NCBI GenBank assembly: GCA_020248905.1
Contig: JADCGR010000032.1
Span: 1 to 64,000, forward strand
Direction of reading: 5' to 3'
DNA: 64,000 nt
From: Curvibacter sp.
GTDB taxonomy: Bacteria > Pseudomonadota > Gammaproteobacteria > Burkholderiales > Burkholderiaceae_C
A model generated the notes under the pieces. That model saw only the letters and a program-made list of their open reading frames with translations, did no database searches and had not been told where the DNA came from. Positions 1 to 64,000 of this stretch are shown piece by piece (position 1 is the stretch's first letter; every line of letters starts with the position of its first letter). A program made the position numbers and the translations under genes.

Positions 1-140
1 GACACTCACCATTGCGTACTTTGACCGGCTGGGGGTACCAAGACTGTCCTGACCTCAAACTCTCGAACCGCCCGGTGCGGACCCGCATGCCGGGTGGTGT
101 GGCAGGGGTGCCTCCTACAATGGAGGCCCCCTATGCCGAT
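1..140 (+). mobile_element. 3' end of a group II intron (domains V and VI; 5' part outside window)
   Basis: Domain V-like hairpin GAACCGCCCGGTGCGGACCCGCATGCCGGGTGGT (65-98) with 2-nt bulge, followed by domain VI hairpin (101-137: ggca/tgcc, gggg/cccc, cctcc/ggagg) with a bulged A at 133, 7-8 nt from a 3' terminus ending in GAT (140). Confidence 0.82.
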
Positions 141-2228
141 TCAGTAGCGTTCGCGCAGGTAGATGTAGGGCGCGCGCGGGCTGCCTGAGCGGATGCGCGC
201 TGCGGGTGCCCGGTCGGCACTGCTGCCGCACCAGTTGCCCAGCAGGAAGCTGAGGTCCGGGCTGGGCGCGATGCCAGTGCCGGCCGCAGGTCCGCTAGCC
301 CAGGCGCCGCACCAGTTCACATTCGAACCTACCCCGGTGCCCAGGTTGAGCACCAGGTCGACGCTGCCTGATCCGCGCGTGGCGGGGTCGATGCGGAAGT
401 TCGTGGTGCCGCCACTGAGGGTTGCGGACGGGCTGAGCGCGAGGCTGGCGCTCGTCACGTTCAGGCTGGAGCCGCTGGCCGGCGTGACATTGCCTGCAGC
501 GAGATTGGTCGCGGCCAGCGTGGTGCAGCGATCGTCCGTATTGAGCTGCCAGGTGCTGCCCGTCCAGAACTCTGCGCGTACGGGCACCAGCAGGGGCAGG
601 GCATCGGAGCCATAGGCATTAAGCAGGTTCAGACGTCCCAGCACCGCGCCTGTGCTGCCGAGCCGGCGCGCGTTGCAGCCTGCGCCACTGCAGGTACCGG
701 TCGTGCCTGCGTTCATGTCCGCGCTCAGCATGGTGGCAAAGCCGTCGCTGACCTGAACGCCGATGTCCAGGCCCCACAGCGGGCTGGCGGCCTGCGCACC
801 CGATGCGCTGCAGCTCGCGACGCTGGATGCATCGAGGTTGGTCGGCGGGTTGTTGGTGGGCCGAGTGATGCTGGCCACTGCCGTCGAGGCGTTGTAGACG
901 CCGGACGTCCAGCTGGCGGTGGGCGCGGCGGCCAGGCGTGTGCCCAGATCGCAGCCCTGGTTGGCGACCGCCTGGTCCTCGGCCACGAGCTGCGGCACGG
1001 GCAGGTTGACGCCAGCCGCGCTGTAGCGTGTGGCGTCGTAGTTCTGCGTGATGCCGTTGGCGCCGTTGTGCGCCTCCAGCCGGTAGGCCACGCCCATTCG
1101 TGCCTGCCCCATGTAGGTGAAGTTGCGCGTGGTGCCCGTGCAGGCCGGCGTGACGCTGCCGCTGGTAAGCGCAAAGTGCGAGGGCGTGAAGCGGCCGAAC
1201 AGCGCGCTGTTGCTCGTGATGCCGAAGAGGCAGCCGAACTTGCCGAAATCCGGGTTGCTGGCGAAGCTGCCCGATGTGTCGCGCGTGTTCGCGTAGCTGC
1301 CGGAGATGCAGTCGAGCTGCGTGCCCTGGTCCACAGCGGTCCAGGTGCTGTCGTAGACGCCACGCGGGCTCGCGGTGTCGGTGGAAGGGTCGTAGCCCAG
1401 GAAGCGGAAATTGCCGACCTCGCTGTAGGTGAAGGTGTTGCCTGTCGAACTCGATGCCATGGCGGCCGGGAAGCTGCCCGGCGCGATAGTACCCACGGTC
1501 CAGCCGCTGGCGGTGGCCGCAACAGCCGACGCGTTGATGGTCGCAATGGCGGCCGCGCCGGCATAGCCGGTGGTGGCGGTGCCCACCGTCATGCTGAAAG
1601 TGTCGGTGCCGGCGCGCAGCGCCGGTGTGCCGGTCAGCGCACCGTTATTGGCCGTGCTGCTCAGCATGTTGAAGTTCAAGGGGCGCACCGAGAACGCGTC
1701 GGTAGAGCAGGCCCACACCCCATTGACGTTGACGGCGGTGCCGTCGCTGACCAGGGCCACGAGATTGCTCCAGGCGCCGGGCACGGTGAAATCCGCACTC
1801 TGCCGCTCGCCGGCGTTGGCCGAGGTGAAGGTCAGGGTCTGGCTGCCGCCAGCGACAGCGGTCTTGGCCTGACAGGCTGCGCTGCAGTAATTCGCCTGGG
1901 AGCTGTTGAGTACGCAGTCGCCGTCGCTGTTATCCACGAGCTTGACGTTGACGTTCTTGGTCGCCGAGCCCAGCACGTAGCCAGTCTGGATCTGGTTGTT
2001 GTTGATGGCTGCAATGTTGAGCGTGAACGGGGTGCCTGCCAGCTTGGTGTAGATGCGGCCGGTCAGGTAGTTCTGCACGGCGATGGCGGGCGTGCCATAG
2101 GCCTCGTCGATTGCCGCGAAACCCGAGGCCACACCGCCATTGGGCGGTACGATGGTCTGCCCGCAGGCTGTGGTAGTGGCCAGTGCGCAGAGGCTGATGA
2201 CAGACAGCAGGCGGTGCAGACGATTCAA
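141..2228 (-). CDS. MshQ-like / DUF6701-type large secreted protein of the MSHA cluster
   Basis: 695 aa ORF with N-terminal signal sequence, downstream of mshC-D-O-P-like prepilins; C-terminus ...IYLRERY* is typical of the family. Confidence 0.7.
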   Translation of the reverse strand: MNRLHRLLSVISLCALATTTACGQTIVPPNGGVASGFAAIDEAYGTPAIAVQNYLTGRIYTKLAGTPFTLNIAAINNNQIQTGYVLGSATKNVNVKLVDNSDGDCVLNSSQANYCSAACQAKTAVAGGSQTLTFTSANAGERQSADFTVPGAWSNLVALVSDGTAVNVNGVWACSTDAFSVRPLNFNMLSSTANNGALTGTPALRAGTDTFSMTVGTATTGYAGAAAIATINASAVAATASGWTVGTIAPGSFPAAMASSSTGNTFTYSEVGNFRFLGYDPSTDTASPRGVYDSTWTAVDQGTQLDCISGSYANTRDTSGSFASNPDFGKFGCLFGITSNSALFGRFTPSHFALTSGSVTPACTGTTRNFTYMGQARMGVAYRLEAHNGANGITQNYDATRYSAAGVNLPVPQLVAEDQAVANQGCDLGTRLAAAPTASWTSGVYNASTAVASITRPTNNPPTNLDASSVASCSASGAQAASPLWGLDIGVQVSDGFATMLSADMNAGTTGTCSGAGCNARRLGSTGAVLGRLNLLNAYGSDALPLLVPVRAEFWTGSTWQLNTDDRCTTLAATNLAAGNVTPASGSSLNVTSASLALSPSATLSGGTTNFRIDPATRGSGSVDLVLNLGTGVGSNVNWCGAWASGPAAGTGIAPSPDLSFLLGNWCGSSADRAPAARIRSGSPRAPYIYLRERY

Positions 2229-2241
2229 GTGGGTCCCCCCT

Positions 2242-2673
2242 TCAGAAGCTCACGTCCAGCCGCCGCTCGACATAGCGCTCACCGGGGCTGGCGTTGGGGC
2301 AGGCGCCGGCTGCGGGTTGGTTGCACGCGGTCGACTCCACGGTGTAGGTGACGGGGCCACCGTTGGTGCCCGGTGTGGCCGTACAGCGCACTGTGACCGT
2401 CAACGCCGATAGCGTGGGAGCCGGCGGCGTGTAGCTGGTGACAGCTGCGCAGCTGCCGTTTCGCAGCTGCTGGAATAGGCCCCATTCCACGCCGCTGCGC
2501 GCGGCCTCGTAGACGCGCACGCCTTGTACGTCCAGCGCCGAGCCTAGGTGCTGGCTCGTGGAGACGTTCAGCAGAAAGGCGCCCAGCGCCGTCAGCACAA
2601 CGAGGATAAACACTGCAGAAATGGCAGTGAAGCCGCGCTGGCAAGAGTGGCGTTGCACTTGCATGGGCGTCAT
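2242..2673 (-). CDS. mshP: MshP-like pilus-associated protein
   Basis: ORF from MTPMQVQRHSCQRGFTAISAVFILVVLTALGAFLL; ATGA overlap with the upstream mshO-like gene. Confidence 0.6.
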   Translation of the reverse strand: MTPMQVQRHSCQRGFTAISAVFILVVLTALGAFLLNVSTSQHLGSALDVQGVRVYEAARSGVEWGLFQQLRNGSCAAVTSYTPPAPTLSALTVTVRCTATPGTNGGPVTYTVESTACNQPAAGACPNASPGERYVERRLDVSF

Positions 2674-3521
2674 GGCGAGTTGTCCACGCGAATCTGGTGT
2701 GCCAGCGTGACGGTTTCGCCGCCGGATGTCAGGGTGAGCTGTACTTCCAGCAGCCCATGACGCCCGCCCGCGCTCGGTGCGTAGCTCACGGCGCAGGTCG
2801 CCCCGCCGTGAGCCAGCAGCGCCTGGCTGCCCCCCACGGGCGGTGTGGGCTGGGCGGCGAAAAAACCGTAATTCCACAAGCGTGTGAGGCTTCCCTCTGT
2901 GGCCGTGGGGCAGCTATAGCTCACGGCGCGTGTGGACGCCGGCACGACCTGGAAGCGGCCGTTGGGGGATGACAGCGGGGGCGACTGCGTGGCAAAGGGA
3001 TTGGCCGCCAGGCCGACCGTATTGCCCGTGATGCTCGCGATGGTCGCCCGGTTGCCGCCAGTGTAGGCATCGGCTGGCGCATAGCCCGGCCCCAGGTTGT
3101 AGACCACGATGAAGTCGCCCACGGCCATGGGGGGCAGGGGGCCGTGTACGTCAAAGGACAGGCTGGCCGTGTTGTTGAAGCTGAGGAAATTGCCAGCCGT
3201 CGATCCATCGGTCGGGTCGCGGTAACGCCCGCCGGCCGTTGTCATGATGAATTCGATGTAGCTGACCCCGCCAACGGTTGTGACGCGCAGGCTGTTAGGA
3301 AGGGCCAGGCGTACATCGCGCGTCATCCGGCGCAGTGCCACGTCAGCGGTGTCGGTGAGTTCGGCGCGGCGCACCGAATCGAAGTACCCCTGCACCGGCG
3401 CGCGGATGAGGATGGCCACCACGGCAGCGAGGATGCCCGTGATGACGATGACGATCACGGCCTCCACCAGCGTGAAGCCGGCCATGCGGTGTCGACGTGA
3501 TGGTGCGGCGTGGCAGGTCAT
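2670..3521 (-). CDS. mshO: MshO-like minor prepilin
   Basis: Prepilin cleavage/methylation motif GFTLVEAVIVIVITGILAAVVAI; ...RRAELTDTADVALRRMTRDVRLALPNS. Confidence 0.7.
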   Translation of the reverse strand: MTCHAAPSRRHRMAGFTLVEAVIVIVITGILAAVVAILIRAPVQGYFDSVRRAELTDTADVALRRMTRDVRLALPNSLRVTTVGGVSYIEFIMTTAGGRYRDPTDGSTAGNFLSFNNTASLSFDVHGPLPPMAVGDFIVVYNLGPGYAPADAYTGGNRATIASITGNTVGLAANPFATQSPPLSSPNGRFQVVPASTRAVSYSCPTATEGSLTRLWNYGFFAAQPTPPVGGSQALLAHGGATCAVSYAPSAGGRHGLLEVQLTLTSGGETVTLAHQIRVDNSP

Positions 3522-4054
3522 GGCAGGGCGTTGGGTGCATAGCGCGTGCGGTAGCCTTCAAGCACGATGGACTCGGCGCCGCGGGTGGCGGTAACGCGGA
3601 TCTGCAGCGCGCTGCCGTCGTTCGGCAGGCTGCCCAGCATTGTGGGGGTGACCTGCACCGAGGCACTGAAACCCACGGGGTAGGCGGTGCCCGCGAGGCT
3701 GGTCGTGATGACGGCGCCGTCGTAGTCGCTGACCTGGTCCCAGGGGGCCGTGGCGCTGCCACGCGCTTCGGCAGGCGTGCCGCCTGCACAGTCGGCCGCG
3801 CTGGTGGCCGTTGCGGCGTTGGCGTCGTCGGGATCGCACCAGCCATGGGTTTGCAGTCGCACTTCTTCCATGACGGCTTCAGCGATGGCAAGCAGCTGCT
3901 TGCGCACCATGGGATCGGCGCTGCGGCTGGTGCTCTGGTTCAGCACAAGCAGAATGCCGGCGAGTCCGAAGCTGACGACCACGATGAAGAAGATCAGCTC
4001 TACCAGAGTCAGGCCGCGCTGAGTCGCAAGCGGTGCGTATCGCTCAGTACACAT
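3518..4054 (-). CDS. mshD: MshD-like minor prepilin
   Basis: Prepilin motif RGLTLVELIFFIVVVSFGLAGIL; ATGA overlap with mshO-like gene. Confidence 0.65.
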   Translation of the reverse strand: MCTERYAPLATQRGLTLVELIFFIVVVSFGLAGILLVLNQSTSRSADPMVRKQLLAIAEAVMEEVRLQTHGWCDPDDANAATATSAADCAGGTPAEARGSATAPWDQVSDYDGAVITTSLAGTAYPVGFSASVQVTPTMLGSLPNDGSALQIRVTATRGAESIVLEGYRTRYAPNALP

Positions 4055-4550
4055 GGCCGGTCTCCTGGACCACGGTGATGTTGGGCTGGTTGGTGACGGT
4101 GTAGACCGCTGCGGCGCTGGCCCGGCCCAGAGGGCTGAAGTCCAGGGTGGTGGGCCCGCCCAAGGTGAAGGCGGCGCCGGCCGGAGCGCACAGCTGGTTG
4201 ACCTGCCCGCCCGTGCAGCGCGCGTCGGGCGTGGGCAGCGGCAGGCTGCGCGGGAAGGTGCCTGCGCCCAACGCTTCCGGGCCTACGTCGTCGATCGTCA
4301 GCGTGAGGCTGTTGCCAGACAGCGTGACGCGTACATTGCGGCGCTGGGCCACGGCGGTCTTGCGCGCGTACTCCAGCGTGGCGCGCACGGCGTTCTGAAA
4401 TCCTGCTTCGTCAAAGCCCCGGATGAGATCGATGCGCGGCAGCACGAAGACGGCCAGGACGCCCAAGATGATTGTCACCATGATCAGCTCGATCAGGGTG
4501 AAGCCGCGTGCACTGACTGGCGCCGCAGGGTGGGCTGGATGACGGGGCAT
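4044..4550 (-). CDS. mshC: MshC-like GspH/FimT-type prepilin
   Basis: Prepilin motif RGFTLIELIMVTIILGVLAVFVLPR. Confidence 0.65.
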   Translation of the reverse strand: MPRHPAHPAAPVSARGFTLIELIMVTIILGVLAVFVLPRIDLIRGFDEAGFQNAVRATLEYARKTAVAQRRNVRVTLSGNSLTLTIDDVGPEALGAGTFPRSLPLPTPDARCTGGQVNQLCAPAGAAFTLGGPTTLDFSPLGRASAAAVYTVTNQPNITVVQETGHVY

Positions 4551-4571
4551 GGCCGGATTATCCCGGCGAAC

Positions 4572-5453
4572 TCAGCGCCCTCGCAAGCCGCTCGCCACCG
4601 TCGGGTAACGCAATGTGAGACGCAATTCACGCTTGAGGCGCTCGTTGTGCAGCCGGCGCGACTCGCTCATGAAGCTCAGCAGCACGGGCCCGAGTTGCTG
4701 GCGGGCCTGCTCGCGCGAGACTCTTGGCGGGCGGGGCAGGCGATAGAGATCGGCGGCAAGGTCGAAATAGTCGCCCATGGGCAGCTCGGTGTCATCGCTG
4801 GCGTGGTAGACGCGCTGCGCCGCCCCGCGCCAGAGCGTTGCCACGCAGGCCCGTGCGAGGTCGTCGGCGTGGATGTGGTTGGTGTAGACGTCATCCGAGG
4901 CGCGCAGCACCGGCGTGCCGCGCAGCAGGCGCTCGCGCGGGGTGCCGCCCTCGCGGTCGGGCGCATAGATGCCGGGAATGCGCAGGATGCTGCAGCGTAC
5001 GCGGGTGCTCAAACCGAACAAGCGCAGCGCCTGCTCCGCTGCCACGCGGCGCTGAGCCCGGCTAGTCGTTGGCCTCGTGGGCCGTGTCTCGTCAATCCAG
5101 GCGCCGCCGCAGTCACCGTAGACCCCGCTGGTTGATCCGTAGACGATTGCATCAGGGGTGCGGCGGCGGCGCAGCGTGCGCAGCAGCACGCGGGTGCGCG
5201 GGTCGTCATGGCCCTCGCCGGGCGGTGGTGCCAGGTGCAGCACGCGGTGCGCCAGGCCCGCGAGGCGCTGCAGCGTCGATGCCTCGTCCAGGTCACCAGC
5301 CAGCGGGGTGATGCCACGCGCGCGCAGTGCGGCGTGCCGCTGCGGGCTGGAGGTCAGTGCCAGCACGCGCACGCGCTGCGGCAGGGCCGCAGCCGCGCGC
5401 ACGCCCACGTCACCACAGCCGACGATGAGCACGCGCTGGCGGCGAAAGCGCAT
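4572..5453 (-). CDS. NAD(P)-binding SDR/epimerase family protein
   Basis: MRFRRQRVLIVGCGDVGVRAAAAL Rossmann motif; YGSTSGVYGDCGG; stops 21 bp upstream of mshC. Confidence 0.75.
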   Translation of the reverse strand: MRFRRQRVLIVGCGDVGVRAAAALPQRVRVLALTSSPQRHAALRARGITPLAGDLDEASTLQRLAGLAHRVLHLAPPPGEGHDDPRTRVLLRTLRRRRTPDAIVYGSTSGVYGDCGGAWIDETRPTRPTTSRAQRRVAAEQALRLFGLSTRVRCSILRIPGIYAPDREGGTPRERLLRGTPVLRASDDVYTNHIHADDLARACVATLWRGAAQRVYHASDDTELPMGDYFDLAADLYRLPRPPRVSREQARQQLGPVLLSFMSESRRLHNERLKRELRLTLRYPTVASGLRGR

Positions 5454-5534
5454 GGGCAAGGCACCGAGAGGGGCATTCAGGGCTGGCAAAATCGCGGCTT
5501 CGGTTTCAAACGATCGCCCAAGGATAACGAAAAG

Positions 5535-6596
5535 ATGTCGTCTCATCAGGTCACTGTGCAGCCCAGCGGGCGCAGCTTCGAGGTTTTGTCCGGCGAGACC
5601 ATCCTCGCCGCAGGCATCCGCGCTGGCATCGGTCTGCCCTATGGCTGCAAGGACGGGGCCTGTGGTTCCTGCAAGTGCCGCAGGGTCTCTGGCACCGTGG
5701 TGCACGGGCCCCACCAAGACAAGGCCCTGAGTGCCGCCGAAGAGGCTGCGGGCTTCGTGCTGACCTGCTGCGGCGTGCCCCAGGACGACGTGGTGCTTGA
5801 GTCGCGCCAGGTCACCGAGGCCGGTGCCTTCCCTATCCGCAAGATGCCCGTGCGCGTGAACGAGCTGACGCGCTTGTCGCCTGACGTGATGCGCGTGGTG
5901 TTGCAGCTGCCGGCAAATGACAACTTCCAGTTCCATGCGGGCCAGTATGTGGAGTTCCTGCTGCGCGACGGTGCCCGCCGCAGCTACTCCATGGCCAACG
6001 CGCCGCACAGCGGGGCCGGCAAGCCCACAGCCAACCCGCCGGTGGGCGCGACCATGGAACTGCATATCCGCCACATGCCCGGCGGCAAGTTCACCGACCA
6101 CGTGTTCGGCGCCATGAAGGAGAAAGAGATTTTGCGCATCGAAGGGCCTTACGGCAGCTTCTTCCTGCGTGAGGACAGCTCCAAGCCCATGGTCCTGCTG
6201 GCCTCGGGCACGGGCTTCGCACCCATCAAGGCGCTGATCGAGCACATGCAGCACAAGGGTGTGACGCGCCCCGCCACGCTGTACTGGGGCGGCCGCCGCC
6301 CACAAGACTTGTACATGAACGACTGGGTCCTGCAGAAGCTGGCCGAGCTGCCCAACCTGAAGTATGTCCCCGTGGTGTCTGACGCCCTGCCCGAAGACGG
6401 CTGGGCCGGCCGCACGGGCTTTGTGCACCAGGCTGTGCTGCAGGACCACCCGGACCTCTCCGTCGTACAGGTCTACGCCTGCGGCGCGCCCATCGTGGTG
6501 GAGTCCGCACGGCGCGACTACGCCAGGGCCGGCCTGCCCGAGGACGAGTTCTACGCCGACTCCTTCACCAGCGAAGCGGACAAACACGCTGCATAG
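5535..6596 (+). CDS. CDP-6-deoxy-delta-3,4-glucoseen reductase-like 2Fe-2S/FAD oxidoreductase
   Basis: Plant-type ferredoxin CX4CX2C (GCKDGACGSCKC) plus FNR-like RRSYSMANAP and NAD-binding domains. Confidence 0.8.
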   Translation: MSSHQVTVQPSGRSFEVLSGETILAAGIRAGIGLPYGCKDGACGSCKCRRVSGTVVHGPHQDKALSAAEEAAGFVLTCCGVPQDDVVLESRQVTEAGAFPIRKMPVRVNELTRLSPDVMRVVLQLPANDNFQFHAGQYVEFLLRDGARRSYSMANAPHSGAGKPTANPPVGATMELHIRHMPGGKFTDHVFGAMKEKEILRIEGPYGSFFLREDSSKPMVLLASGTGFAPIKALIEHMQHKGVTRPATLYWGGRRPQDLYMNDWVLQKLAELPNLKYVPVVSDALPEDGWAGRTGFVHQAVLQDHPDLSVVQVYACGAPIVVESARRDYARAGLPEDEFYADSFTSEADKHAA

Positions 6597-6600
6597 CAGC

Positions 6601-6728
6601 GTGTTTGCGGCGCAGGCTAACTTGGCGGCGCCAAGTTAAGGCGCAAAAGCGCCGGCCGTAGCCACAAGCGCCTCCGTGTTTGCGGCGCAGGCTAACTTGG
6701 CGGCGCCAAGTTAAGGCGCAAAAGCGCC
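6601..6728. repeat. Tandemly duplicated 53-bp hairpin unit (6601-6653 and 6676-6728)
   Basis: gtgtttgcggcgcaggctaacttggcggcgccaagttaaggcgcaaaagcgcc occurs twice, identical, separated by 22 bp; contains inverted repeats AACTTGGCG-g-CGCCAAGTT and GGCGC-aaaa-GCGCC. Confidence 0.95.
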
Positions 6729-6750
6729 CCAAATCCTGCACAATCGCGCC

Positions 6751-7722
6751 ATGATGCACCGCCGCCTTTTCCCTTTCCTGGCCCTGGCCGCGCTGGCCAT
6801 GTCCAGCGCCCCAGCCCTGGCCCAGACCAAACCCATACGCCTCATCGTCCCCTACGCAGCTGGCGGCCCCATCGACATCACGGCAAGGGTGCTCGCGGAG
6901 CGCGTCAAGGACAGCCTGGGCACGGTGATCATCGAAAACCGTGCGGGCGCTGGCGGCAACATCGGGGCCGATGCGGTGGCCAAGGCCGCGCCCGACGGGC
7001 TGACCATCGGGATTGCGGCGACCGCCACGCATGCCGTCAATCCCTGGCTCTACAGCAAGATGCCCTACCGGGCTGATCAGGACTTTGCTCCCATCACCCA
7101 GATACTGCGGGTGCCCAATGTGCTGGTGGTCAATGCCGAGACTGCACAAAGATTGAACATCCAGACCTTGCAGGACCTGATCGCCTACGCCAAGGCGAAT
7201 CCGGGCAGGCTCAACTACGGGAGCGGTGGCAATGGCAGCGCAGGCCACCTGGCCGGAGAACTGTTCAAGGCCCAGGCCGGTGTCTACGCCGTGCACATTC
7301 CCTACAACGGTGGCAACCCGGCACAGCTGGCCCTGCTCGGTGGCCAGGTGGATTTCAACTTCGACAATCTGGCTACGGCCGCAGTCAATATCCGCGCCGG
7401 CAAGCTCAAGGCACTGGCCGTTACCACGTTAAAACGCTCGCCCATGCTGGCACAGCTGCCCGCCGTGGCCGAGGTATTGCCCGGGTTCTCGGTGGATACC
7501 TGGTGGGGCCTGGTGGCGCCTGCTGGCACACCGGCGGAGGTCGTTACACGCCTGAACCAGGCGTTTGTGGCCGCCCTGCAGGCTCCCGAAACGCAGGCGC
7601 GGTTCGCCACGCTGATGGGGGAGCCCGTGCCCACCACCCCCGAGGCCTTCGGCGCCTTCATGAAGGCGGAGCTCGCCAAGTACGAAGGAGTTGTCAAAGC
7701 CTCTGGCGCCAAGGTGGACTGA
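6751..7722 (+). CDS. Bug/TctC-family tripartite tricarboxylate transporter substrate-binding protein
   Basis: Signal peptide then KPIRLIVPYAAGGPIDITARVLAE...; 323 aa. Confidence 0.88.
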   Translation: MMHRRLFPFLALAALAMSSAPALAQTKPIRLIVPYAAGGPIDITARVLAERVKDSLGTVIIENRAGAGGNIGADAVAKAAPDGLTIGIAATATHAVNPWLYSKMPYRADQDFAPITQILRVPNVLVVNAETAQRLNIQTLQDLIAYAKANPGRLNYGSGGNGSAGHLAGELFKAQAGVYAVHIPYNGGNPAQLALLGGQVDFNFDNLATAAVNIRAGKLKALAVTTLKRSPMLAQLPAVAEVLPGFSVDTWWGLVAPAGTPAEVVTRLNQAFVAALQAPETQARFATLMGEPVPTTPEAFGAFMKAELAKYEGVVKASGAKVD

Positions 7723-7879
7723 TCGGGCTCGGACTCAAGCGTATTGCAGGCTTCGACCTGCGGCAGGTCCTCGTCGTTGGAAAAAGCCATAAAGGCAGAG
7801 TTTCGCGCGGCGGTGCGTTTGTCCGTATATCTGGGGCCGGCGATGCGACCGGCGCCGCCGGCGTGCAGCGGCTGCCCGC

Positions 7880-8602
7880 TCATTCGCCAAGGTAGGCTGC
7901 CCGGACCGCCGGGTCGTGCAGCAGCTGCTGCGCCGGTCCGTCGAGCGTGATGAGTCCGGACTCCATGACGTAGCCCCGGTCGGCGATGGAGAGCGCACGG
8001 CTGGCGTTCTGCTCCACGAGCAGCACGGTGGTGCCCTGGCTGTGCACCTCGCGCACCACCTCGAAAATCTTGTCGACCATGATGGGGGAGAGCCCCATGG
8101 AGGGCTCGTCCAGCAGCAGCAGCTGGGGCCGGCTCATCAGCGCACGCCCCATGGCCAGCATCTGCTGCTCGCCCCCGCTCAGGGTGCCGGCGAGCTGAGC
8201 CTGCCGTTCCTGGAGCCGGGGGAACAGGGTGTAGGCGCGATCGAGGTCTGCGCTCACGCCTGCAGGGTCGTTGCGGACAAAGGCACCCATGAGCAGATTC
8301 TCGTGGATGCTCATGCGCGTGAAGACGCCGCGGCCCTCGGGCACCATCGCCAGACCCTGGCCCACGAGGTCCCAAGGGCCCTGGCCGCGCAGGGATTTGC
8401 CCAGATAGCGCACATTGCCGGCACAGGGCAGGCTGCCAGTGACCGCCTTCATGGTGCTGGTCTTGCCGGCACCATTCGATCCGATCAGGCACACAAGCTC
8501 GCCGCGCCTGACCACGAAGTCCACACCCTTGACGGCTTGGATGCCGCCGTAGGCCACCTTCAGGCCGCTGACCTGCAGCAGCACGTTCTTGTCATCGCTC
8601 AT
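7880..8602 (-). CDS. livF: Branched-chain amino acid ABC transporter ATP-binding protein
   Basis: Walker A GSNGAGKTS, signature LSGGEQQ, Walker B LLLLDEPS. Confidence 0.88.
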   Translation of the reverse strand: MSDDKNVLLQVSGLKVAYGGIQAVKGVDFVVRRGELVCLIGSNGAGKTSTMKAVTGSLPCAGNVRYLGKSLRGQGPWDLVGQGLAMVPEGRGVFTRMSIHENLLMGAFVRNDPAGVSADLDRAYTLFPRLQERQAQLAGTLSGGEQQMLAMGRALMSRPQLLLLDEPSMGLSPIMVDKIFEVVREVHSQGTTVLLVEQNASRALSIADRGYVMESGLITLDGPAQQLLHDPAVRAAYLGE

Positions 8603-9408
8603 GATGCCGTGGCCTCCGCGGCCGTCTTGGCCCCACCGTGGCCGAGGTAGGCCTCGATCACCTGCGGGTTCTTCTGCACCTCGGCAGGCGTGCCCTCAGC
8701 AATCCGGCGGCCGTAATCAAGCACGGTGACGCGATCGCACAGGCCCATGACGAGCTTGACGTCATGCTCGATCAGCAGCACCGTGATGCCGTCGGCGCGG
8801 ATGCGTTCGATGAGTGCGCGCAGCTCCACCTTTTCGGTCGCGTTCATGCCCGCCGCAGGCTCGTCCAGGGCAAGCAGCAGGGGCTCGGTGGCCAGGGCGC
8901 GCGCAATCTCCAGGCGGCGCTGGTCGCCATAGCTCAAGGTGCGCGCCTTGTAGTCGGCCAGCGGGCCGATGCCCACGTAATCAAGCAGCTCCTGGGCGCG
9001 GCGGGCGATGGCTGCCTCCTCGACCCCGAAGCCGCGCGTACGAAAGATGGCGCCCAGCAGCCCCGATTGCGAGCGGATGTGACGCCCGACCATCACGTTC
9101 TCCAGCGCCGTCATTTCGGCAAAGAGACGGATGTTTTGAAAGGTACGCGCAATGCCGGTGCGCGCCACCTCGTGCACCGCCGTGGGCCGGTAGGGCCGGC
9201 CGGCGAGTTCGAACTTGCCGCTGTCCGGGTTGTACAGGCCGGTGATGACGTTGAAGAAAGTTGTCTTGCCCGCGCCATTGGGCCCGATCAGGCCGTACAC
9301 CGTGCCGCGTTGGATGCGCAGGTGCACGTCGTTGAGCGCCTGCAGCCCGCCAAAGCGCTTGGAGACGCCGCTTACATGTAGCAGCGTGTCATGGCCTTGC
9401 GCGCTCAT
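8599..9408 (-). CDS. livG: Branched-chain amino acid ABC transporter ATP-binding protein
   Basis: Walker A GPNGAGKTTFFN, LSYGDQRRLEIARAL; ATGA overlaps with livF and livM. Confidence 0.88.
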   Translation of the reverse strand: MSAQGHDTLLHVSGVSKRFGGLQALNDVHLRIQRGTVYGLIGPNGAGKTTFFNVITGLYNPDSGKFELAGRPYRPTAVHEVARTGIARTFQNIRLFAEMTALENVMVGRHIRSQSGLLGAIFRTRGFGVEEAAIARRAQELLDYVGIGPLADYKARTLSYGDQRRLEIARALATEPLLLALDEPAAGMNATEKVELRALIERIRADGITVLLIEHDVKLVMGLCDRVTVLDYGRRIAEGTPAEVQKNPQVIEAYLGHGGAKTAAEATAS

Positions 9409-10496
9409 GCCGCAACTCCCTTCTTGCGCAGGCTCTTGCCGTGCTCGGGCGAGGGCCAGAGGCCGCGCGGACGCAGCAGCATGACGATGATCATTGCCAG
9501 GGCGATCAGCAGCTGGCGCAGGATGGAGGCGTCGAGGCGTCCGCCTGTCATAGCCTGCAGCGGGCCGGCGACATAGCGCAGAACCTCGGGCAGGGCGGCC
9601 AGTAGCACAGCGCCCAGCACCACGCCCGGCAGGTGGCCGATTCCGCCGAGCACCACCATGGCGACGATCATCACGGACTCCATGAGGCTGAAAGACTCGG
9701 GCGAGATAAATCCCTGGAAGGCGGCGAACATGGCTCCGGCCACGCCGCCGAAGGTCGCGCCCATGCCGAAGGCCAGCAGCTTCATGTTGCGTGTGTTGAT
9801 GCCCATGGCCTTGGCGGCGATCTCGTCCTCGCGGATGGCCATCCAGGCACGGCCGATACGCGAGAACTCCAGCCGGTGGCAGATGATGACGCTCACCACC
9901 ACCAACACGAGGAAGAGGTAGTAGTACATCGTGACCGGCGCCAGGTCGAACCCGAAGATGTTGAGCTTCTTGCCGAGATCGAAGCCAAAGAACTCGATCG
10001 AGTCGATCTGGCCGATGCCCTTGGGGCCATTGGTGATATTGACCGGGTGGTCCAGGTTGTTCAGGAAGACGCGGATGATCTCGCCAAAGCCCAGCGTCAC
10101 GATGGCCAGATAGTCGCCGCGCAGCCGCAGCGTCGGCGCTCCCAGCAGGATGCCCAGCACCCCCGCCAACAGCGCACCCAGCGGGATCACCAGCCACAGC
10201 GGCGTGTGCAGGCCGTTGGGGAACATCGCGGCAAAGGCGGGGAAGTGGTCGCTCAGGTGAGGCGAGGCCAGCAGGCCGAACATATAGGCGCCGATGGCGA
10301 AGAAGGCCACGAAGCCCAGGTCCAGCAGGCCGGCATAGCCCACCACAATGTTAAGGCCCAGGGCCAGCAGCACGAAGAGCAGGGCCATGTCGAGGATGCG
10401 CACCCAGGCATTGCCGAAGCCCTGCAGGATGAGCGGCAGCACCAGCAGGCCGATGGCAGCGACCACGATGGCGATGAGGCGGTGACGGGAGTTCAT
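9405..10496 (-). CDS. livM: Branched-chain amino acid ABC transporter permease
   Basis: Multi-TM LivM-like protein, GYAGLLDLGFVAFFAIGAY. Confidence 0.87.
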   Translation of the reverse strand: MNSRHRLIAIVVAAIGLLVLPLILQGFGNAWVRILDMALLFVLLALGLNIVVGYAGLLDLGFVAFFAIGAYMFGLLASPHLSDHFPAFAAMFPNGLHTPLWLVIPLGALLAGVLGILLGAPTLRLRGDYLAIVTLGFGEIIRVFLNNLDHPVNITNGPKGIGQIDSIEFFGFDLGKKLNIFGFDLAPVTMYYYLFLVLVVVSVIICHRLEFSRIGRAWMAIREDEIAAKAMGINTRNMKLLAFGMGATFGGVAGAMFAAFQGFISPESFSLMESVMIVAMVVLGGIGHLPGVVLGAVLLAALPEVLRYVAGPLQAMTGGRLDASILRQLLIALAMIIVMLLRPRGLWPSPEHGKSLRKKGVAA

Positions 10497-10659
10497 TTCG
10501 ATAGCACCAACAACGATGCCACCCCGTGAGCGACAGGTAACGCAAGAAGAAGCCCAACCGGGGAACGCCGTGGAGCCGGCTTTGCCAGGCCACCGGCGTT
10601 GCCCCCTTGGGGGGGGATGCGGCTACACGAAGTGAGCAAGCAACGGGGGTGTTTCATAT

Positions 10660-11580
10660 CTATGCCCGGTCGGCGACACGTTCACCCAGCAGGCCCGAAG
10701 GACGCAGCGTGAGCACCACGATCAGGACGATGAAGGCGAAGATGTCGGCATAGTGGCTGCCCAGCAGGCCACCCGTGAGGTCGCCGATGTAACCTGCACC
10801 AATCGATTCGATCAGACCCAGCAGCACACCGCCCACCACAGCGCCGGCCAGGTTTCCGATGCCGCCGAAGACCGCCGCCGTGAAAGCCTTCAGGCCCGGC
10901 AGAAAGCCCATGCTGTGCTGCACGGTGCCATAGTTGCTGGCCCACATCACGCCGGCAATGGCGGCGAGCACGGCGCCAATGATGAAGGTGGCCGAGATCA
11001 CGCGGTCCGGCTGGACACCCATGAGCGCGGCCACGCGCGGGTTCTCGGCCGTGGCGCGCATGGCGCGGCCCAGCTTGGTGCCGTGCACCAGCCACATCAA
11101 CGCGGCCAGCGTGATGGCCGTGACGACCAGAATCATGATCTGCGTGGGCGTGATGCTGGCGCCGCCGATCGAGATGGGCGTGCTCGGCAGCAGAGTCGGG
11201 TAGGCCTTGAAGTTGGGCTTCCAGATGATCATGGCGATCGTCTGCAGAAGGATGGACATGCCGATCGCGGTGATCAGCGGTGCCAAGCGCGGGCTGTTGC
11301 GCAGCGGCCGGTAGGCCACCTTCTCGATGCTGTAGTTCAGGGCCGCGGCCAGTGCACAGGCGATGAGCAGGGCGATGATCAGCACCAGCCAGGGCGGCAG
11401 CAGGGGTTGCAGGATGCCGATGACCGTCCAGCTCACCAGGGCGCCGACCATAAGCACCTCGCCATGGGCGAAGTTGATCAGGCCGATGATGCCGTAGACC
11501 ATGGTGTAGCCCAGCGCGACCAGGGCGTACATGCTGCCCAGCACCAGGCCGTTGATGATCTGTTGAAGAAAGATGTCCAT
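10660..11580 (-). CDS. livH: Branched-chain amino acid ABC transporter permease
   Basis: MDIFLQQIINGLVLGSMYALVALGYTMVYGIIGLINFAHGE. Confidence 0.9.
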   Translation of the reverse strand: MDIFLQQIINGLVLGSMYALVALGYTMVYGIIGLINFAHGEVLMVGALVSWTVIGILQPLLPPWLVLIIALLIACALAAALNYSIEKVAYRPLRNSPRLAPLITAIGMSILLQTIAMIIWKPNFKAYPTLLPSTPISIGGASITPTQIMILVVTAITLAALMWLVHGTKLGRAMRATAENPRVAALMGVQPDRVISATFIIGAVLAAIAGVMWASNYGTVQHSMGFLPGLKAFTAAVFGGIGNLAGAVVGGVLLGLIESIGAGYIGDLTGGLLGSHYADIFAFIVLIVVLTLRPSGLLGERVADRA

Positions 11581-11627
11581 ATGTACCCTGACGCAATCTT
11601 CATGCCACGTGCGGCAGGCCCCGCAGG

Positions 11628-12932
11628 CTAATTCCGACTCTTTTCGTTGAGCGCGCGAAGTGTACGCATCTTTTCGGCGATTTTGATCTCCAGCCCCCGC
11701 TCCACCGGTCGGTAGAAACCCGGCTCGGCCATGCCCTCGGGCAGATAGCTTTCTCCGGCCGCAAATGCCCCCTCTTCATTGTGGGCATAGCGGTAGCCCT
11801 TGCCGTAGTCCAGCTCCTTCATGAGCTTCGTTGGCGCATTACGCAGATGCATGGGCACGGGGCGGGTGCCGTCTTTCTTGATGAAGGCGCGAGCTTCGTT
11901 GTAGGCCTTGTACACGGCATTGCTCTTGGGCGCCACAGCGAGGTAGACCACGCACTCGGCCAGGGCCAGTTCCCCCTCGGGTGAGCCCAGTCGTTCATAC
12001 ACCTCGGCGGCGTCCAGCGCCAGGCGCAGAGCGCGCGGGTCGGCCAGGCCGATGTCTTCGCTGGCCATGCGCAACAGGCGACGTGCCATGTAACGCGGGT
12101 CGGCACCGCCGTCGAGCATGCGGACGAACCAGTAGAGCGAAGCATCGGGGTCGCTGCCACGCACGGACTTGTGCAGCGCGCTGATGGTGTCGTAGAACTG
12201 CTCGCCGCCCTTGTCGTAGCGGCGCATGCGCTCGCCCAGCACCCTGAGCAACCACGCGTCGGTGATGAGTTCCTGCTTCTGCTGCGTGGCGGCGGTCGAC
12301 AGTGTCTCCAAGGTGTTGAGCAGGCGGCGTGCGTCGCCGTCGGCGTAGGCGATCAGGCGGTCGCGCGCGGCGTCTTCGAGCGGCGGTACGGCCTCGATGG
12401 CCAGGGCCCGCTGCACGATCTGCCTCAGGTCGTCCTCGCCCAGTGACTGCAGAACATAGACCGCTGCGCGTGAGAGCAGGGCGGAGTTGACCTCGAAGGA
12501 GGGGTTCTCTGTGGTGGCCCCGATGAACGTGAAAAGTCCGCTTTCCACATGTGGAAGAAACGCATCCTGCTGGCTCTTGTTGAACCGGTGCACCTCGTCG
12601 ACGAAGACGATGGTGCGTCTGGCGTGCTCAGGTCCGCGGCCCAGCGCCACCTGCGCCCGCTCCACGGCCTCGCGGATATCCTTGACGCCGCCCAGCACAG
12701 CGCTGATGCTGATGAACTGCGCGCCAAACGCATCAGCCATGAGCCGCGCAATGGTGGTCTTGCCCGTGCCCGGTGGGCCCCAGAGGATGCAGCTGTGCGG
12801 CTGGCCTGATTCAAAGGCAATGCGCAGCGGCATGCCCTCGCCGAGCAAGTGCTGCTGGCCAATGACTTCGCCCAGGGTCTTGGGGCGCAGGCGCTCGGCG
12901 AGGGGTTGGTGCGGGGCGGCACTGGGGGGCAT
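11628..12932 (-). CDS. rarA: Replication-associated recombination protein A (AAA+ ATPase)
   Basis: LAERLRPKTLGEVIGQQHLLGEG, WGPPGTGKTTIARLMA, DEVHRFNKSQQDAFLPHVE. Confidence 0.93.
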   Translation of the reverse strand: MPPSAAPHQPLAERLRPKTLGEVIGQQHLLGEGMPLRIAFESGQPHSCILWGPPGTGKTTIARLMADAFGAQFISISAVLGGVKDIREAVERAQVALGRGPEHARRTIVFVDEVHRFNKSQQDAFLPHVESGLFTFIGATTENPSFEVNSALLSRAAVYVLQSLGEDDLRQIVQRALAIEAVPPLEDAARDRLIAYADGDARRLLNTLETLSTAATQQKQELITDAWLLRVLGERMRRYDKGGEQFYDTISALHKSVRGSDPDASLYWFVRMLDGGADPRYMARRLLRMASEDIGLADPRALRLALDAAEVYERLGSPEGELALAECVVYLAVAPKSNAVYKAYNEARAFIKKDGTRPVPMHLRNAPTKLMKELDYGKGYRYAHNEEGAFAAGESYLPEGMAEPGFYRPVERGLEIKIAEKMRTLRALNEKSRN

Positions 12933-13004
12933 GGCGGGGATTCTAGGGCTTGAGATTTTCTATTTGCCTATGCGTAGACTGTCGTGGCAAGCCGGGTCTC
13001 GCCC

Positions 13005-13067
13005 CGGCGGGCGAGGTACTTTTCTTTGCTTCGCCAAAGCATAGTACCCAAAAGAAAGGGGAGCCGG
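13005..13067. repeat. Intergenic palindromic element next to the IS remnant
   Basis: Nested inverted repeats GGTACTtttCTTTGcttcgcCAAAGcatAGTACC followed by caaaagaaagg. Confidence 0.5.
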
Positions 13068-13184
13068 ATTCGTCGGCCCGCTACGCGGGCACGCTGCGTT
13101 GCCCGGCCTGAGCGGGGTGCGCGCAAACTCGCCCTGCGGGCTCAGACATGCGCGCCCCTCTTTCCGCTCAGCCCTGCGCTGCTC

Positions 13185-13892
13185 CTGAAGCGCGGCAGCA
13201 TCGTGGACGCCACCATCATTGCGGCACCCCGCTCGACCAAGAACAGCAGCGGCGAGCGCGACCCCGAGATGCACCAGACCAACAAGGGCAACCAATGGCA
13301 CTTCGGCATGAAGGCGCACATCGCCGTGGATGCGCACTCCGGGCTGGTACACACCGTCACGACCACCGCAGCCAACGAGGCCGACGTGGAGCAGGTGGCC
13401 GATCTGTTGCACGGCAAGCAAGAGCAGGTCTGGGCGGATTCGGGCTACCGCAGGGCGCAGACCCGGGTGAGCAAGGCTGAGCTGCAGTGGCACATTGCTG
13501 CACGGCCCAGCGACATAGCCAAGCTGCCCGAGGGCCGGGCCAAGGCCAGCGCCAAAAGGCAAGAGCACCGCAAGGCCAGCATCCGGGCTAAGGTGGAACA
13601 CCCCTTGCGGGTGATCAAGCGTCAGTTCGGGCTGGTGAAGGTCCGCTTCAAAGGCCTGGCCAAGAACACGGCGCACGTCATCACGCTGTTTGCGCTGTCC
13701 AATCTGTGGATGGCGCGCAGGAGGCTCATGGCGATGATGGGGCTAGTGCGTGTGCAGGGGGCGTGAAGCCCCAGAAAGGGCGCCGATGGCGCCGCAAATG
13801 ACCTTCGGGCAGGTGGAAACCGGCGACGCGAGTCGTGTTCGTCATGAAAACCGACCGTCGGGCAGCGGTTTTATGACTTGTGCAGACGTTCC
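13185..13892 (+). pseudogene. 5'-truncated IS5-family transposase with right-end terminal repeat
   Basis: In-frame LKRGSIVDATIIAAPRSTKNSSGERDPEMHQTNKGNQWHFGMKAHIAVDAHSGLVHTV... to stop at 13766 lacks the N-terminal part; candidate right IR cttgtgcagacgttcc at 13877-13892. Confidence 0.8.
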
Positions 13893-13918
13893 TTATATGG
13901 GAATCTAGCCGAGAGCAT

Positions 13919-14221
13919 TCACACCGCAAGTAGTCGGCAGCGCTCGATGCGCGCCAGCGTATCAACCATGGTTTCGCGGGCGATGGCCATGTCGTAGTTG
14001 GCCTGGCCGCGCAGCCACCAACCGTCGCTGAGGCCGAAGTAGCGGCACAGGCGCAGGTCGGTATCGGCGGTGATGGCTCGCTTGCCGGCCACGATGTCAC
14101 CAATGCGCTGAGGCGGGACACCGATGTCCTTGGCTAGGCGGTATTTGGTCAGGCCCAGGGGTTTGAGGAATTCTTCGTCCAGCATTTCGCCGGGGGAGAC
14201 GGGGGCAACAGTACGACGCAT
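13919..14221 (-). CDS. higA: HigA-family XRE antitoxin
   Basis: VSPGEMLDEEFLKPLGLTKYRLAKDIGVPPQRIGDIVAGKRAITADTDLRLCRYFGLSDGWWLRGQANYD. Confidence 0.88.
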   Translation of the reverse strand: MRRTVAPVSPGEMLDEEFLKPLGLTKYRLAKDIGVPPQRIGDIVAGKRAITADTDLRLCRYFGLSDGWWLRGQANYDMAIARETMVDTLARIERCRLLAV

Positions 14222-14232
14222 CTTCAACTCCT

Positions 14233-14514
14233 TCAGTGGTAATCCACGATCTCCACATCCACCGCGCCTTCGGGCGTCCAGACAAAACACACGCGCCACT
14301 GGTCGTTGACGCGTATGCTGTGCTGGCCCTTGCGCTTGCCCTTCAGCGCCTCCAGCTGGTTACCCGGCGGTACCCTCAAGTCGTCAAGGGTGGCCGACCA
14401 GTCCAGTTGCTCCAGCTTGCGCAAGGCAGGTCGTTCAATCTGGATCCAACGGCGTACGCGCTGGCCCATGAAGAGGGCCTGGGTACCACGGTACTTGAAG
14501 CTTTTGATCGCCAC
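14233..14514 (-). CDS. higB: HigB/RelE-family toxin (GTG start proposed)
   Basis: AIKSFKYRGTQALFMG...LRVPPGNQLEALKGKRKGQHSIRVNDQWRVCFVW; immediately upstream of higA. Confidence 0.85.
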   Translation of the reverse strand: MAIKSFKYRGTQALFMGQRVRRWIQIERPALRKLEQLDWSATLDDLRVPPGNQLEALKGKRKGQHSIRVNDQWRVCFVWTPEGAVDVEIVDYH

Positions 14515-14550
14515 CGGACAAATAATAACGTTATGCGTTAATAACGTCAA
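14515..14550 (-). promoter_or_regulatory. higBA promoter with embedded operator
   Basis: On the minus strand TTGACG (14550-14545), 17-nt spacer, TATTAT (14527-14522), 7 nt, GTG start; palindrome TAACG-ttatg-CGTTA (14526-14540) and direct repeats TAATAACGT at 14523 and 14539. Confidence 0.6.
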
Positions 14551-14611
14551 GTGTGCATGGTGATCTCAGGTGATGCGGAGGGGCGTACTCGCAAGCTGCG
14601 AAAATCCATTC

Positions 14612-15376
14612 ATGACCTACTCCGTCAAAGAAATCTTCTACACCATGCAAGGTGAAGGCGCCCAGTCCGGCGGGGCGGCGGTGTTCTGCCCCTTTGCGGG
14701 CTGCAATCTCTGGAGCGGGCGCGAGGAAGACCGGGCAGCGGCGGTTTGCAAGTTCTGCGATACCGACTTCGTGGGCACGGACGGCACGGGCGGCGGCAAG
14801 TTCGCGACGGCCGACGCGCTGGCCGATGCGATTCAGGAAGCCTGGGAGCCACAGGGCAGCGCCGGTCGCTACGTGGTGCTGACCGGTGGCAAGCCCCTGC
14901 TGCAGGTGGACGAGGCGCTCACGACGGCCCTGCACGCGCGCGGCTTCACCATTGCCGTGGAAACCAATGGCACGCAGCCCGCCCCGCCGGGCCTGGACTG
15001 GATTTGCGTGAGCCCCAAGGCCGATGCCAAAGTGGTGCTCACGCGTGGGCACGAGCTCAAGCTGGTCTACCCGCAGCGTGAGACCCAGGCTGATCCGGCG
15101 CGCTTCGCGGGCATGGACTTCCAGCATTTCTTCCTCCAGCCCATGGACGGGCCGGACCGCGTGGCCAACACGGAACGTGCCATCGCCTACTGCCAGCAAC
15201 ACCCGCAATGTCGGTTGGGCATTCCGTCGCACAAGATGGTCGGCATAAGCTCATCACCGAAAGAGATTGATGTACGAGATCAGCCAGCGCTTTTTCTTCG
15301 ATGTAGCCCACACCCTGCGCCGCGAACTCGAGGCCGAGGAAAGCGAGCGCGTGCACTGTCACACCTATCACGCTGA
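14612..15376 (+). CDS. queE: 7-carboxy-7-deazaguanine synthase-like radical SAM protein, probably degraded (GGE->GGK, aberrant 3' end running into queD)
   Basis: MTYSVKEIFYTMQGEGAQSG..., CX14CX2C cluster motif (CNLWSGREEDRAAAVCKFC); conserved homology ends near ...HKMVGI (about 15247). Confidence 0.75.
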   Translation: MTYSVKEIFYTMQGEGAQSGGAAVFCPFAGCNLWSGREEDRAAAVCKFCDTDFVGTDGTGGGKFATADALADAIQEAWEPQGSAGRYVVLTGGKPLLQVDEALTTALHARGFTIAVETNGTQPAPPGLDWICVSPKADAKVVLTRGHELKLVYPQRETQADPARFAGMDFQHFFLQPMDGPDRVANTERAIAYCQQHPQCRLGIPSHKMVGISSSPKEIDVRDQPALFLRCSPHPAPRTRGRGKRARALSHLSR

Positions 15377-15644
15377 GGTTGCGGTGCGCGGCGAGCCGGA
15401 CGACAGCACTGGCATGGTGCTGGACTTGGGCGCGGTTCGCCTAGCAATCGAGGGGCTGAGGGCGAAGCTGGACCACCATTTCCTGGATGAAGTGCCCGGC
15501 CCGGGCATTCCCACGCTGGAGAACCTCCGCACCCTCATCTGGAGGGAGTTGTAGCCCCAGGTGCCAGGACTTGCCGCTGTCCAGGTGGAGCGGCAGGCTA
15601 TCGGGGATAAATGCGTTTACCGGCCCAGGGGGGTTCACATCTGA
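15270..15644 (+). pseudogene. queD: 6-carboxytetrahydropterin synthase with in-frame amber stop at 15552-15554
   Basis: MYEISQRFFFDVAHTLRRE...LDHHFLDEVPG...LIWREL-TAG-PQVPGLAAVQVERQAIGDKCVYRPRG; QueD C-terminus continues in the same frame after the TAG. Confidence 0.72.
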
Positions 15645-15649
15645 TCGGG

Positions 15650-15700
15650 CTGAGCGCGTCGAAGCCTGCCTTCTTTCCGCCAGCCCTTCGATACGGTCAG
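15650..15700. repeat. REP-like imperfect inverted repeat downstream of queD
   Basis: CTGAgcGCGTCGAAG (15650-15664) ... CTTCGATaCGGTCAG (15686-15700). Confidence 0.45.
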
Positions 15701-15718
15701 GGCCAGCGGTAGAAAAAA

Positions 15719-18541
15719 TCAGCCCGTATTCCGTAGGCCCGCCGCAATCCCGTTGATCGAAATATGGATGCCGCGGCGCAAGCGCTCATCCGCCTGCCCC
15801 GCGCGGTAACGCCGCATCAGTTCCACCTGCAGGTGGTGCAGCGGGTCGATGTAGGGGAAGCGGTGGCGGATGGAGCGTTGCAGGGCCGCGTTGCCGGCGA
15901 GGCGCTGCTTCTCGCCAGTGAGCTGGGTGAGCGCGTGCACGGTGCGCTGCCATTCCGCCTCAATCTGGGCAAATACCTTGCGCCGTAGCCGGCTGTCGCC
16001 AACCAGCTCGGCATAGCGTGAGCCAAGCGCGAGATCACTCTTGGCAAGCACCATATCCATGTTGGAGAGCAGGGTCTGGAAGAAGGGCCACTGGCGGGCC
16101 ATCTTCTGCAGCAGGGCCAGGCGCTCCTTGTGTTCCCTGGTGCCGCCCGCGTTTAGGAAGGTCTCGACGGCGGAGCCGAAGCCGTACCAACCCGGTAGGG
16201 TCAGGCGGCATTGGCCCCAGCTGAAGCCCCAGGGAATGGCGCGCAGGTCCTCGATCCTCTGCGTGGCCTTGCGCGAAGCGGGACGTGATCCGATGTTGAG
16301 CTCGGCGATCTCTCGGATAGGCGTGGCGCCGAAGAAGTAATCGGCAAAGCCCTCGGTCTCGTAGACCAGCTTGCGGTAGGCCGCCATGCTCGCGCGCGAG
16401 AGCTGCTCGGCCGCCTCCAGGTAAGCCTTGGCCGCCGGCTTGGTGGGCTGCAGCAGGGTGGCTTCCAGCGTGGCGGCGACCAGGGTTTCGAGGTTGCGTC
16501 GGCCGATCTCGGGGTTGGCGTACTTGGAAGCGATGACCTCCCCCTGCTCGGTCAGGCGGATCTGGCCGCGCACCGTGCCGGGGGGCTGGGCCAGGATGGC
16601 CTGGTAGCTCGGGCCGCCGCCGCGTCCTACGGTGCCGCCGCGGCCATGGAACAGCCTGGCCTGTATCGGCTGCAGCTCGTCAAACAGTTCCACCAGCGCG
16701 ATCTCGGCGCGATACAGCTCCCAATTGCTCGTGAAGATGCCACCGTCTTTGTTGCTGTCCGAGTAGCCGAGCATGATGTCCTGCTCGAAATACTGGTCGG
16801 GCCGGCCGCGCTGGACCAGCGCGCGGATGCCGGGGAGCGCGTAATACTCGCGCATGATGGGTGCGGCCTGGCGCAGGTCCTCGATGGTCTCGAAAAGCGG
16901 TACGACGATGAGGTCGGCCGTGCAGCTGCCGGTGTCGAGGGTGCCGCGCATCAGCCCCACCTCTTTTTGAAGCAGCAGGACCTCTAACAGGTCGCTCACC
17001 GTTTCGGTGTGGCTAATGATGTAGTGGCGTATGGCCTCGGCGCCGTAGCGGCGGCGGATCTCCCGTGCAGCTTCGAAGACCGCCAGCTCGCTCTGCGTCC
17101 AGGCGCTGTACTCGGCGCCCACCACCCGCAGCGCCCGGGCGTCGGACAGCAGGCGCAGCAGCAGGCTGCGTTTGGCCATCTCGTCGAGCGCGGCGTAGTG
17201 CGATTCGATACGCGCTGTGGCCAGCAGCTCGGCGACGGCTTCCTCATGCTTGTCCGAGCTCTGGCGCAGGTCCAGCGTGGCCAGGTGAAAGCCAAAGACG
17301 TCCACAGCACGGATCAGCGCTCGCAGCCGCTGCTCGACCAGGGCCGCGCCGTGGCGTTCGTTCAGCGAGTCGGCGATGGTGCGCAGATCGGCCAGAAACT
17401 CGCTGGCAGCGGCATAGGGTTTCTGCGGTGCCACGGCGTGCCGTGCAGCCTCGCCGCCGCTGAGCTCGCGCAACGTGGCCGCCAGACGTGCGTAGATACC
17501 GATCAGCGCACGGCGGTAGGGCTCGTCGCGACGGTGCTCGCTGTTATCGGGCGAGGCATCGGCCAGCTGGCGCATGGCCGCGCTGCAGCCCACGAGCAGG
17601 TCGGACACCGAGAGCTCGGCGCCCAGCAGGTGCACTTCCGTCAGGTAATGGCGCAGCGCCACCTCGGACTGGCGGGCCAGGGCCAATCGCATGGTCTCGG
17701 CCGTGACGTTGTGATTGCCGTCGCGGTCACCGCCGATCCAGTGCCCCATGCGCAGGAAGCTGTGCAGATGGGGCTGGCCCAGCTCTCGCTCCAGGTTGCC
17801 GTAGAGCGCGGGAATCTCACGCAGGAAGGTGGGTTCGTAATAGCTCAGGGCGTTGTCGATCTCGTCGGCGACCTGCAGCTTGCTGTTGCGCACCAGCCGG
17901 GTCTGCCAGAGCTGCAGCACGCGCGCACGCAGCTGCGCCTCGTTGGCCGCCAGCTGGCGCGGGGTAAGCATGTCCTTGCGCGGGTCGACGCCGACCGCGC
18001 GGGCGCGGATCTCGTCGCGCTCGGTCAGCAGTCGGGCGATGGTGCGCTCCGCGTCCAGGATGCTCTTGCGCTGCACCTCGGTCGGATGGGCGGTGAGCAC
18101 TGGCGAGAGAAAGCTGCGGGCCAGGGTGTTCGCGATGACCTTGGGCGTGATGCCCGCCCAGCGTAGGCGCGACAGCGCCACTTCAATACTGCCTTCCTGT
18201 TCGCTGCCTGCGCGCTCATGCACCGCGCGGCGGCGGATGTGATGGCGGTCCTCCGCCAGGTTGGCCAGGTGGCTGAAATAGGTGAAGGCACGGATCACAC
18301 TGACGGTCTGGTCATCGCTCAGACCCTTGAGCAGCTTCTTGAGGGCCTTTTCAGCCTCCGTATCGTCATGCCGGCGGAAGTTCACCGAGAGCTTGCGGAT
18401 CTGCTCCACCAGCTCATAAGCCTCGCCGCCCTCCTGCTCGCGGATCACATCCCCCAGGATGCGGCCGAGCAGGCGAATGTCTTCGACGAGGGGGCGCTCG
18501 TTGTCTCGGGATCGGGAAGGGGGGGCGGCGGGACCGGGCAT
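15719..18541 (-). CDS. ppc: Phosphoenolpyruvate carboxylase
   Basis: [50 protein letters not shown]-terminal [13 protein letters not shown]. Confidence 0.96.
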
Positions 18542-18679
18542 GAGGTGTCCTGTGAAGCTGCAAATTTGAGTGGCGTCGCATGCTAGCATCGCCTGCGTAT
18601 CTATCCATTGTGTCTTGATTGCCCTCTGATCAGCCCGACGCGGGTGGTCCGCGTCTTTTCCCTCAAAAAATATCGATAC

Positions 18680-19609
18680 ATGAACCTCACGATCGCAACC
18701 CGTGAAAGCCGCCTTGCCATGTGGCAGGCTGAGCATGTGCAAGCCCTCCTCACGCAACAGGGGCACGCTGTGAAGCTGCTGGGCATGACAACCCGGGGTG
18801 ATCAGATCCTTGATCGGTCGCTGAGCAAGGTCGGGGGCAAGGGCTTGTTCGTCAAGGAGCTGGAGGTGGCGCTGGAAGAGGGACATGCCGACCTGGCCGT
18901 GCATTCGCTCAAGGACGTTCCCATGGAGCTGCCCGAGGGCTTTGCCCTGGCCTGCGTGATGGAACGCGAGGATCCGCGCGACGCCTTCGTCTCGCCACGT
19001 TACGCCAGCCTGGCCGCGCTGCCCCAGGGTGCCGTGGTAGGCACGTCCAGCCTGCGCCGCGTAGCCCTGCTGCGCGCCGCGCGACGGGATCTGAGGATTG
19101 AGCCGTTGCGCGGCAACCTCGATACGCGTCTGCGCAAGCTGGACGAGGGTCAATACGACGCCATCGTACTGGCTGCTGCTGGGCTCAAGCGCCTCGACAT
19201 GGAGCATCGTATCCGCTCGGTCTTCACGCCGGCACAGATGCTGCCCGCAGCCGGCCAGGGCGCGCTGGGAATTGAGATCCGAAGTTCGCGGCCCGAGGTG
19301 CAGGCCGCGCTGGCGCCGCTGGTCCACCAAGGCACCTGGTTGCGCGTGGCGGCCGAACGGGCGGTGAGCCGGGCCATGGGCGCAAGCTGCTCCATGCCCC
19401 TGGCCGCTTACGCCACGCTGGACAGCGGCACGCTCAGCCTGCAGGCGGCCTGGGGCGACCCGCACGGGCACGTTCCGCTGGTCCGTGCGCAGGGCAGCGC
19501 CGCAGCAGCTGACCTGGCAGCGGCCGAGGCCCTGGGCCTGCAGGTGGCCGACCAGTTGCGTCAAGGCGTGCAGCAGGCCGGTGGCACGCTGGAAAATGTT
19601 GCCCGCTGA
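18680..19609 (+). CDS. hemC: Hydroxymethylbilane synthase
   Basis: [46 protein letters not shown]. Confidence 0.96.
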
Positions 19610-19650
19610 GCGCTGTTCGCGTCCCGTAACTGTGCGAGCCGGCCCCGACG

Positions 19651-20421
19651 ATGCGCGTCGTTGTCACCCGCCCCCAGCGTGAGGCGCAGGCCTGGGTCCG
19701 GTCTTTCCAGCAGGCTGGCCATGAGGCCTGGGCCTTGCCTCTGATCGGCATCGGACCCGCACCCGACCTGGCCTTGGTGCAGCAGGCCTGGCACCATGCC
19801 GCGCGTTACCAGGCCGTGATGTTCGTTAGCGCCAACGCGGTCGGGAGCTTTTTTTCGCAGCGGCCTGCGGACTCGCCGCCGATAGCTCAGGCCTGGGCCA
19901 CGGGGCCTGGCACAGTCAGGGCCCTGCGGCAGGCGGGTGTTCCCGAACAAGACATCGTGGCCCCCTCGCCTGACGCCGCCCAGTTTGATTCCGAGGCGCT
20001 CTGGCAGCAGGTGCGCGAGCGGGTGAGTGGGCGTACCGAAGTCCTCATCGTGCGGGGCGCTGACGCCCAGGGGTTGAGCAGCGAGGGCGCCGGGCGCGAC
20101 TGGTTCGCACAGCAGTTGCGCCAGGCCGGCGCCGGCGTCGAGTTTCTCGCGAGCTATCAGCGCCAGCGGCCCGAGCCCACCGCTGCGGCCCTGCAAAGGG
20201 CTCGCGCTGCGGCCAGCGATGGCTCCGTGTGGGTCTTCAGCAGCAGCGAAGCCGTGCACAACTTGCAGTTCGTTTTGCCCGCACAGGACTGGGCTGCGGC
20301 CGTGGCTGTGGCCACGCATGCGCGCATCGCCGCAGCGGTGCGCGCGGCCGGTTTTGGCCAAGTGCGGGAGTCACGCCCCAGCCTGCCGAATGTGCTGGCG
20401 TCGATAGAATCCGTGGCATGA
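19651..20421 (+). CDS. hemD: Uroporphyrinogen-III synthase
   Basis: [34 protein letters not shown]; between hemC and hemX. Confidence 0.9.
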
Positions 20422-21503
20422 ACGCCACCGAGTCCCCGCCGGCGCCCGAGGCGTGCGTCGTTGCTCCGCAAGCCGCCGAGGCGACGCCCTCGACGCCGCC
20501 AAGCGGCGAAGCGCAGACGCCGGCCCGCGTGTCGCGCCCGCTCGTGCTCGCGCTAGGGGTGCTGGGCCTTCTGGGCCTGCTGCTCAGTGCCCTGCTCTGG
20601 GACCGGTTGTCGACCCTGCAGGACCAGCTTTCGCGCCAGACGGCGGAGGCGGGCGCCACGGCGGCCGAGGCCCGTACCCTGGTGCGGCAGACCCAGGAGC
20701 GTGAGCGTGAGCTGGCCGCCCGCCAAGCGGTGCTGGAGGCGCGGCTGAGCGAGGTGGCTCTGCAGCGCACCCAGCTGGAAGAGCTGATGCAGAGTCTGAC
20801 GCGCTCGCGCGACGAAAACCTCGTGGTGGATATTGAGTCGGCCTTGCGGCTGGCCCAGCAGCAAGCCCAGTTGACGGGCAACGTCGAGCCCCTGCTGGCG
20901 GCGCTGCGCACGGCCGAGCAGCGCGTCCAGCGTGTTCCGCAGGTGCGGCTGGCCCCGGTGCAGCGTGCGCTCGCGCGCGACGTGGCTCGCATCAAGTCCA
21001 CGCCAGTCGCCGACACGCCCACCTTGCTGGCGCGTCTGGATGAACTCGTGCGGCAGGTCGATGAACTGCCGCTGGTCAACGCGGTCGGCCCGTCCGCCGC
21101 GCGCGAGACGCCGACGCCAGACGCCGCTGGCCCGGCCCTCAGCTGGTGGCAGCGCAGCCTTCAGCGCATGCAGGACGAGCTGCGCGCGCTGGTGCGGGTC
21201 AGCCGCATCGATCAGCCCGAGGCTGTGCTGCTCTCCCCCGACCAGTCTTTCTTCGTGCGCGAGAACCTCAAGCTGCTTTTGCTGAATGCACGCCTGGGCC
21301 TGCTGGCGCGTCAGCCCGAGGCAGCCCGCGCCGACCTGCAGAAGGCCTTGGCGGCGCTCGACAGGTATTTCGATCCCAACGCGCGCCGCACGCGCTCCGC
21401 CGCCGATTTGCTGACGCAGACCCGCGACCAGATGAGGGCGCTCGAACTCCCGCGCATCGATGACACCCTTGCGGCTCTGGCTGCGGCCGCTGCGGGCCGC
21501 TGA
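20418..21503 (+). CDS. hemX: HemX-like uroporphyrinogen-III C-methyltransferase family protein
   Basis: Single N-terminal TM helix plus coiled coil, ATGA overlap with hemD. Confidence 0.85.
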   Translation: MNATESPPAPEACVVAPQAAEATPSTPPSGEAQTPARVSRPLVLALGVLGLLGLLLSALLWDRLSTLQDQLSRQTAEAGATAAEARTLVRQTQERERELAARQAVLEARLSEVALQRTQLEELMQSLTRSRDENLVVDIESALRLAQQQAQLTGNVEPLLAALRTAEQRVQRVPQVRLAPVQRALARDVARIKSTPVADTPTLLARLDELVRQVDELPLVNAVGPSAARETPTPDAAGPALSWWQRSLQRMQDELRALVRVSRIDQPEAVLLSPDQSFFVRENLKLLLLNARLGLLARQPEAARADLQKALAALDRYFDPNARRTRSAADLLTQTRDQMRALELPRIDDTLAALAAAAAGR

Positions 21504-21527
21504 GCGGCGAGGCTGATCCGATCTCTC

Positions 21528-22811
21528 ATGCGTAACGCCCTCTGGTTTCTGGCCCTGTTCGCTATCGCCGTCGGCGTGGCCCTCTTTGCCGGCAACAACC
21601 AGGGCACTGTCACGCTGTTCTGGCCGCCTTACCGGGTAGACCTGTCACTCAATCTGGTATTGCTGAGCCTGTTTGCCGGCTTCGTGCTGCTTTACGCCGC
21701 CTTGCGCGGTTTGGCGCTGCTGCTGGGGTTACCCGCCGAGGCGCGGCGCTGGCGTTCGCGCCACCAGGAGCGCTTGCAGCAGCAGGGTCTGCTCGATGCC
21801 TTGTCGCATCTGACGGCCGGGCGCTACACTCGCGCGCGCAAGGCGGCGCAGAACGTGGTGGCCCAGACCGAGGCGCTCGCCCGCGCCGAACAGACGCCGT
21901 CCCAGGCAAACCGTCTCATGGCACTTGCGCATCTGCTGGCCGCAGAATGCGCGCACGCGCTGCAGGATCGCGGTGCACGCGAGGAGCATGCACGACAGGC
22001 CCTCGCCCTGAGTCCGGGGCGCCGGCGCGACGCGCAGGAGCTACGTGAGGGCGTACAACTGCGCTTGGCGCGTTGGGCCTTCGATGACCGCGACGTGCAG
22101 GCGGCGCTACAACGGCTGGATGAATTGCCGCAGGGGGTAGCCCGCCGTACCCTGGCCTTGCGCCTGAGACTGAAGGTGACCCGGCTGGCCGGGCAGTTCC
22201 GCTCGGCGCTGGAGACGGTGCGTCTGCTGGGCAAGCATCGCGCGTTCTCCGAATTAGCGGCGCGCAGCCTTGTGCGCAGCCTGGCCACCGAGTTGCTGCG
22301 CGGTACGCATGATCCATCACAACTGGCCCGCGCCTGGGGCCAGCTTGACGATGCCGAGCGGCGCATGCCCGAGCTGGCCCTGCAGGCCGGAGAGCGCATG
22401 CTTGACCTCGGCGGTGACTTCGACCAGGTGCAGCAGTGGCTGCTGCCGGTCTGGGAGCAACTCGTGCGTCCCGGCTCGATGTTGCCACCAGCGCTGCGGC
22501 TGCGGCTGGTCCTGCTTCTGGAGCGTGGATTCCGGCAGACGCCCGGCCAGCCCGACGCGGCCTGGCTGGCCCGCATCGAAGCGGCCCAGATGGGCAATCC
22601 GCGCGAGCCCCTGCTGCAGTACCTTGCAGGCATGGCTTGCATGCACCTGAGCCTGTGGGGCAAGGCCCAGCAGTTGTTGCAGCAGTCCCTGGCCCAGCTT
22701 ACCGACGACACGCTGCGTCGCCGCGCCTGGGCGGCGCTGGCTCGTCTGGCCGAGCAGCGGGAGGACGCTGCGGCGGCCCTCGAGGCCTGGCGTCAGGCAG
22801 CCCAGGGCTGA
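21528..22811 (+). CDS. hemY: HemY-like TPR protein
   Basis: MRNALWFLALFAIAVGVALFAGNNQGTVTLFWPPYRVDLSLNLVLL; downstream of hemX. Confidence 0.87.
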   Translation: MRNALWFLALFAIAVGVALFAGNNQGTVTLFWPPYRVDLSLNLVLLSLFAGFVLLYAALRGLALLLGLPAEARRWRSRHQERLQQQGLLDALSHLTAGRYTRARKAAQNVVAQTEALARAEQTPSQANRLMALAHLLAAECAHALQDRGAREEHARQALALSPGRRRDAQELREGVQLRLARWAFDDRDVQAALQRLDELPQGVARRTLALRLRLKVTRLAGQFRSALETVRLLGKHRAFSELAARSLVRSLATELLRGTHDPSQLARAWGQLDDAERRMPELALQAGERMLDLGGDFDQVQQWLLPVWEQLVRPGSMLPPALRLRLVLLLERGFRQTPGQPDAAWLARIEAAQMGNPREPLLQYLAGMACMHLSLWGKAQQLLQQSLAQLTDDTLRRRAWAALARLAEQREDAAAALEAWRQAAQG

Positions 22812-22892
22812 TCGCACGCCGACGCGCGGGTTGCACAGGATGACGCGAGCTTGCGAAAGGGCTAATATGGGCTGCAACAATCAGCGTGCGCC

Positions 22893-23960
22893 ATGACGAC
22901 TTTTACCGAACACCTGATCAAGCTGACCGATCACCGCGACCGCGATCTGCTGGAGCTGACGCTGGCCAAGGCCCTGATCGACCTCGTGCCCATTCAGCGC
23001 GTGGTGATGGCCCGTGTTACCGCCGAAGACAACGAGAAGCGCTGGCTGGATCTGGTCTCGCTGGATGCTGGTGGCGGTGGCAGGGTGGTGGATCCCTTGC
23101 GCATCGACTTTAAGGAGCTGCCGCGGCTCGAAGATTCCTACGACCGCCTGCGCTGCCTGCGCGGCCAGCAGGAGATTGAAGTGGCTTGGGCGGGCGAGGG
23201 TGGGCCGCGCATCTACTACCGCCCGCTGTTCGGCGACGGCCGCAGCGAGGATGATCAGGGCGTGATGGAGATCCATGCGGCTGGCGTACTCGCCGCCGAG
23301 GACAGGCTGACCATCGCCCAACTGCACCGTATCTATTGCAATATGTACACACTGCTGGCCTATAGCGACCGCGATGCGCTCACGGGCCTGCTCAACCGCA
23401 AGTCGCTGGACGATACCTTCTACAGCGCGGTGCTTGAGGAGCTCGATGGCGTCATGCAGGACCCCAAGGCCGAGCCTGTCGCCGGCAAGGAGCGGCGTCA
23501 CCGTGTGCCCCCCAACTATTGGCTGGGCAACATCGTGATCGACAACTACCACCTGCTCAGCGACAAGTACGGCCATCTCATCATGGAAGAGGTGACCCTG
23601 CTGGTCGCGCGCATCATGGCCAGCACCTTCCGTACCCATGACCGGCTGTACCGGTTCGGTGGAGAACAGTTCGCTGTGCTCTTCCATTGCCCCGAGGAAG
23701 CGCTTGCCCTGGGCGCGTTTGAGCGCCTACGCGCCAACATCGAGAAGTACAACTTTCCCCAGGTAGGCCGCGTGACGATCAGCGCAGGCTTCACGCGCGT
23801 GCTGGCCGACGATTCCCCAAGCACGGCGCTGGAGCGTACCGAACAGGCGGTGGATTTCGCGCACAAGAACGGGCGCAACAAGGTCTGCAGCCACCCGGAC
23901 CTTGTGCGCCGCGGAATGTTCGGAGAGGTGTCACGCACGGGATCGGTTGACGTTTTTTGA
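22893..23960 (+). CDS. GGDEF-domain protein with degenerate active site and intact I-site
   Basis: ...FRTHDRLYRFGGEQFAVLF...; RDALTGLLNRKSLD; metal Asp replaced (VIDNYHLL). Confidence 0.85.
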   Translation: MTTFTEHLIKLTDHRDRDLLELTLAKALIDLVPIQRVVMARVTAEDNEKRWLDLVSLDAGGGGRVVDPLRIDFKELPRLEDSYDRLRCLRGQQEIEVAWAGEGGPRIYYRPLFGDGRSEDDQGVMEIHAAGVLAAEDRLTIAQLHRIYCNMYTLLAYSDRDALTGLLNRKSLDDTFYSAVLEELDGVMQDPKAEPVAGKERRHRVPPNYWLGNIVIDNYHLLSDKYGHLIMEEVTLLVARIMASTFRTHDRLYRFGGEQFAVLFHCPEEALALGAFERLRANIEKYNFPQVGRVTISAGFTRVLADDSPSTALERTEQAVDFAHKNGRNKVCSHPDLVRRGMFGEVSRTGSVDVF

Positions 23961-23978
23961 GGCCCCGGAAACCAAAAA

Positions 23979-24003
23979 AAAAGCCCGCGTTAGCGGGCTT
24001 TTT
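23979..24003. terminator. Bidirectional Rho-independent terminator
   Basis: AAAAGCCCGC-gtta-GCGGGCTTTTT between convergent genes. Confidence 0.9.
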
Positions 24004-24041
24004 CACTCCTGGCTCCCAGACGTGAATTACGGCTGAAGCGC

Positions 24042-26717
24042 TTATTGCTCCTCGAAAGGCAGCTTCATGTCCCGAAGGTCCTTGCGGGTCTCCACCAGGA
24101 TCAGCGGGCCTTCGTCGATGACCACGGGCGCCGGACGCTCGCGTCGCACGTGGATAGGCTTGGGCTCCGCGGCAATAGCGGCCTGGACGGCTGCAATCTT
24201 GCCGGCGTCCGAGTTCACCCACTGCAGCCCGGAGCCGCTGGCCACGGCGTTGAGTTCGGACAGCGGCAGCGCATAGGGCTGCACACGGGGCAGCCCCGGC
24301 GCCAGCGGCGCCGGGCCGGTTGCGCGCGGCTCCTCTTGCGCTGCGGCGAGGGGTGCCACGGCGCTGTCCGTGGCGACTTCGCTCCCGGCCTCCTGCACCG
24401 TGCGTTCCTGACGCTCGCTGCGTTCACCGCGTCCACGGCGGTCGCGGCCATGACGGTCGCGGGAGTGGCGCTCACGCTGGCCGTTGCCCTCACCTTCGGT
24501 GCGGTTCTCGGCCGTGGGCTGCGCATCGACGGCGTTGAGGACCTCGACGTGCGACTGCTCGGTACCGGCGTCCTGTGGACGGCGTTCTCCTTCGGCGCGC
24601 GGGCCGCGCTCGGGGCGGCGTTGTTCCCCACGGTCTTGACGCTCGCCGCGTTCCTGGCGTTCGCCGCGCGCCTCGTTACGCTCACCATTGCGACCGCGCT
24701 GTTCGCCGTTGCGTGGTGCCCGCTCCTGGCGTGCCTGCTCGACACCGAGCTCGGCTGTCCGGGGTGTACGCTGCTCGGCATCCTGCCGCTGGCCTTGGCG
24801 CTCGCCGCGCGGGCCCCGGGCCTCATTACGATCGCCGCGCTCCTGACGTTCGCCGCGCTCACCACTGCGGCCGCTGCGGCCGCCCCGGCCACGGCCTTCA
24901 CCCCGACCCTCGTTGCGGTTCCCGTCCCGGCCACCCCGGGTATCGCGGCGTTCTTCCTTTTTCTCGGTCTTCACCGGCTCAGCGGCTGGCTTGCTGCCAA
25001 AGAGGCCCTTGAGCCAGCCCATGAAACCAGGGCTGGCCGGCTGCGGGGCCGGCGCCGGTGCGGGTTTGGCCGGGGCCTCGGCCACTTCCGGCTTGGGCGG
25101 CGCGATCGGCGCGGGTGCGTCGGGCAGCACGCCCTTGATCACCGGGCTCTGCTTGTTCGTAGGCTCCTGGGAACGGCGCGTGACGGTGGTCGGGTCTTCG
25201 ATCTCCTCGGCCATCTCGTAGCTGGCCTCGATGCGGTCCAGGCGTGGATCGTCGTGCTTGAGGCGCTCAAGCTTGTAGTTCGGTGTCTCCAGCGACTTGT
25301 TGGGCACCATCAACACGTTGATGCGCTGCTTGAGTTCGATCTTGGTGATCTCGTTGCGCTTCTCGTTGAGCAGGAAGGACGCCACATCCACCGGCACCTG
25401 AACGTGGACGGCGGCGGTGTTGTCTTTCTGAGACTCCTCCTGGATGATGCGCAGGATTTGCAGCGCCGAGCTCTCGGTGTCACGGATGTGGCCTGCACCG
25501 CCGCAGCGCGGGCACGGGCAGGAGGCCCCCTCGGCCAGTGCCGGCCGCAGGCGCTGGCGGCTCATTTCCAACAGTCCGAACTTGGAGATGGTGCCGAACT
25601 GCACGCGGGCACGGTCCTGGCGCAGGGCATCACGCAGGCGATTCTCGACATCGCGGCGATTGCGGCTTTCCTCCATGTCGATGAAGTCGATCACGATCAG
25701 GCCGCCGAGGTCGCGCAGTCGCATCTGGCGCGCCACCTCGTCGGCGGCCTCCAGGTTGGTGCGCGTTGCGGTTTCCTCGATGTCGCCGCCCTTGATGGCG
25801 CGCGCCGAGTTGACGTCGATGGAAACCAGGGCCTCGGTGTGATCGATCACGATGGCACCGCCTGAGGGCAGGTTGACCGTGCGGGCGTAGGCCGATTCGA
25901 TCTGGTGCTCGATCTGGAAGCGGCTGAACAGTGGTGCGTTGTCGCGGTAGCGCTTCACCCGCGCGGCATGCTCGGGCATGACGTGGGCCATGAACTGCTG
26001 GGCCTGCTCGTAAACGTCATCGGTGTCGATCAGAATGTCGCCGATGTCGGCGTTGAAGTAATCGCGGATCGCGCGGATGACCAGACTTGATTCCTGGTAG
26101 ATCAGGAAGGCGCCCTTGCCGCCCTTGGCCGCGCCGTCGATGGCGGTCCACAGCTTGAGCAGGTAGTTCAGGTCCCACTGCAGCTCGGGAGCACTGCGGC
26201 CGATGCCGGCGGTGCGCGCGATGATGGACATGCCGTTGGGGTATTCCAGCTGGTCCAGTGCTTCCTTGAGCTCGGCGCGGTCATCCCCCTCGATGCGTCG
26301 GCTCACGCCGCCGCCGCGCGGGTTGTTGGGCATGAGTACCACATAGCGACCCGCCAGCGAAACGAAGGTGGTCAGGGCGGCGCCCTTGTTGCCGCGTTCT
26401 TCCTTTTCCACCTGGACCAGCAGCTCCTGGCCCTCCTTGATCACGTCCTGAATGCGCGCCTGGCTGACCGGCACGCCCTGCTGGAAGTAATTGCGGGAAA
26501 TTTCCTTGAAGGGCAGGAAGCCGTGGCGGTCTTCACCGTAGTCGACGAAGCAGGCCTCAAGAGAAGGCTCGACGCGCGTCACCACGGCCTTGTAGATATT
26601 GCCCTTGCGCTGCTCGCGCCCTTCGATTTCGATCTCGTAGTCGAGGAGCTTCTGCCCGTCGACAATGGCCAGGCGGCGCTCTTCGGCCTGCGTGGCGTTG
26701 ATCAGCATCCGTTTCAT
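24042..26717 (-). CDS. rne: Ribonuclease E
   Basis: [30 protein letters not shown], ILVDxx catalytic core, [17 protein letters not shown] Zn-link, long Arg/Glu/Gly-rich C-terminal half. Confidence 0.96.
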
Positions 26718-27211
26718 GGGATGGTTTCCTTTACATCAGTACACATGCCCGGTGCGGGCGTACGATGTCGGAACTGACGCTTTGAAACGGATGGAATTGC
26801 CGGAGAATCGCAGGCTCAGTTTGTGAGCCGCGATGTAGGCGCGTGGATGGGGGCGAAGGAAGAGGTCTGTGGGGCCGCCACCCACTTGGCGGCCAGTGCT
26901 GCCCGCAGCGCGGGCGCTGATGGCTGACGCATGCCGGGCGACAGCACGTATACGCGCCGCAGGCACATGAGTATCAGGCTCATCAACACAAACATTTCGC
27001 TTTGATCCGGCTGCCAGCTTATGGCTGACAACGCTGGGTATTCCGTTGAGTGTTTCAAGGCATCGGTTGTGCCGTCCACCGGGCAGGCCACGGCAAGCGG
27101 TTGGCTTGCGGTTTGCGTGCCCCGTGATCGGTGACATCGACCTTCCAGCGCGAGCCGTGGTGTCATGTGGACTAAACTCCAGACAAATCAACCACTTACG
27201 GCGCGTCGCTA

Positions 27212-28234
27212 GTGAAAGACATTATAGAGGTCAAAACGCCTGCCGCCAGCCCTGAAGTCAAACAGGTGACGGTCGATGCGGAATCGGCCGGCCAGCGTCT
27301 GGACAATTTCCTGCTGCGCCAGTTCAAAGGGGTGCCTAAGACGCACGTCTATCGCATCATCCGCAGCGGCGAAGTGAGGGTTAACAAAGGCCGGGCCTCA
27401 GCCGATACCAGGGTGGAGGCGGGCGACCAGGTGCGATTGCCGCCGGTGCGCCTGTCCGAACGGGCGGTAGAAAAGGCCGAGGCCATGGCGGCGCCCAACG
27501 CGCCAGCGCGCGAGTTCCCGGTGCTGTTCGAGGATGAGGCCGTGCTGGCGGTGTACAAGCCGGCAGGCACGGCCGTGCATGGGGGCTCGGGCGTGAGTTT
27601 TGGCGTCATCGAACAGCTGCGCATGGCCCGGCCGCAGGCCAGGTTCCTTGAGCTCGTGCACCGTCTGGACCGTGAGACCAGCGGCATCCTCTTGCTGGCC
27701 AAGCGGCGCAGCGCGCTCAAGGTCCTGCAGGACCAGTTCCGCGAGCGCGAGACCGGCAAGACCTACCTGGCCCTGGTGGCCGGCGCCTGGCCGCTGAACA
27801 AGAAGGTGCTGGACAAGCCCCTGCACAAATACCTGCTGGACGATGGCGAGCGTCGCGTCAAGGTGGTGAGCCGCGACGACCCGCACGGCATGAAGTCCGT
27901 CACCCTGGTCAAGGTGCGCAGCCGCAACGCGCGCTACAGCCTGCTTGAAGTCACGATCAAGACCGGTCGTACGCACCAGATCCGTGTGCACCTGGCCTCC
28001 GAGGGCCTGCCCATCGTGGGGGATGACAAATACGGGGATTTCGAGCTCAACAAGTCCCTGCACAAGCCCGCAGGGTGTGAGGGGGCAGTATCCCTCAAGC
28101 GCATGTTCCTACACGCCTGGCGTTTACAGTTCAACCATCCGGTGACAGGCAAGCGGATCGAACTGACCTGCCCCCTGCCGCCCGAACTGGCCCGTTTCGC
28201 GGCCCATGTCTTTCCCGAAGACGAACATCCATGA
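27212..28234 (+). CDS. rluC: 23S rRNA pseudouridine synthase (RluC type), GTG start
   Basis: S4 domain plus LVHRLDRETSGILLLAKRRSALK. Confidence 0.93.
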   Translation: MKDIIEVKTPAASPEVKQVTVDAESAGQRLDNFLLRQFKGVPKTHVYRIIRSGEVRVNKGRASADTRVEAGDQVRLPPVRLSERAVEKAEAMAAPNAPAREFPVLFEDEAVLAVYKPAGTAVHGGSGVSFGVIEQLRMARPQARFLELVHRLDRETSGILLLAKRRSALKVLQDQFRERETGKTYLALVAGAWPLNKKVLDKPLHKYLLDDGERRVKVVSRDDPHGMKSVTLVKVRSRNARYSLLEVTIKTGRTHQIRVHLASEGLPIVGDDKYGDFELNKSLHKPAGCEGAVSLKRMFLHAWRLQFNHPVTGKRIELTCPLPPELARFAAHVFPEDEHP

Positions 28235-28896
28235 GCTCTCGCCCCCGCCAGTACGACCTGATCGCCTTTGACTGGGACGGCACTCTTTTCGATTCCACGG
28301 CCATCATCACGCGCAGCATCCAGGAAGCCGTGCGCGACGTGGGCGGCACCGTGCCCAGCGATCGTGATGCGTCCTATGTGATCGGCATGGCACTGGGCCA
28401 GGCCCTGGCGCACGCTGCGCCGGATGTACCGCCCGAAAGGTACCCGGCGCTCGGTGAACGCTACCGTCATCACTACACGGCGCACCAGAACGACCTGAGC
28501 CTGTTTTCCGGCGTCCTGGAGCTACTCGCTGATCTCAAGGGCCGGCACCACTTGCTGGCCGTGGCCACGGGCAAGAGCCGGCGCGGGCTGGACGAGGTGC
28601 TGCACACCGTGGCGCTCAAGGGCGTGTTCGACGGCTCACGCACGGCTGACGAGACGGCAGGCAAGCCGCATCCGCGCATGCTGAACGAACTAATGCGAGA
28701 GTTCGGCGTCGAGCCCAAGCGCACGCTGATGATCGGCGACACCACCCACGACCTGCAGATGGCCCTCAACGCCGGCTGTTGCAGTGTCGGTGTGAGCTAC
28801 GGCGCGCACGAACCCGAGGCCTTCCACGCCTTGCAGCCGCTGCATGTGGCGCATTCGGTGCGCGAACTGCACGACTGGTTGCTGAAAAATGCCTAG
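28231..28896 (+). CDS. HAD-superfamily hydrolase (phosphoglycolate phosphatase-like)
   Basis: LIAFDWDGTLFDST; MIGDTTHDLQMALNAG. Confidence 0.88.
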   Translation: MSSRPRQYDLIAFDWDGTLFDSTAIITRSIQEAVRDVGGTVPSDRDASYVIGMALGQALAHAAPDVPPERYPALGERYRHHYTAHQNDLSLFSGVLELLADLKGRHHLLAVATGKSRRGLDEVLHTVALKGVFDGSRTADETAGKPHPRMLNELMREFGVEPKRTLMIGDTTHDLQMALNAGCCSVGVSYGAHEPEAFHALQPLHVAHSVRELHDWLLKNA

Positions 28897-28987
28897 CCCT
28901 TACGGTCGTCACTGCTTATGCGCCCTGCCCCCCGAGGGGGCCGCCGCCTTCCTCAGGTCGGCCCGGCGGACAACGATCGCCTGAGCC

Positions 28988-29356
28988 ATGGACGAGGCGC
29001 TGATTCCTCTTTGCAACTCAGCTGATCTGGCCGACGGCGGGCTGGCGGTGCCTTTTGATGTGGTCTACGGTGGCCAGACCTGCAGGGCTTTTGCGGTCCG
29101 CTACGCGGGGCGGGCACAGGCCTACCTGAACCGCTGCACCCATGTCGCCATGGAGCTGGACTACCAGCCCAACCAGTTTTTTGACATCACTGGCCAGTGG
29201 TTGATCTGTGCCACCCACGGCGCCCTGTACTCGCCTGAGACCGGCGCCTGCCGTGGCGGCCCCTGTCGGGGGGGGCTGGTGAAAATCGACCTCACGGAGC
29301 GTCATGGCGTTATCCACTGGCATACTGCCTACAACCTGAAACCTGTCGAGTTTTGA
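28988..29356 (+). CDS. Rieske [2Fe-2S] protein
   Basis: RCTHVAMELDYQPNQFFDITGQWLICATHGALYSPETG. Confidence 0.88.
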   Translation: MDEALIPLCNSADLADGGLAVPFDVVYGGQTCRAFAVRYAGRAQAYLNRCTHVAMELDYQPNQFFDITGQWLICATHGALYSPETGACRGGPCRGGLVKIDLTERHGVIHWHTAYNLKPVEF

Positions 29357-29357
29357 G

Positions 29358-30347
29358 ATGAACGAAGTGCCTGGTTCTGAAAATGGCGTTGGCCAGTCGT
29401 CAACCCCGACGTCGGCCTCTGTGCCCGGCTGGGAACGTGCCGTGCTGGAAAAGCTGGCGTTTGCAGCCCTGGAAGAGCAGCGCGCTGCGCGGCGCTGGAA
29501 GATCATCAACCGGCTGATCACGCTCGGCCTGTTGCTGGGGCTGGCCTGGCTGATCTTTGGCATGGGCCAGGGCACGGGCGCGCCCTCTCAGCGGCACACG
29601 GCCCTGGTCGAGATCAAGGGCGAAATTGCTTCCGAGAGCGAGGCCAGTGCCGATCTCGTGGTGTCGGCTGTTCGCGCTGCTTTCGAGGACCGCGGTGCCC
29701 AGGCCGTGGTGCTGCTGATCAACTCCCCGGGCGGCAGCCCCGTGCAGGCGGGCATCATCAACGACGAGATCCGCCGCCTCAAGGCCCAGCACAACAAGCC
29801 TGTTTATGCCGTGGTGCAAGAGGCTTGTGCCTCGGCCGCCTACTACATTGCCGTTTCGGCCGACCGTATCTACGTGGACAAGGCAAGCATCGTGGGCAGC
29901 ATTGGCGTGCTCATGGACGGCTTTGGCTTCACCGGCCTGATGGAGAAGCTGGGGGTCGAGCGCCGTCTGATGACTGCGGGCGAGAACAAGGGCTTTCTCG
30001 ATCCCTTTAGCCCGCAGACCGAGAGGCAGCGCGCTTTTGCGCAGGCCATGCTGGACCAGATCCACAAACAGTTCATCGACGTGGTCAAGACCGGGCGCGG
30101 CAAGCGGCTGAAGGAGACGCCCGACATGTTCAGCGGGCTGTTCTGGACCGGCCAGCAGGCCGTGGACCTGGGGTTGGCCGACCAGCTGGGTAACCTGGAC
30201 TACGTTGCGCGCGAGGTCGTCCAGGCCGAGCACATCGTCGACTACACGCGCCATCCCAATGTGGCCGAGCGTCTGGTCAAGCGCTTTGGCGCCGCCATCG
30301 GTGAAGGTTCGGTCCAGGCCGTGCGCGGCGCGCCCGTGTGGCGCTGA
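29358..30347 (+). CDS. sppA: S49 family signal peptide peptidase
   Basis: INSPGGSPVQAGIINDEIRRLKAQ; ACASAAYYIAVSADRIYVDKASIVGSIGV. Confidence 0.88.
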   Translation: MNEVPGSENGVGQSSTPTSASVPGWERAVLEKLAFAALEEQRAARRWKIINRLITLGLLLGLAWLIFGMGQGTGAPSQRHTALVEIKGEIASESEASADLVVSAVRAAFEDRGAQAVVLLINSPGGSPVQAGIINDEIRRLKAQHNKPVYAVVQEACASAAYYIAVSADRIYVDKASIVGSIGVLMDGFGFTGLMEKLGVERRLMTAGENKGFLDPFSPQTERQRAFAQAMLDQIHKQFIDVVKTGRGKRLKETPDMFSGLFWTGQQAVDLGLADQLGNLDYVAREVVQAEHIVDYTRHPNVAERLVKRFGAAIGEGSVQAVRGAPVWR

Positions 30348-30358
30348 GGCGCGACGCT

Positions 30359-31117
30359 TCAACGCCCAATGGCGTAGACGGCCGGCAGCTCCGGGGCTTG
30401 AATGCGTTGCCTCCACTGCCTGACAGTCTGGCTGCGGATGATCGCATCCTCCAGTGTTAGGCCGCTGGCCACGGCCAATCGCGTGTTGTGCTGCAGCGTG
30501 CGCACGAGCGCATCCAGCAGGGCGGCGTTGCGGTAAGGCGTTTCAATGAAGATTTGCGTCTGGCCGGTACGCAGCGCCAGAGATTCCAGTTCCTTGATGC
30601 GGCGGGTGCGGGCGTCGGCATCCTGCGGAATGTAGCCCACGAAGGCAAAGCTCTGGCCCGACAGCCCACTGGCGGCCAGTGCCAGCAACAGCGATACCGG
30701 GCCCACCAGTGGCACAACCTCGATCCCCAGCTCATGTGCAGCGCGCACGACCGAGGCGCCCGGATCGGCCACGGCCGGCATCCCCGCTTCGCTGAGCAGG
30801 CCCATATCCCCACCGGCGAGGGCCGGCGCCAATAGCGGCCGGGCATCGAAGCTGCTGGGGCCATGGTCCCCCTTCTTGTGCACTTCCCGCGGTAACTCCT
30901 GGAAACAGAGGCCTTGCAAGGGCGAGGCCAGTGGGTGTAACTCACCCACACGCTTGAGGTAGGCGCGCGCGCTTCTGGCGTTCTCGCAGATCCATTGCGA
31001 CAACCGGGCGGCCTCGGCCAGCGTGCCTGCGGGCAGGACCCGGTCCAGCGCGGTCTGGGTGTCGCAGCCAAAATCCAGCGGCGCCGGCACAAGATAAAGT
31101 TTGCCGGGGACGGTCAT
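30359..31117 (-). CDS. RsmI-like SAM-dependent (tetrapyrrole-type) methyltransferase
   Basis: LYLVPAPLDFG; MGLLSEAGMPAVADPGASVVRAAHELGIEVVPLVGPVSLLLALAASG. Confidence 0.85.
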   Translation of the reverse strand: MTVPGKLYLVPAPLDFGCDTQTALDRVLPAGTLAEAARLSQWICENARSARAYLKRVGELHPLASPLQGLCFQELPREVHKKGDHGPSSFDARPLLAPALAGGDMGLLSEAGMPAVADPGASVVRAAHELGIEVVPLVGPVSLLLALAASGLSGQSFAFVGYIPQDADARTRRIKELESLALRTGQTQIFIETPYRNAALLDALVRTLQHNTRLAVASGLTLEDAIIRSQTVRQWRQRIQAPELPAVYAIGR

Positions 31118-31704
31118 GTTTTCAGCAGGGACAGGCCGGCAGCCCGTAGCATGCGCGCCGTGCGGATCAGCGGCAGGCCCACGAGCGCGGTGGGGTCGTC
31201 GCTTTCAATGGTTTCAAGCAGGGCGATGCCCAGTCCTTCGCTCTTGGCGCTGCCAGCGCAGTCGTACGGTGTTTCGGCAAGCAGATAGGCCTCGATCTCA
31301 TCATCCCCGAGCTCGCGAAAGCGCACGCGCACGGGGGCCAGATCTGTCCGCTCAAAGCCGGTTTCCCGGCAGACCACCGCAACTGCGGTCTGGAAGATCA
31401 CGGTGCGACCGCGCATGCGCCGCAGCTGTTCGACGGCCCGCGCGTGCGTGCCAGGCTTGCCCAGGGGCTCGCCCGCCAGATCGGCGACTTGGTCGGAGCC
31501 GATCACGACGGCTCCAGGGTAGCGTTCCGCGACCGCGCGTGCCTTGGCCACGGCGAGCCGAAGAGCGAGTTCAGTTGGCCGCTCGCCGGGCGCGGGAGTT
31601 TCGTCGACATCGGGGGCGACGACGTCGAATGGAAGGCGAAGGCGCTGCAACAACTCGCAACGGTAGACGGAGGTGGAGCCCAGGATCAGACGGCGCGAAC
31701 TCAT
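31114..31704 (-). CDS. Maf-like nucleoside triphosphate pyrophosphatase
   Basis: RRLILGSTSVYRCELLQRL; VVIGSDQVADLAGEPLGKPG. Confidence 0.9.
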   Translation of the reverse strand: MSSRRLILGSTSVYRCELLQRLRLPFDVVAPDVDETPAPGERPTELALRLAVAKARAVAERYPGAVVIGSDQVADLAGEPLGKPGTHARAVEQLRRMRGRTVIFQTAVAVVCRETGFERTDLAPVRVRFRELGDDEIEAYLLAETPYDCAGSAKSEGLGIALLETIESDDPTALVGLPLIRTARMLRAAGLSLLKT

Positions 31705-31729
31705 GGTGCGATTCTCTTACACTGCCGAC

Positions 31730-32278
31730 ATGTCTTCCCACTTCGATCCGCGCCGCCTGGATGTGCTGGCTTTTGCCCGGGCTGCAGCCGAGCTGTCGGC
31801 CGTCGATACCTTGTCGCTGTACGAGCGGCTCTGCGCCGAGACCGGAGCTGCCGGCGCCGATCGGCCCGTCCGCTGGCGCGCTGTGGGCCGACATGACACA
31901 GACGCCAGCGGCCACAGCCGGGTCTGGCTCCATCTGGATGCCGATGCCTGTCTTCCCCTGACCTGCCAGCGGTGCCTGGGCCCCGCAGACATCGATGTCA
32001 CGGTATCGCGGGAATTCCGTTTCGCCCCGACGGAGGAGCAGGCCGAGGCCGAGGACGAGATGTCCGAGGAGGATGTCCTGGTCCTCAGCCGCGACTTCGA
32101 CCTGAAGGGCCTCGTGGAAGATGAGCTGATCATGGCTCTGCCCCTGGTTCCGAGGCACCCGGAATGCCTGGAAAACTTGAAACTGTCAGCCCAGGACCCG
32201 GATTTTGATGCTTCCAGCTCAGGGCAACCCCATCCGTTCGCGGCTTTGGCGGGGCTCAAGGGCGGAGAATCCGGGTAA
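31730..32278 (+). CDS. yceD: YceD/DUF177 family protein
   Basis: CLPLTCQRCLGPADIDV; upstream of rpmF. Confidence 0.88.
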   Translation: MSSHFDPRRLDVLAFARAAAELSAVDTLSLYERLCAETGAAGADRPVRWRAVGRHDTDASGHSRVWLHLDADACLPLTCQRCLGPADIDVTVSREFRFAPTEEQAEAEDEMSEEDVLVLSRDFDLKGLVEDELIMALPLVPRHPECLENLKLSAQDPDFDASSSGQPHPFAALAGLKGGESG

Positions 32279-32325
32279 CGGCCCGGTGCGCGGGTGGAAA
32301 CCTGCGTGAAATCAACCGCTTAGGC

Positions 32326-32331
32326 TATAAT
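32326..32331 (+). promoter_or_regulatory. Candidate -10 (TATAAT) for rpmF-plsX-fab operon
   Basis: Exact TATAAT about 93 nt upstream of the rpmF ATG; -35 is weak. Confidence 0.4.
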
Positions 32332-32423
32332 TTAGGGCTTCGCGCGGATCCAATCTGCGCCGGACTCGTGTCCACCCACCTTCCCGCGTTGTGCCCTGCG
32401 CAGCGCCTTTACAGGAGCCTGTC

Positions 32424-32606
32424 ATGGCCGTTCAGCAAAACAAGAAGTCGCCGTCCAAGCGCGGCATGCACCGTTCGCACAACGCCCTAGGCGTGCCCGG
32501 CATTGCCGTTGAGCCGACCACCGGCGAGACTCACCTGCGCCACCACATCAGCCCCAACGGCTTCTACCGTGGCCGCAAGGTTCTGAAGACCAAATCCGAA
32601 GCCTGA
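32424..32606 (+). CDS. rpmF: 50S ribosomal protein L32
   Basis: [22 protein letters not shown]. Confidence 0.96.
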
Positions 32607-32715
32607 TTCCCCCAGGTCTTGACGGGCCCGACGCTACGACACAAGTAGCTCGGGCCTTCGTCTTGATGACGGCTTTCATTCTGTCCCCTCTCGCGCCCGA
32701 TCGCGCTGCCCAGTC

Positions 32716-33741
32716 ATGATCACGATCGCTGTGGACTGCATGGGGGGCGACCATGGTCCCCGGGTCACTCTGGCGGCCTGCCGCAGTTTTCTCGAAAACC
32801 ACCCCGAAGCCCGGCTCTTGCTGGTTGGGCCGGCGGAGCCCCTGTCGGGCTTTGCTCACGACCGCGCCCGCGTTGTTGCGGCAAGTGAGGTGGTCGGCAT
32901 GGACGACCCGATCGAGATGGCCCTGCGACGCAAAAAGGATTCGTCCATGCGAGTGGCCATCGAGCAGGTCAAGGGCGGCGAGGCCCAGGCTGCCGTGTCG
33001 GCTGGCAACACGGGCGCCCTGATGGCGATCGCCCGCTACGTGCTTAAGACGGTAGAGGGCATCGATCGCCCCGCCATCGCCACCCAGCTGCCCAACGCCA
33101 GCGGTGGCGCCACCACGGTTCTGGACCTGGGTGCCAATGTGGACTGCACCGCCGAGCACCTGCTTCAGTTCGCGGTCATGGGGTCGGCGCTGGTTTCCGT
33201 TTTGCGAGATGAAGCCAATCCCACGGTGGGCTTGCTCAATATCGGGGAAGAGGTCATCAAAGGCAACGAAGTCATTAAAAAAGCGAGTGAACTGCTTCGA
33301 TCGGCCGCTAATTCTGGCGATTTGAACTTTTACGGCAACGTTGAGGGCAATGATATCTTCAAGGGTACGACCGACATCGTCGTTTGTGACGGATTCGTCG
33401 GCAACGTCGCCCTCAAGACCAGCGAGGGCCTGGCGTCGATGATAGGCGGCTTCCTCAAGGAAGAGTTCTCACGCAACATCTTCACCAAAATTTCCGCTAT
33501 TTGCGCTCTTCCTGTCTTATTAGCGTTCAAAAGGCGGGTAGACCATCGGCGTTACAACGGTGCAGCCCTGCTGGGTTTGCGTGGGCTGGTGTTCAAGAGC
33601 CATGGCTCGGCCGATGAATTGGCTTTTGAGCAGGCCCTGAACCGCGCGTATGATGCGGCCCGTAACCAGCTGCTTGAACGGGTTCAGGCCCGTATCGTGC
33701 ACGCAGCTCCGTTGCTGGCCGGCGTGGCCGTCGCGGAGTGA
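32716..33741 (+). CDS. plsX: Phosphate acyltransferase PlsX
   Basis: [38 protein letters not shown]. Confidence 0.95.
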
Positions 33742-33789
33742 GCGGGACGGCCAACAGGCCGGTCGCCGCAGCCCCTGCAGAACCACTAC

Positions 33790-34767
33790 ATGAGACCTTA
33801 CTCCCGCATCACCGGCACCGGCAGCTTTCTGCCGCCCAGGCGCCTGAGCAACGCCGATCTGGTGGCTCAGTTGGCTTCAGACGGCATCGAGTCTTCCGAT
33901 GAGTGGATTGTCGAGCGCACCGGTATCCGGGCGCGCCACTTTGCCGAGCCCGGCGTGACCAGCAGCGACCTGGGGCTTGAGGCATCGCGTCGAGCGCTGG
34001 AGGCGGCCGGCTTGCGAGCCGATCAGATCGACCTGATCATCGTCGCCACTTCCACGCCTGACATGGTCTTTCCCTCGGCGGCTTGCATCCTGCAGAACAA
34101 GATCGGCGCGAACGGTTGCCCGGCCTTCGACGTCCAGGCCGTTTGCAGCGGATTTGTGTACGCCCTGACCGTGGCCGATGCCATGATCAAGGCCGGGACC
34201 GCGCGCCGCGCCCTGGTGGTGGGCGCGGAGGTGTTCTCGCGCATCATCGATTTCAAGGACCGCGCCACCTGTGTGCTGTTCGGTGACGGTGCCGGCGCCG
34301 TGGTGCTGGAAGCTTCGGACGAGCCCGGCATTCTGGCCACCGAACTGCACGCGGACGGGAAACATGTCGATATCTTGTGCACACCGGGACATGTCTGCGG
34401 TGGTCAGGTGCTGGGCGATCCCTTTCTCAAGATGGATGGCCAGGCGGTCTTCAAGCTGGCCGTGGGCGTACTGGAGGACGCGGCGCGTGCGGTGCTGGCC
34501 AAGGCGGGCCGGCAGGAGTCTGATATCTGCTGGCTAATTCCACACCAGGCCAACATCCGGATCATGCAAGGCACGGCCAAGAAGCTCAGGCTGCCCATGG
34601 ACAAGGTGATCGTGACGGTTGACGAGCACGGAAACACATCGGCCGCGTCCATCCCCCTGGCGCTGGATGCCGGGGTGCGCAGCGGGCGCGTCAAAAAGGG
34701 CGACCTGGTCATGCTGGAGGGTGTAGGCGGCGGCTTCACCTGGGGAGCGGTCCTGCTGACGATGTAA
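33790..34767 (+). CDS. fabH: Beta-ketoacyl-ACP synthase III
   Basis: [39 protein letters not shown]. Confidence 0.96.
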
Positions 34768-34817
34768 AGCCCCACCCGGCACTTCCCCTGACAACAACCC
34801 ATCAGTCCTAGAACACC

Positions 34818-35768
34818 ATGAAACCGTTTGCTTTTGTGTTCCCAGGTCAAGGCTCCCAGTCGGTCGGCATGCTTGACGCCTGGGGTGATCACCCCGAAGT
34901 CCACGAGGTGCTGCACGAAGCCTCGGACGCGCTGGGCGAGAACCTTACCCACCTGATACAGCAGGGCCCCAAGGAGGCGCTGGCCCTGACCACCAATACG
35001 CAGCCAGTGATGCTGGTCGCCGGTGTCGCCGCCTACCGCGTCTGGATGGCCGAAACCGGTGTGGCACCGCAGGTGGTGGCTGGCCACTCGCTGGGGGAAT
35101 ACTCCGCCTTGGTGGCTGCCGGAGTGCTTACCTTGCGTCAAGCGGTGCCCCTCGTGCGCTTTCGGGCGCAGGCCATGCAGGAAGCGGTGCCCGTGGGCAC
35201 TGGCGCCATGGCCGCCATTCTGGGCATGGACGCCGCCAGAGTGATCGCGGGCTGCGCCGAGGCGGCGCAGTCCTTCGGCCCCGGCTCGAAAGAGGTTGTC
35301 GAGGCCGTGAACTTCAACGACCCGGTGCAGACGGTAATCGCCGGCTCAAGGGCGGCGGTTGACAAGGCCTGCGAAGTGCTCAAGGCCAACGGCGCCAAGC
35401 GCGCGCTGCCGCTGCCGGTATCGGCGCCCTTCCACTCCAGCCTCATGAAGCCCGCCGCTGAGAAGCTGCGCGAGCGGCTCGAGGACGTGCAGTTCGGCGC
35501 GCCAACGATCGCCCTGGTCAATAACATCGACGTGGCCGTCGAGGTGGATGCCGACCGTATCCGTGATGCGCTTTACCGGCAAGCCTTCGGACCGGTGCGT
35601 TGGGTCGAATGCGTACAGGCCATCAAGGCGCGTGGCATTGCCCAAGTTGTGGAATGCGGCCCGGGCAGGGTACTGGCCGGCATGGTCAAGCGCATCGACG
35701 CCGAGCTCACGGGCCTGCCCCTGTTCGACCCCGCAACATTGACAGAAGTCCAGGGAGCCCTGCAATGA
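34818..35768 (+). CDS. fabD: Malonyl-CoA:ACP transacylase
   Basis: FAFVFPGQGSQSVGML; VAGHSLGEYSALVAAG. Confidence 0.96.
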   Translation: MKPFAFVFPGQGSQSVGMLDAWGDHPEVHEVLHEASDALGENLTHLIQQGPKEALALTTNTQPVMLVAGVAAYRVWMAETGVAPQVVAGHSLGEYSALVAAGVLTLRQAVPLVRFRAQAMQEAVPVGTGAMAAILGMDAARVIAGCAEAAQSFGPGSKEVVEAVNFNDPVQTVIAGSRAAVDKACEVLKANGAKRALPLPVSAPFHSSLMKPAAEKLRERLEDVQFGAPTIALVNNIDVAVEVDADRIRDALYRQAFGPVRWVECVQAIKARGIAQVVECGPGRVLAGMVKRIDAELTGLPLFDPATLTEVQGALQ

Positions 35769-36511
35769 GTGAACTGAAGTTTGAGGGGCAGGTGGCCCTG
35801 GTGACCGGCGCCTCGCGTGGCATCGGTGCCGCCATCGCGCATGAGCTGGCCCGTCGCGGCCTCAAGGTCATCGGCACGGCCACCAGTGAAGACGGCGCGG
35901 CCAGGATCAGCGCCGCCCTGGCTGCGTTTGAGGGCTGCCGGGGCATCTCGCTCGACGTCAACGACGCTGCCGGTTGCGACGCGGCGATCGACGGCATCGT
36001 CAAGCAGCAGGGGGCGCTGCATGTGCTGGTGAACAACGCCGGCATCACGCGCGACAACCTGGCCATGCGCATGAAGGATGGCGAGTGGGACGAGGTGCTG
36101 GACACCAACCTTAAGGCCGTCTTCCGGCTCAGCCGTGCCGTGATCCGTCCCATGATGAAGCAGCGCTACGGCCGCATCATCAGCATCACGTCGGTGGTGG
36201 GCGCCTCGGGCAACCCGGGCCAGGCCAACTATGCGGCGGCCAAGGCCGGTGTGGCCGGCATGACGCGTGCGCTGGCACGCGAGCTTGGCACCCGCAACAT
36301 TACCGTCAACTGTGTGGCCCCTGGTTTCATCGAAACCGACATGACGGCCCAGCTGCCGGAGGAACAACAGAAGGCCCTGCTGGGCCAGATTCCGCTCGGG
36401 CACCTTGGCAAGCCGGCCGACATTGCCCATGCCGTGGTCTATCTGGCCTCGCCCCATGCCGGCTACGTGACTGGGCAGGAACTGCATGTCAACGGCGGCA
36501 TGTATATGTGA
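35765..36511 (+). CDS. fabG: 3-oxoacyl-ACP reductase
   Basis: GQVALVTGASRGIGAAIAHEL; YAAAKAGV; ATGA overlap with fabD. Confidence 0.95.
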   Translation: MSELKFEGQVALVTGASRGIGAAIAHELARRGLKVIGTATSEDGAARISAALAAFEGCRGISLDVNDAAGCDAAIDGIVKQQGALHVLVNNAGITRDNLAMRMKDGEWDEVLDTNLKAVFRLSRAVIRPMMKQRYGRIISITSVVGASGNPGQANYAAAKAGVAGMTRALARELGTRNITVNCVAPGFIETDMTAQLPEEQQKALLGQIPLGHLGKPADIAHAVVYLASPHAGYVTGQELHVNGGMYM

Positions 36512-36588
36512 TTGAGGGTACGCAAGGATCAGGCCTGTTTGTCCGTACGGCCGCCAGCGCGGGAAAACCCTTTTCCCGGGCCGGCTAA

Positions 36589-36864
<276 letters not shown>

Positions 36865-36978
36865 CGCTCGCGCGGCGTCGTCCGTGCCGGCGTCGCGTTC
36901 ACCTGCCGAGCGGCCGGCCTGGAGGCCAAGCACCCGCCGCTTGAGGTGTTCCCTCACCCCTAGCCTGCACATCCATCT

Positions 36979-38223
36979 ATGTCCCGTCGTCGCGTTGTCG
37001 TTACCGGTCTGGGCTGCATCAGCCCGGTTGGAAATACCGTGGCCGAGTCCTGGTCCAGCCTGCTGGCGGGGCGCTCCGGTATCGACCTGATCACCAAGTT
37101 CGATGCCAGCAACTTTTCCTGCAAGTTCGCCGGCGAGGTCAAGGGTTTCGAACTGGACAAGTACATCGGCAGCAAGGAAGCGCGCACGATGGACACCTTT
37201 ATCCACTACGGCATTGCCGCAGCGGTGCAGGCCGTTGAGGACGCAGGGCTGAAGACCGGGGAGGGTCTGTCCGAAGAAGAGGCTGTGCGCATCGGTTGCC
37301 TGATCGGATCGGGCATTGGTGGCCTTCCGCTCATCGAAGAGACACACGCTGAATATGCCAGTCGCGGCCCGCGACGTATCTCGCCTTTCTTCGTGCCGGC
37401 CTCCATCATCAACATGATCTCCGGGCATGTCTCAATGCGCTACGGCTTCAAAGGGCCCAACCTTGCCATCGTCACAGCGTGTACGACGGGCCTGCACAGC
37501 ATCGGCGAGGCCGGCCGCCTGATTGAGTACGGCGATGCCGACGTGATGATCGCCGGCGGCGCCGAGGCAACCGTCTCGCCGCTGGGCATCGGCGGCTTCG
37601 CGGCCATGCGTGCACTGTCCACTCGCAACGAAGATCCCAAGACGGCCTCGCGCCCCTGGGACAAGGATCGCGACGGCTTCGTGCTGGGCGAGGGCGCCGG
37701 TGTACTGGTACTAGAGGATTACGAGCACGCGAAGAAGCGCGGCGCCAGGATCTACGCCGAGCTCGCCGGTTTCGGCATGAGTGCCGACGCGGGCCATATG
37801 ACGGCCCCGAACATGGACGGACCGCGCCGCGCCATGCTGGGCGCCCTGCGCAATGCGGGCGTGAATACCAGCCAGGTCGACTACCTCAATGCCCACGGCA
37901 CCTCCACGCCGCTAGGTGACATCAATGAGTCCAACGCCATCAAGGCCGCGCTGGGCGAGCATGCAAAGAAGGTCGTGGTCAATTCGACCAAGTCCATGAC
38001 CGGACACCTCCTGGGCGGGGCGGGCGGCATCGAATCGGTGTTCACGGTGCTGGCCGTTCATGAGCAGAAGAGCCCACCCACCATCAATATCTTCAACCAC
38101 GATCCCGAGTGTGATCTCGACTACTGCGCCAACGTCGCGCGGGACGTTGCGATCGACGTCGCGGTCAAGAACAACTTCGGCTTCGGCGGAACCAACGGCA
38201 CCCTGGTTTTCAAGCGCGTCTGA
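36979..38223 (+). CDS. fabF: Beta-ketoacyl-ACP synthase II
   Basis: [50 protein letters not shown]. Confidence 0.96.
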
Positions 38224-38240
38224 CGGGTTTGCCGCGAACC

Positions 38241-38693
38241 ATGCAGAGCGCCCCAGCGGTTACTTACCCGGTGGGGCGTTGTTTCGTGCGCTCCTTGTTG
38301 CACCTGGTACCGATCACGCTGGGCGGACTGGTTTGCCTGATCTGGTTTTCACATGCCGTCGTTCCCAGCGGGTCACGTGGTATTGCCCTTCTTCTGTGGC
38401 TCCTTCTGGCGACATGGGTCGCCTGGGCTTGGCTGCACCCCGCACAGGGCCGGCTCGTCTGGGATGGCCGTATCTGGAGCTGGCATAGCCAGGGCGCGAC
38501 GTCGCAGGGGCGCGTGAAGGCCCTGCTGGATTGGCAGGACGGCTTGTTGATGGAGTTTGTTCCCGAGCATGGGCGTACGGTCTGGCTATGGCCCGAGCGC
38601 AGCTCGGCCCCGGCTGCCTGGGCCGGCCTGCGCCGGGCGGTGTTTTCGAGCCGCGTCGGCCTGACATCCGCAGGGCCGGGGGAACGGGCATGA
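38241..38693 (+). CDS. Hypothetical membrane protein in the rpoE operon
   Basis: 150 aa, hydrophobic N-terminal half, ATGA overlap with rpoE. Confidence 0.65.
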   Translation: MQSAPAVTYPVGRCFVRSLLHLVPITLGGLVCLIWFSHAVVPSGSRGIALLLWLLLATWVAWAWLHPAQGRLVWDGRIWSWHSQGATSQGRVKALLDWQDGLLMEFVPEHGRTVWLWPERSSAPAAWAGLRRAVFSSRVGLTSAGPGERA

Positions 38694-39316
38694 GTACGCC
38701 GCGCGGACCGGCAGCCGGGGATGGCGATGCGCAGTTGGTGGAACGCACCCTGGCGGGCGAGTCCCATGCCTTTGAACTGTTGGTCCTGAAGTACCAGCGC
38801 CGCATCCAGCGTCTGATCGCGCGCATGGTCCGCGATAGCAATCTGGTCGAAGATATCGCGCAGGAGACGTTTATCCGTGCCTATCGGGCCCTGCACCAGT
38901 TCCGGGGTGACGCCCAATTCTACACCTGGCTCTACCGCATCGCAGTGAATGCCGCAAAGAAGACCTTGCTGGACCTCAAGCATGACCCGCTGGTGAACGA
39001 GGCTTCCCTTCAACCTGCGCGTGAAGACGATGAAACTTTCCGGCCCACCCATGAACTAATGACGGACGAGACGCCGGAAACCCTGCTGGCGGCGCGAGAG
39101 ATTGCAGCGGCCGTGCAGGCCGCGCTCGAGGCCTTGCCCGAGGATCTGCGTCAGGCGGTGACCCTGCGCGAGATCGAAGGCCTGAGCTATGAGGAGATTG
39201 CGGTAGTCATGGCCTGCCCGGTCGGCACGGTGCGCTCGCGCATCTTTCGGGCCCGGGAAGCCATATCGACCCGGGTGCGTCCGATGCTGGAACGCCAGAC
39301 AGGCAAACGTTGGTAG
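38690..39316 (+). CDS. rpoE: ECF sigma factor RpoE/AlgU
   Basis: IAQETFIRAYRALHQFRGDAQFYTWLYRIAVNAAKK; LREIEGLSYEEIAVVMACPVGTVRSRIFRARE. Confidence 0.94.
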   Translation: MSTPRGPAAGDGDAQLVERTLAGESHAFELLVLKYQRRIQRLIARMVRDSNLVEDIAQETFIRAYRALHQFRGDAQFYTWLYRIAVNAAKKTLLDLKHDPLVNEASLQPAREDDETFRPTHELMTDETPETLLAAREIAAAVQAALEALPEDLRQAVTLREIEGLSYEEIAVVMACPVGTVRSRIFRAREAISTRVRPMLERQTGKRW

Positions 39317-39324
39317 GAGCACAA

Positions 39325-39918
39325 ATGCAGCCAGAGGAATTGACGGAATCGGGACCAGCGCAGGAGCTGGTGTCCAGATTGGTAGACGGCGAGTTACAGG
39401 GCGCTGAGTTGCGCCAGGCCCTCGATCTGCTGCGCAGCGATGCGCAGGCGAGGTCGCGCTGGCAGGGCTACCACCAGATTGGTGAGGTGCTGCGTCACGG
39501 CCACCAGGCGGCGACCGGTCCGCAGGACGAGGTCTTCGTCGTGCGTTTGCGCGAACGGCTGTCTCGTGAACCGGTTGCACCCCATCCCTCGCTCGACTTG
39601 GTGCGGACGCCGCAGGATAGCGCGAATGATGGTGTCTGGCGCTGGAGGCTTGTGACGGGTCTATGCTTCTTCGCTGCAGTGGGATTGCTAGCCTGGCAGC
39701 TCGCAGTCCCGGGAGCCGAACCGGCGGTAACGCAGATCGCTGGCGTGGGCGGGCCGTCGCCCGCGTTCGAGCCCACCGCGGCAGAGGCCGGCGTGATGGT
39801 TCGTGATCCGCGACTGGATCAGCTCATTGCGGCGCATCAGCAGCAAGGCGGAAACTCCGCGCTCCAGATGCCGGGTGGTTTCCTGCGCAATGCGACCTTC
39901 GAGCGTCAGGGCCGTTGA
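39325..39918 (+). CDS. rseA: Anti-sigma-E factor RseA/MucA
   Basis: ELVSRLVDGELQGAELRQALDLL; central TM; downstream of rpoE. Confidence 0.88.
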   Translation: MQPEELTESGPAQELVSRLVDGELQGAELRQALDLLRSDAQARSRWQGYHQIGEVLRHGHQAATGPQDEVFVVRLRERLSREPVAPHPSLDLVRTPQDSANDGVWRWRLVTGLCFFAAVGLLAWQLAVPGAEPAVTQIAGVGGPSPAFEPTAAEAGVMVRDPRLDQLIAAHQQQGGNSALQMPGGFLRNATFERQGR

Positions 39919-39932
39919 TCGATGCCTCGCCC

Positions 39933-40928
39933 ATGAAGATGCCTGTTTTTCTTCGCAGCCTGATGATGCTGCTCCCGTTGCTGGCGCTGTCGCCAGCGCG
40001 TGCCGACGTCCCCGCAAGGGGGGAACGCGGCGTGGCGGAGTGGTTGCAGCGTATCCATGAGGCCTCGCGCCGTCGCACGTACATCGGTACGCTGGTAGTG
40101 TCATCCGCCGGCGCGCTCTCCAGCTCCAGGGTCTGGCATGTATGCGATGGGAAGCAACAGATCGAGCGCGTGGAATCACTCACCGGCGCGCCACGCTCGA
40201 CCTTCCGCCGCAACGACGAAGTTGTCACCTTTTCTCCCCAGACCCGTGTGGTTGTGATGGAGCGGCACGAGTCCCTCGGGGTGTTCCCCCAGCTGCTGAA
40301 ATCCACCAATGCCGCCATCGATCAGTACTACGGTGCCCGGGTCCAGGGCAGCGCGCGGGTGGCCGGCTTCGACGCCGATATTGTGGAGCTCGCACCCCGG
40401 GATCGCCTGCGCTTCGGCTACCGCATCTGGAGCGAAAAAAGGACCGGGCTGATGCTCAGGATGCAGACCCTGGACCTGCAAGGCCAGGTGCTTGAGGAAA
40501 CGGCTTTTTCCGAGTTGCAGATGGATGCACCCGTGAGCATGGACAAGCTCCAGCGCATGATGACCGACACCGGGGGCTATCGTGTCGAGTCGCCAGTGTC
40601 CACGCGTACCAGCCCGGCCGCCGAGGGCTGGCGCCTGGAGCAGGAGATTGCCGGTTTCAAGCCTGTGGGCTGTTATCGGCGGGCCATAGCAGCCGGTGGG
40701 GACGCCGTGCAATGGGTCTTCTCCGATGGACTGGCTACGGTGTCGCTCTTCATCGAGCCCTACGACGCACGCCGGCATACCCAGGAGGGTCGGCACGCGA
40801 TGGGTGCGACCCACGCGCTGACGCAGCGCGCGCGGAGCGTAGGCAGCGCGTGGTGGCTGACGCTGGTGGGCGAGGTGCCGCCGGCGACCCTGCGGGCTTT
40901 CGCCCAGGTCGTCGAGCGCCAGCCCTGA
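39933..40928 (+). CDS. rseB: RseB/MucB periplasmic regulator
   Basis: Signal peptide; AEWLQRIHEASRRRTYIGTLVVSS; operon context. Confidence 0.88.
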   Translation: MKMPVFLRSLMMLLPLLALSPARADVPARGERGVAEWLQRIHEASRRRTYIGTLVVSSAGALSSSRVWHVCDGKQQIERVESLTGAPRSTFRRNDEVVTFSPQTRVVVMERHESLGVFPQLLKSTNAAIDQYYGARVQGSARVAGFDADIVELAPRDRLRFGYRIWSEKRTGLMLRMQTLDLQGQVLEETAFSELQMDAPVSMDKLQRMMTDTGGYRVESPVSTRTSPAAEGWRLEQEIAGFKPVGCYRRAIAAGGDAVQWVFSDGLATVSLFIEPYDARRHTQEGRHAMGATHALTQRARSVGSAWWLTLVGEVPPATLRAFAQVVERQP

Positions 40929-40994
40929 GCCTTGGCCACCGAAGGAATTGCTGTTTTTGATGTAATTGAAGAAATCAACGAGATGAGGTCCTGC

Positions 40995-42476
40995 ATGTCC
41001 CCCACCGCTGTCCGTATGAACCAGCACCCGCGCCTGCCCCAGGCACTCTGGATCCGGTCCTTCCCGCTGCTCCTCGCCGCAATGGCCTTGTTTTGGGTTG
41101 CTTGCGCTTCGGCCCAGGTGCGCGGCTTGCCCGATTTCACGGAGCTGGTCGAGCAGGTCGGCCCTTCCGTGGTCAACATAAGAACGATGGAAAAGGTCAG
41201 TGCGCGGACCGCAGAAGAGGGGGGCGTGGACGAGGAGATGCTGGAGTTCTTCCGGCGCTTCGGCTTGCCGGCGCCGCCCAACGTGCCGCGCCAGACGCCC
41301 CGATCCGGTCGTCCGCAGCCCGAAGAGCAGCCGCGGGGCGTGGGTTCAGGTTTCATCTTGTCGGCGGATGGTTTCATCATGACCAACGCTCACGTGGTCG
41401 ATGGCGCCGATGAGGTCCTCGTAACCTTGCCGGACAAGCGCGAGTTCAAGGCACGCATCGTTGGCGCGGACAAGCGCACCGACGTGGCCGTGGTGAAGAT
41501 AGAGGTCTCCGGGTTGCCGGTTGTCAAGGTGGGCGATGTGAGTCGCCTGAAGGTCGGCGAATGGGTGATGGCCATCGGCTCACCCTTTGGCCTGGAAAAC
41601 ACGGTGACTGCCGGCATCGTCAGCGCCAAGCAGCGCGACACGGGGGACTACCTGCCCCTGATCCAGACCGACGTGGCGATCAACCCCGGAAATTCCGGTG
41701 GTCCGCTGATCAACCTTCGGGGTGAGGTGGTCGGTATCAACAGCCAGATCTACTCGCGCTCGGGCGGCTACATGGGGATCGCCTTTGCAATCCCGATCGA
41801 TGAGGCGATCCGGGTGAGCGAGCAGCTGCGCACCACTGGGCGAGTCACGCGCGGTCGCATCGGCGTACAGATCGACCAGGTCACCAAGGAGGTGGCCGAA
41901 GCCATCGGCCTGGGCAGGCCGCAGGGCGCTCTCGTACGCGGCGTGGAAGTGGGTGCTCCTGCCGAGAGGGCGGGTGTCGAGGCGGGTGACATCATCACCA
42001 GGATCGATGGAAAAGCCATCGAGAAGTCCACGGACCTCCCGCGTATGATCGGCAATCTGAAGCCGGGCACGCGCAGCACGCTGACGGTGTTCCGGCGTGG
42101 CGCGACCCGCGAACTCGCGGTCACCATCGGCGAGTTCGAGCCGGAGAAGCCCGTCGCGCGTCGCGAGCGCGAGCGCGAGGAAAAGCCGCGCACGGCCGCC
42201 GCCAGTGCCCTCGGATTGACGGTCACGGACCTCACCGACGCCCAGAAGCGGGACCTCAAGCTCAAGGGCGGTGTGCGGGTGGAGGCCGCTGTCGAGGCCG
42301 CTGCGCGTGCCGGCCTGCGCGAGGGTGATGTCATCCTGGCCTTGGCCAATGTCGAGGTGGGCAATCTGCGTGAATTCGAGACGCAGCTCGCTAAGCTGGA
42401 GAAGGGTCGACCGGTCAATGTGCTGTTCCGTCGGGGTGAATGGGCGCAGTACGCCGTGATCCGTCCGCCGCGATAA
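40995..42476 (+). CDS. mucD: Do-family serine endoprotease (MucD/DegQ)
   Basis: TNAHVVDGADEV; TDVAINPGNSGGPLINLRGEVVGIN; two PDZ domains. Confidence 0.93.
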   Translation: MSPTAVRMNQHPRLPQALWIRSFPLLLAAMALFWVACASAQVRGLPDFTELVEQVGPSVVNIRTMEKVSARTAEEGGVDEEMLEFFRRFGLPAPPNVPRQTPRSGRPQPEEQPRGVGSGFILSADGFIMTNAHVVDGADEVLVTLPDKREFKARIVGADKRTDVAVVKIEVSGLPVVKVGDVSRLKVGEWVMAIGSPFGLENTVTAGIVSAKQRDTGDYLPLIQTDVAINPGNSGGPLINLRGEVVGINSQIYSRSGGYMGIAFAIPIDEAIRVSEQLRTTGRVTRGRIGVQIDQVTKEVAEAIGLGRPQGALVRGVEVGAPAERAGVEAGDIITRIDGKAIEKSTDLPRMIGNLKPGTRSTLTVFRRGATRELAVTIGEFEPEKPVARREREREEKPRTAAASALGLTVTDLTDAQKRDLKLKGGVRVEAAVEAAARAGLREGDVILALANVEVGNLREFETQLAKLEKGRPVNVLFRRGEWAQYAVIRPPR

Positions 42477-42834
42477 GGCGTGGCTGCAGCGCGTCAGTCT
42501 GAGCTGATGCGAGGCTTGGGCGCCGCAACCTTGGCTCTGCTGGGTGATCAGCCCTGGAAATTTGTGAGCATGTACAAACTTACTTTCTGTTCCGGATCAC
42601 ATTGTCTGGTTAGAATCAAAGCAGATTTTTGTTGATTTTCCTGCATAAGGTACAAGTACAAACTCACGATACGGGATATGCGAGCCCAAGCTGGCACCGA
42701 TCCACAGTTCGCCCACAACTTGTTCATTCCAAACGATAACCAATCTGTTGATAAGCTGTTATTAAAATCCTGTTGTGACGTCGCAACGACGGAAATTTGC
42801 GATTTTTCGGGCTGTACGGTTCTCCTTTTTTGCC

Positions 42835-42840
42835 TACAAT
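42835..42840 (+). promoter_or_regulatory. Candidate -10 (TACAAT) for short RNA / lepA leader
   Basis: TACAAT about 41 nt upstream of the terminator stem at 42881; no strong -35. Confidence 0.35.
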
Positions 42841-42846
42841 GAAGCT

Positions 42847-42910
42847 CCAACTATCGCAGTTGCCATAGATTGTTGGTTAAGGGCGCGTCACTTCCCGACG
42901 CGCCCTTTTT
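42847..42910 (+). ncRNA. Candidate small RNA or attenuated leader upstream of lepA
   Basis: Structured 5' part (CCAACTAT...ATAGattgTTGG) followed by a perfect Rho-independent terminator. Confidence 0.4.
42881..42910 (+). terminator. Rho-independent terminator just upstream of lepA
   Basis: GGGCGCGTC-acttccc-GACGCGCCC-TTTTT. Confidence 0.88.
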
Positions 42911-42955
42911 CTTTCCCGCGTCTTTTTAGATTCAATCACTTAAGCGTTTCCCTTG

Positions 42956-44763
<1,808 letters not shown>

Positions 44764-44764
<1 letters not shown>

Positions 44765-45738
44765 TGCAGATACTGACCGCCGCCGTCCTGGCAGCTTTCG
44801 TCGGCTACATCGGTGCCTGGTACTTGGACCTTCTGGAAGGTAACTTCGCCCTTCTGCTCTTCCTGGCCTCGGTGGTGACTGGCCTTTACTGGCTGGCCGA
44901 GCGCTTTTACTTTCTGCCCCAGCGCCAGCAGGCCGCGGCGAGGCTTGAAGCCGAGGCGCAGCAAAGACGTGCAGACAACGAGAGGCTGGGTGTGCGCAGC
45001 GATGAAGGCGCCGAACTGGTCCAGGCGCGTGAGCGACTGCTGGCCCAGCCATGGTGGCTGGACTGGACGGCCGGCCTGTTCCCGGTCATCGTGGTCGTGT
45101 TTCTCCTGCGTTCGTTTCTCTTCGAGCCCTTCAGGATTCCCTCCGCATCTATGGTCCCGACACTGCTGGTCGGCGACCTGATCCTGGTCAACAAGTATCA
45201 CTACGGTGTGCGCCTGCCGGTGATCAACTTCAAGATCACGGAAGGTAACAAGCCGCAGCGCGGAGATGTCATGGTCTTCCGCTATCCACCCCGTCCGAGC
45301 CAGGACTACATCAAGCGTGTGATCGGTGTGCCCGGTGATGAGGTGGCTTATCTGAACAAGCGTCTCACAGTCAACGGCCAGCCCGTGCCCACCAGCGAGC
45401 AGCCTGAATTCTTCGACGAAGACGCCATGCGCTACTTCAAGCAGTACGCCGAAAACCTGGGCGCGACGCCCCACCGCATGATCCTCGACAACGATCGTCG
45501 TGGTGGTTTCTCGGAGCACGAAATCCCGGCATTCCCGTATCGCGACAATTGCCGCTACAGCGTCCAGGGTGTGGTGTGCAAGGTCCCGGAAGGGCACTAT
45601 TTCATGATGGGCGACAATCGCGATAATTCTCTGGATTCGCGCTACTGGGGCTTTGTGCCCGACCAGAATATCGTGGGTAAGGCCTTTTTTGTCTGGATGA
45701 ATTTCGGCGATCTCAAGCGCATCGGTTTTTTCAATTGA
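44764..45738 (+). CDS. lepB: Signal peptidase I
   Basis: IPSASMVPTLLVGDLILVNKYHYGVRLP; GDVMVFRYPPRPSQDYIKRVIG. Confidence 0.95.
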
Positions 45739-45766
45739 AACGCAGGACGCTCTAACGGGGGTAACT

Positions 45767-46123
45767 ATGACAGGGCAACTGAAGTCGGCGCAGCGGGGCA
45801 TTACGTTCATCGGGCTGCTGTTTGTGGGCGGCATTCTCGCGGCCTGCGGGGTGATTGCTGCCCAGGTGGTCCCCACGCTGATTGAACTGCAGGCGGTGCA
45901 CAAGGCTGCCAAGAAGGCCGCGACCGAAGGCGGAACGGTTTCAGACGTCCGAATGATCTTTGACAAGGCGGCCCAGATCGACGACATCAAATCGGTCGCA
46001 GGCAAAGACTTGGACATCAGCAAGATCGGTGAAAAGGTAGTTGTGTCCTTCTCCTACGAGCGCGAGATCCACCTCGCGGGTCCGGCCTGGCTAACGCTCA
46101 AGTACGAAGGGCAGACCAAGTAG
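45767..46123 (+). CDS. DUF4845 family protein
   Basis: Small single-TM protein RGITFIGLLFVGGILAACGVIAAQVVP between lepB and rnc. Confidence 0.85.
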   Translation: MTGQLKSAQRGITFIGLLFVGGILAACGVIAAQVVPTLIELQAVHKAAKKAATEGGTVSDVRMIFDKAAQIDDIKSVAGKDLDISKIGEKVVVSFSYEREIHLAGPAWLTLKYEGQTK

Positions 46124-46124
46124 C

Positions 46125-46808
46125 GTGGCTGATGGACTGACTGCGTTGCAGGACCGCCTGCAGCACTTCTTCTCCGATCCGGGCTTGCTGGTGCGCGCGG
46201 TCACGCATCGCAGTTACGCGGCTGATCACAACGAGCGCCTGGAGTTTCTGGGTGATTCAGTGTTGAACCTCGCGGTGTCCAGCCTGCTGCACGAGCGCCT
46301 GGACTCCTTGCCCGAAGGTGACCTTTCCAAGGTGCGCGCTTCCCTGGTGAAACAGGAGCCGCTGTATCAGCTTGCCTTGCGACTCGGCTTGCCCGATGTC
46401 CTGCGTCTGGGCGAAGGGGAGGTTCGCACCAACGGGAGGCAAAAGCCCTCCATCCTCGCTGATGCGCTGGAAGCGGTGATTGGTGCCGTCTATCTGGATG
46501 CGGGCTATCCTGCGGCGGAGCAGCTGGTGCTCCGCTTGTTCAATGATGTCGAACTCGATCCCGCACTGGTGTCTGCGTCAAAGGACGCCAAGACCGAGTT
46601 GCAGGAGTGGCTGCAGGCGCGCAAACTCAAGCTGCCCCTGTACCGTGTCGTCGGCACGCTGGGGGCGGCCCACCGGCAGACCTTTGATGTCGAATGCGAG
46701 GTGGTTGACCTCCATCTGAGTGAGCGTGGCATCGGCGGCTCACGGCGCGCGGGTGAACAGGCTGCGGCTGCCGCCATGCTGCAGGCCCTCAAGGCCAGAG
46801 GCAGCTAA
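46125..46808 (+). CDS. rnc: Ribonuclease III (GTG start)
   Basis: [30 protein letters not shown]; dsRBD. Confidence 0.95.
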
Positions 46809-46810
46809 TC

Positions 46811-47743
46811 ATGCCGGAAACACCGGCCGCGCAAGCCGACCGGCCGCAGCGTTGTGGCCTGGTGGCTATCGTGGGCAAGCCGAATGTGGGCAAGTCCACT
46901 CTGGTCAATGCGCTGGTCGGGCAGAAGATCAGCATCACCTCGCGCAAGGCGCAGACCACGCGCCATCGCATCACGGGGATCCGGACCGTGGGCGCCACGC
47001 AGTTCGTCTTTGTGGATACGCCAGGCTTCCAGACCCGGCATGGCAATGCGCTCAATCGTTCCCTCAACAAGACCGTGCTTGGCGCGGTCGGTGACGTGGA
47101 CCTGGTGCTCTTCGTTGTGGAGGCTGGCCAGTTCAATCAGGCCGACGAGCGCGTGCTCAAGCTGCTAGCACAGGGCGTGCCGGTGCTCTTGATTGCCAAC
47201 AAGCTCGATACCGTGCACCGGCGCGCGGACATTGCGCCCTGGCTGCAGGACATGCAGCAGCGCCATGCCTTTGCCGAGATCGTACCCATGGCGGCCAAGA
47301 ATGCGCGGGATATCGAACGTCTGTACGTCACCTGCGAGAAGTACCTGCCGGAACAGCCCTGGTGGTATGCGGAGGACGAACTCACCGACCGAAGCGAGAG
47401 GTTCATGGCGGGCGAGATGGTGCGCGAGAAGCTGTTTCGACTGACCGGTGATGAGCTGCCCTACACCTCCACCGTTGTGATCGACACGTTCGAGGAAGAG
47501 GAGCCGCAAAAGGAGGGCCACAAGCGTCTGGTACGTATCGCCGCTACTATCGTCGTCGAGCGCGACGGTCACAAGGCTATGGTCATCGGCGACAAGGGCG
47601 AGCGTATCAAGCGCATCGGCACCGAGGCGCGCGTCGAACTGGAGAAACTCATGGACGCCAAGGTCTTCCTTGAGCTTTGGGTGAAGGTGCGCTCGGGATG
47701 GGCCGACGACGAAGCGCGGGTGCGTTCATTCGGCTATGAGTAA
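46811..47743 (+). CDS. era: GTPase Era
   Basis: [42 protein letters not shown] domain. Confidence 0.96.
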
Positions 47744-47873
47744 GCTCACCCAACGGCGACGCGCATTGCTTGTCGCCTCGCCACTCCACTTGAAGGCGGC
47801 AACGCCAGCGGTCTGGCACAGCCAGTTCCGCGGCTTTCACGGGTAAATGCCCCGTCCTAAGGGGAGCCTCGCC

Positions 47874-48623
47874 ATGGCGACGAAGCGCATCACTGACGAA
47901 CCTGCCTTCGTGCTGCATCGCTATGACTGGAGCGAGACAAGCCTGGTTCTTGAGGTCTTCACGCGCCAGCACGGTCGCATCGCCGTGGTGGCCAAGGGCG
48001 TGAAGCGGCCCACGTCTAGCTTTCGCCCCGTCCTGCTTCCCCTGCAGCCGCTGCGTGTCAGCTATGGCGGCGAATCCGAGGTACGCACGCTCAAGGCGGC
48101 GGAGTGGGTGGGTGGGCATGTCATGCCCACCGGCGAGGCCTTGCTGGCGGGTTACTACCTCAACGAGCTGCTCTTGCAGCTGCTGGCGCGCGAGGACGCA
48201 CATTTGCGTCTGTTCGACATCTACGCCCAGGTGGTCCAGGTTCTGGCCACGGGCCAGGAGGCCTTACTGCAGGCGGGACTGCGGGCATTTGAGCTGTTGC
48301 TGCTGCGCGAGATCGGCCTGCTCCCGAGGCTGGACCAGCAGACCCTGACCCTGGCGCCGCTGCAAGCCGAGACGCTCTATGTCCTCGTCCCGGAAGCTGG
48401 CTTGCGTATCGCCCAATCCGATGAGCGGCAGGCCCTCAGCGGGCTGCGCTGGAGTCAACTGGAGCAGGCCCTGGACGATGGTGCGCCGCTGACCGAAACC
48501 CTGCGCGTCTGCGCCGAGCTGAGCCAGGAGCTCAAGCCCCAGCTCCGAACCCTGCTCCATTACCATTGTGGCGTGTCCACGCTGCGTACCCGGCAGCTCA
48601 TGGTGGAGCTGCAATCTTTATGA
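47874..48623 (+). CDS. recO: DNA repair protein RecO
   Basis: [37 protein letters not shown]; era-recO-pdxJ order. Confidence 0.93.
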
Positions 48624-49372
48624 AGACTTCCATGACCGCCTTGTCGGTCAACGTCAACAAGGTCGCTCTGTTGCGCAATACGCGGCACCTGGGCATTCCC
48701 AGTGTGACGCGTGCGGCCCAGATCTGCCTGCAGGCTGGTGCCCAGGGTATCACCGTTCACCCCCGCCCGGACGGACGCCATATCCGCGCCCAGGATGTGC
48801 ATGAACTGGCGGCGCTGATGAAGCAATGGCCAGACCGCGAGTTCAACATCGAAGGCAACCCCACCCAGAACCTGCTGGATTTCATACGCGCCATACGCCC
48901 CGACCAGGCCACCTTCGTACCCGACAGCGAAGACCAGTTCACCAGCGACCGTGGCTGGGTGTTTCCGCAGGATGGGCAGCGCCTGCGCCCGCTGATCCAG
49001 GAATGTCACGAACTTGGGGTGCGGGTGAGCCTGTTCATGGATCCGGAGCCTGGGCAGATGGCACAGGCCCGCGCCGCTGGCGCCGACCGCGTCGAACTCT
49101 ATACCGAGCCCTATGCAGCGGCGTGGGGTACGCCCGGCCAGGAGGCGCAGCTCAGCTGTTATGCGGCCGCAGCGCGGGCAGCGCTCAACGCGGGCCTGGG
49201 GCTGAACGCGGGTCACGATCTCAACCGCGCGAATCTCACGGAGTTCCTGCGCCGTGTGCCAGGCGTTGCCGAAGTCTCGATCGGCCACGCCCTGATCGCC
49301 GATGCGCTTGAACTGGGTTATGAAGCCACGGTCAAGGACTATCTGCGCTGTATCGCGCAGGCACGGCCATGA
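48620..49372 (+). CDS. pdxJ: Pyridoxine 5'-phosphate synthase
   Basis: [48 protein letters not shown]. Confidence 0.96.
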
Positions 49373-49767
49373 TCCACGGCATCGGCACCGACATCTGCGA
49401 TGTGCGCCGCATGCGCGCCAGCTTCGAGCGCCACGGCGAACGCTTTGCGCGCCGCGTGCTCGGCGAGTCTGAGCTCGCCGTCTGGCAGGCGCGCAGCATC
49501 CGGTGGCCCGACCGCGGCTTGCGCTATCTGGCCACGCGCTTCTCGGCCAAGGAGGCGTTTTCCAAGGCCATTGGTACCGGCATCCATCAACCCATGACCT
49601 GGCGTGCCTGCGAGATTCTCAACCAACCCGGCGGGCAGCCCTATATTCGTCTGCATGGCGTGCTCAGGACATGGTTCGAGGCACAGGGCCTGCGCGCGCA
49701 TGTGACCTTGACGGACGAGAGCGACTACGCCGCGAGCTTCGTCGTGGTGGAAAAGATCCAGCCCTGA
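49369..49767 (+). CDS. acpS: Holo-ACP synthase
   Basis: [36 protein letters not shown]. Confidence 0.95.
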
Positions 49768-49786
49768 ACCCCGCAACGCAGCTGCC

Positions 49787-50845
49787 ATGACCCAGCACGC
49801 TCCCCTCATCATCGATATCGCCGGTACGGCGCTGAGCGAGGATGATCGCCGCCGCCTGGCCCATCCACTGGTTGGCGGGCTGATCTTCTTCAGCCGCAAC
49901 TGGCAGAGCCGCGCGCAGATCAGCGCCCTGTGCGCAGAGATCAAGTCGATCCGCTCCGATCTCCTGATCTGCGTGGACCATGAGGGCGGACGCGTGCAGC
50001 GTTTCCGTACCGATGGCTTTACCCCTCTGCCAGCCATGCGCGCGTTCGGCGAGCTCTGGATGCAAGACCCGATGGGCGCAAGCAATGCCTCCACGGCCTG
50101 CGGCCTCATCCTGGCCAATGAGCTGCGCGCCTGCGGCGTGGATTTCAGCTTCACGCCCGTGCTCGACCTTGATTACGGCAGTAGCAGCGTCATCGGGGAT
50201 CGCGCTTTCGGTCGTGATCCGCGCGTAGTCAGCCTGCTGGCCAAGAGCCTCATGCACGGCCTGCGGCTGGGCGGCATGGCCAGTTGTGGCAAGCATTTCC
50301 CGGGCCACGGCTATGTCAAGGGCGACTCTCATGCCGAGATTCCGGTCGACAGGCGCAGCCTGAAAGCCATTCTGACCGACGACGCCGCGCCTTACGGCTG
50401 GCTGAGCACGGCGCTCGACGCTGTGATGCCTGCGCACGTGATCTATCCCAAAGTCGATACCCGGCCCGCCGGCTTCTCGTCCCGCTGGATCCATGACATC
50501 CTGCGCGGGCGCCTGCGTTTCCAGGGGGCCGTCTTCAGTGATGACCTCAGCATGGCTGGGGCTAGGCAGGTGGAAGGCCGAGAGCTAAGCTATAGCCAAG
50601 CCGCCTTGGCGGCGCTGCATGCTGGTTGCGACCTGGTCCTGCTCTGTAACCAGTCGCTGGGCGATGGTGCGGCGGTTGACAGTCTGATGGATGGCGTGGC
50701 CGAAGCCCAGATCAAGGGTCGCTGGCAGCCCAGTGAACTTAGCGAGGCCCGGCGTCTCGGACTGCTGCCGCAAACGCCTGCCCCCGACTGGGACGATCTG
50801 ATGGTGGGCGCGGCCTACATGCACGCGCTTGATCTGCTGCCCTGA
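49787..50845 (+). CDS. nagZ: Beta-N-acetylhexosaminidase
   Basis: CVDHEGGRVQRFR; GKHFPGHGYVKGDSHAEIPVDRR. Confidence 0.95.
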   Translation: MTQHAPLIIDIAGTALSEDDRRRLAHPLVGGLIFFSRNWQSRAQISALCAEIKSIRSDLLICVDHEGGRVQRFRTDGFTPLPAMRAFGELWMQDPMGASNASTACGLILANELRACGVDFSFTPVLDLDYGSSSVIGDRAFGRDPRVVSLLAKSLMHGLRLGGMASCGKHFPGHGYVKGDSHAEIPVDRRSLKAILTDDAAPYGWLSTALDAVMPAHVIYPKVDTRPAGFSSRWIHDILRGRLRFQGAVFSDDLSMAGARQVEGRELSYSQAALAALHAGCDLVLLCNQSLGDGAAVDSLMDGVAEAQIKGRWQPSELSEARRLGLLPQTPAPDWDDLMVGAAYMHALDLLP

Positions 50846-50884
50846 ACCCCGGGCCCGCTGCCTGCACGCGTGGTCAGGGCGGGC

Positions 50885-52417
50885 TCAGCTTTCGCGGCGC
50901 AGCGCGGGGAAGAGAATCACGTCGCGGATGCTGGGGCTGTCGGTCAGCAGCATCATGAGCCGGTCGATTCCGATGCCACATCCGCCCGCGGGTGGCATGC
51001 CGTACTCCAGGGCGCGCACGAAATCGTGGTCGTAGAACATGGCTTCGTCATCGCCGCTGTCCTTGGCGGCCACCTGCGCCTGAAAGCGCGCGGCCTGTTC
51101 TTCGGCGTCGTTGAGCTCGGAGAAGCCATTGCCGAACTCGCGCCCGGTGATGTAGAGCTCGAAGCGCTCGGTCACGTCCGGGCGCGTGTCGCTGGCGCGC
51201 GCCAAGGGCGAGATCTCTACCGGGTGCTCGCAGATGAAGGTGGGTTGCCAGAGCTTTTCCTCCACCACCTCCTCGAAATACAGCACCTGCAGGGAGGCCA
51301 GGGAACGGGCGCGGAGTTTGTCCTTCTCTTCGCTCAGGCCCAGCTTCGTCAGGGCCTTGATGAGCCACGCATCGTCGTCCACGTAGGCGCTGCCCGCGTC
51401 GCTGTGCCGGATGATGGCCTCGCGAATGGTCAGGCGTTCGAAGGGCTGAGCCAGGTTCACCGGCTGGCCGCCGTAGCTCAGCTGCAACGTGCCCATGGCC
51501 TGCTGCGCCGCGTGACGCACCAGGCCCTCGGTGAAGGTCATCAGGTCCTGGTAGTCCCAGTAGGCCGCATAAAACTCCATCATCGTGAACTCGGGGTTAT
51601 GGCGCACCGAGATCCCTTCGTTGCGGAAGTTGCGGTTGATTTCGAAGACGCGCTCGAAACCGCCCACGATGAGGCGCTTGAGGTAGAGCTCAGGTGCGAT
51701 CCGCAGGAACATCTCCTGATCCAGCGCGTTATGGTGCGTCATGAAGGGCTTGGCATTGGCACCGCCGGGGATAGGGTGCAGCATGGGTGTCTCAACCTCG
51801 AGAAAGCCGTGAGTCACCATGTACTCGCGGATTGAAGTCACGGCCCGGCTGCGCGCGACAAAGCGCTTGCGCACATCGTCGTCGGTCATCAAGTCCACAT
51901 AGCGCTGCCGGTACTTCATCTCCTGGTCGGCGATGCCGTGGAACTTGTCCGGCATCGGGCGCAGGGCTTTGGTCAGCAGGCGCACCTGACTGACCTGGAT
52001 CGACAGTTCGCCCGTCTTGGTCTTGAAGATGGCGCCTTCGGCGGCAAGGATGTCGCCCAAGTCCCAGTGCTTGAAGGCCGCGTAGGCTTCTTCTCCCACT
52101 GCGTCGCGGGTCACGTAGAGCTGGATGCGCCCCGTGCTGTCTTGCAAGGTGGCGAAGCTCGCCTTGCCCATGACGCGCTTGAGCATCATGCGGCCGGCTA
52201 CGCTGGCGCGGCTGGCTTGCGCCAGCAGGCCCTCGGGGGTTTGACCGGCATGGGCCGCAAAGAGGTCGGCAGCGCGGTCGGCCGGCTTGAAGTCGTTAGG
52301 GAATGCGGGGCCCTGGCCGTCGACCTGGCGTTGTCGGATGGCTTTGAGCTTTTCGCGTCGTTCGGCGATCAGCTGGTTCTCATCCTGAGCAGGGGCGGGG
52401 GTGTGTTGTTCGGACAT
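50885..52417 (-). CDS. lysS: Lysyl-tRNA synthetase
   Basis: Class II motifs, [55 protein letters not shown]. Confidence 0.96.
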
Positions 52418-52517
52418 GGGCGGTGGAGTGAAGGCCGGGCTGCAAGCGTGGCCCAAACCCGCTATTTTAATGACGCTATCATGCTCGTTGCCCTCCCTTA
52501 TCCCGTCGCGTTCACCT

Positions 52518-53078
52518 ATGCTGTTCCAGATCGTCTCCTTTTTGCTCGAAGTGGCTGCTGGCGTCCTCGCCGGCGCGTGCCTGCTGCGCCTGTACATGCA
52601 GCACCAGCGCATTCCCATGTCGGCGCGTTCGGGCAACCCTCTGGGTCGTTTCGTTTTTGCGCTGACCGACTGGATCGTCCTGCCCCTGCGTCGTCTCGTG
52701 GCGGCAGCCGGTCGCTGGGATCTGGCTAGCCTGCTGGCGGCCTACCTGATCGTGCTGGCGCAGTTCTCCTTGCTCTGGGCCTGGATGGGCTTCGGCTACA
52801 GCTATGTCTCGGTGCTGATGTTGGGCGTTTTCGGCGTGGTGAAGATCATGATTTCCGGTCTGACCGGCCTGGTCATTGTCTACGCGGTATTGTCCTGGGT
52901 GCAGTCCAATAACCTGCTGGCCGATGTGATCGAGCGTCTGGTTGCGCCCGTGCTGGCGCCCATCCGCCGCTTCGTGCCCTTGGTAGGTGGCATCGACCTC
53001 TCGCCGTTGGTGCTGCTGGTGCTGTTACAGGTCGCGCTGATCGTGCTGGGGCATATGCAGGGCATCGCCCTGCTATAA
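52518..53078 (+). CDS. YggT family membrane protein
   Basis: [28 protein letters not shown]; two YggT repeats. Confidence 0.9.
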
Positions 53079-53324
53079 ACCAGAAACGGCAGTTGACCGC
53101 GTGTTGCGCGTCGGAAGCATCGATGCCCACAGAAAAGCTTGATCACGATACAGCCCACCGGTCAGGTCAGCGCGCTACCTACCCGATGGCGCCACCAGGG
53201 GCGTGCTGGCGGCCTTCGTCCTCCTTGCAGGCATGAGCCTGCTGCGTTGTCGCGCCTTGCCAGCCCACCGCTTGACCGCACGCTCGGGCGGGGCCCAACT
53301 TCCGTTTCTAGGTCTGAGAGCCTG

Positions 53325-53658
53325 TGAAGATTTGGGAAAACCCTGACAACCGCGAGCCAGACGGGCCGTTGAAGAGGCATGAACACCGAGACAACTGATT
53401 TGACGCCGAGCCAAGGGCAAGACCTCTTTGGTCCCCGAACTGTGGTGGCCGTTGCAGGCGGCAAGCCCGCAGCTGCGGGGAGTGTGGCAACAGCGCGTGC
53501 TCTATCGCCAAACCGATCAGCAAACCAAGCACCACAGAAATCCCCGCCACCGTCCACACGGCGCCGGGATGCGATTGCGCTAAGACGAAGAGGAAAGGGA
53601 TTGTGGTGATTACGCTAATCACCAAGCCTTTGGCCCGGCGTGCAACTACTGCGTAGTC
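53325..53658 (-). pseudogene. Possible C-terminal remnant of a membrane transporter
   Basis: Minus-strand open frame ALIATDYAVVARRAKGLVISVITTIPFLFVLAQSHPGAVWTVAGISVVLGLLIGLAIEHA with two predicted TM helices, no N-terminal portion and scrambled C-terminus. Confidence 0.3.
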
Positions 53659-53666
53659 CGTTGCGA

Positions 53667-54539
53667 TCAGAGCTGTGTTTTGAGCATATGGTCCATGCCA
53701 AAGTTTTTGTACAAACCTGCGGTCAGCCCCGCCAATGCATCGTTGTAGCCATTGACCGCTGCACCCATGCCGAGTGCATCGACGGTGGTGCGCAGTGGCC
53801 GCTCGCCTCTTGGCAAGGAGATCAGCGCAGCGATGGCATCGGCCACGCGCTGAGGATTCTGCGCTGGGGTCGCAGCGAGCACGGCCTCAAAGTGTTTGAG
53901 CGTTTGCGCTGGAGCGTCCGCCAATGGTCCGTAGCTGGCTTGGCGAGAGGCGTCAGACGGGCGCATAAGGTTATCCACAAAGCTGGTGGGGTAGCCACCA
54001 GGCTCGACGATGCACACATCGATACCGAAGGCCGACAATTCGGTGCGGTAGTTCTCGCTCAGCGCTTCGAGTGCCCACTTGCTGGCGTTGTAGGGGCCAT
54101 AGAAAGGCATGGTCACTCGTCCGAGCAGGCTTGAGATGTTGATCATCAGCCCTGAGCGACGAGCGCGCCACGCGGGCAGCAGCGCGCGGTTAACGCGATG
54201 CACGCCAAAAAGGTTGATATCGAACAAACGCTTGAGATCGTCAGCGGTGAAAGCCTCTTGCAGGCCATGCACGCCCACACCTGCGTTATTGATCACCACA
54301 TCGGGTGAGCCGAGCGCTTGGGCTACTTGTGCGATGGCTGCGGCGACGCTTTCATCGTCGGTCACGTCCATATCAATCACCCTGGCGCCGCGCCCCATGA
54401 GAGCACTGGCGGCCTCGTTGTTGCGCCCAGCAGGATCACGCATGGTGGCTACGAGCGTGTGGCCTTGGTCGAGTAAGGTGTTGGCAATCAGGCGGCCAAA
54501 GCCGCCGGCTGCGCCGGTGAGAAGGATGGTGTGTTGCAT
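53667..54539 (-). CDS. SDR family oxidoreductase
   Basis: TILLTGAAGGFGRLIANTLLDQGH; NNAGVG; YGPYNASKWALEAL. Confidence 0.9.
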   Translation of the reverse strand: MQHTILLTGAAGGFGRLIANTLLDQGHTLVATMRDPAGRNNEAASALMGRGARVIDMDVTDDESVAAAIAQVAQALGSPDVVINNAGVGVHGLQEAFTADDLKRLFDINLFGVHRVNRALLPAWRARRSGLMINISSLLGRVTMPFYGPYNASKWALEALSENYRTELSAFGIDVCIVEPGGYPTSFVDNLMRPSDASRQASYGPLADAPAQTLKHFEAVLAATPAQNPQRVADAIAALISLPRGERPLRTTVDALGMGAAVNGYNDALAGLTAGLYKNFGMDHMLKTQL

Positions 54540-54592
54540 GATGAGATGCTTCATTGAAGTTGATTTGATATGGATGTGAAAGTGGGCTGGTG

Positions 54593-55492
54593 TTAGCGCG
54601 TGATGTAGCCGCCGTTGACCCAATGGGTGGTGCCCGTCGTCCACTGAGAACCCGCAGACGCAAGGTATTCGACTAGCGGTGTGATGTCGCTTTCTTTACC
54701 TAGGCGGCCCACCATGCTTAAGCTGGCCGCATAGGCGGCTGATTGAGGCGTTTCGGCGGCATGGAAGAAAGAGTTGTCTAGTGGACCCGGGGCAACGCAG
54801 TTCACGGTGATGCCGCGTTTACCGATTTCTTTTGCGAGCATGCGGGTGAACTCTTCTACTGGCGCTTTGGTGCCAGCGTAGAGCGCATAGCCAGGGGCTG
54901 CGCCTGCGGTGAGCGAGGTGCCAATGGCGATAATGCGGCCGTTGTCGGTCAAGCGTTTGCCAGCTTCTGCCATACAGAAAAAGGTGGATTTGGTATTGGC
55001 ACGTTGCGAGCGCTCGTAGTCGGCTTCTGTCATGTCAGCCATCGGCTTCTTGATGATCAGGCCCACGGTGTGCACCAAAATGTCTGCGCGCTTGTAGGTG
55101 TTTTGTGCGGCATCAAACACCCGGCGCACATTCGCTACCTCGCCCAAATCACCTTGCACGAGCACAGTGCGAGCGCCTTCAGCGCGCACGAGGCGCTCTG
55201 TTTCTTGCACTTGATCGAGCGTTTCGGCCCGGTGATAGTGCAGCACCAGATCAGCGCCCATCTTGGCCAGAGCGATAGCGTAAGCGCGGCCTTGATTATT
55301 ACGAGCGCCAGTAATGATGGCGACTTTGCCTTTGAGAGGCTTTGCGGGCATGACACTGGGGGCGGCGTTCTGGGCTTGCGCTGCGCCTGCAACGGCCAAG
55401 CTGGCAAGGCCAGCTAAACCGGTAGTCAATACGCGGCGGCGACCCATTTCGTTGCTGGTGGCGTTGGTGATATTGGCATTCAATGTACTCAT
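54593..55492 (-). CDS. SDR family oxidoreductase with N-terminal twin-arginine-like export signal
   Basis: GRRRVLTTGLAGLASLAVAGAAQAQ then KVAIITGARNNQGRAYAIALAKMGADLVLHYH...YAGTK. Confidence 0.87.
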   Translation of the reverse strand: MSTLNANITNATSNEMGRRRVLTTGLAGLASLAVAGAAQAQNAAPSVMPAKPLKGKVAIITGARNNQGRAYAIALAKMGADLVLHYHRAETLDQVQETERLVRAEGARTVLVQGDLGEVANVRRVFDAAQNTYKRADILVHTVGLIIKKPMADMTEADYERSQRANTKSTFFCMAEAGKRLTDNGRIIAIGTSLTAGAAPGYALYAGTKAPVEEFTRMLAKEIGKRGITVNCVAPGPLDNSFFHAAETPQSAAYAASLSMVGRLGKESDITPLVEYLASAGSQWTTGTTHWVNGGYITR

Positions 55493-55581
55493 GACGTGCT
55501 CCTGAACAGGGTTAACAACTCGGCAACAGCGCCGATCAATCAACTGTAGTTATTTCCCTTTGAATGATAAATGTGTCTAAA

Positions 55582-55603
55582 ATTAAATGATTATTCGTTT
55601 AAT
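55582..55603. promoter_or_regulatory. Candidate LysR-type regulator binding palindrome
   Basis: ATTAAATGA-ttat-TCGTTTAAT (8/9 bp arms) in the divergent SDR/LysR intergenic region, 20 bp before the LysR ATG. Confidence 0.5.
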
Positions 55604-55622
55604 ATGAAATATAGGGGGCGTC

Positions 55623-56549
55623 ATGGATCGACTCATCGCGATGCAAACCTTCGCGCTCGTGGCTGACCTGTCCAGCTTTTCTAAAGCGGCTGAAGCCCTG
55701 CAAGTGCCTAATGCCACGGTGAGCACGCGCATTTCGCAGCTTGAGGCCCATTTGCAAGTGAAACTGCTACAGCGCACCACAAGACGGTTATCGCTTACAG
55801 ATGATGGTGCTGCGTATCTGGAGCGCGCGCGGCGCTTGTTACAAGACCTAGACGAATTGGAGGCAAGAGTCACTGGCGATGTGGCTTCGCCCAAGGGCAG
55901 GCTTCGCATTGACGTGCCAGCAGCCGCTGGTCGTCACGTGCTCGGACCGCATTTGCCCGAATTTTTCCGTCGTTATCCGGGCATTACCTTAGATATCGGC
56001 AGCTCTGACCGCCCGGTGGATTTGGTTACGGAAGGTGTGGACTGCGTGATTCGCGGTGGCGCCGTGCACGACGAGCAGTTGGTAGCCCGCAAATTAGGTA
56101 CATTTGAAGTGATCACTTGCGCATCGCCCGCATACTTGAAGCGGTATGGTGTTCCGCAAAGCCCAGCTGACTTGCCGGGCAGCAGCCATCACGCGGTGAA
56201 TTTCTTCTCTGCCAAAACGGGACGCACCTTCAGCTTTGATTTTGAAAAAGACGGCCAAGCGATGGAGGTGATGCTGCCGCATCAAGTGAGCGCCAATGAT
56301 GCTGACACCCAAATGGCACTTTGCTTACAAGGCTTGGGTCTCATGCAATACCCGCGCACGCAAGCATTGCAAGATCAAATCAATGCCGGTGCATTGGTGC
56401 AAGTGCTCAGGGGCTGGAGCGCGGGCAGCTTGGGCCTGTATGTGATGTACCCGCGCAACCGGCACTTAAGCGCGCGGGTGAGGGTGTTTGTGGATTGGGT
56501 CGTCGCGCTGTATGCACCTAAGTTTGCGGCTTTGGAGGCTGCAGGCTAG
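55623..56549 (+). CDS. LysR family transcriptional regulator
   Basis: MDRLIAMQTFALVADLSSFSKAAEALQVPNATVSTRISQLEAHLQVKLLQRTTRRLSLTDDG. Confidence 0.94.
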   Translation: MDRLIAMQTFALVADLSSFSKAAEALQVPNATVSTRISQLEAHLQVKLLQRTTRRLSLTDDGAAYLERARRLLQDLDELEARVTGDVASPKGRLRIDVPAAAGRHVLGPHLPEFFRRYPGITLDIGSSDRPVDLVTEGVDCVIRGGAVHDEQLVARKLGTFEVITCASPAYLKRYGVPQSPADLPGSSHHAVNFFSAKTGRTFSFDFEKDGQAMEVMLPHQVSANDADTQMALCLQGLGLMQYPRTQALQDQINAGALVQVLRGWSAGSLGLYVMYPRNRHLSARVRVFVDWVVALYAPKFAALEAAG

Positions 56550-56559
56550 GCCAGCAGCC

Positions 56560-57432
56560 TTAAATCACCGCATCCGCAGGCTGGCGCTGCAACATCGCCA
56601 AAGTGTCCGCCACCGTTTTACGCAACTCACGGCGGTCGCAAATCAGGTCGATAGCGCCTTTGGTTTGCAAAAATTCTGAGCGCTGAAAGCCCTCTGGCAA
56701 CTTCACGCGCACCGTGTTCTCAATCACGCGCGGACCCGCAAAACCGATTAGCGCCTTGGGCTCGGCGACCACCACGTCACCCACGAAGGCGAAGCCGGCG
56801 CTGACACCGCCCATGGTGGGATCCGTCAGCACGCTGATGTAGGGCAGCTTCTTCTTGGCCAGCCGCGTCAGCGCGGCGTTGGTCTTGGCCATTTGCATGA
56901 GGGACAGCAGGCCTTCCTGCATGCGGGCGCCGCCCGTGGCGGTGAAGCACACAAAAGGCACTTTCTGCTCGATGGCCGTCTCGACGCCGCGCACGAAGCG
57001 TTCGCCGACCACCGAACCCATGGAGCCGCCCATGAAACCGAACTCAAAGGCGGCCGCCACGACGCCGACGCCGTGCACAGCGCCCCCCATGACCACCAGG
57101 GCGTCGGTCTCGCCGGTCTGCTCCAAGGCTTCCTTGAGGCGCTCAGGGTATCTTCGGCTGTCCTTAAATTTGAGCGGGTCGACCGGCAGGACTTCCTGGC
57201 CGATCTCAAAGCGGCCTTCGTTGTCAAGAAAGAGGTTGAGCCGGGTGCGCGCGTCAATGCGATGGTGATGGCTGCAGGTGGGGCAGACGTTCTGGTTCTG
57301 TTCCAGGTCCGTCTTGTAAAGCACCGACTCACAGCTCGGGCACTTGATCCACAGGCCTTCGGGCACACTGCGGCGATCAGCCGGATCGGTCGGCTGGATC
57401 TTTGGGGGGAGCAGTTTTTCGAGCCAACTCAT
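56560..57432 (-). CDS. accD: Acetyl-CoA carboxylase carboxyltransferase subunit beta
   Basis: Zinc finger [43 protein letters not shown]-type region. Confidence 0.96.
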
Positions 57433-57491
57433 GGTGTGCGTTCCTCTGGAAACGGGGTCAGATTAACGGGGCCGCGGACGGCGAAGCGGCA

Positions 57492-58310
57492 TTATGTATC
57501 CAAAGCCTGCCGGATCTCCCGCACGAAATCCGAGGCGGCGGCAACGACCTGTGCGCGCGGCAGCGGGTCGATGATCTGGATGATGCGGCTGCCGACGACC
57601 ACGGCGTCGGCCACGCGGCCCACGGCCCGGGCGCTGGCCGCATCCCGGATGCCGAAACCCACGCCCACCGGCACTTTCACATGCTGGCGGATGCGCGGCA
57701 ACATGGCTTCGACGGCCCCGGTGTCCAGCGTGCCGGCCCCCGTCACGCCCTTGAGCGAGACGTAGTAGACGTAGCCGCTGGCGATGCGAGCCACCTGGGC
57801 CATACGTTCGTCGGTGCTGGTCGGCGCGAGCAGGAAGATCAGGTCCAGGTCGTGCTGGCGCAGCGCGGTTGCGAATTCCTCGCACTCCTCGGGCGGGTAG
57901 TCCACCACCAGCACGCCGTCCACACCCGCTGCTGCGGCGTCACGGGCGAATGCGTTTGGTCCTGAGGGAGCGTGCAGCTGGTCGTAGCGCTCGATGGGGT
58001 TGGCGTAACCCATGAGCACGACGGGTGTCGTGGTGTTCTGCAGCCGGAAGCTGCGCACCATGTCGATCACCTGGCGCAGGCCGATACCGGCAGCCAGGGC
58101 CTTGTCGCCCGCCGCCTGGATGACCGGGCCGTCGGCGCTGGGGTCTGAGAAGGGCACGCCGAGCTCGATCACGTCGGCGCCGGCGGCCACCATGCCGTGC
58201 ATGAGCTCGGGCGTGATGTCGGGGTAGGGGAAGCCGGCCGTCACGAAGGGGATCAGCGCCTTGCGCTTGTGCGCCTGCAGCGCGGAGAAAGCGGGAGCGA
58301 TGCGGCTCAT
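57492..58310 (-). CDS. trpA: Tryptophan synthase alpha chain
   Basis: [51 protein letters not shown]. Confidence 0.96.
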
Positions 58311-59593
58311 TGCTTCAGCTCCACTTTCTGTTCGACGCCACCCTTGACCGACTGGCCACGGCAGGAGGGGCGGCAGTAAAAATCGGCGTGGCTCAGGTCG
58401 GCCACGGTGCCGATATCCTTGTCGCCCCGGCCGGAGAGGTTGACCAAGATGGATTGGTCGGAACGCATCGACCTGGCCAGCTTCATGGCGTGGGCCACAG
58501 CATGGCTGGACTCCAGTGCCGGGATGATGCCCTCGGTACGGCACAGGTAGTGAAAAGCAGCCAGCGCCTCGTCGTCCGTGATACCTACGTACTCGGCACG
58601 GCCGATGTCCTTGAGGAAGGCGTGCTCGGGTCCGACGGCGGGGTAGTCCAGGCCGGCGCTGATGCTGTGCGTCTCGGTTACCTGCCCGTCGGCGTTCTGC
58701 AGCACGTAGGTGCGGTTTCCGTGAAGCACACCCGGGCTGCCACGCTGCAGCGAGGCCGAGTGCCTGCCGCTGTCCATGCCTTCCCCCGCCGCTTCCACGC
58801 CGATCAGGCGCGTCTGCTCGTGCGTGATGTAAGGATGGAAGATGCCCATGGCATTGCTGCCGCCGCCCACGCAGGCGATTATGGCGTCTGGCTGCTGTGC
58901 GACGCAGCCCGCGCGGGCCAGGAGGTCCGGCATCTGCACCAAGCATTCGTTGCCGATCACACTCTGGAAGTCCCGCACCATCATCGGATAGGGATGCGGG
59001 CCGGCCACCGTGCCGATGATGTAGAACGTGTTGTCCACATTCGCGACCCAGTCACGCATGGCCTCGTTCAGCGCATCCTTGAGCGTTTTGCTGCCGGACT
59101 CCACGGGCACCACGGTGGCGCCCAGCAGCTTCATGCGGTAGACGTTGGGGCTCTGGCGTTTGACGTCTTCGGAGCCCATATAGACCACGCATTCCAGGCC
59201 GTAGCGCGCGCAGATGGTCGCGGTCGCCACGCCGTGCTGGCCGGCGCCCGTCTCGGCAATGATGCGCGGCTTGCCCATGCGTTTGGCCAGCAGGGCCTGG
59301 CCAATGGTATTGTTGATCTTGTGCGCGCCCGTATGGTTGAGATCTTCGCGCTTGAGGAAGATCTGCGCGCCGCCCTGTTCGCGACTCATGCGCGCGGCGT
59401 GGTAGACGGGGGAGGGGCGGCCGACGAAGTTGGCCAGTTCGTTCTCGAACTCGGCACGGAAGTCCGGGTCGTGCTGATAGCGGGCGTAGGCTGCCTTGAG
59501 CTCGTTGACGGCCTGGGTCAGCGTTTCACTGATAAAGCTGCCGCCATAGATGCCGAAATGGCCCTTCGCATCGGGCTGTTGGTAGTCGAACAT
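58307..59593 (-). CDS. trpB: Tryptophan synthase beta chain
   Basis: [43 protein letters not shown]. Confidence 0.97.
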
Positions 59594-59604
59594 GATGAAC
59601 CTGC

Positions 59605-60303
59605 TTAGATGGCGTCGGCAGCGCGCACGGCCGCGACGAACTGTTGGATCTTGCCGGCGTCCTTGATGCCCTTAAGGCCCTCAGGGCTTGCCCCTCCGGT
59701 CGCAGAGGCCTCGACACCGGAACTGACGTCCACGGCCAGCGTTTTACACCGTGGCCGCAACTGCCGGATACCGTCGGCCACATTTGCAGGCGTGAGTCCA
59801 CCACTCAAGACGAGGTGAGCGTCGACGCTTGGAGGTAGATGTGACCATTCGAAGGATTTGCCGCCACCGCCAAACCCCTCGACATGGGCGTCAAGAAGGA
59901 TGGCCTGGGCGGCTGGGTAATGCTGCGCGTATTTTACGAGGTCAAAGCTCCGGCCGGCTTCGCCCAGGGGTATGCGGGCCGCACGCAGGTAGGGGCGCGC
60001 GTCCGCCAAGGCCTCGCACTGGGCTGGCGTTTCGTCGCCATGGAATTGCAGGGTGGCGTTGGGGATCAGGGCGCAGGCAGCGTGAATCTGCGCGGCCGAG
60101 GCATTGACCACCAGCAGCACCGGCGTCATGAACGCCGGCAGGCGACGCGCCAGTTCCGCGGCGCGCCGGGGTGTGACGTGGCGTGGACTGCTCTCGTAAA
60201 GCACAAAACCCACGGCATCGGCGCCGGCCGCGATGACGGCGTCCACGTCCTGTTCACGTGTCAGGCCGCAGATCTTTATCCGGGTTCGCAGGGCGCTGGT
60301 CAT
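59605..60303 (-). CDS. trpF: Phosphoribosylanthranilate isomerase
   Basis: [36 protein letters not shown]. Confidence 0.95.
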
Positions 60304-61094
60304 GGCAGCCAATCATACGCAGGCGTGCGCTCCGGCAAGCCCCAGCGCTCGTCGTAGCGGGGGCCCAGGAAGTACAGGCCATCAGGCGAGAAGGTCGGGG
60401 CTGCGGCGTCGCGGCTGCGCGCGGCGATCACTTCGGCCATCCATTCTGGAGGTCTCCTGCCCTGGCCGATGGTGACGAGTACACCCATGATATTGCGGAT
60501 CATGTGGTGCAGGAAAGCATTCGCCTCGAAATCGAATCGCCAGTAGGCACCGCGCCGGCTGATGTCCAGGCGCATGAGTGTCTTGACTGGCGAAAGTGCC
60601 TGACAGGCGGAGGCCCGGAAGGAAGTGAAATCGTGCTCGCCCAGGAGATGCGGCAGGCTCTTCTGCATGCGTTCTAGGCTCAGGGGCTGGAAGACCCAGC
60701 CCACGCGGTGTGCGTCCATGCTCGGGCGCACCGGCGAGTCGAGCAGAAGGTAGGCGTAGCGGCGCGAGGTTGCGCTCGCCCGGCAGTGGAACTCGTCTGG
60801 CACCATCTGCGCCCACTGCACTGCGATGTCGGGTGGCAGGAAGGTGTTGGTCCCACGGATCCAGGCGTGGGGATCGCGCTCTGCCGGGGTGTCAAAGTGC
60901 ACGACCTGCATGAGACCGTGCACACCGGCATCGGTGCGGCCCGCGCAGAGCGTGCAGACGCGTTGGTCAGCAGGAAGTCCGACGAAGAGTCCCAAAGCCT
61001 TCTCAAGCTGGTCCTGCACGGTGCGGCCGGATGGCTGGCTTTGCCAGCCATCGTAGCGGTGGCCGTCGTAGCTGACGCCGAGGGCCACCCTCAC
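60300..61094 (-). CDS. truA: tRNA pseudouridine(38-40) synthase
   Basis: ALGVSYDGHRYDGWQSQPSGRTVQDQLE; CAGRTDAGVHGLMQVVHFDT. Confidence 0.95.
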   Translation of the reverse strand: MRVALGVSYDGHRYDGWQSQPSGRTVQDQLEKALGLFVGLPADQRVCTLCAGRTDAGVHGLMQVVHFDTPAERDPHAWIRGTNTFLPPDIAVQWAQMVPDEFHCRASATSRRYAYLLLDSPVRPSMDAHRVGWVFQPLSLERMQKSLPHLLGEHDFTSFRASACQALSPVKTLMRLDISRRGAYWRFDFEANAFLHHMIRNIMGVLVTIGQGRRPPEWMAEVIAARSRDAAAPTFSPDGLYFLGPRYDERWGLPERTPAYDWLP

Positions 61095-61116
61095 GAAAAT
61101 TCGCCTACGCGCCGGC

Positions 61117-63543
61117 TCAGCCGAGCGCCGCCAGGGCCTTCTGGGCGCGTGCCTTCATATCGCCCGATGCCTCGGAAATGATTTCCTCGATCAGGGCGCG
61201 CGCGCCATCGGTGTCGCCGATGGCCTTGAACTCGTCGGCCAAGGCCAGTTTGGTGGCCAGGGGGTCGTCCGAGCCGCTGCCGGGCTGCTCCGACGGGGCG
61301 CCCAGATCAAGGGACAGGCCGCCCATGTCGAAGTTCATCAGGTTGTCTGCCGCAGGTGCGGGCGCGCCAGCGACGGGGGGCCGCTGGGAGGCGCTTGGCA
61401 GCGATGCACGTGGCGGGGCCTCGTCGAGGGAGAAATCGAGATCCAGATCCAGGTCGACACCCGCGCTGCCGCCCGCGCCCGTCATCGGCGCCACCTGCAT
61501 GGTCTGCTGCATCGCGGGGGCTGCGGCATAGCTGGCCGGGGCGGGCTGCAGTGGGGCCGGGGCCGATGCCGGCGGCTCGCCGCCCTGGTACAACTCGTTG
61601 TTCGGGTCGATGCTGCGGCCATGTTCGCAGATAGCGTCCCACTCGGGCCCGCTGCCGCCGGTGACCTTGTAGGCCTCCTTGGCGATGATGCCGAGGTTCT
61701 TGGCATCGCGGCGCTTGGCATAGATCTCGACCAGCTTCTGGTGGATGGCCACGCGGCTGGGTTGGTTGCGCAGCGCTTCTTTGAGGATTTCCTCAGCCTG
61801 CAGGTCGCGCCCGTAGGCCAAGTAGACCTCTGCCTCTGCGACTGGGTCCACATCGTCACCCGCGTCGAGCTGGCTGGGCGAATAGACCATGGAAGATAAG
61901 CCGTTCACGCTGGCCTCACTGGTATCCACCCGCCGCCCGCCACTGTTACCGAAAAAGGAGTCTGGCTGGAGGCGGCTTTCCAGGTAGGCGCTGTCGACCT
62001 GGCCGGCGTTCTTACGCTGGCGGCTACGATAAACACCCAGCGCGGCGAGCAGGGCCACCAGGCCGGCAGCTGCGGCAAGCACCATTTCGTTGGCCAGCAA
62101 TTCGTCCAGCAAGGACGGTTCCTCAACCACTGGGGCCGGGGCCGGGGCGGGAGCTGCCGGACGCGGTGCCTGCGCCGCTGTTTGGGGGGCGGATGCTGAC
62201 GCGGCAGGTGCGCTGGGGGCAGCTACCGGAGGCGAAGCCTTGACTTGCGAGGCCGGTGCCGCAGTCGGGGCGGGCGTAGGGGCAGGTGCAGCCACGGGCG
62301 CCGGCGCCTCGGCTGCGGGAGCAGTGGGCCTGGATGCGGCCGGGGCGGGAGCGGGGGCAGTCGCTGCCGCCTTGCTCAGCTTTTCGAGCTCAGCGACGTT
62401 CTTGGAGAGGGCCTCGGCCCGGGCGGCAGCCTCCTTCGCGCTGCGTTCGCGGGCCAACTGGTCAGCCGCCTGCGGCTGCACGGCGCCCTTGGAGAGTGTG
62501 AGTTTGTCGGGGGCAGCCGGTGCGGATTTCGTTTCCTCAACCTGGGCCGAAACAGCGCCACGGGTCTTGCGATCGGCAACAGCCTCGGGGCTGACAGGGG
62601 CCCTGGTGGCCAGCCGACGGCGGTACTCATTGAAATCCCTGCTCTGGGCGATCACGATCTGACGTGCTTCCTCTTTCGCGGTCGCTTGCGCTTCAGTACT
62701 GCCGGGCATGCCCAGCACGGCGCCCCTGCGCAGGCGGTTGACATTGCCGCCAATGAAAGCCTCCGGGTTGGCGCGCAGCATGGCTACCAGCATCTGGTCA
62801 AGCGACACCTCGGCGGGCTTCTGCGCCAGGGCCAGCTCGCTAGCCGTGTCGCCGGCCTTGACCGTCACGCTGGAGCGCGCGGCCACGGCGGGCGCTGGGG
62901 GCTGCGCTGAGCGCGCGGCTGGTTCGGGCGTGGCAGCGGGTGCGGGTGTGGGCGCAGGGGTAGGAGCTGAGGCCGCGGGAGCGGAACTCGTAGGCGCTGG
63001 GGCCGGTGCCGATGCGGCGGGGGGCTCGGCTGCAGCGGGCGCAGCGGGGGCGGCAGGGGGGCTGATCCGGATCGGGACCGAGCTGACCTGGGGAACCTGT
63101 GGCGCCGGAGCCTGCGTCGTGTTGAGGTTCGGGGGGTCGAACAGCATGGTGTAGTCGCGTACGATGCGACCCGAGGACCAGCTGGCTTCCAGGATCAGGT
63201 CCACATACGGGTCGTTGACCGGACGGCTATTGCTCAGGCGCAGGAAGCGCTGGCCATTCGCGCGGCGCTCCAACGTGATCTGCAGGCCGCTGAGCGACTG
63301 GCTGTAATCCATGCCGTTTGCACGAAAGGCATCGGGCAGCGCTACGCCCGGGCGTAGCGAAGACGCCTCCTCCTCGTTGATTTCAATAATCTCGATCTCG
63401 GCGCGCAGCGGCTCACCCAGCGCTGACTGAACCGAGATGCGTCCGAGCGCGAGCGCAGCCGCTCCCGATCCCCACGAACCAATAACCAAGGCAAAAGCCA
63501 GGACCAAGGCGGTTCGTTGCCAGCGTGTTGATGTAGCAATCAA
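61117..63543 (-). CDS. fimV: FimV/HubP family polar protein
   Basis: ALALGRISVQSALGEPLRAEIEIIEI; LysM-like region; Pro/Ala-rich linkers; single TM; acidic TPR-containing C-terminus. Confidence 0.9.
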   Translation of the reverse strand: MIATSTRWQRTALVLAFALVIGSWGSGAAALALGRISVQSALGEPLRAEIEIIEINEEEASSLRPGVALPDAFRANGMDYSQSLSGLQITLERRANGQRFLRLSNSRPVNDPYVDLILEASWSSGRIVRDYTMLFDPPNLNTTQAPAPQVPQVSSVPIRISPPAAPAAPAAAEPPAASAPAPAPTSSAPAASAPTPAPTPAPAATPEPAARSAQPPAPAVAARSSVTVKAGDTASELALAQKPAEVSLDQMLVAMLRANPEAFIGGNVNRLRRGAVLGMPGSTEAQATAKEEARQIVIAQSRDFNEYRRRLATRAPVSPEAVADRKTRGAVSAQVEETKSAPAAPDKLTLSKGAVQPQAADQLARERSAKEAAARAEALSKNVAELEKLSKAAATAPAPAPAASRPTAPAAEAPAPVAAPAPTPAPTAAPASQVKASPPVAAPSAPAASASAPQTAAQAPRPAAPAPAPAPVVEEPSLLDELLANEMVLAAAAGLVALLAALGVYRSRQRKNAGQVDSAYLESRLQPDSFFGNSGGRRVDTSEASVNGLSSMVYSPSQLDAGDDVDPVAEAEVYLAYGRDLQAEEILKEALRNQPSRVAIHQKLVEIYAKRRDAKNLGIIAKEAYKVTGGSGPEWDAICEHGRSIDPNNELYQGGEPPASAPAPLQPAPASYAAAPAMQQTMQVAPMTGAGGSAGVDLDLDLDFSLDEAPPRASLPSASQRPPVAGAPAPAADNLMNFDMGGLSLDLGAPSEQPGSGSDDPLATKLALADEFKAIGDTDGARALIEEIISEASGDMKARAQKALAALG

Positions 63544-63754
63544 TTTAGAGGCCTCCGATGATCGGGCGACAAAATGGCTGACACGTCATGGCCGGTGACT
63601 CGTCGGCCATGACGCTTGAAACTGGAAAAGTACCTTAACATCAATATGTTAGCCTTACAAGCTAAGAAAGCGCTTAACGTTCTCAGCGTAAGCCAGCCTA
63701 CTCACTGGGGCCGGGCTTTGTTGTGAAGTGGCAACGAAGAGCCCTTCCATTGAC

Positions 63755-64000
63755 TCAGCCCTGCAGCAGGATGCGCAGCATGCGGCGCAGCGGTTCGGCC
63801 GCGCCCCAAAGCAGCTGGTCGCCCACGGTGAAGGCGCCCAGATACTCATCACCCATGGCCAGTTTGTGCAGACGGCCCACCGGCACCGTCAGCGTACCGG
63901 TCACGGCGGCTGGCGTGAGCTCGCGTTCAGTGATCTCACGCTGGTTGGGGACTACCTTCACCCAGTCATTGCCACTGGCCAGCAAGCCTTCAATTTCGGG
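63755..64000 (-). CDS. asd: Aspartate-semialdehyde dehydrogenase, C-terminal part (truncated by window edge)
   Basis: [41 protein letters not shown]. Confidence 0.88.

Follow-up and report, generated by a model that had tools for sequence, protein, structure and literature searches.

A GAF–GGDEF protein with a degenerate active site and a conserved I-site between hemY and rne: a candidate c-di-GMP receptor

The hemY–rne locus and its GAF–GGDEF product

The window, that is the whole stretch of DNA analysed here, covers 64,000 nt from Curvibacter sp. Downstream of hemCDXY, where an earlier note made from the letters alone had correctly placed it, the window carries a gene for a GGDEF-like protein which faces the convergent gene of RNase E. 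The features of the locus are given below, where the clade is that of the degenerate relatives described in the following sections.

21528 to 22811, plus strand: hemY-type TPR gene (TIGR00540), upstream neighbour conserved at 77/79 clade loci
22840 to 22868, plus strand: promoter-like ATGACG-17 nt-TAATAT upstream of the gene, a layout present in 66/77 clade members
22893 to 23960, plus strand: GAF–degenerate GGDEF protein, candidate c-di-GMP receptor (ATG start, 355 aa; open reading frame, PF00990, 79-member clade)
23977 to 24004, no strand assigned: terminator-like hairpin between the gene and convergent rne (scored on the minus strand; A/T runs flank the stem on both sides)
24042 to 26717, minus strand: rne (RNase E; TIGR00757, E=7e-157), convergent downstream neighbour conserved at 60/79 clade loci

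The 19 loci where rne was not seen mostly have short flanks or divergent rne ends.

A profile search of the open reading frame places its product in the GGDEF superfamily (Pfam PF00990, E=7.6e-16 over aa 214–330), and a Foldseek search with the modelled protein matched solved GGDEF domains in number (E about 1e-10). The N-terminal half of the window protein itself gave no match to Pfam GAF, which was matched directly in 8/67 family members, and aa 1–158 gave 0 matches by sequence in the PDB; the identity of this domain was settled by structure. The AlphaFold2 model of aa 1–158, built on 67 relatives (mean pLDDT 90.9), has GAF domains as its best solved matches (Foldseek, E about 3e-5, TM 0.6). 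The full-length model is uncertain (pTM 0.51, with pLDDT <50 for residues 158–205). It resembles multidomain cyclases in Foldseek, among them Dcsbis of P. aeruginosa (PDB 4zmu), a diguanylate cyclase by description, which is of similar size and matches the fold over the whole length with about 18% identity to the window protein. No long hydrophobic segment was found in the 355 aa read by eye. As judged from its sequence, the product is a soluble GAF–GGDEF protein without evident membrane segment. The domains and motifs within the gene, all on the plus strand, are as follows.

22893 to 23366, plus strand: N-terminal GAF-fold domain, aa 1–158 (AlphaFold2, Foldseek)
23367 to 23912, plus strand: degenerate GGDEF domain, about aa 159–340 (PF00990, AlphaFold2 model, Foldseek)
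23493 to 23522, plus strand: RRHRVPPNYW, aa 201–210, near-invariant in the degenerate clade, candidate new surface
23529 to 23594, plus strand: former metal- and guanine-binding block NIVIDNYHLLSDKYGHLIMEEV, aa 213–234 (alignment to canonical relatives)
23631 to 23642, plus strand: I-site RTHD, aa 247–250 (PleD R359/D362), R and D kept in 79/79 with 33 synonymous and 0 non-synonymous changes
23658 to 23672, plus strand: degenerate signature GGEQF, aa 256–260, with 25 variants in the clade and intact GG[DE]EF in 0
23685 to 23699, plus strand: HCPEE, aa 265–269, with 0 non-synonymous changes at H265 and C266 in the clade
23724 to 23726, plus strand: R278 at the PleD R390 position (third I-site residue), kept in 79/79 with 27 synonymous and 0 non-synonymous changes

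Active site and I-site in the degenerate clade

PleD residue numbers were transferred to the window protein by alignment and from the general numbering of PleD. Compared to canonical relatives, the window protein carries V at D327, H at the HFK Lys, S at the guanine Asn, E at the Asp of GDE, Q at E371 and H at K442; in other words, V, GGEQF, S, E and H stand where an active cyclase has the metal Asp D327, GG[DE]EF, the guanine Asn/Asp and the phosphate Lys. The earlier note had quoted NIVIDNYHLLSDKYGHLIMEEV, RTHD and GGEQF, the latter two separated by five residues, and all were recovered at aa 213–234, 247–250 and 256–260. Its replacements of the metal Asp by Val, of the guanine Asn by Ser and of GDE by MEE were likewise borne out by alignment to the canonical relatives.

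These losses are not restricted to the window protein. None of the 79 different degenerate proteins retains more than 3 of the 6 catalytic residues, when 5 or 6 of them are present in 61/61 canonical relatives. The metal Asp is retained in 0/79 (S, V, T, C, I, A and others replace it), the HFK Lys is lost in the 79-member clade, the phosphate Lys is retained in 3/79, the Asp of GDE has become Glu in 72/79 and Glu remains at the fourth signature position in 1/79. The five-letter signature itself takes 25 forms across the 79 proteins. The least consistent loss is that of the guanine Asn, with N retained in 42/79. Cyclase or another nucleotide-converting activity might still persist, as many members retain the GG together with one acidic residue of the signature, and 40/79 retain R446; with the metal Asp, E371, K332 and K442 all gone or nearly so, we regard this as very improbable.

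The I-site behaves differently. R247, D250 and R278, equivalent to PleD R359, D362 and R390, are each present in 79/79 proteins, and the sequence features of the receptor class are found together: loss of the catalytic residues, RxxD five residues before the signature, and the third Arg. The claim of the earlier note that catalysis was lost and the I-site kept therefore extends to the 79 relatives, in which the catalytic residues drift. Since the loss is common to all clade members and RxxD is invariant in 79/79, this combination goes beyond chance.

We counted codon changes by parsimony on the tree of the family, so that the p-values below are indicative. In the degenerate clade, the nine catalytic positions accumulated 149 synonymous and 150 non-synonymous changes, the three I-site positions 60 and 0, and the whole domain 2431 and 882, respectively (Fisher p=1e-16 for I-site versus catalytic positions, p=2e-8 for I-site versus whole domain). 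At the same positions, the canonical relatives showed 98/4 (catalytic) and 56/4 (I-site). Moreover, only 15/124 domain positions are without non-synonymous change and all three I-site residues are among them (chance 0.0015). These counts indicate that selection is lifted from catalysis and maintained on the I-site.

Other positions became fixed in the clade. RRHRVPPNYW is near-invariant and the canonical relatives share only R201 and W210 of it; position 265 is mostly R in canonical relatives versus H in the degenerate clade. In the GAF domain, D58, G61–G63, R70, G101, G104 and P105 were gained as invariant positions. RRHRVPPNYW, HCPEE and the GAF invariants are candidate places to seek the output and a second ligand.

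Origin of the clade and transcription of the gene

The 79 degenerate-type relatives were obtained from homologue searches and from named genomes (Rhodoferax sp., Comamonadaceae and Burkholderiales MAGs), and cover at least 7 genera of one Rhodoferax-like Burkholderiales family. No other carrier was detected at E<=1e-120 among 399 genomes of the order, a set which includes the window genome and few members of the Rhodoferax-like family. In a maximum-likelihood tree, the degenerate proteins group together in a single clade (SH-aLRT 100), which lies inside the canonical GGEEF relatives that have both domains in common with it. Active-site columns were omitted from this tree, which came from a quick search and has several long outer branches; only the single-clade result was used.

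The canonical GAF–GGEEF cyclases share both domains with the window protein at about 40–45% identity and differ by their complete active site (VIDIDHFK..ND..GDE..GGEEF). Three of them, from one other, sister genus (L058, L060 and L066), are likewise flanked by hemY upstream and by rne downstream, which makes it probable that catalysis disappeared in situ, at the hemY–rne place. The canonical paralogues of the window's genus (L033–L040) have another location, flanked by an asparaginase gene and adk. For the earlier note, orthologues with canonical GGEEF would have pointed to a one-off loss of function. Such orthologues do exist at the hemY–rne place of the sister genus, but they look ancestral and bear on this point only in another sense. 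The loss is a single old event that has persisted in at least 7 genera, and not a one-off.

The window genome does carry decayed signalling genes, among them its own canonical GAF–GGEEF paralogue, a pseudogene interrupted by frameshifts and in-frame stop codons (G000:C14, about 10930–12065; L031, 4929–6065) which is intact in the sister species. The degenerate gene is intact in the window genome, and strong purifying selection maintains an open, conserved frame in 79 relatives that represent at least 7 genera; a decaying gene of one strain, or a one-off decay, is thereby ruled out for practical purposes.

The layout NTGACN, 16–18 nt, TANNNT occurs upstream of the gene in 66/77 clade members, 65 of them with a spacing of exactly 17, compared to 1/61 canonical relatives and a rate of 0.6% in shuffled sequences. 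Within the clade, the element is conserved as GTGACG-17-TATNAT, and the stricter pattern RTGACG-17-TANNAT has 2 matches across the 3.2 Mb genome. The −35-like element is wholly intergenic in 37/66 cases; in the other 29/66 it overlaps the stop codon of hemY, from which part of its conservation could come. A generic sigma-70 scan detected no promoter in the region, owing to its cut-off of 9/12 matches. The distance between the −10-like box and the ATG is 6 nt in 42 relatives versus 24 nt in the window, and these 6 nt suggest that the gene has its own, leaderless or nearly leaderless transcript, which would begin on the start codon or right beside it. The clade (5/79) and the canonical relatives (7/61) cannot be told apart by the lack of a Shine-Dalgarno-like run, which was not used as evidence.

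On the other side of the gene, hairpins similar to that of the window were seen by eye in relatives, and the number of terminator-like sites in the region is not above that of shuffles. Together, the conserved promoter-like element and the terminator-like hairpin behind the gene argue for a separate transcription unit. The conserved element also weakens the idea of a simple member of the hemCDXY operon; with a promoter that is probably its own, the gene is not implied to function with haem synthesis.

A TGACG-17-TATTAT match was also noted at 14522–14549, right at the upstream end of a HigB/HigA toxin–antitoxin pair (window 13919–14550, minus strand; PF05015, TIGR02607).

A candidate c-di-GMP receptor and its alternatives

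Few degenerate-GGDEF receptors of c-di-GMP are known. PelD of P. aeruginosa and B. cereus resembles the window protein in having a GAF domain followed by a degenerate GGDEF domain with RxxD and a third Arg, where c-di-GMP binds (PMC7112168, PMC10333796). In B. cereus PelD, the I-site equivalents R363, D366 and R395 are each needed for this binding (PMC7112168). PelD is however membrane-bound and encoded in pel operons, whereas the window protein, predicted to be soluble and located between hemY and rne, has neither transmembrane helices nor a pel operon. No PelD chain was found among its sequence matches. In addition, close catalytic relatives do not readily turn up for PelD, whose enzyme ancestor is no longer readily recognised (PMC10333796), in contrast to the close canonical relatives available here. 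PopA of Caulobacter is also a degenerate GGDEF receptor with intact RxxD which evolved from a cyclase family (PMC10333796). It differs from the GAF–GGDEF window protein by its REC-REC-GGDEF architecture, its lineage and its cell-cycle role.

CdgI (YeaI) of E. coli belongs to another lineage, is not known to be of one family with the window protein, and presumably has a different N-terminal domain. The likeness lies in a degenerate A-site, an intact I-site and an N-terminal domain common with active cyclases; with such an arrangement CdgI binds c-di-GMP (PMC5635695). The window protein is best read as a new member of the PelD/PopA/CdgI kind of receptors, distinct from PelD.

We thus consider it probable that this soluble, catalytically dead GAF–GGDEF protein acts as a c-di-GMP receptor through its I-site and takes a second input via the GAF domain, a reading for which we infer c-di-GMP binding, a conformational output and a partner. 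c-di-GMP supplied by other cyclases in the cell would occupy R247, D250 and R278, probably as an intercalated dimer bridging GGDEF domains as in PleD. Together with the input sensed by GAF, it would shift the conformation of the dimer, and the output could pass through the clade-special surface formed by RRHRVPPNYW and HCPEE.

Some observations count against the receptor reading. R278 is widespread in GGDEF domains generally, R247 and D250 could be retained by structure or protein contact instead, and the neighbours are housekeeping genes, with no target gene linked by position. The uncertainty of the full-length model also counts here. It is conceivable, but in our view improbable, that c-di-GMP is no longer bound, that folding or a protein interface maintains the I-site residues and that GAF alone acts as sensor. 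The wide conservation of R278 and D217, and the invariant positions gained by the GAF domain itself, would fit such a protein. It is opposed by R247 and D250, unchanged in 79 proteins while the adjoining signature varies, by the loss of active-site residues throughout, and by the absence of the gene where the c-di-GMP network is small (see below).

A dead GGDEF partner could also poison or anchor dimers of active cyclases, the I-site making this pairing c-di-GMP-dependent as proposed for CdgI. The clade diverged from a cyclase that shares its N-terminal domain, and CdgI makes such hetero-contacts (PMC5635695), yet we find this unlikely. No second full-length relative was detected at E=1e-30 in the g1 species G007 and G008; with this apparent absence and the pseudogene of the window genome, an obligatory partnership with the canonical paralogue is weakened, although other cyclases could serve.

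More tentatively, and with rather less than even confidence, the receptor may be a lineage-specific two-input reader which changed from enzyme to receptor at its own locus. GAF and the segment preceding the first GGDEF strand, which has been rebuilt (RRHRVPPNYW), would then provide a new output surface acting on some partner. Expression would come from a leaderless promoter that is conserved, and the sister genus would still have the canonical ancestral form at that locus. As canonical and dead states are found at one chromosomal position in related genera, the path from enzyme to receptor could be traced residue by residue, and is testable with existing proteins. A candidate receptor, so far unstudied, is also named for a large Rhodoferax-like group. 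Within the literature covered, searches returned no paper joining GGDEF, hemY and I-site, nor one joining degenerate GGDEF, c-di-GMP and Comamonadaceae.

The window genome has about 20 GGDEF, 16 EAL and 5 PilZ matches. GGDEF-like candidates number at least 21 in g1 species with the gene versus at most 8 in those without, and at least 13 versus at most 7 in g150; in g146, the medians are 56 and 21.5, respectively (genomes at least 90% complete for g150 and g146). These counts are of first-look candidates in related species and provide support rather than proof. In g1 and g150, some species, often with small genomes, are almost without GGDEF-like candidates and without the gene; the entire c-di-GMP network appears to have been lost there within a genus. 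Finally, two EAL matches of the window genome carry in-frame stops (G000:C56:14281–14982 and 113142–113708), which suggests a wider decay of its c-di-GMP genes.
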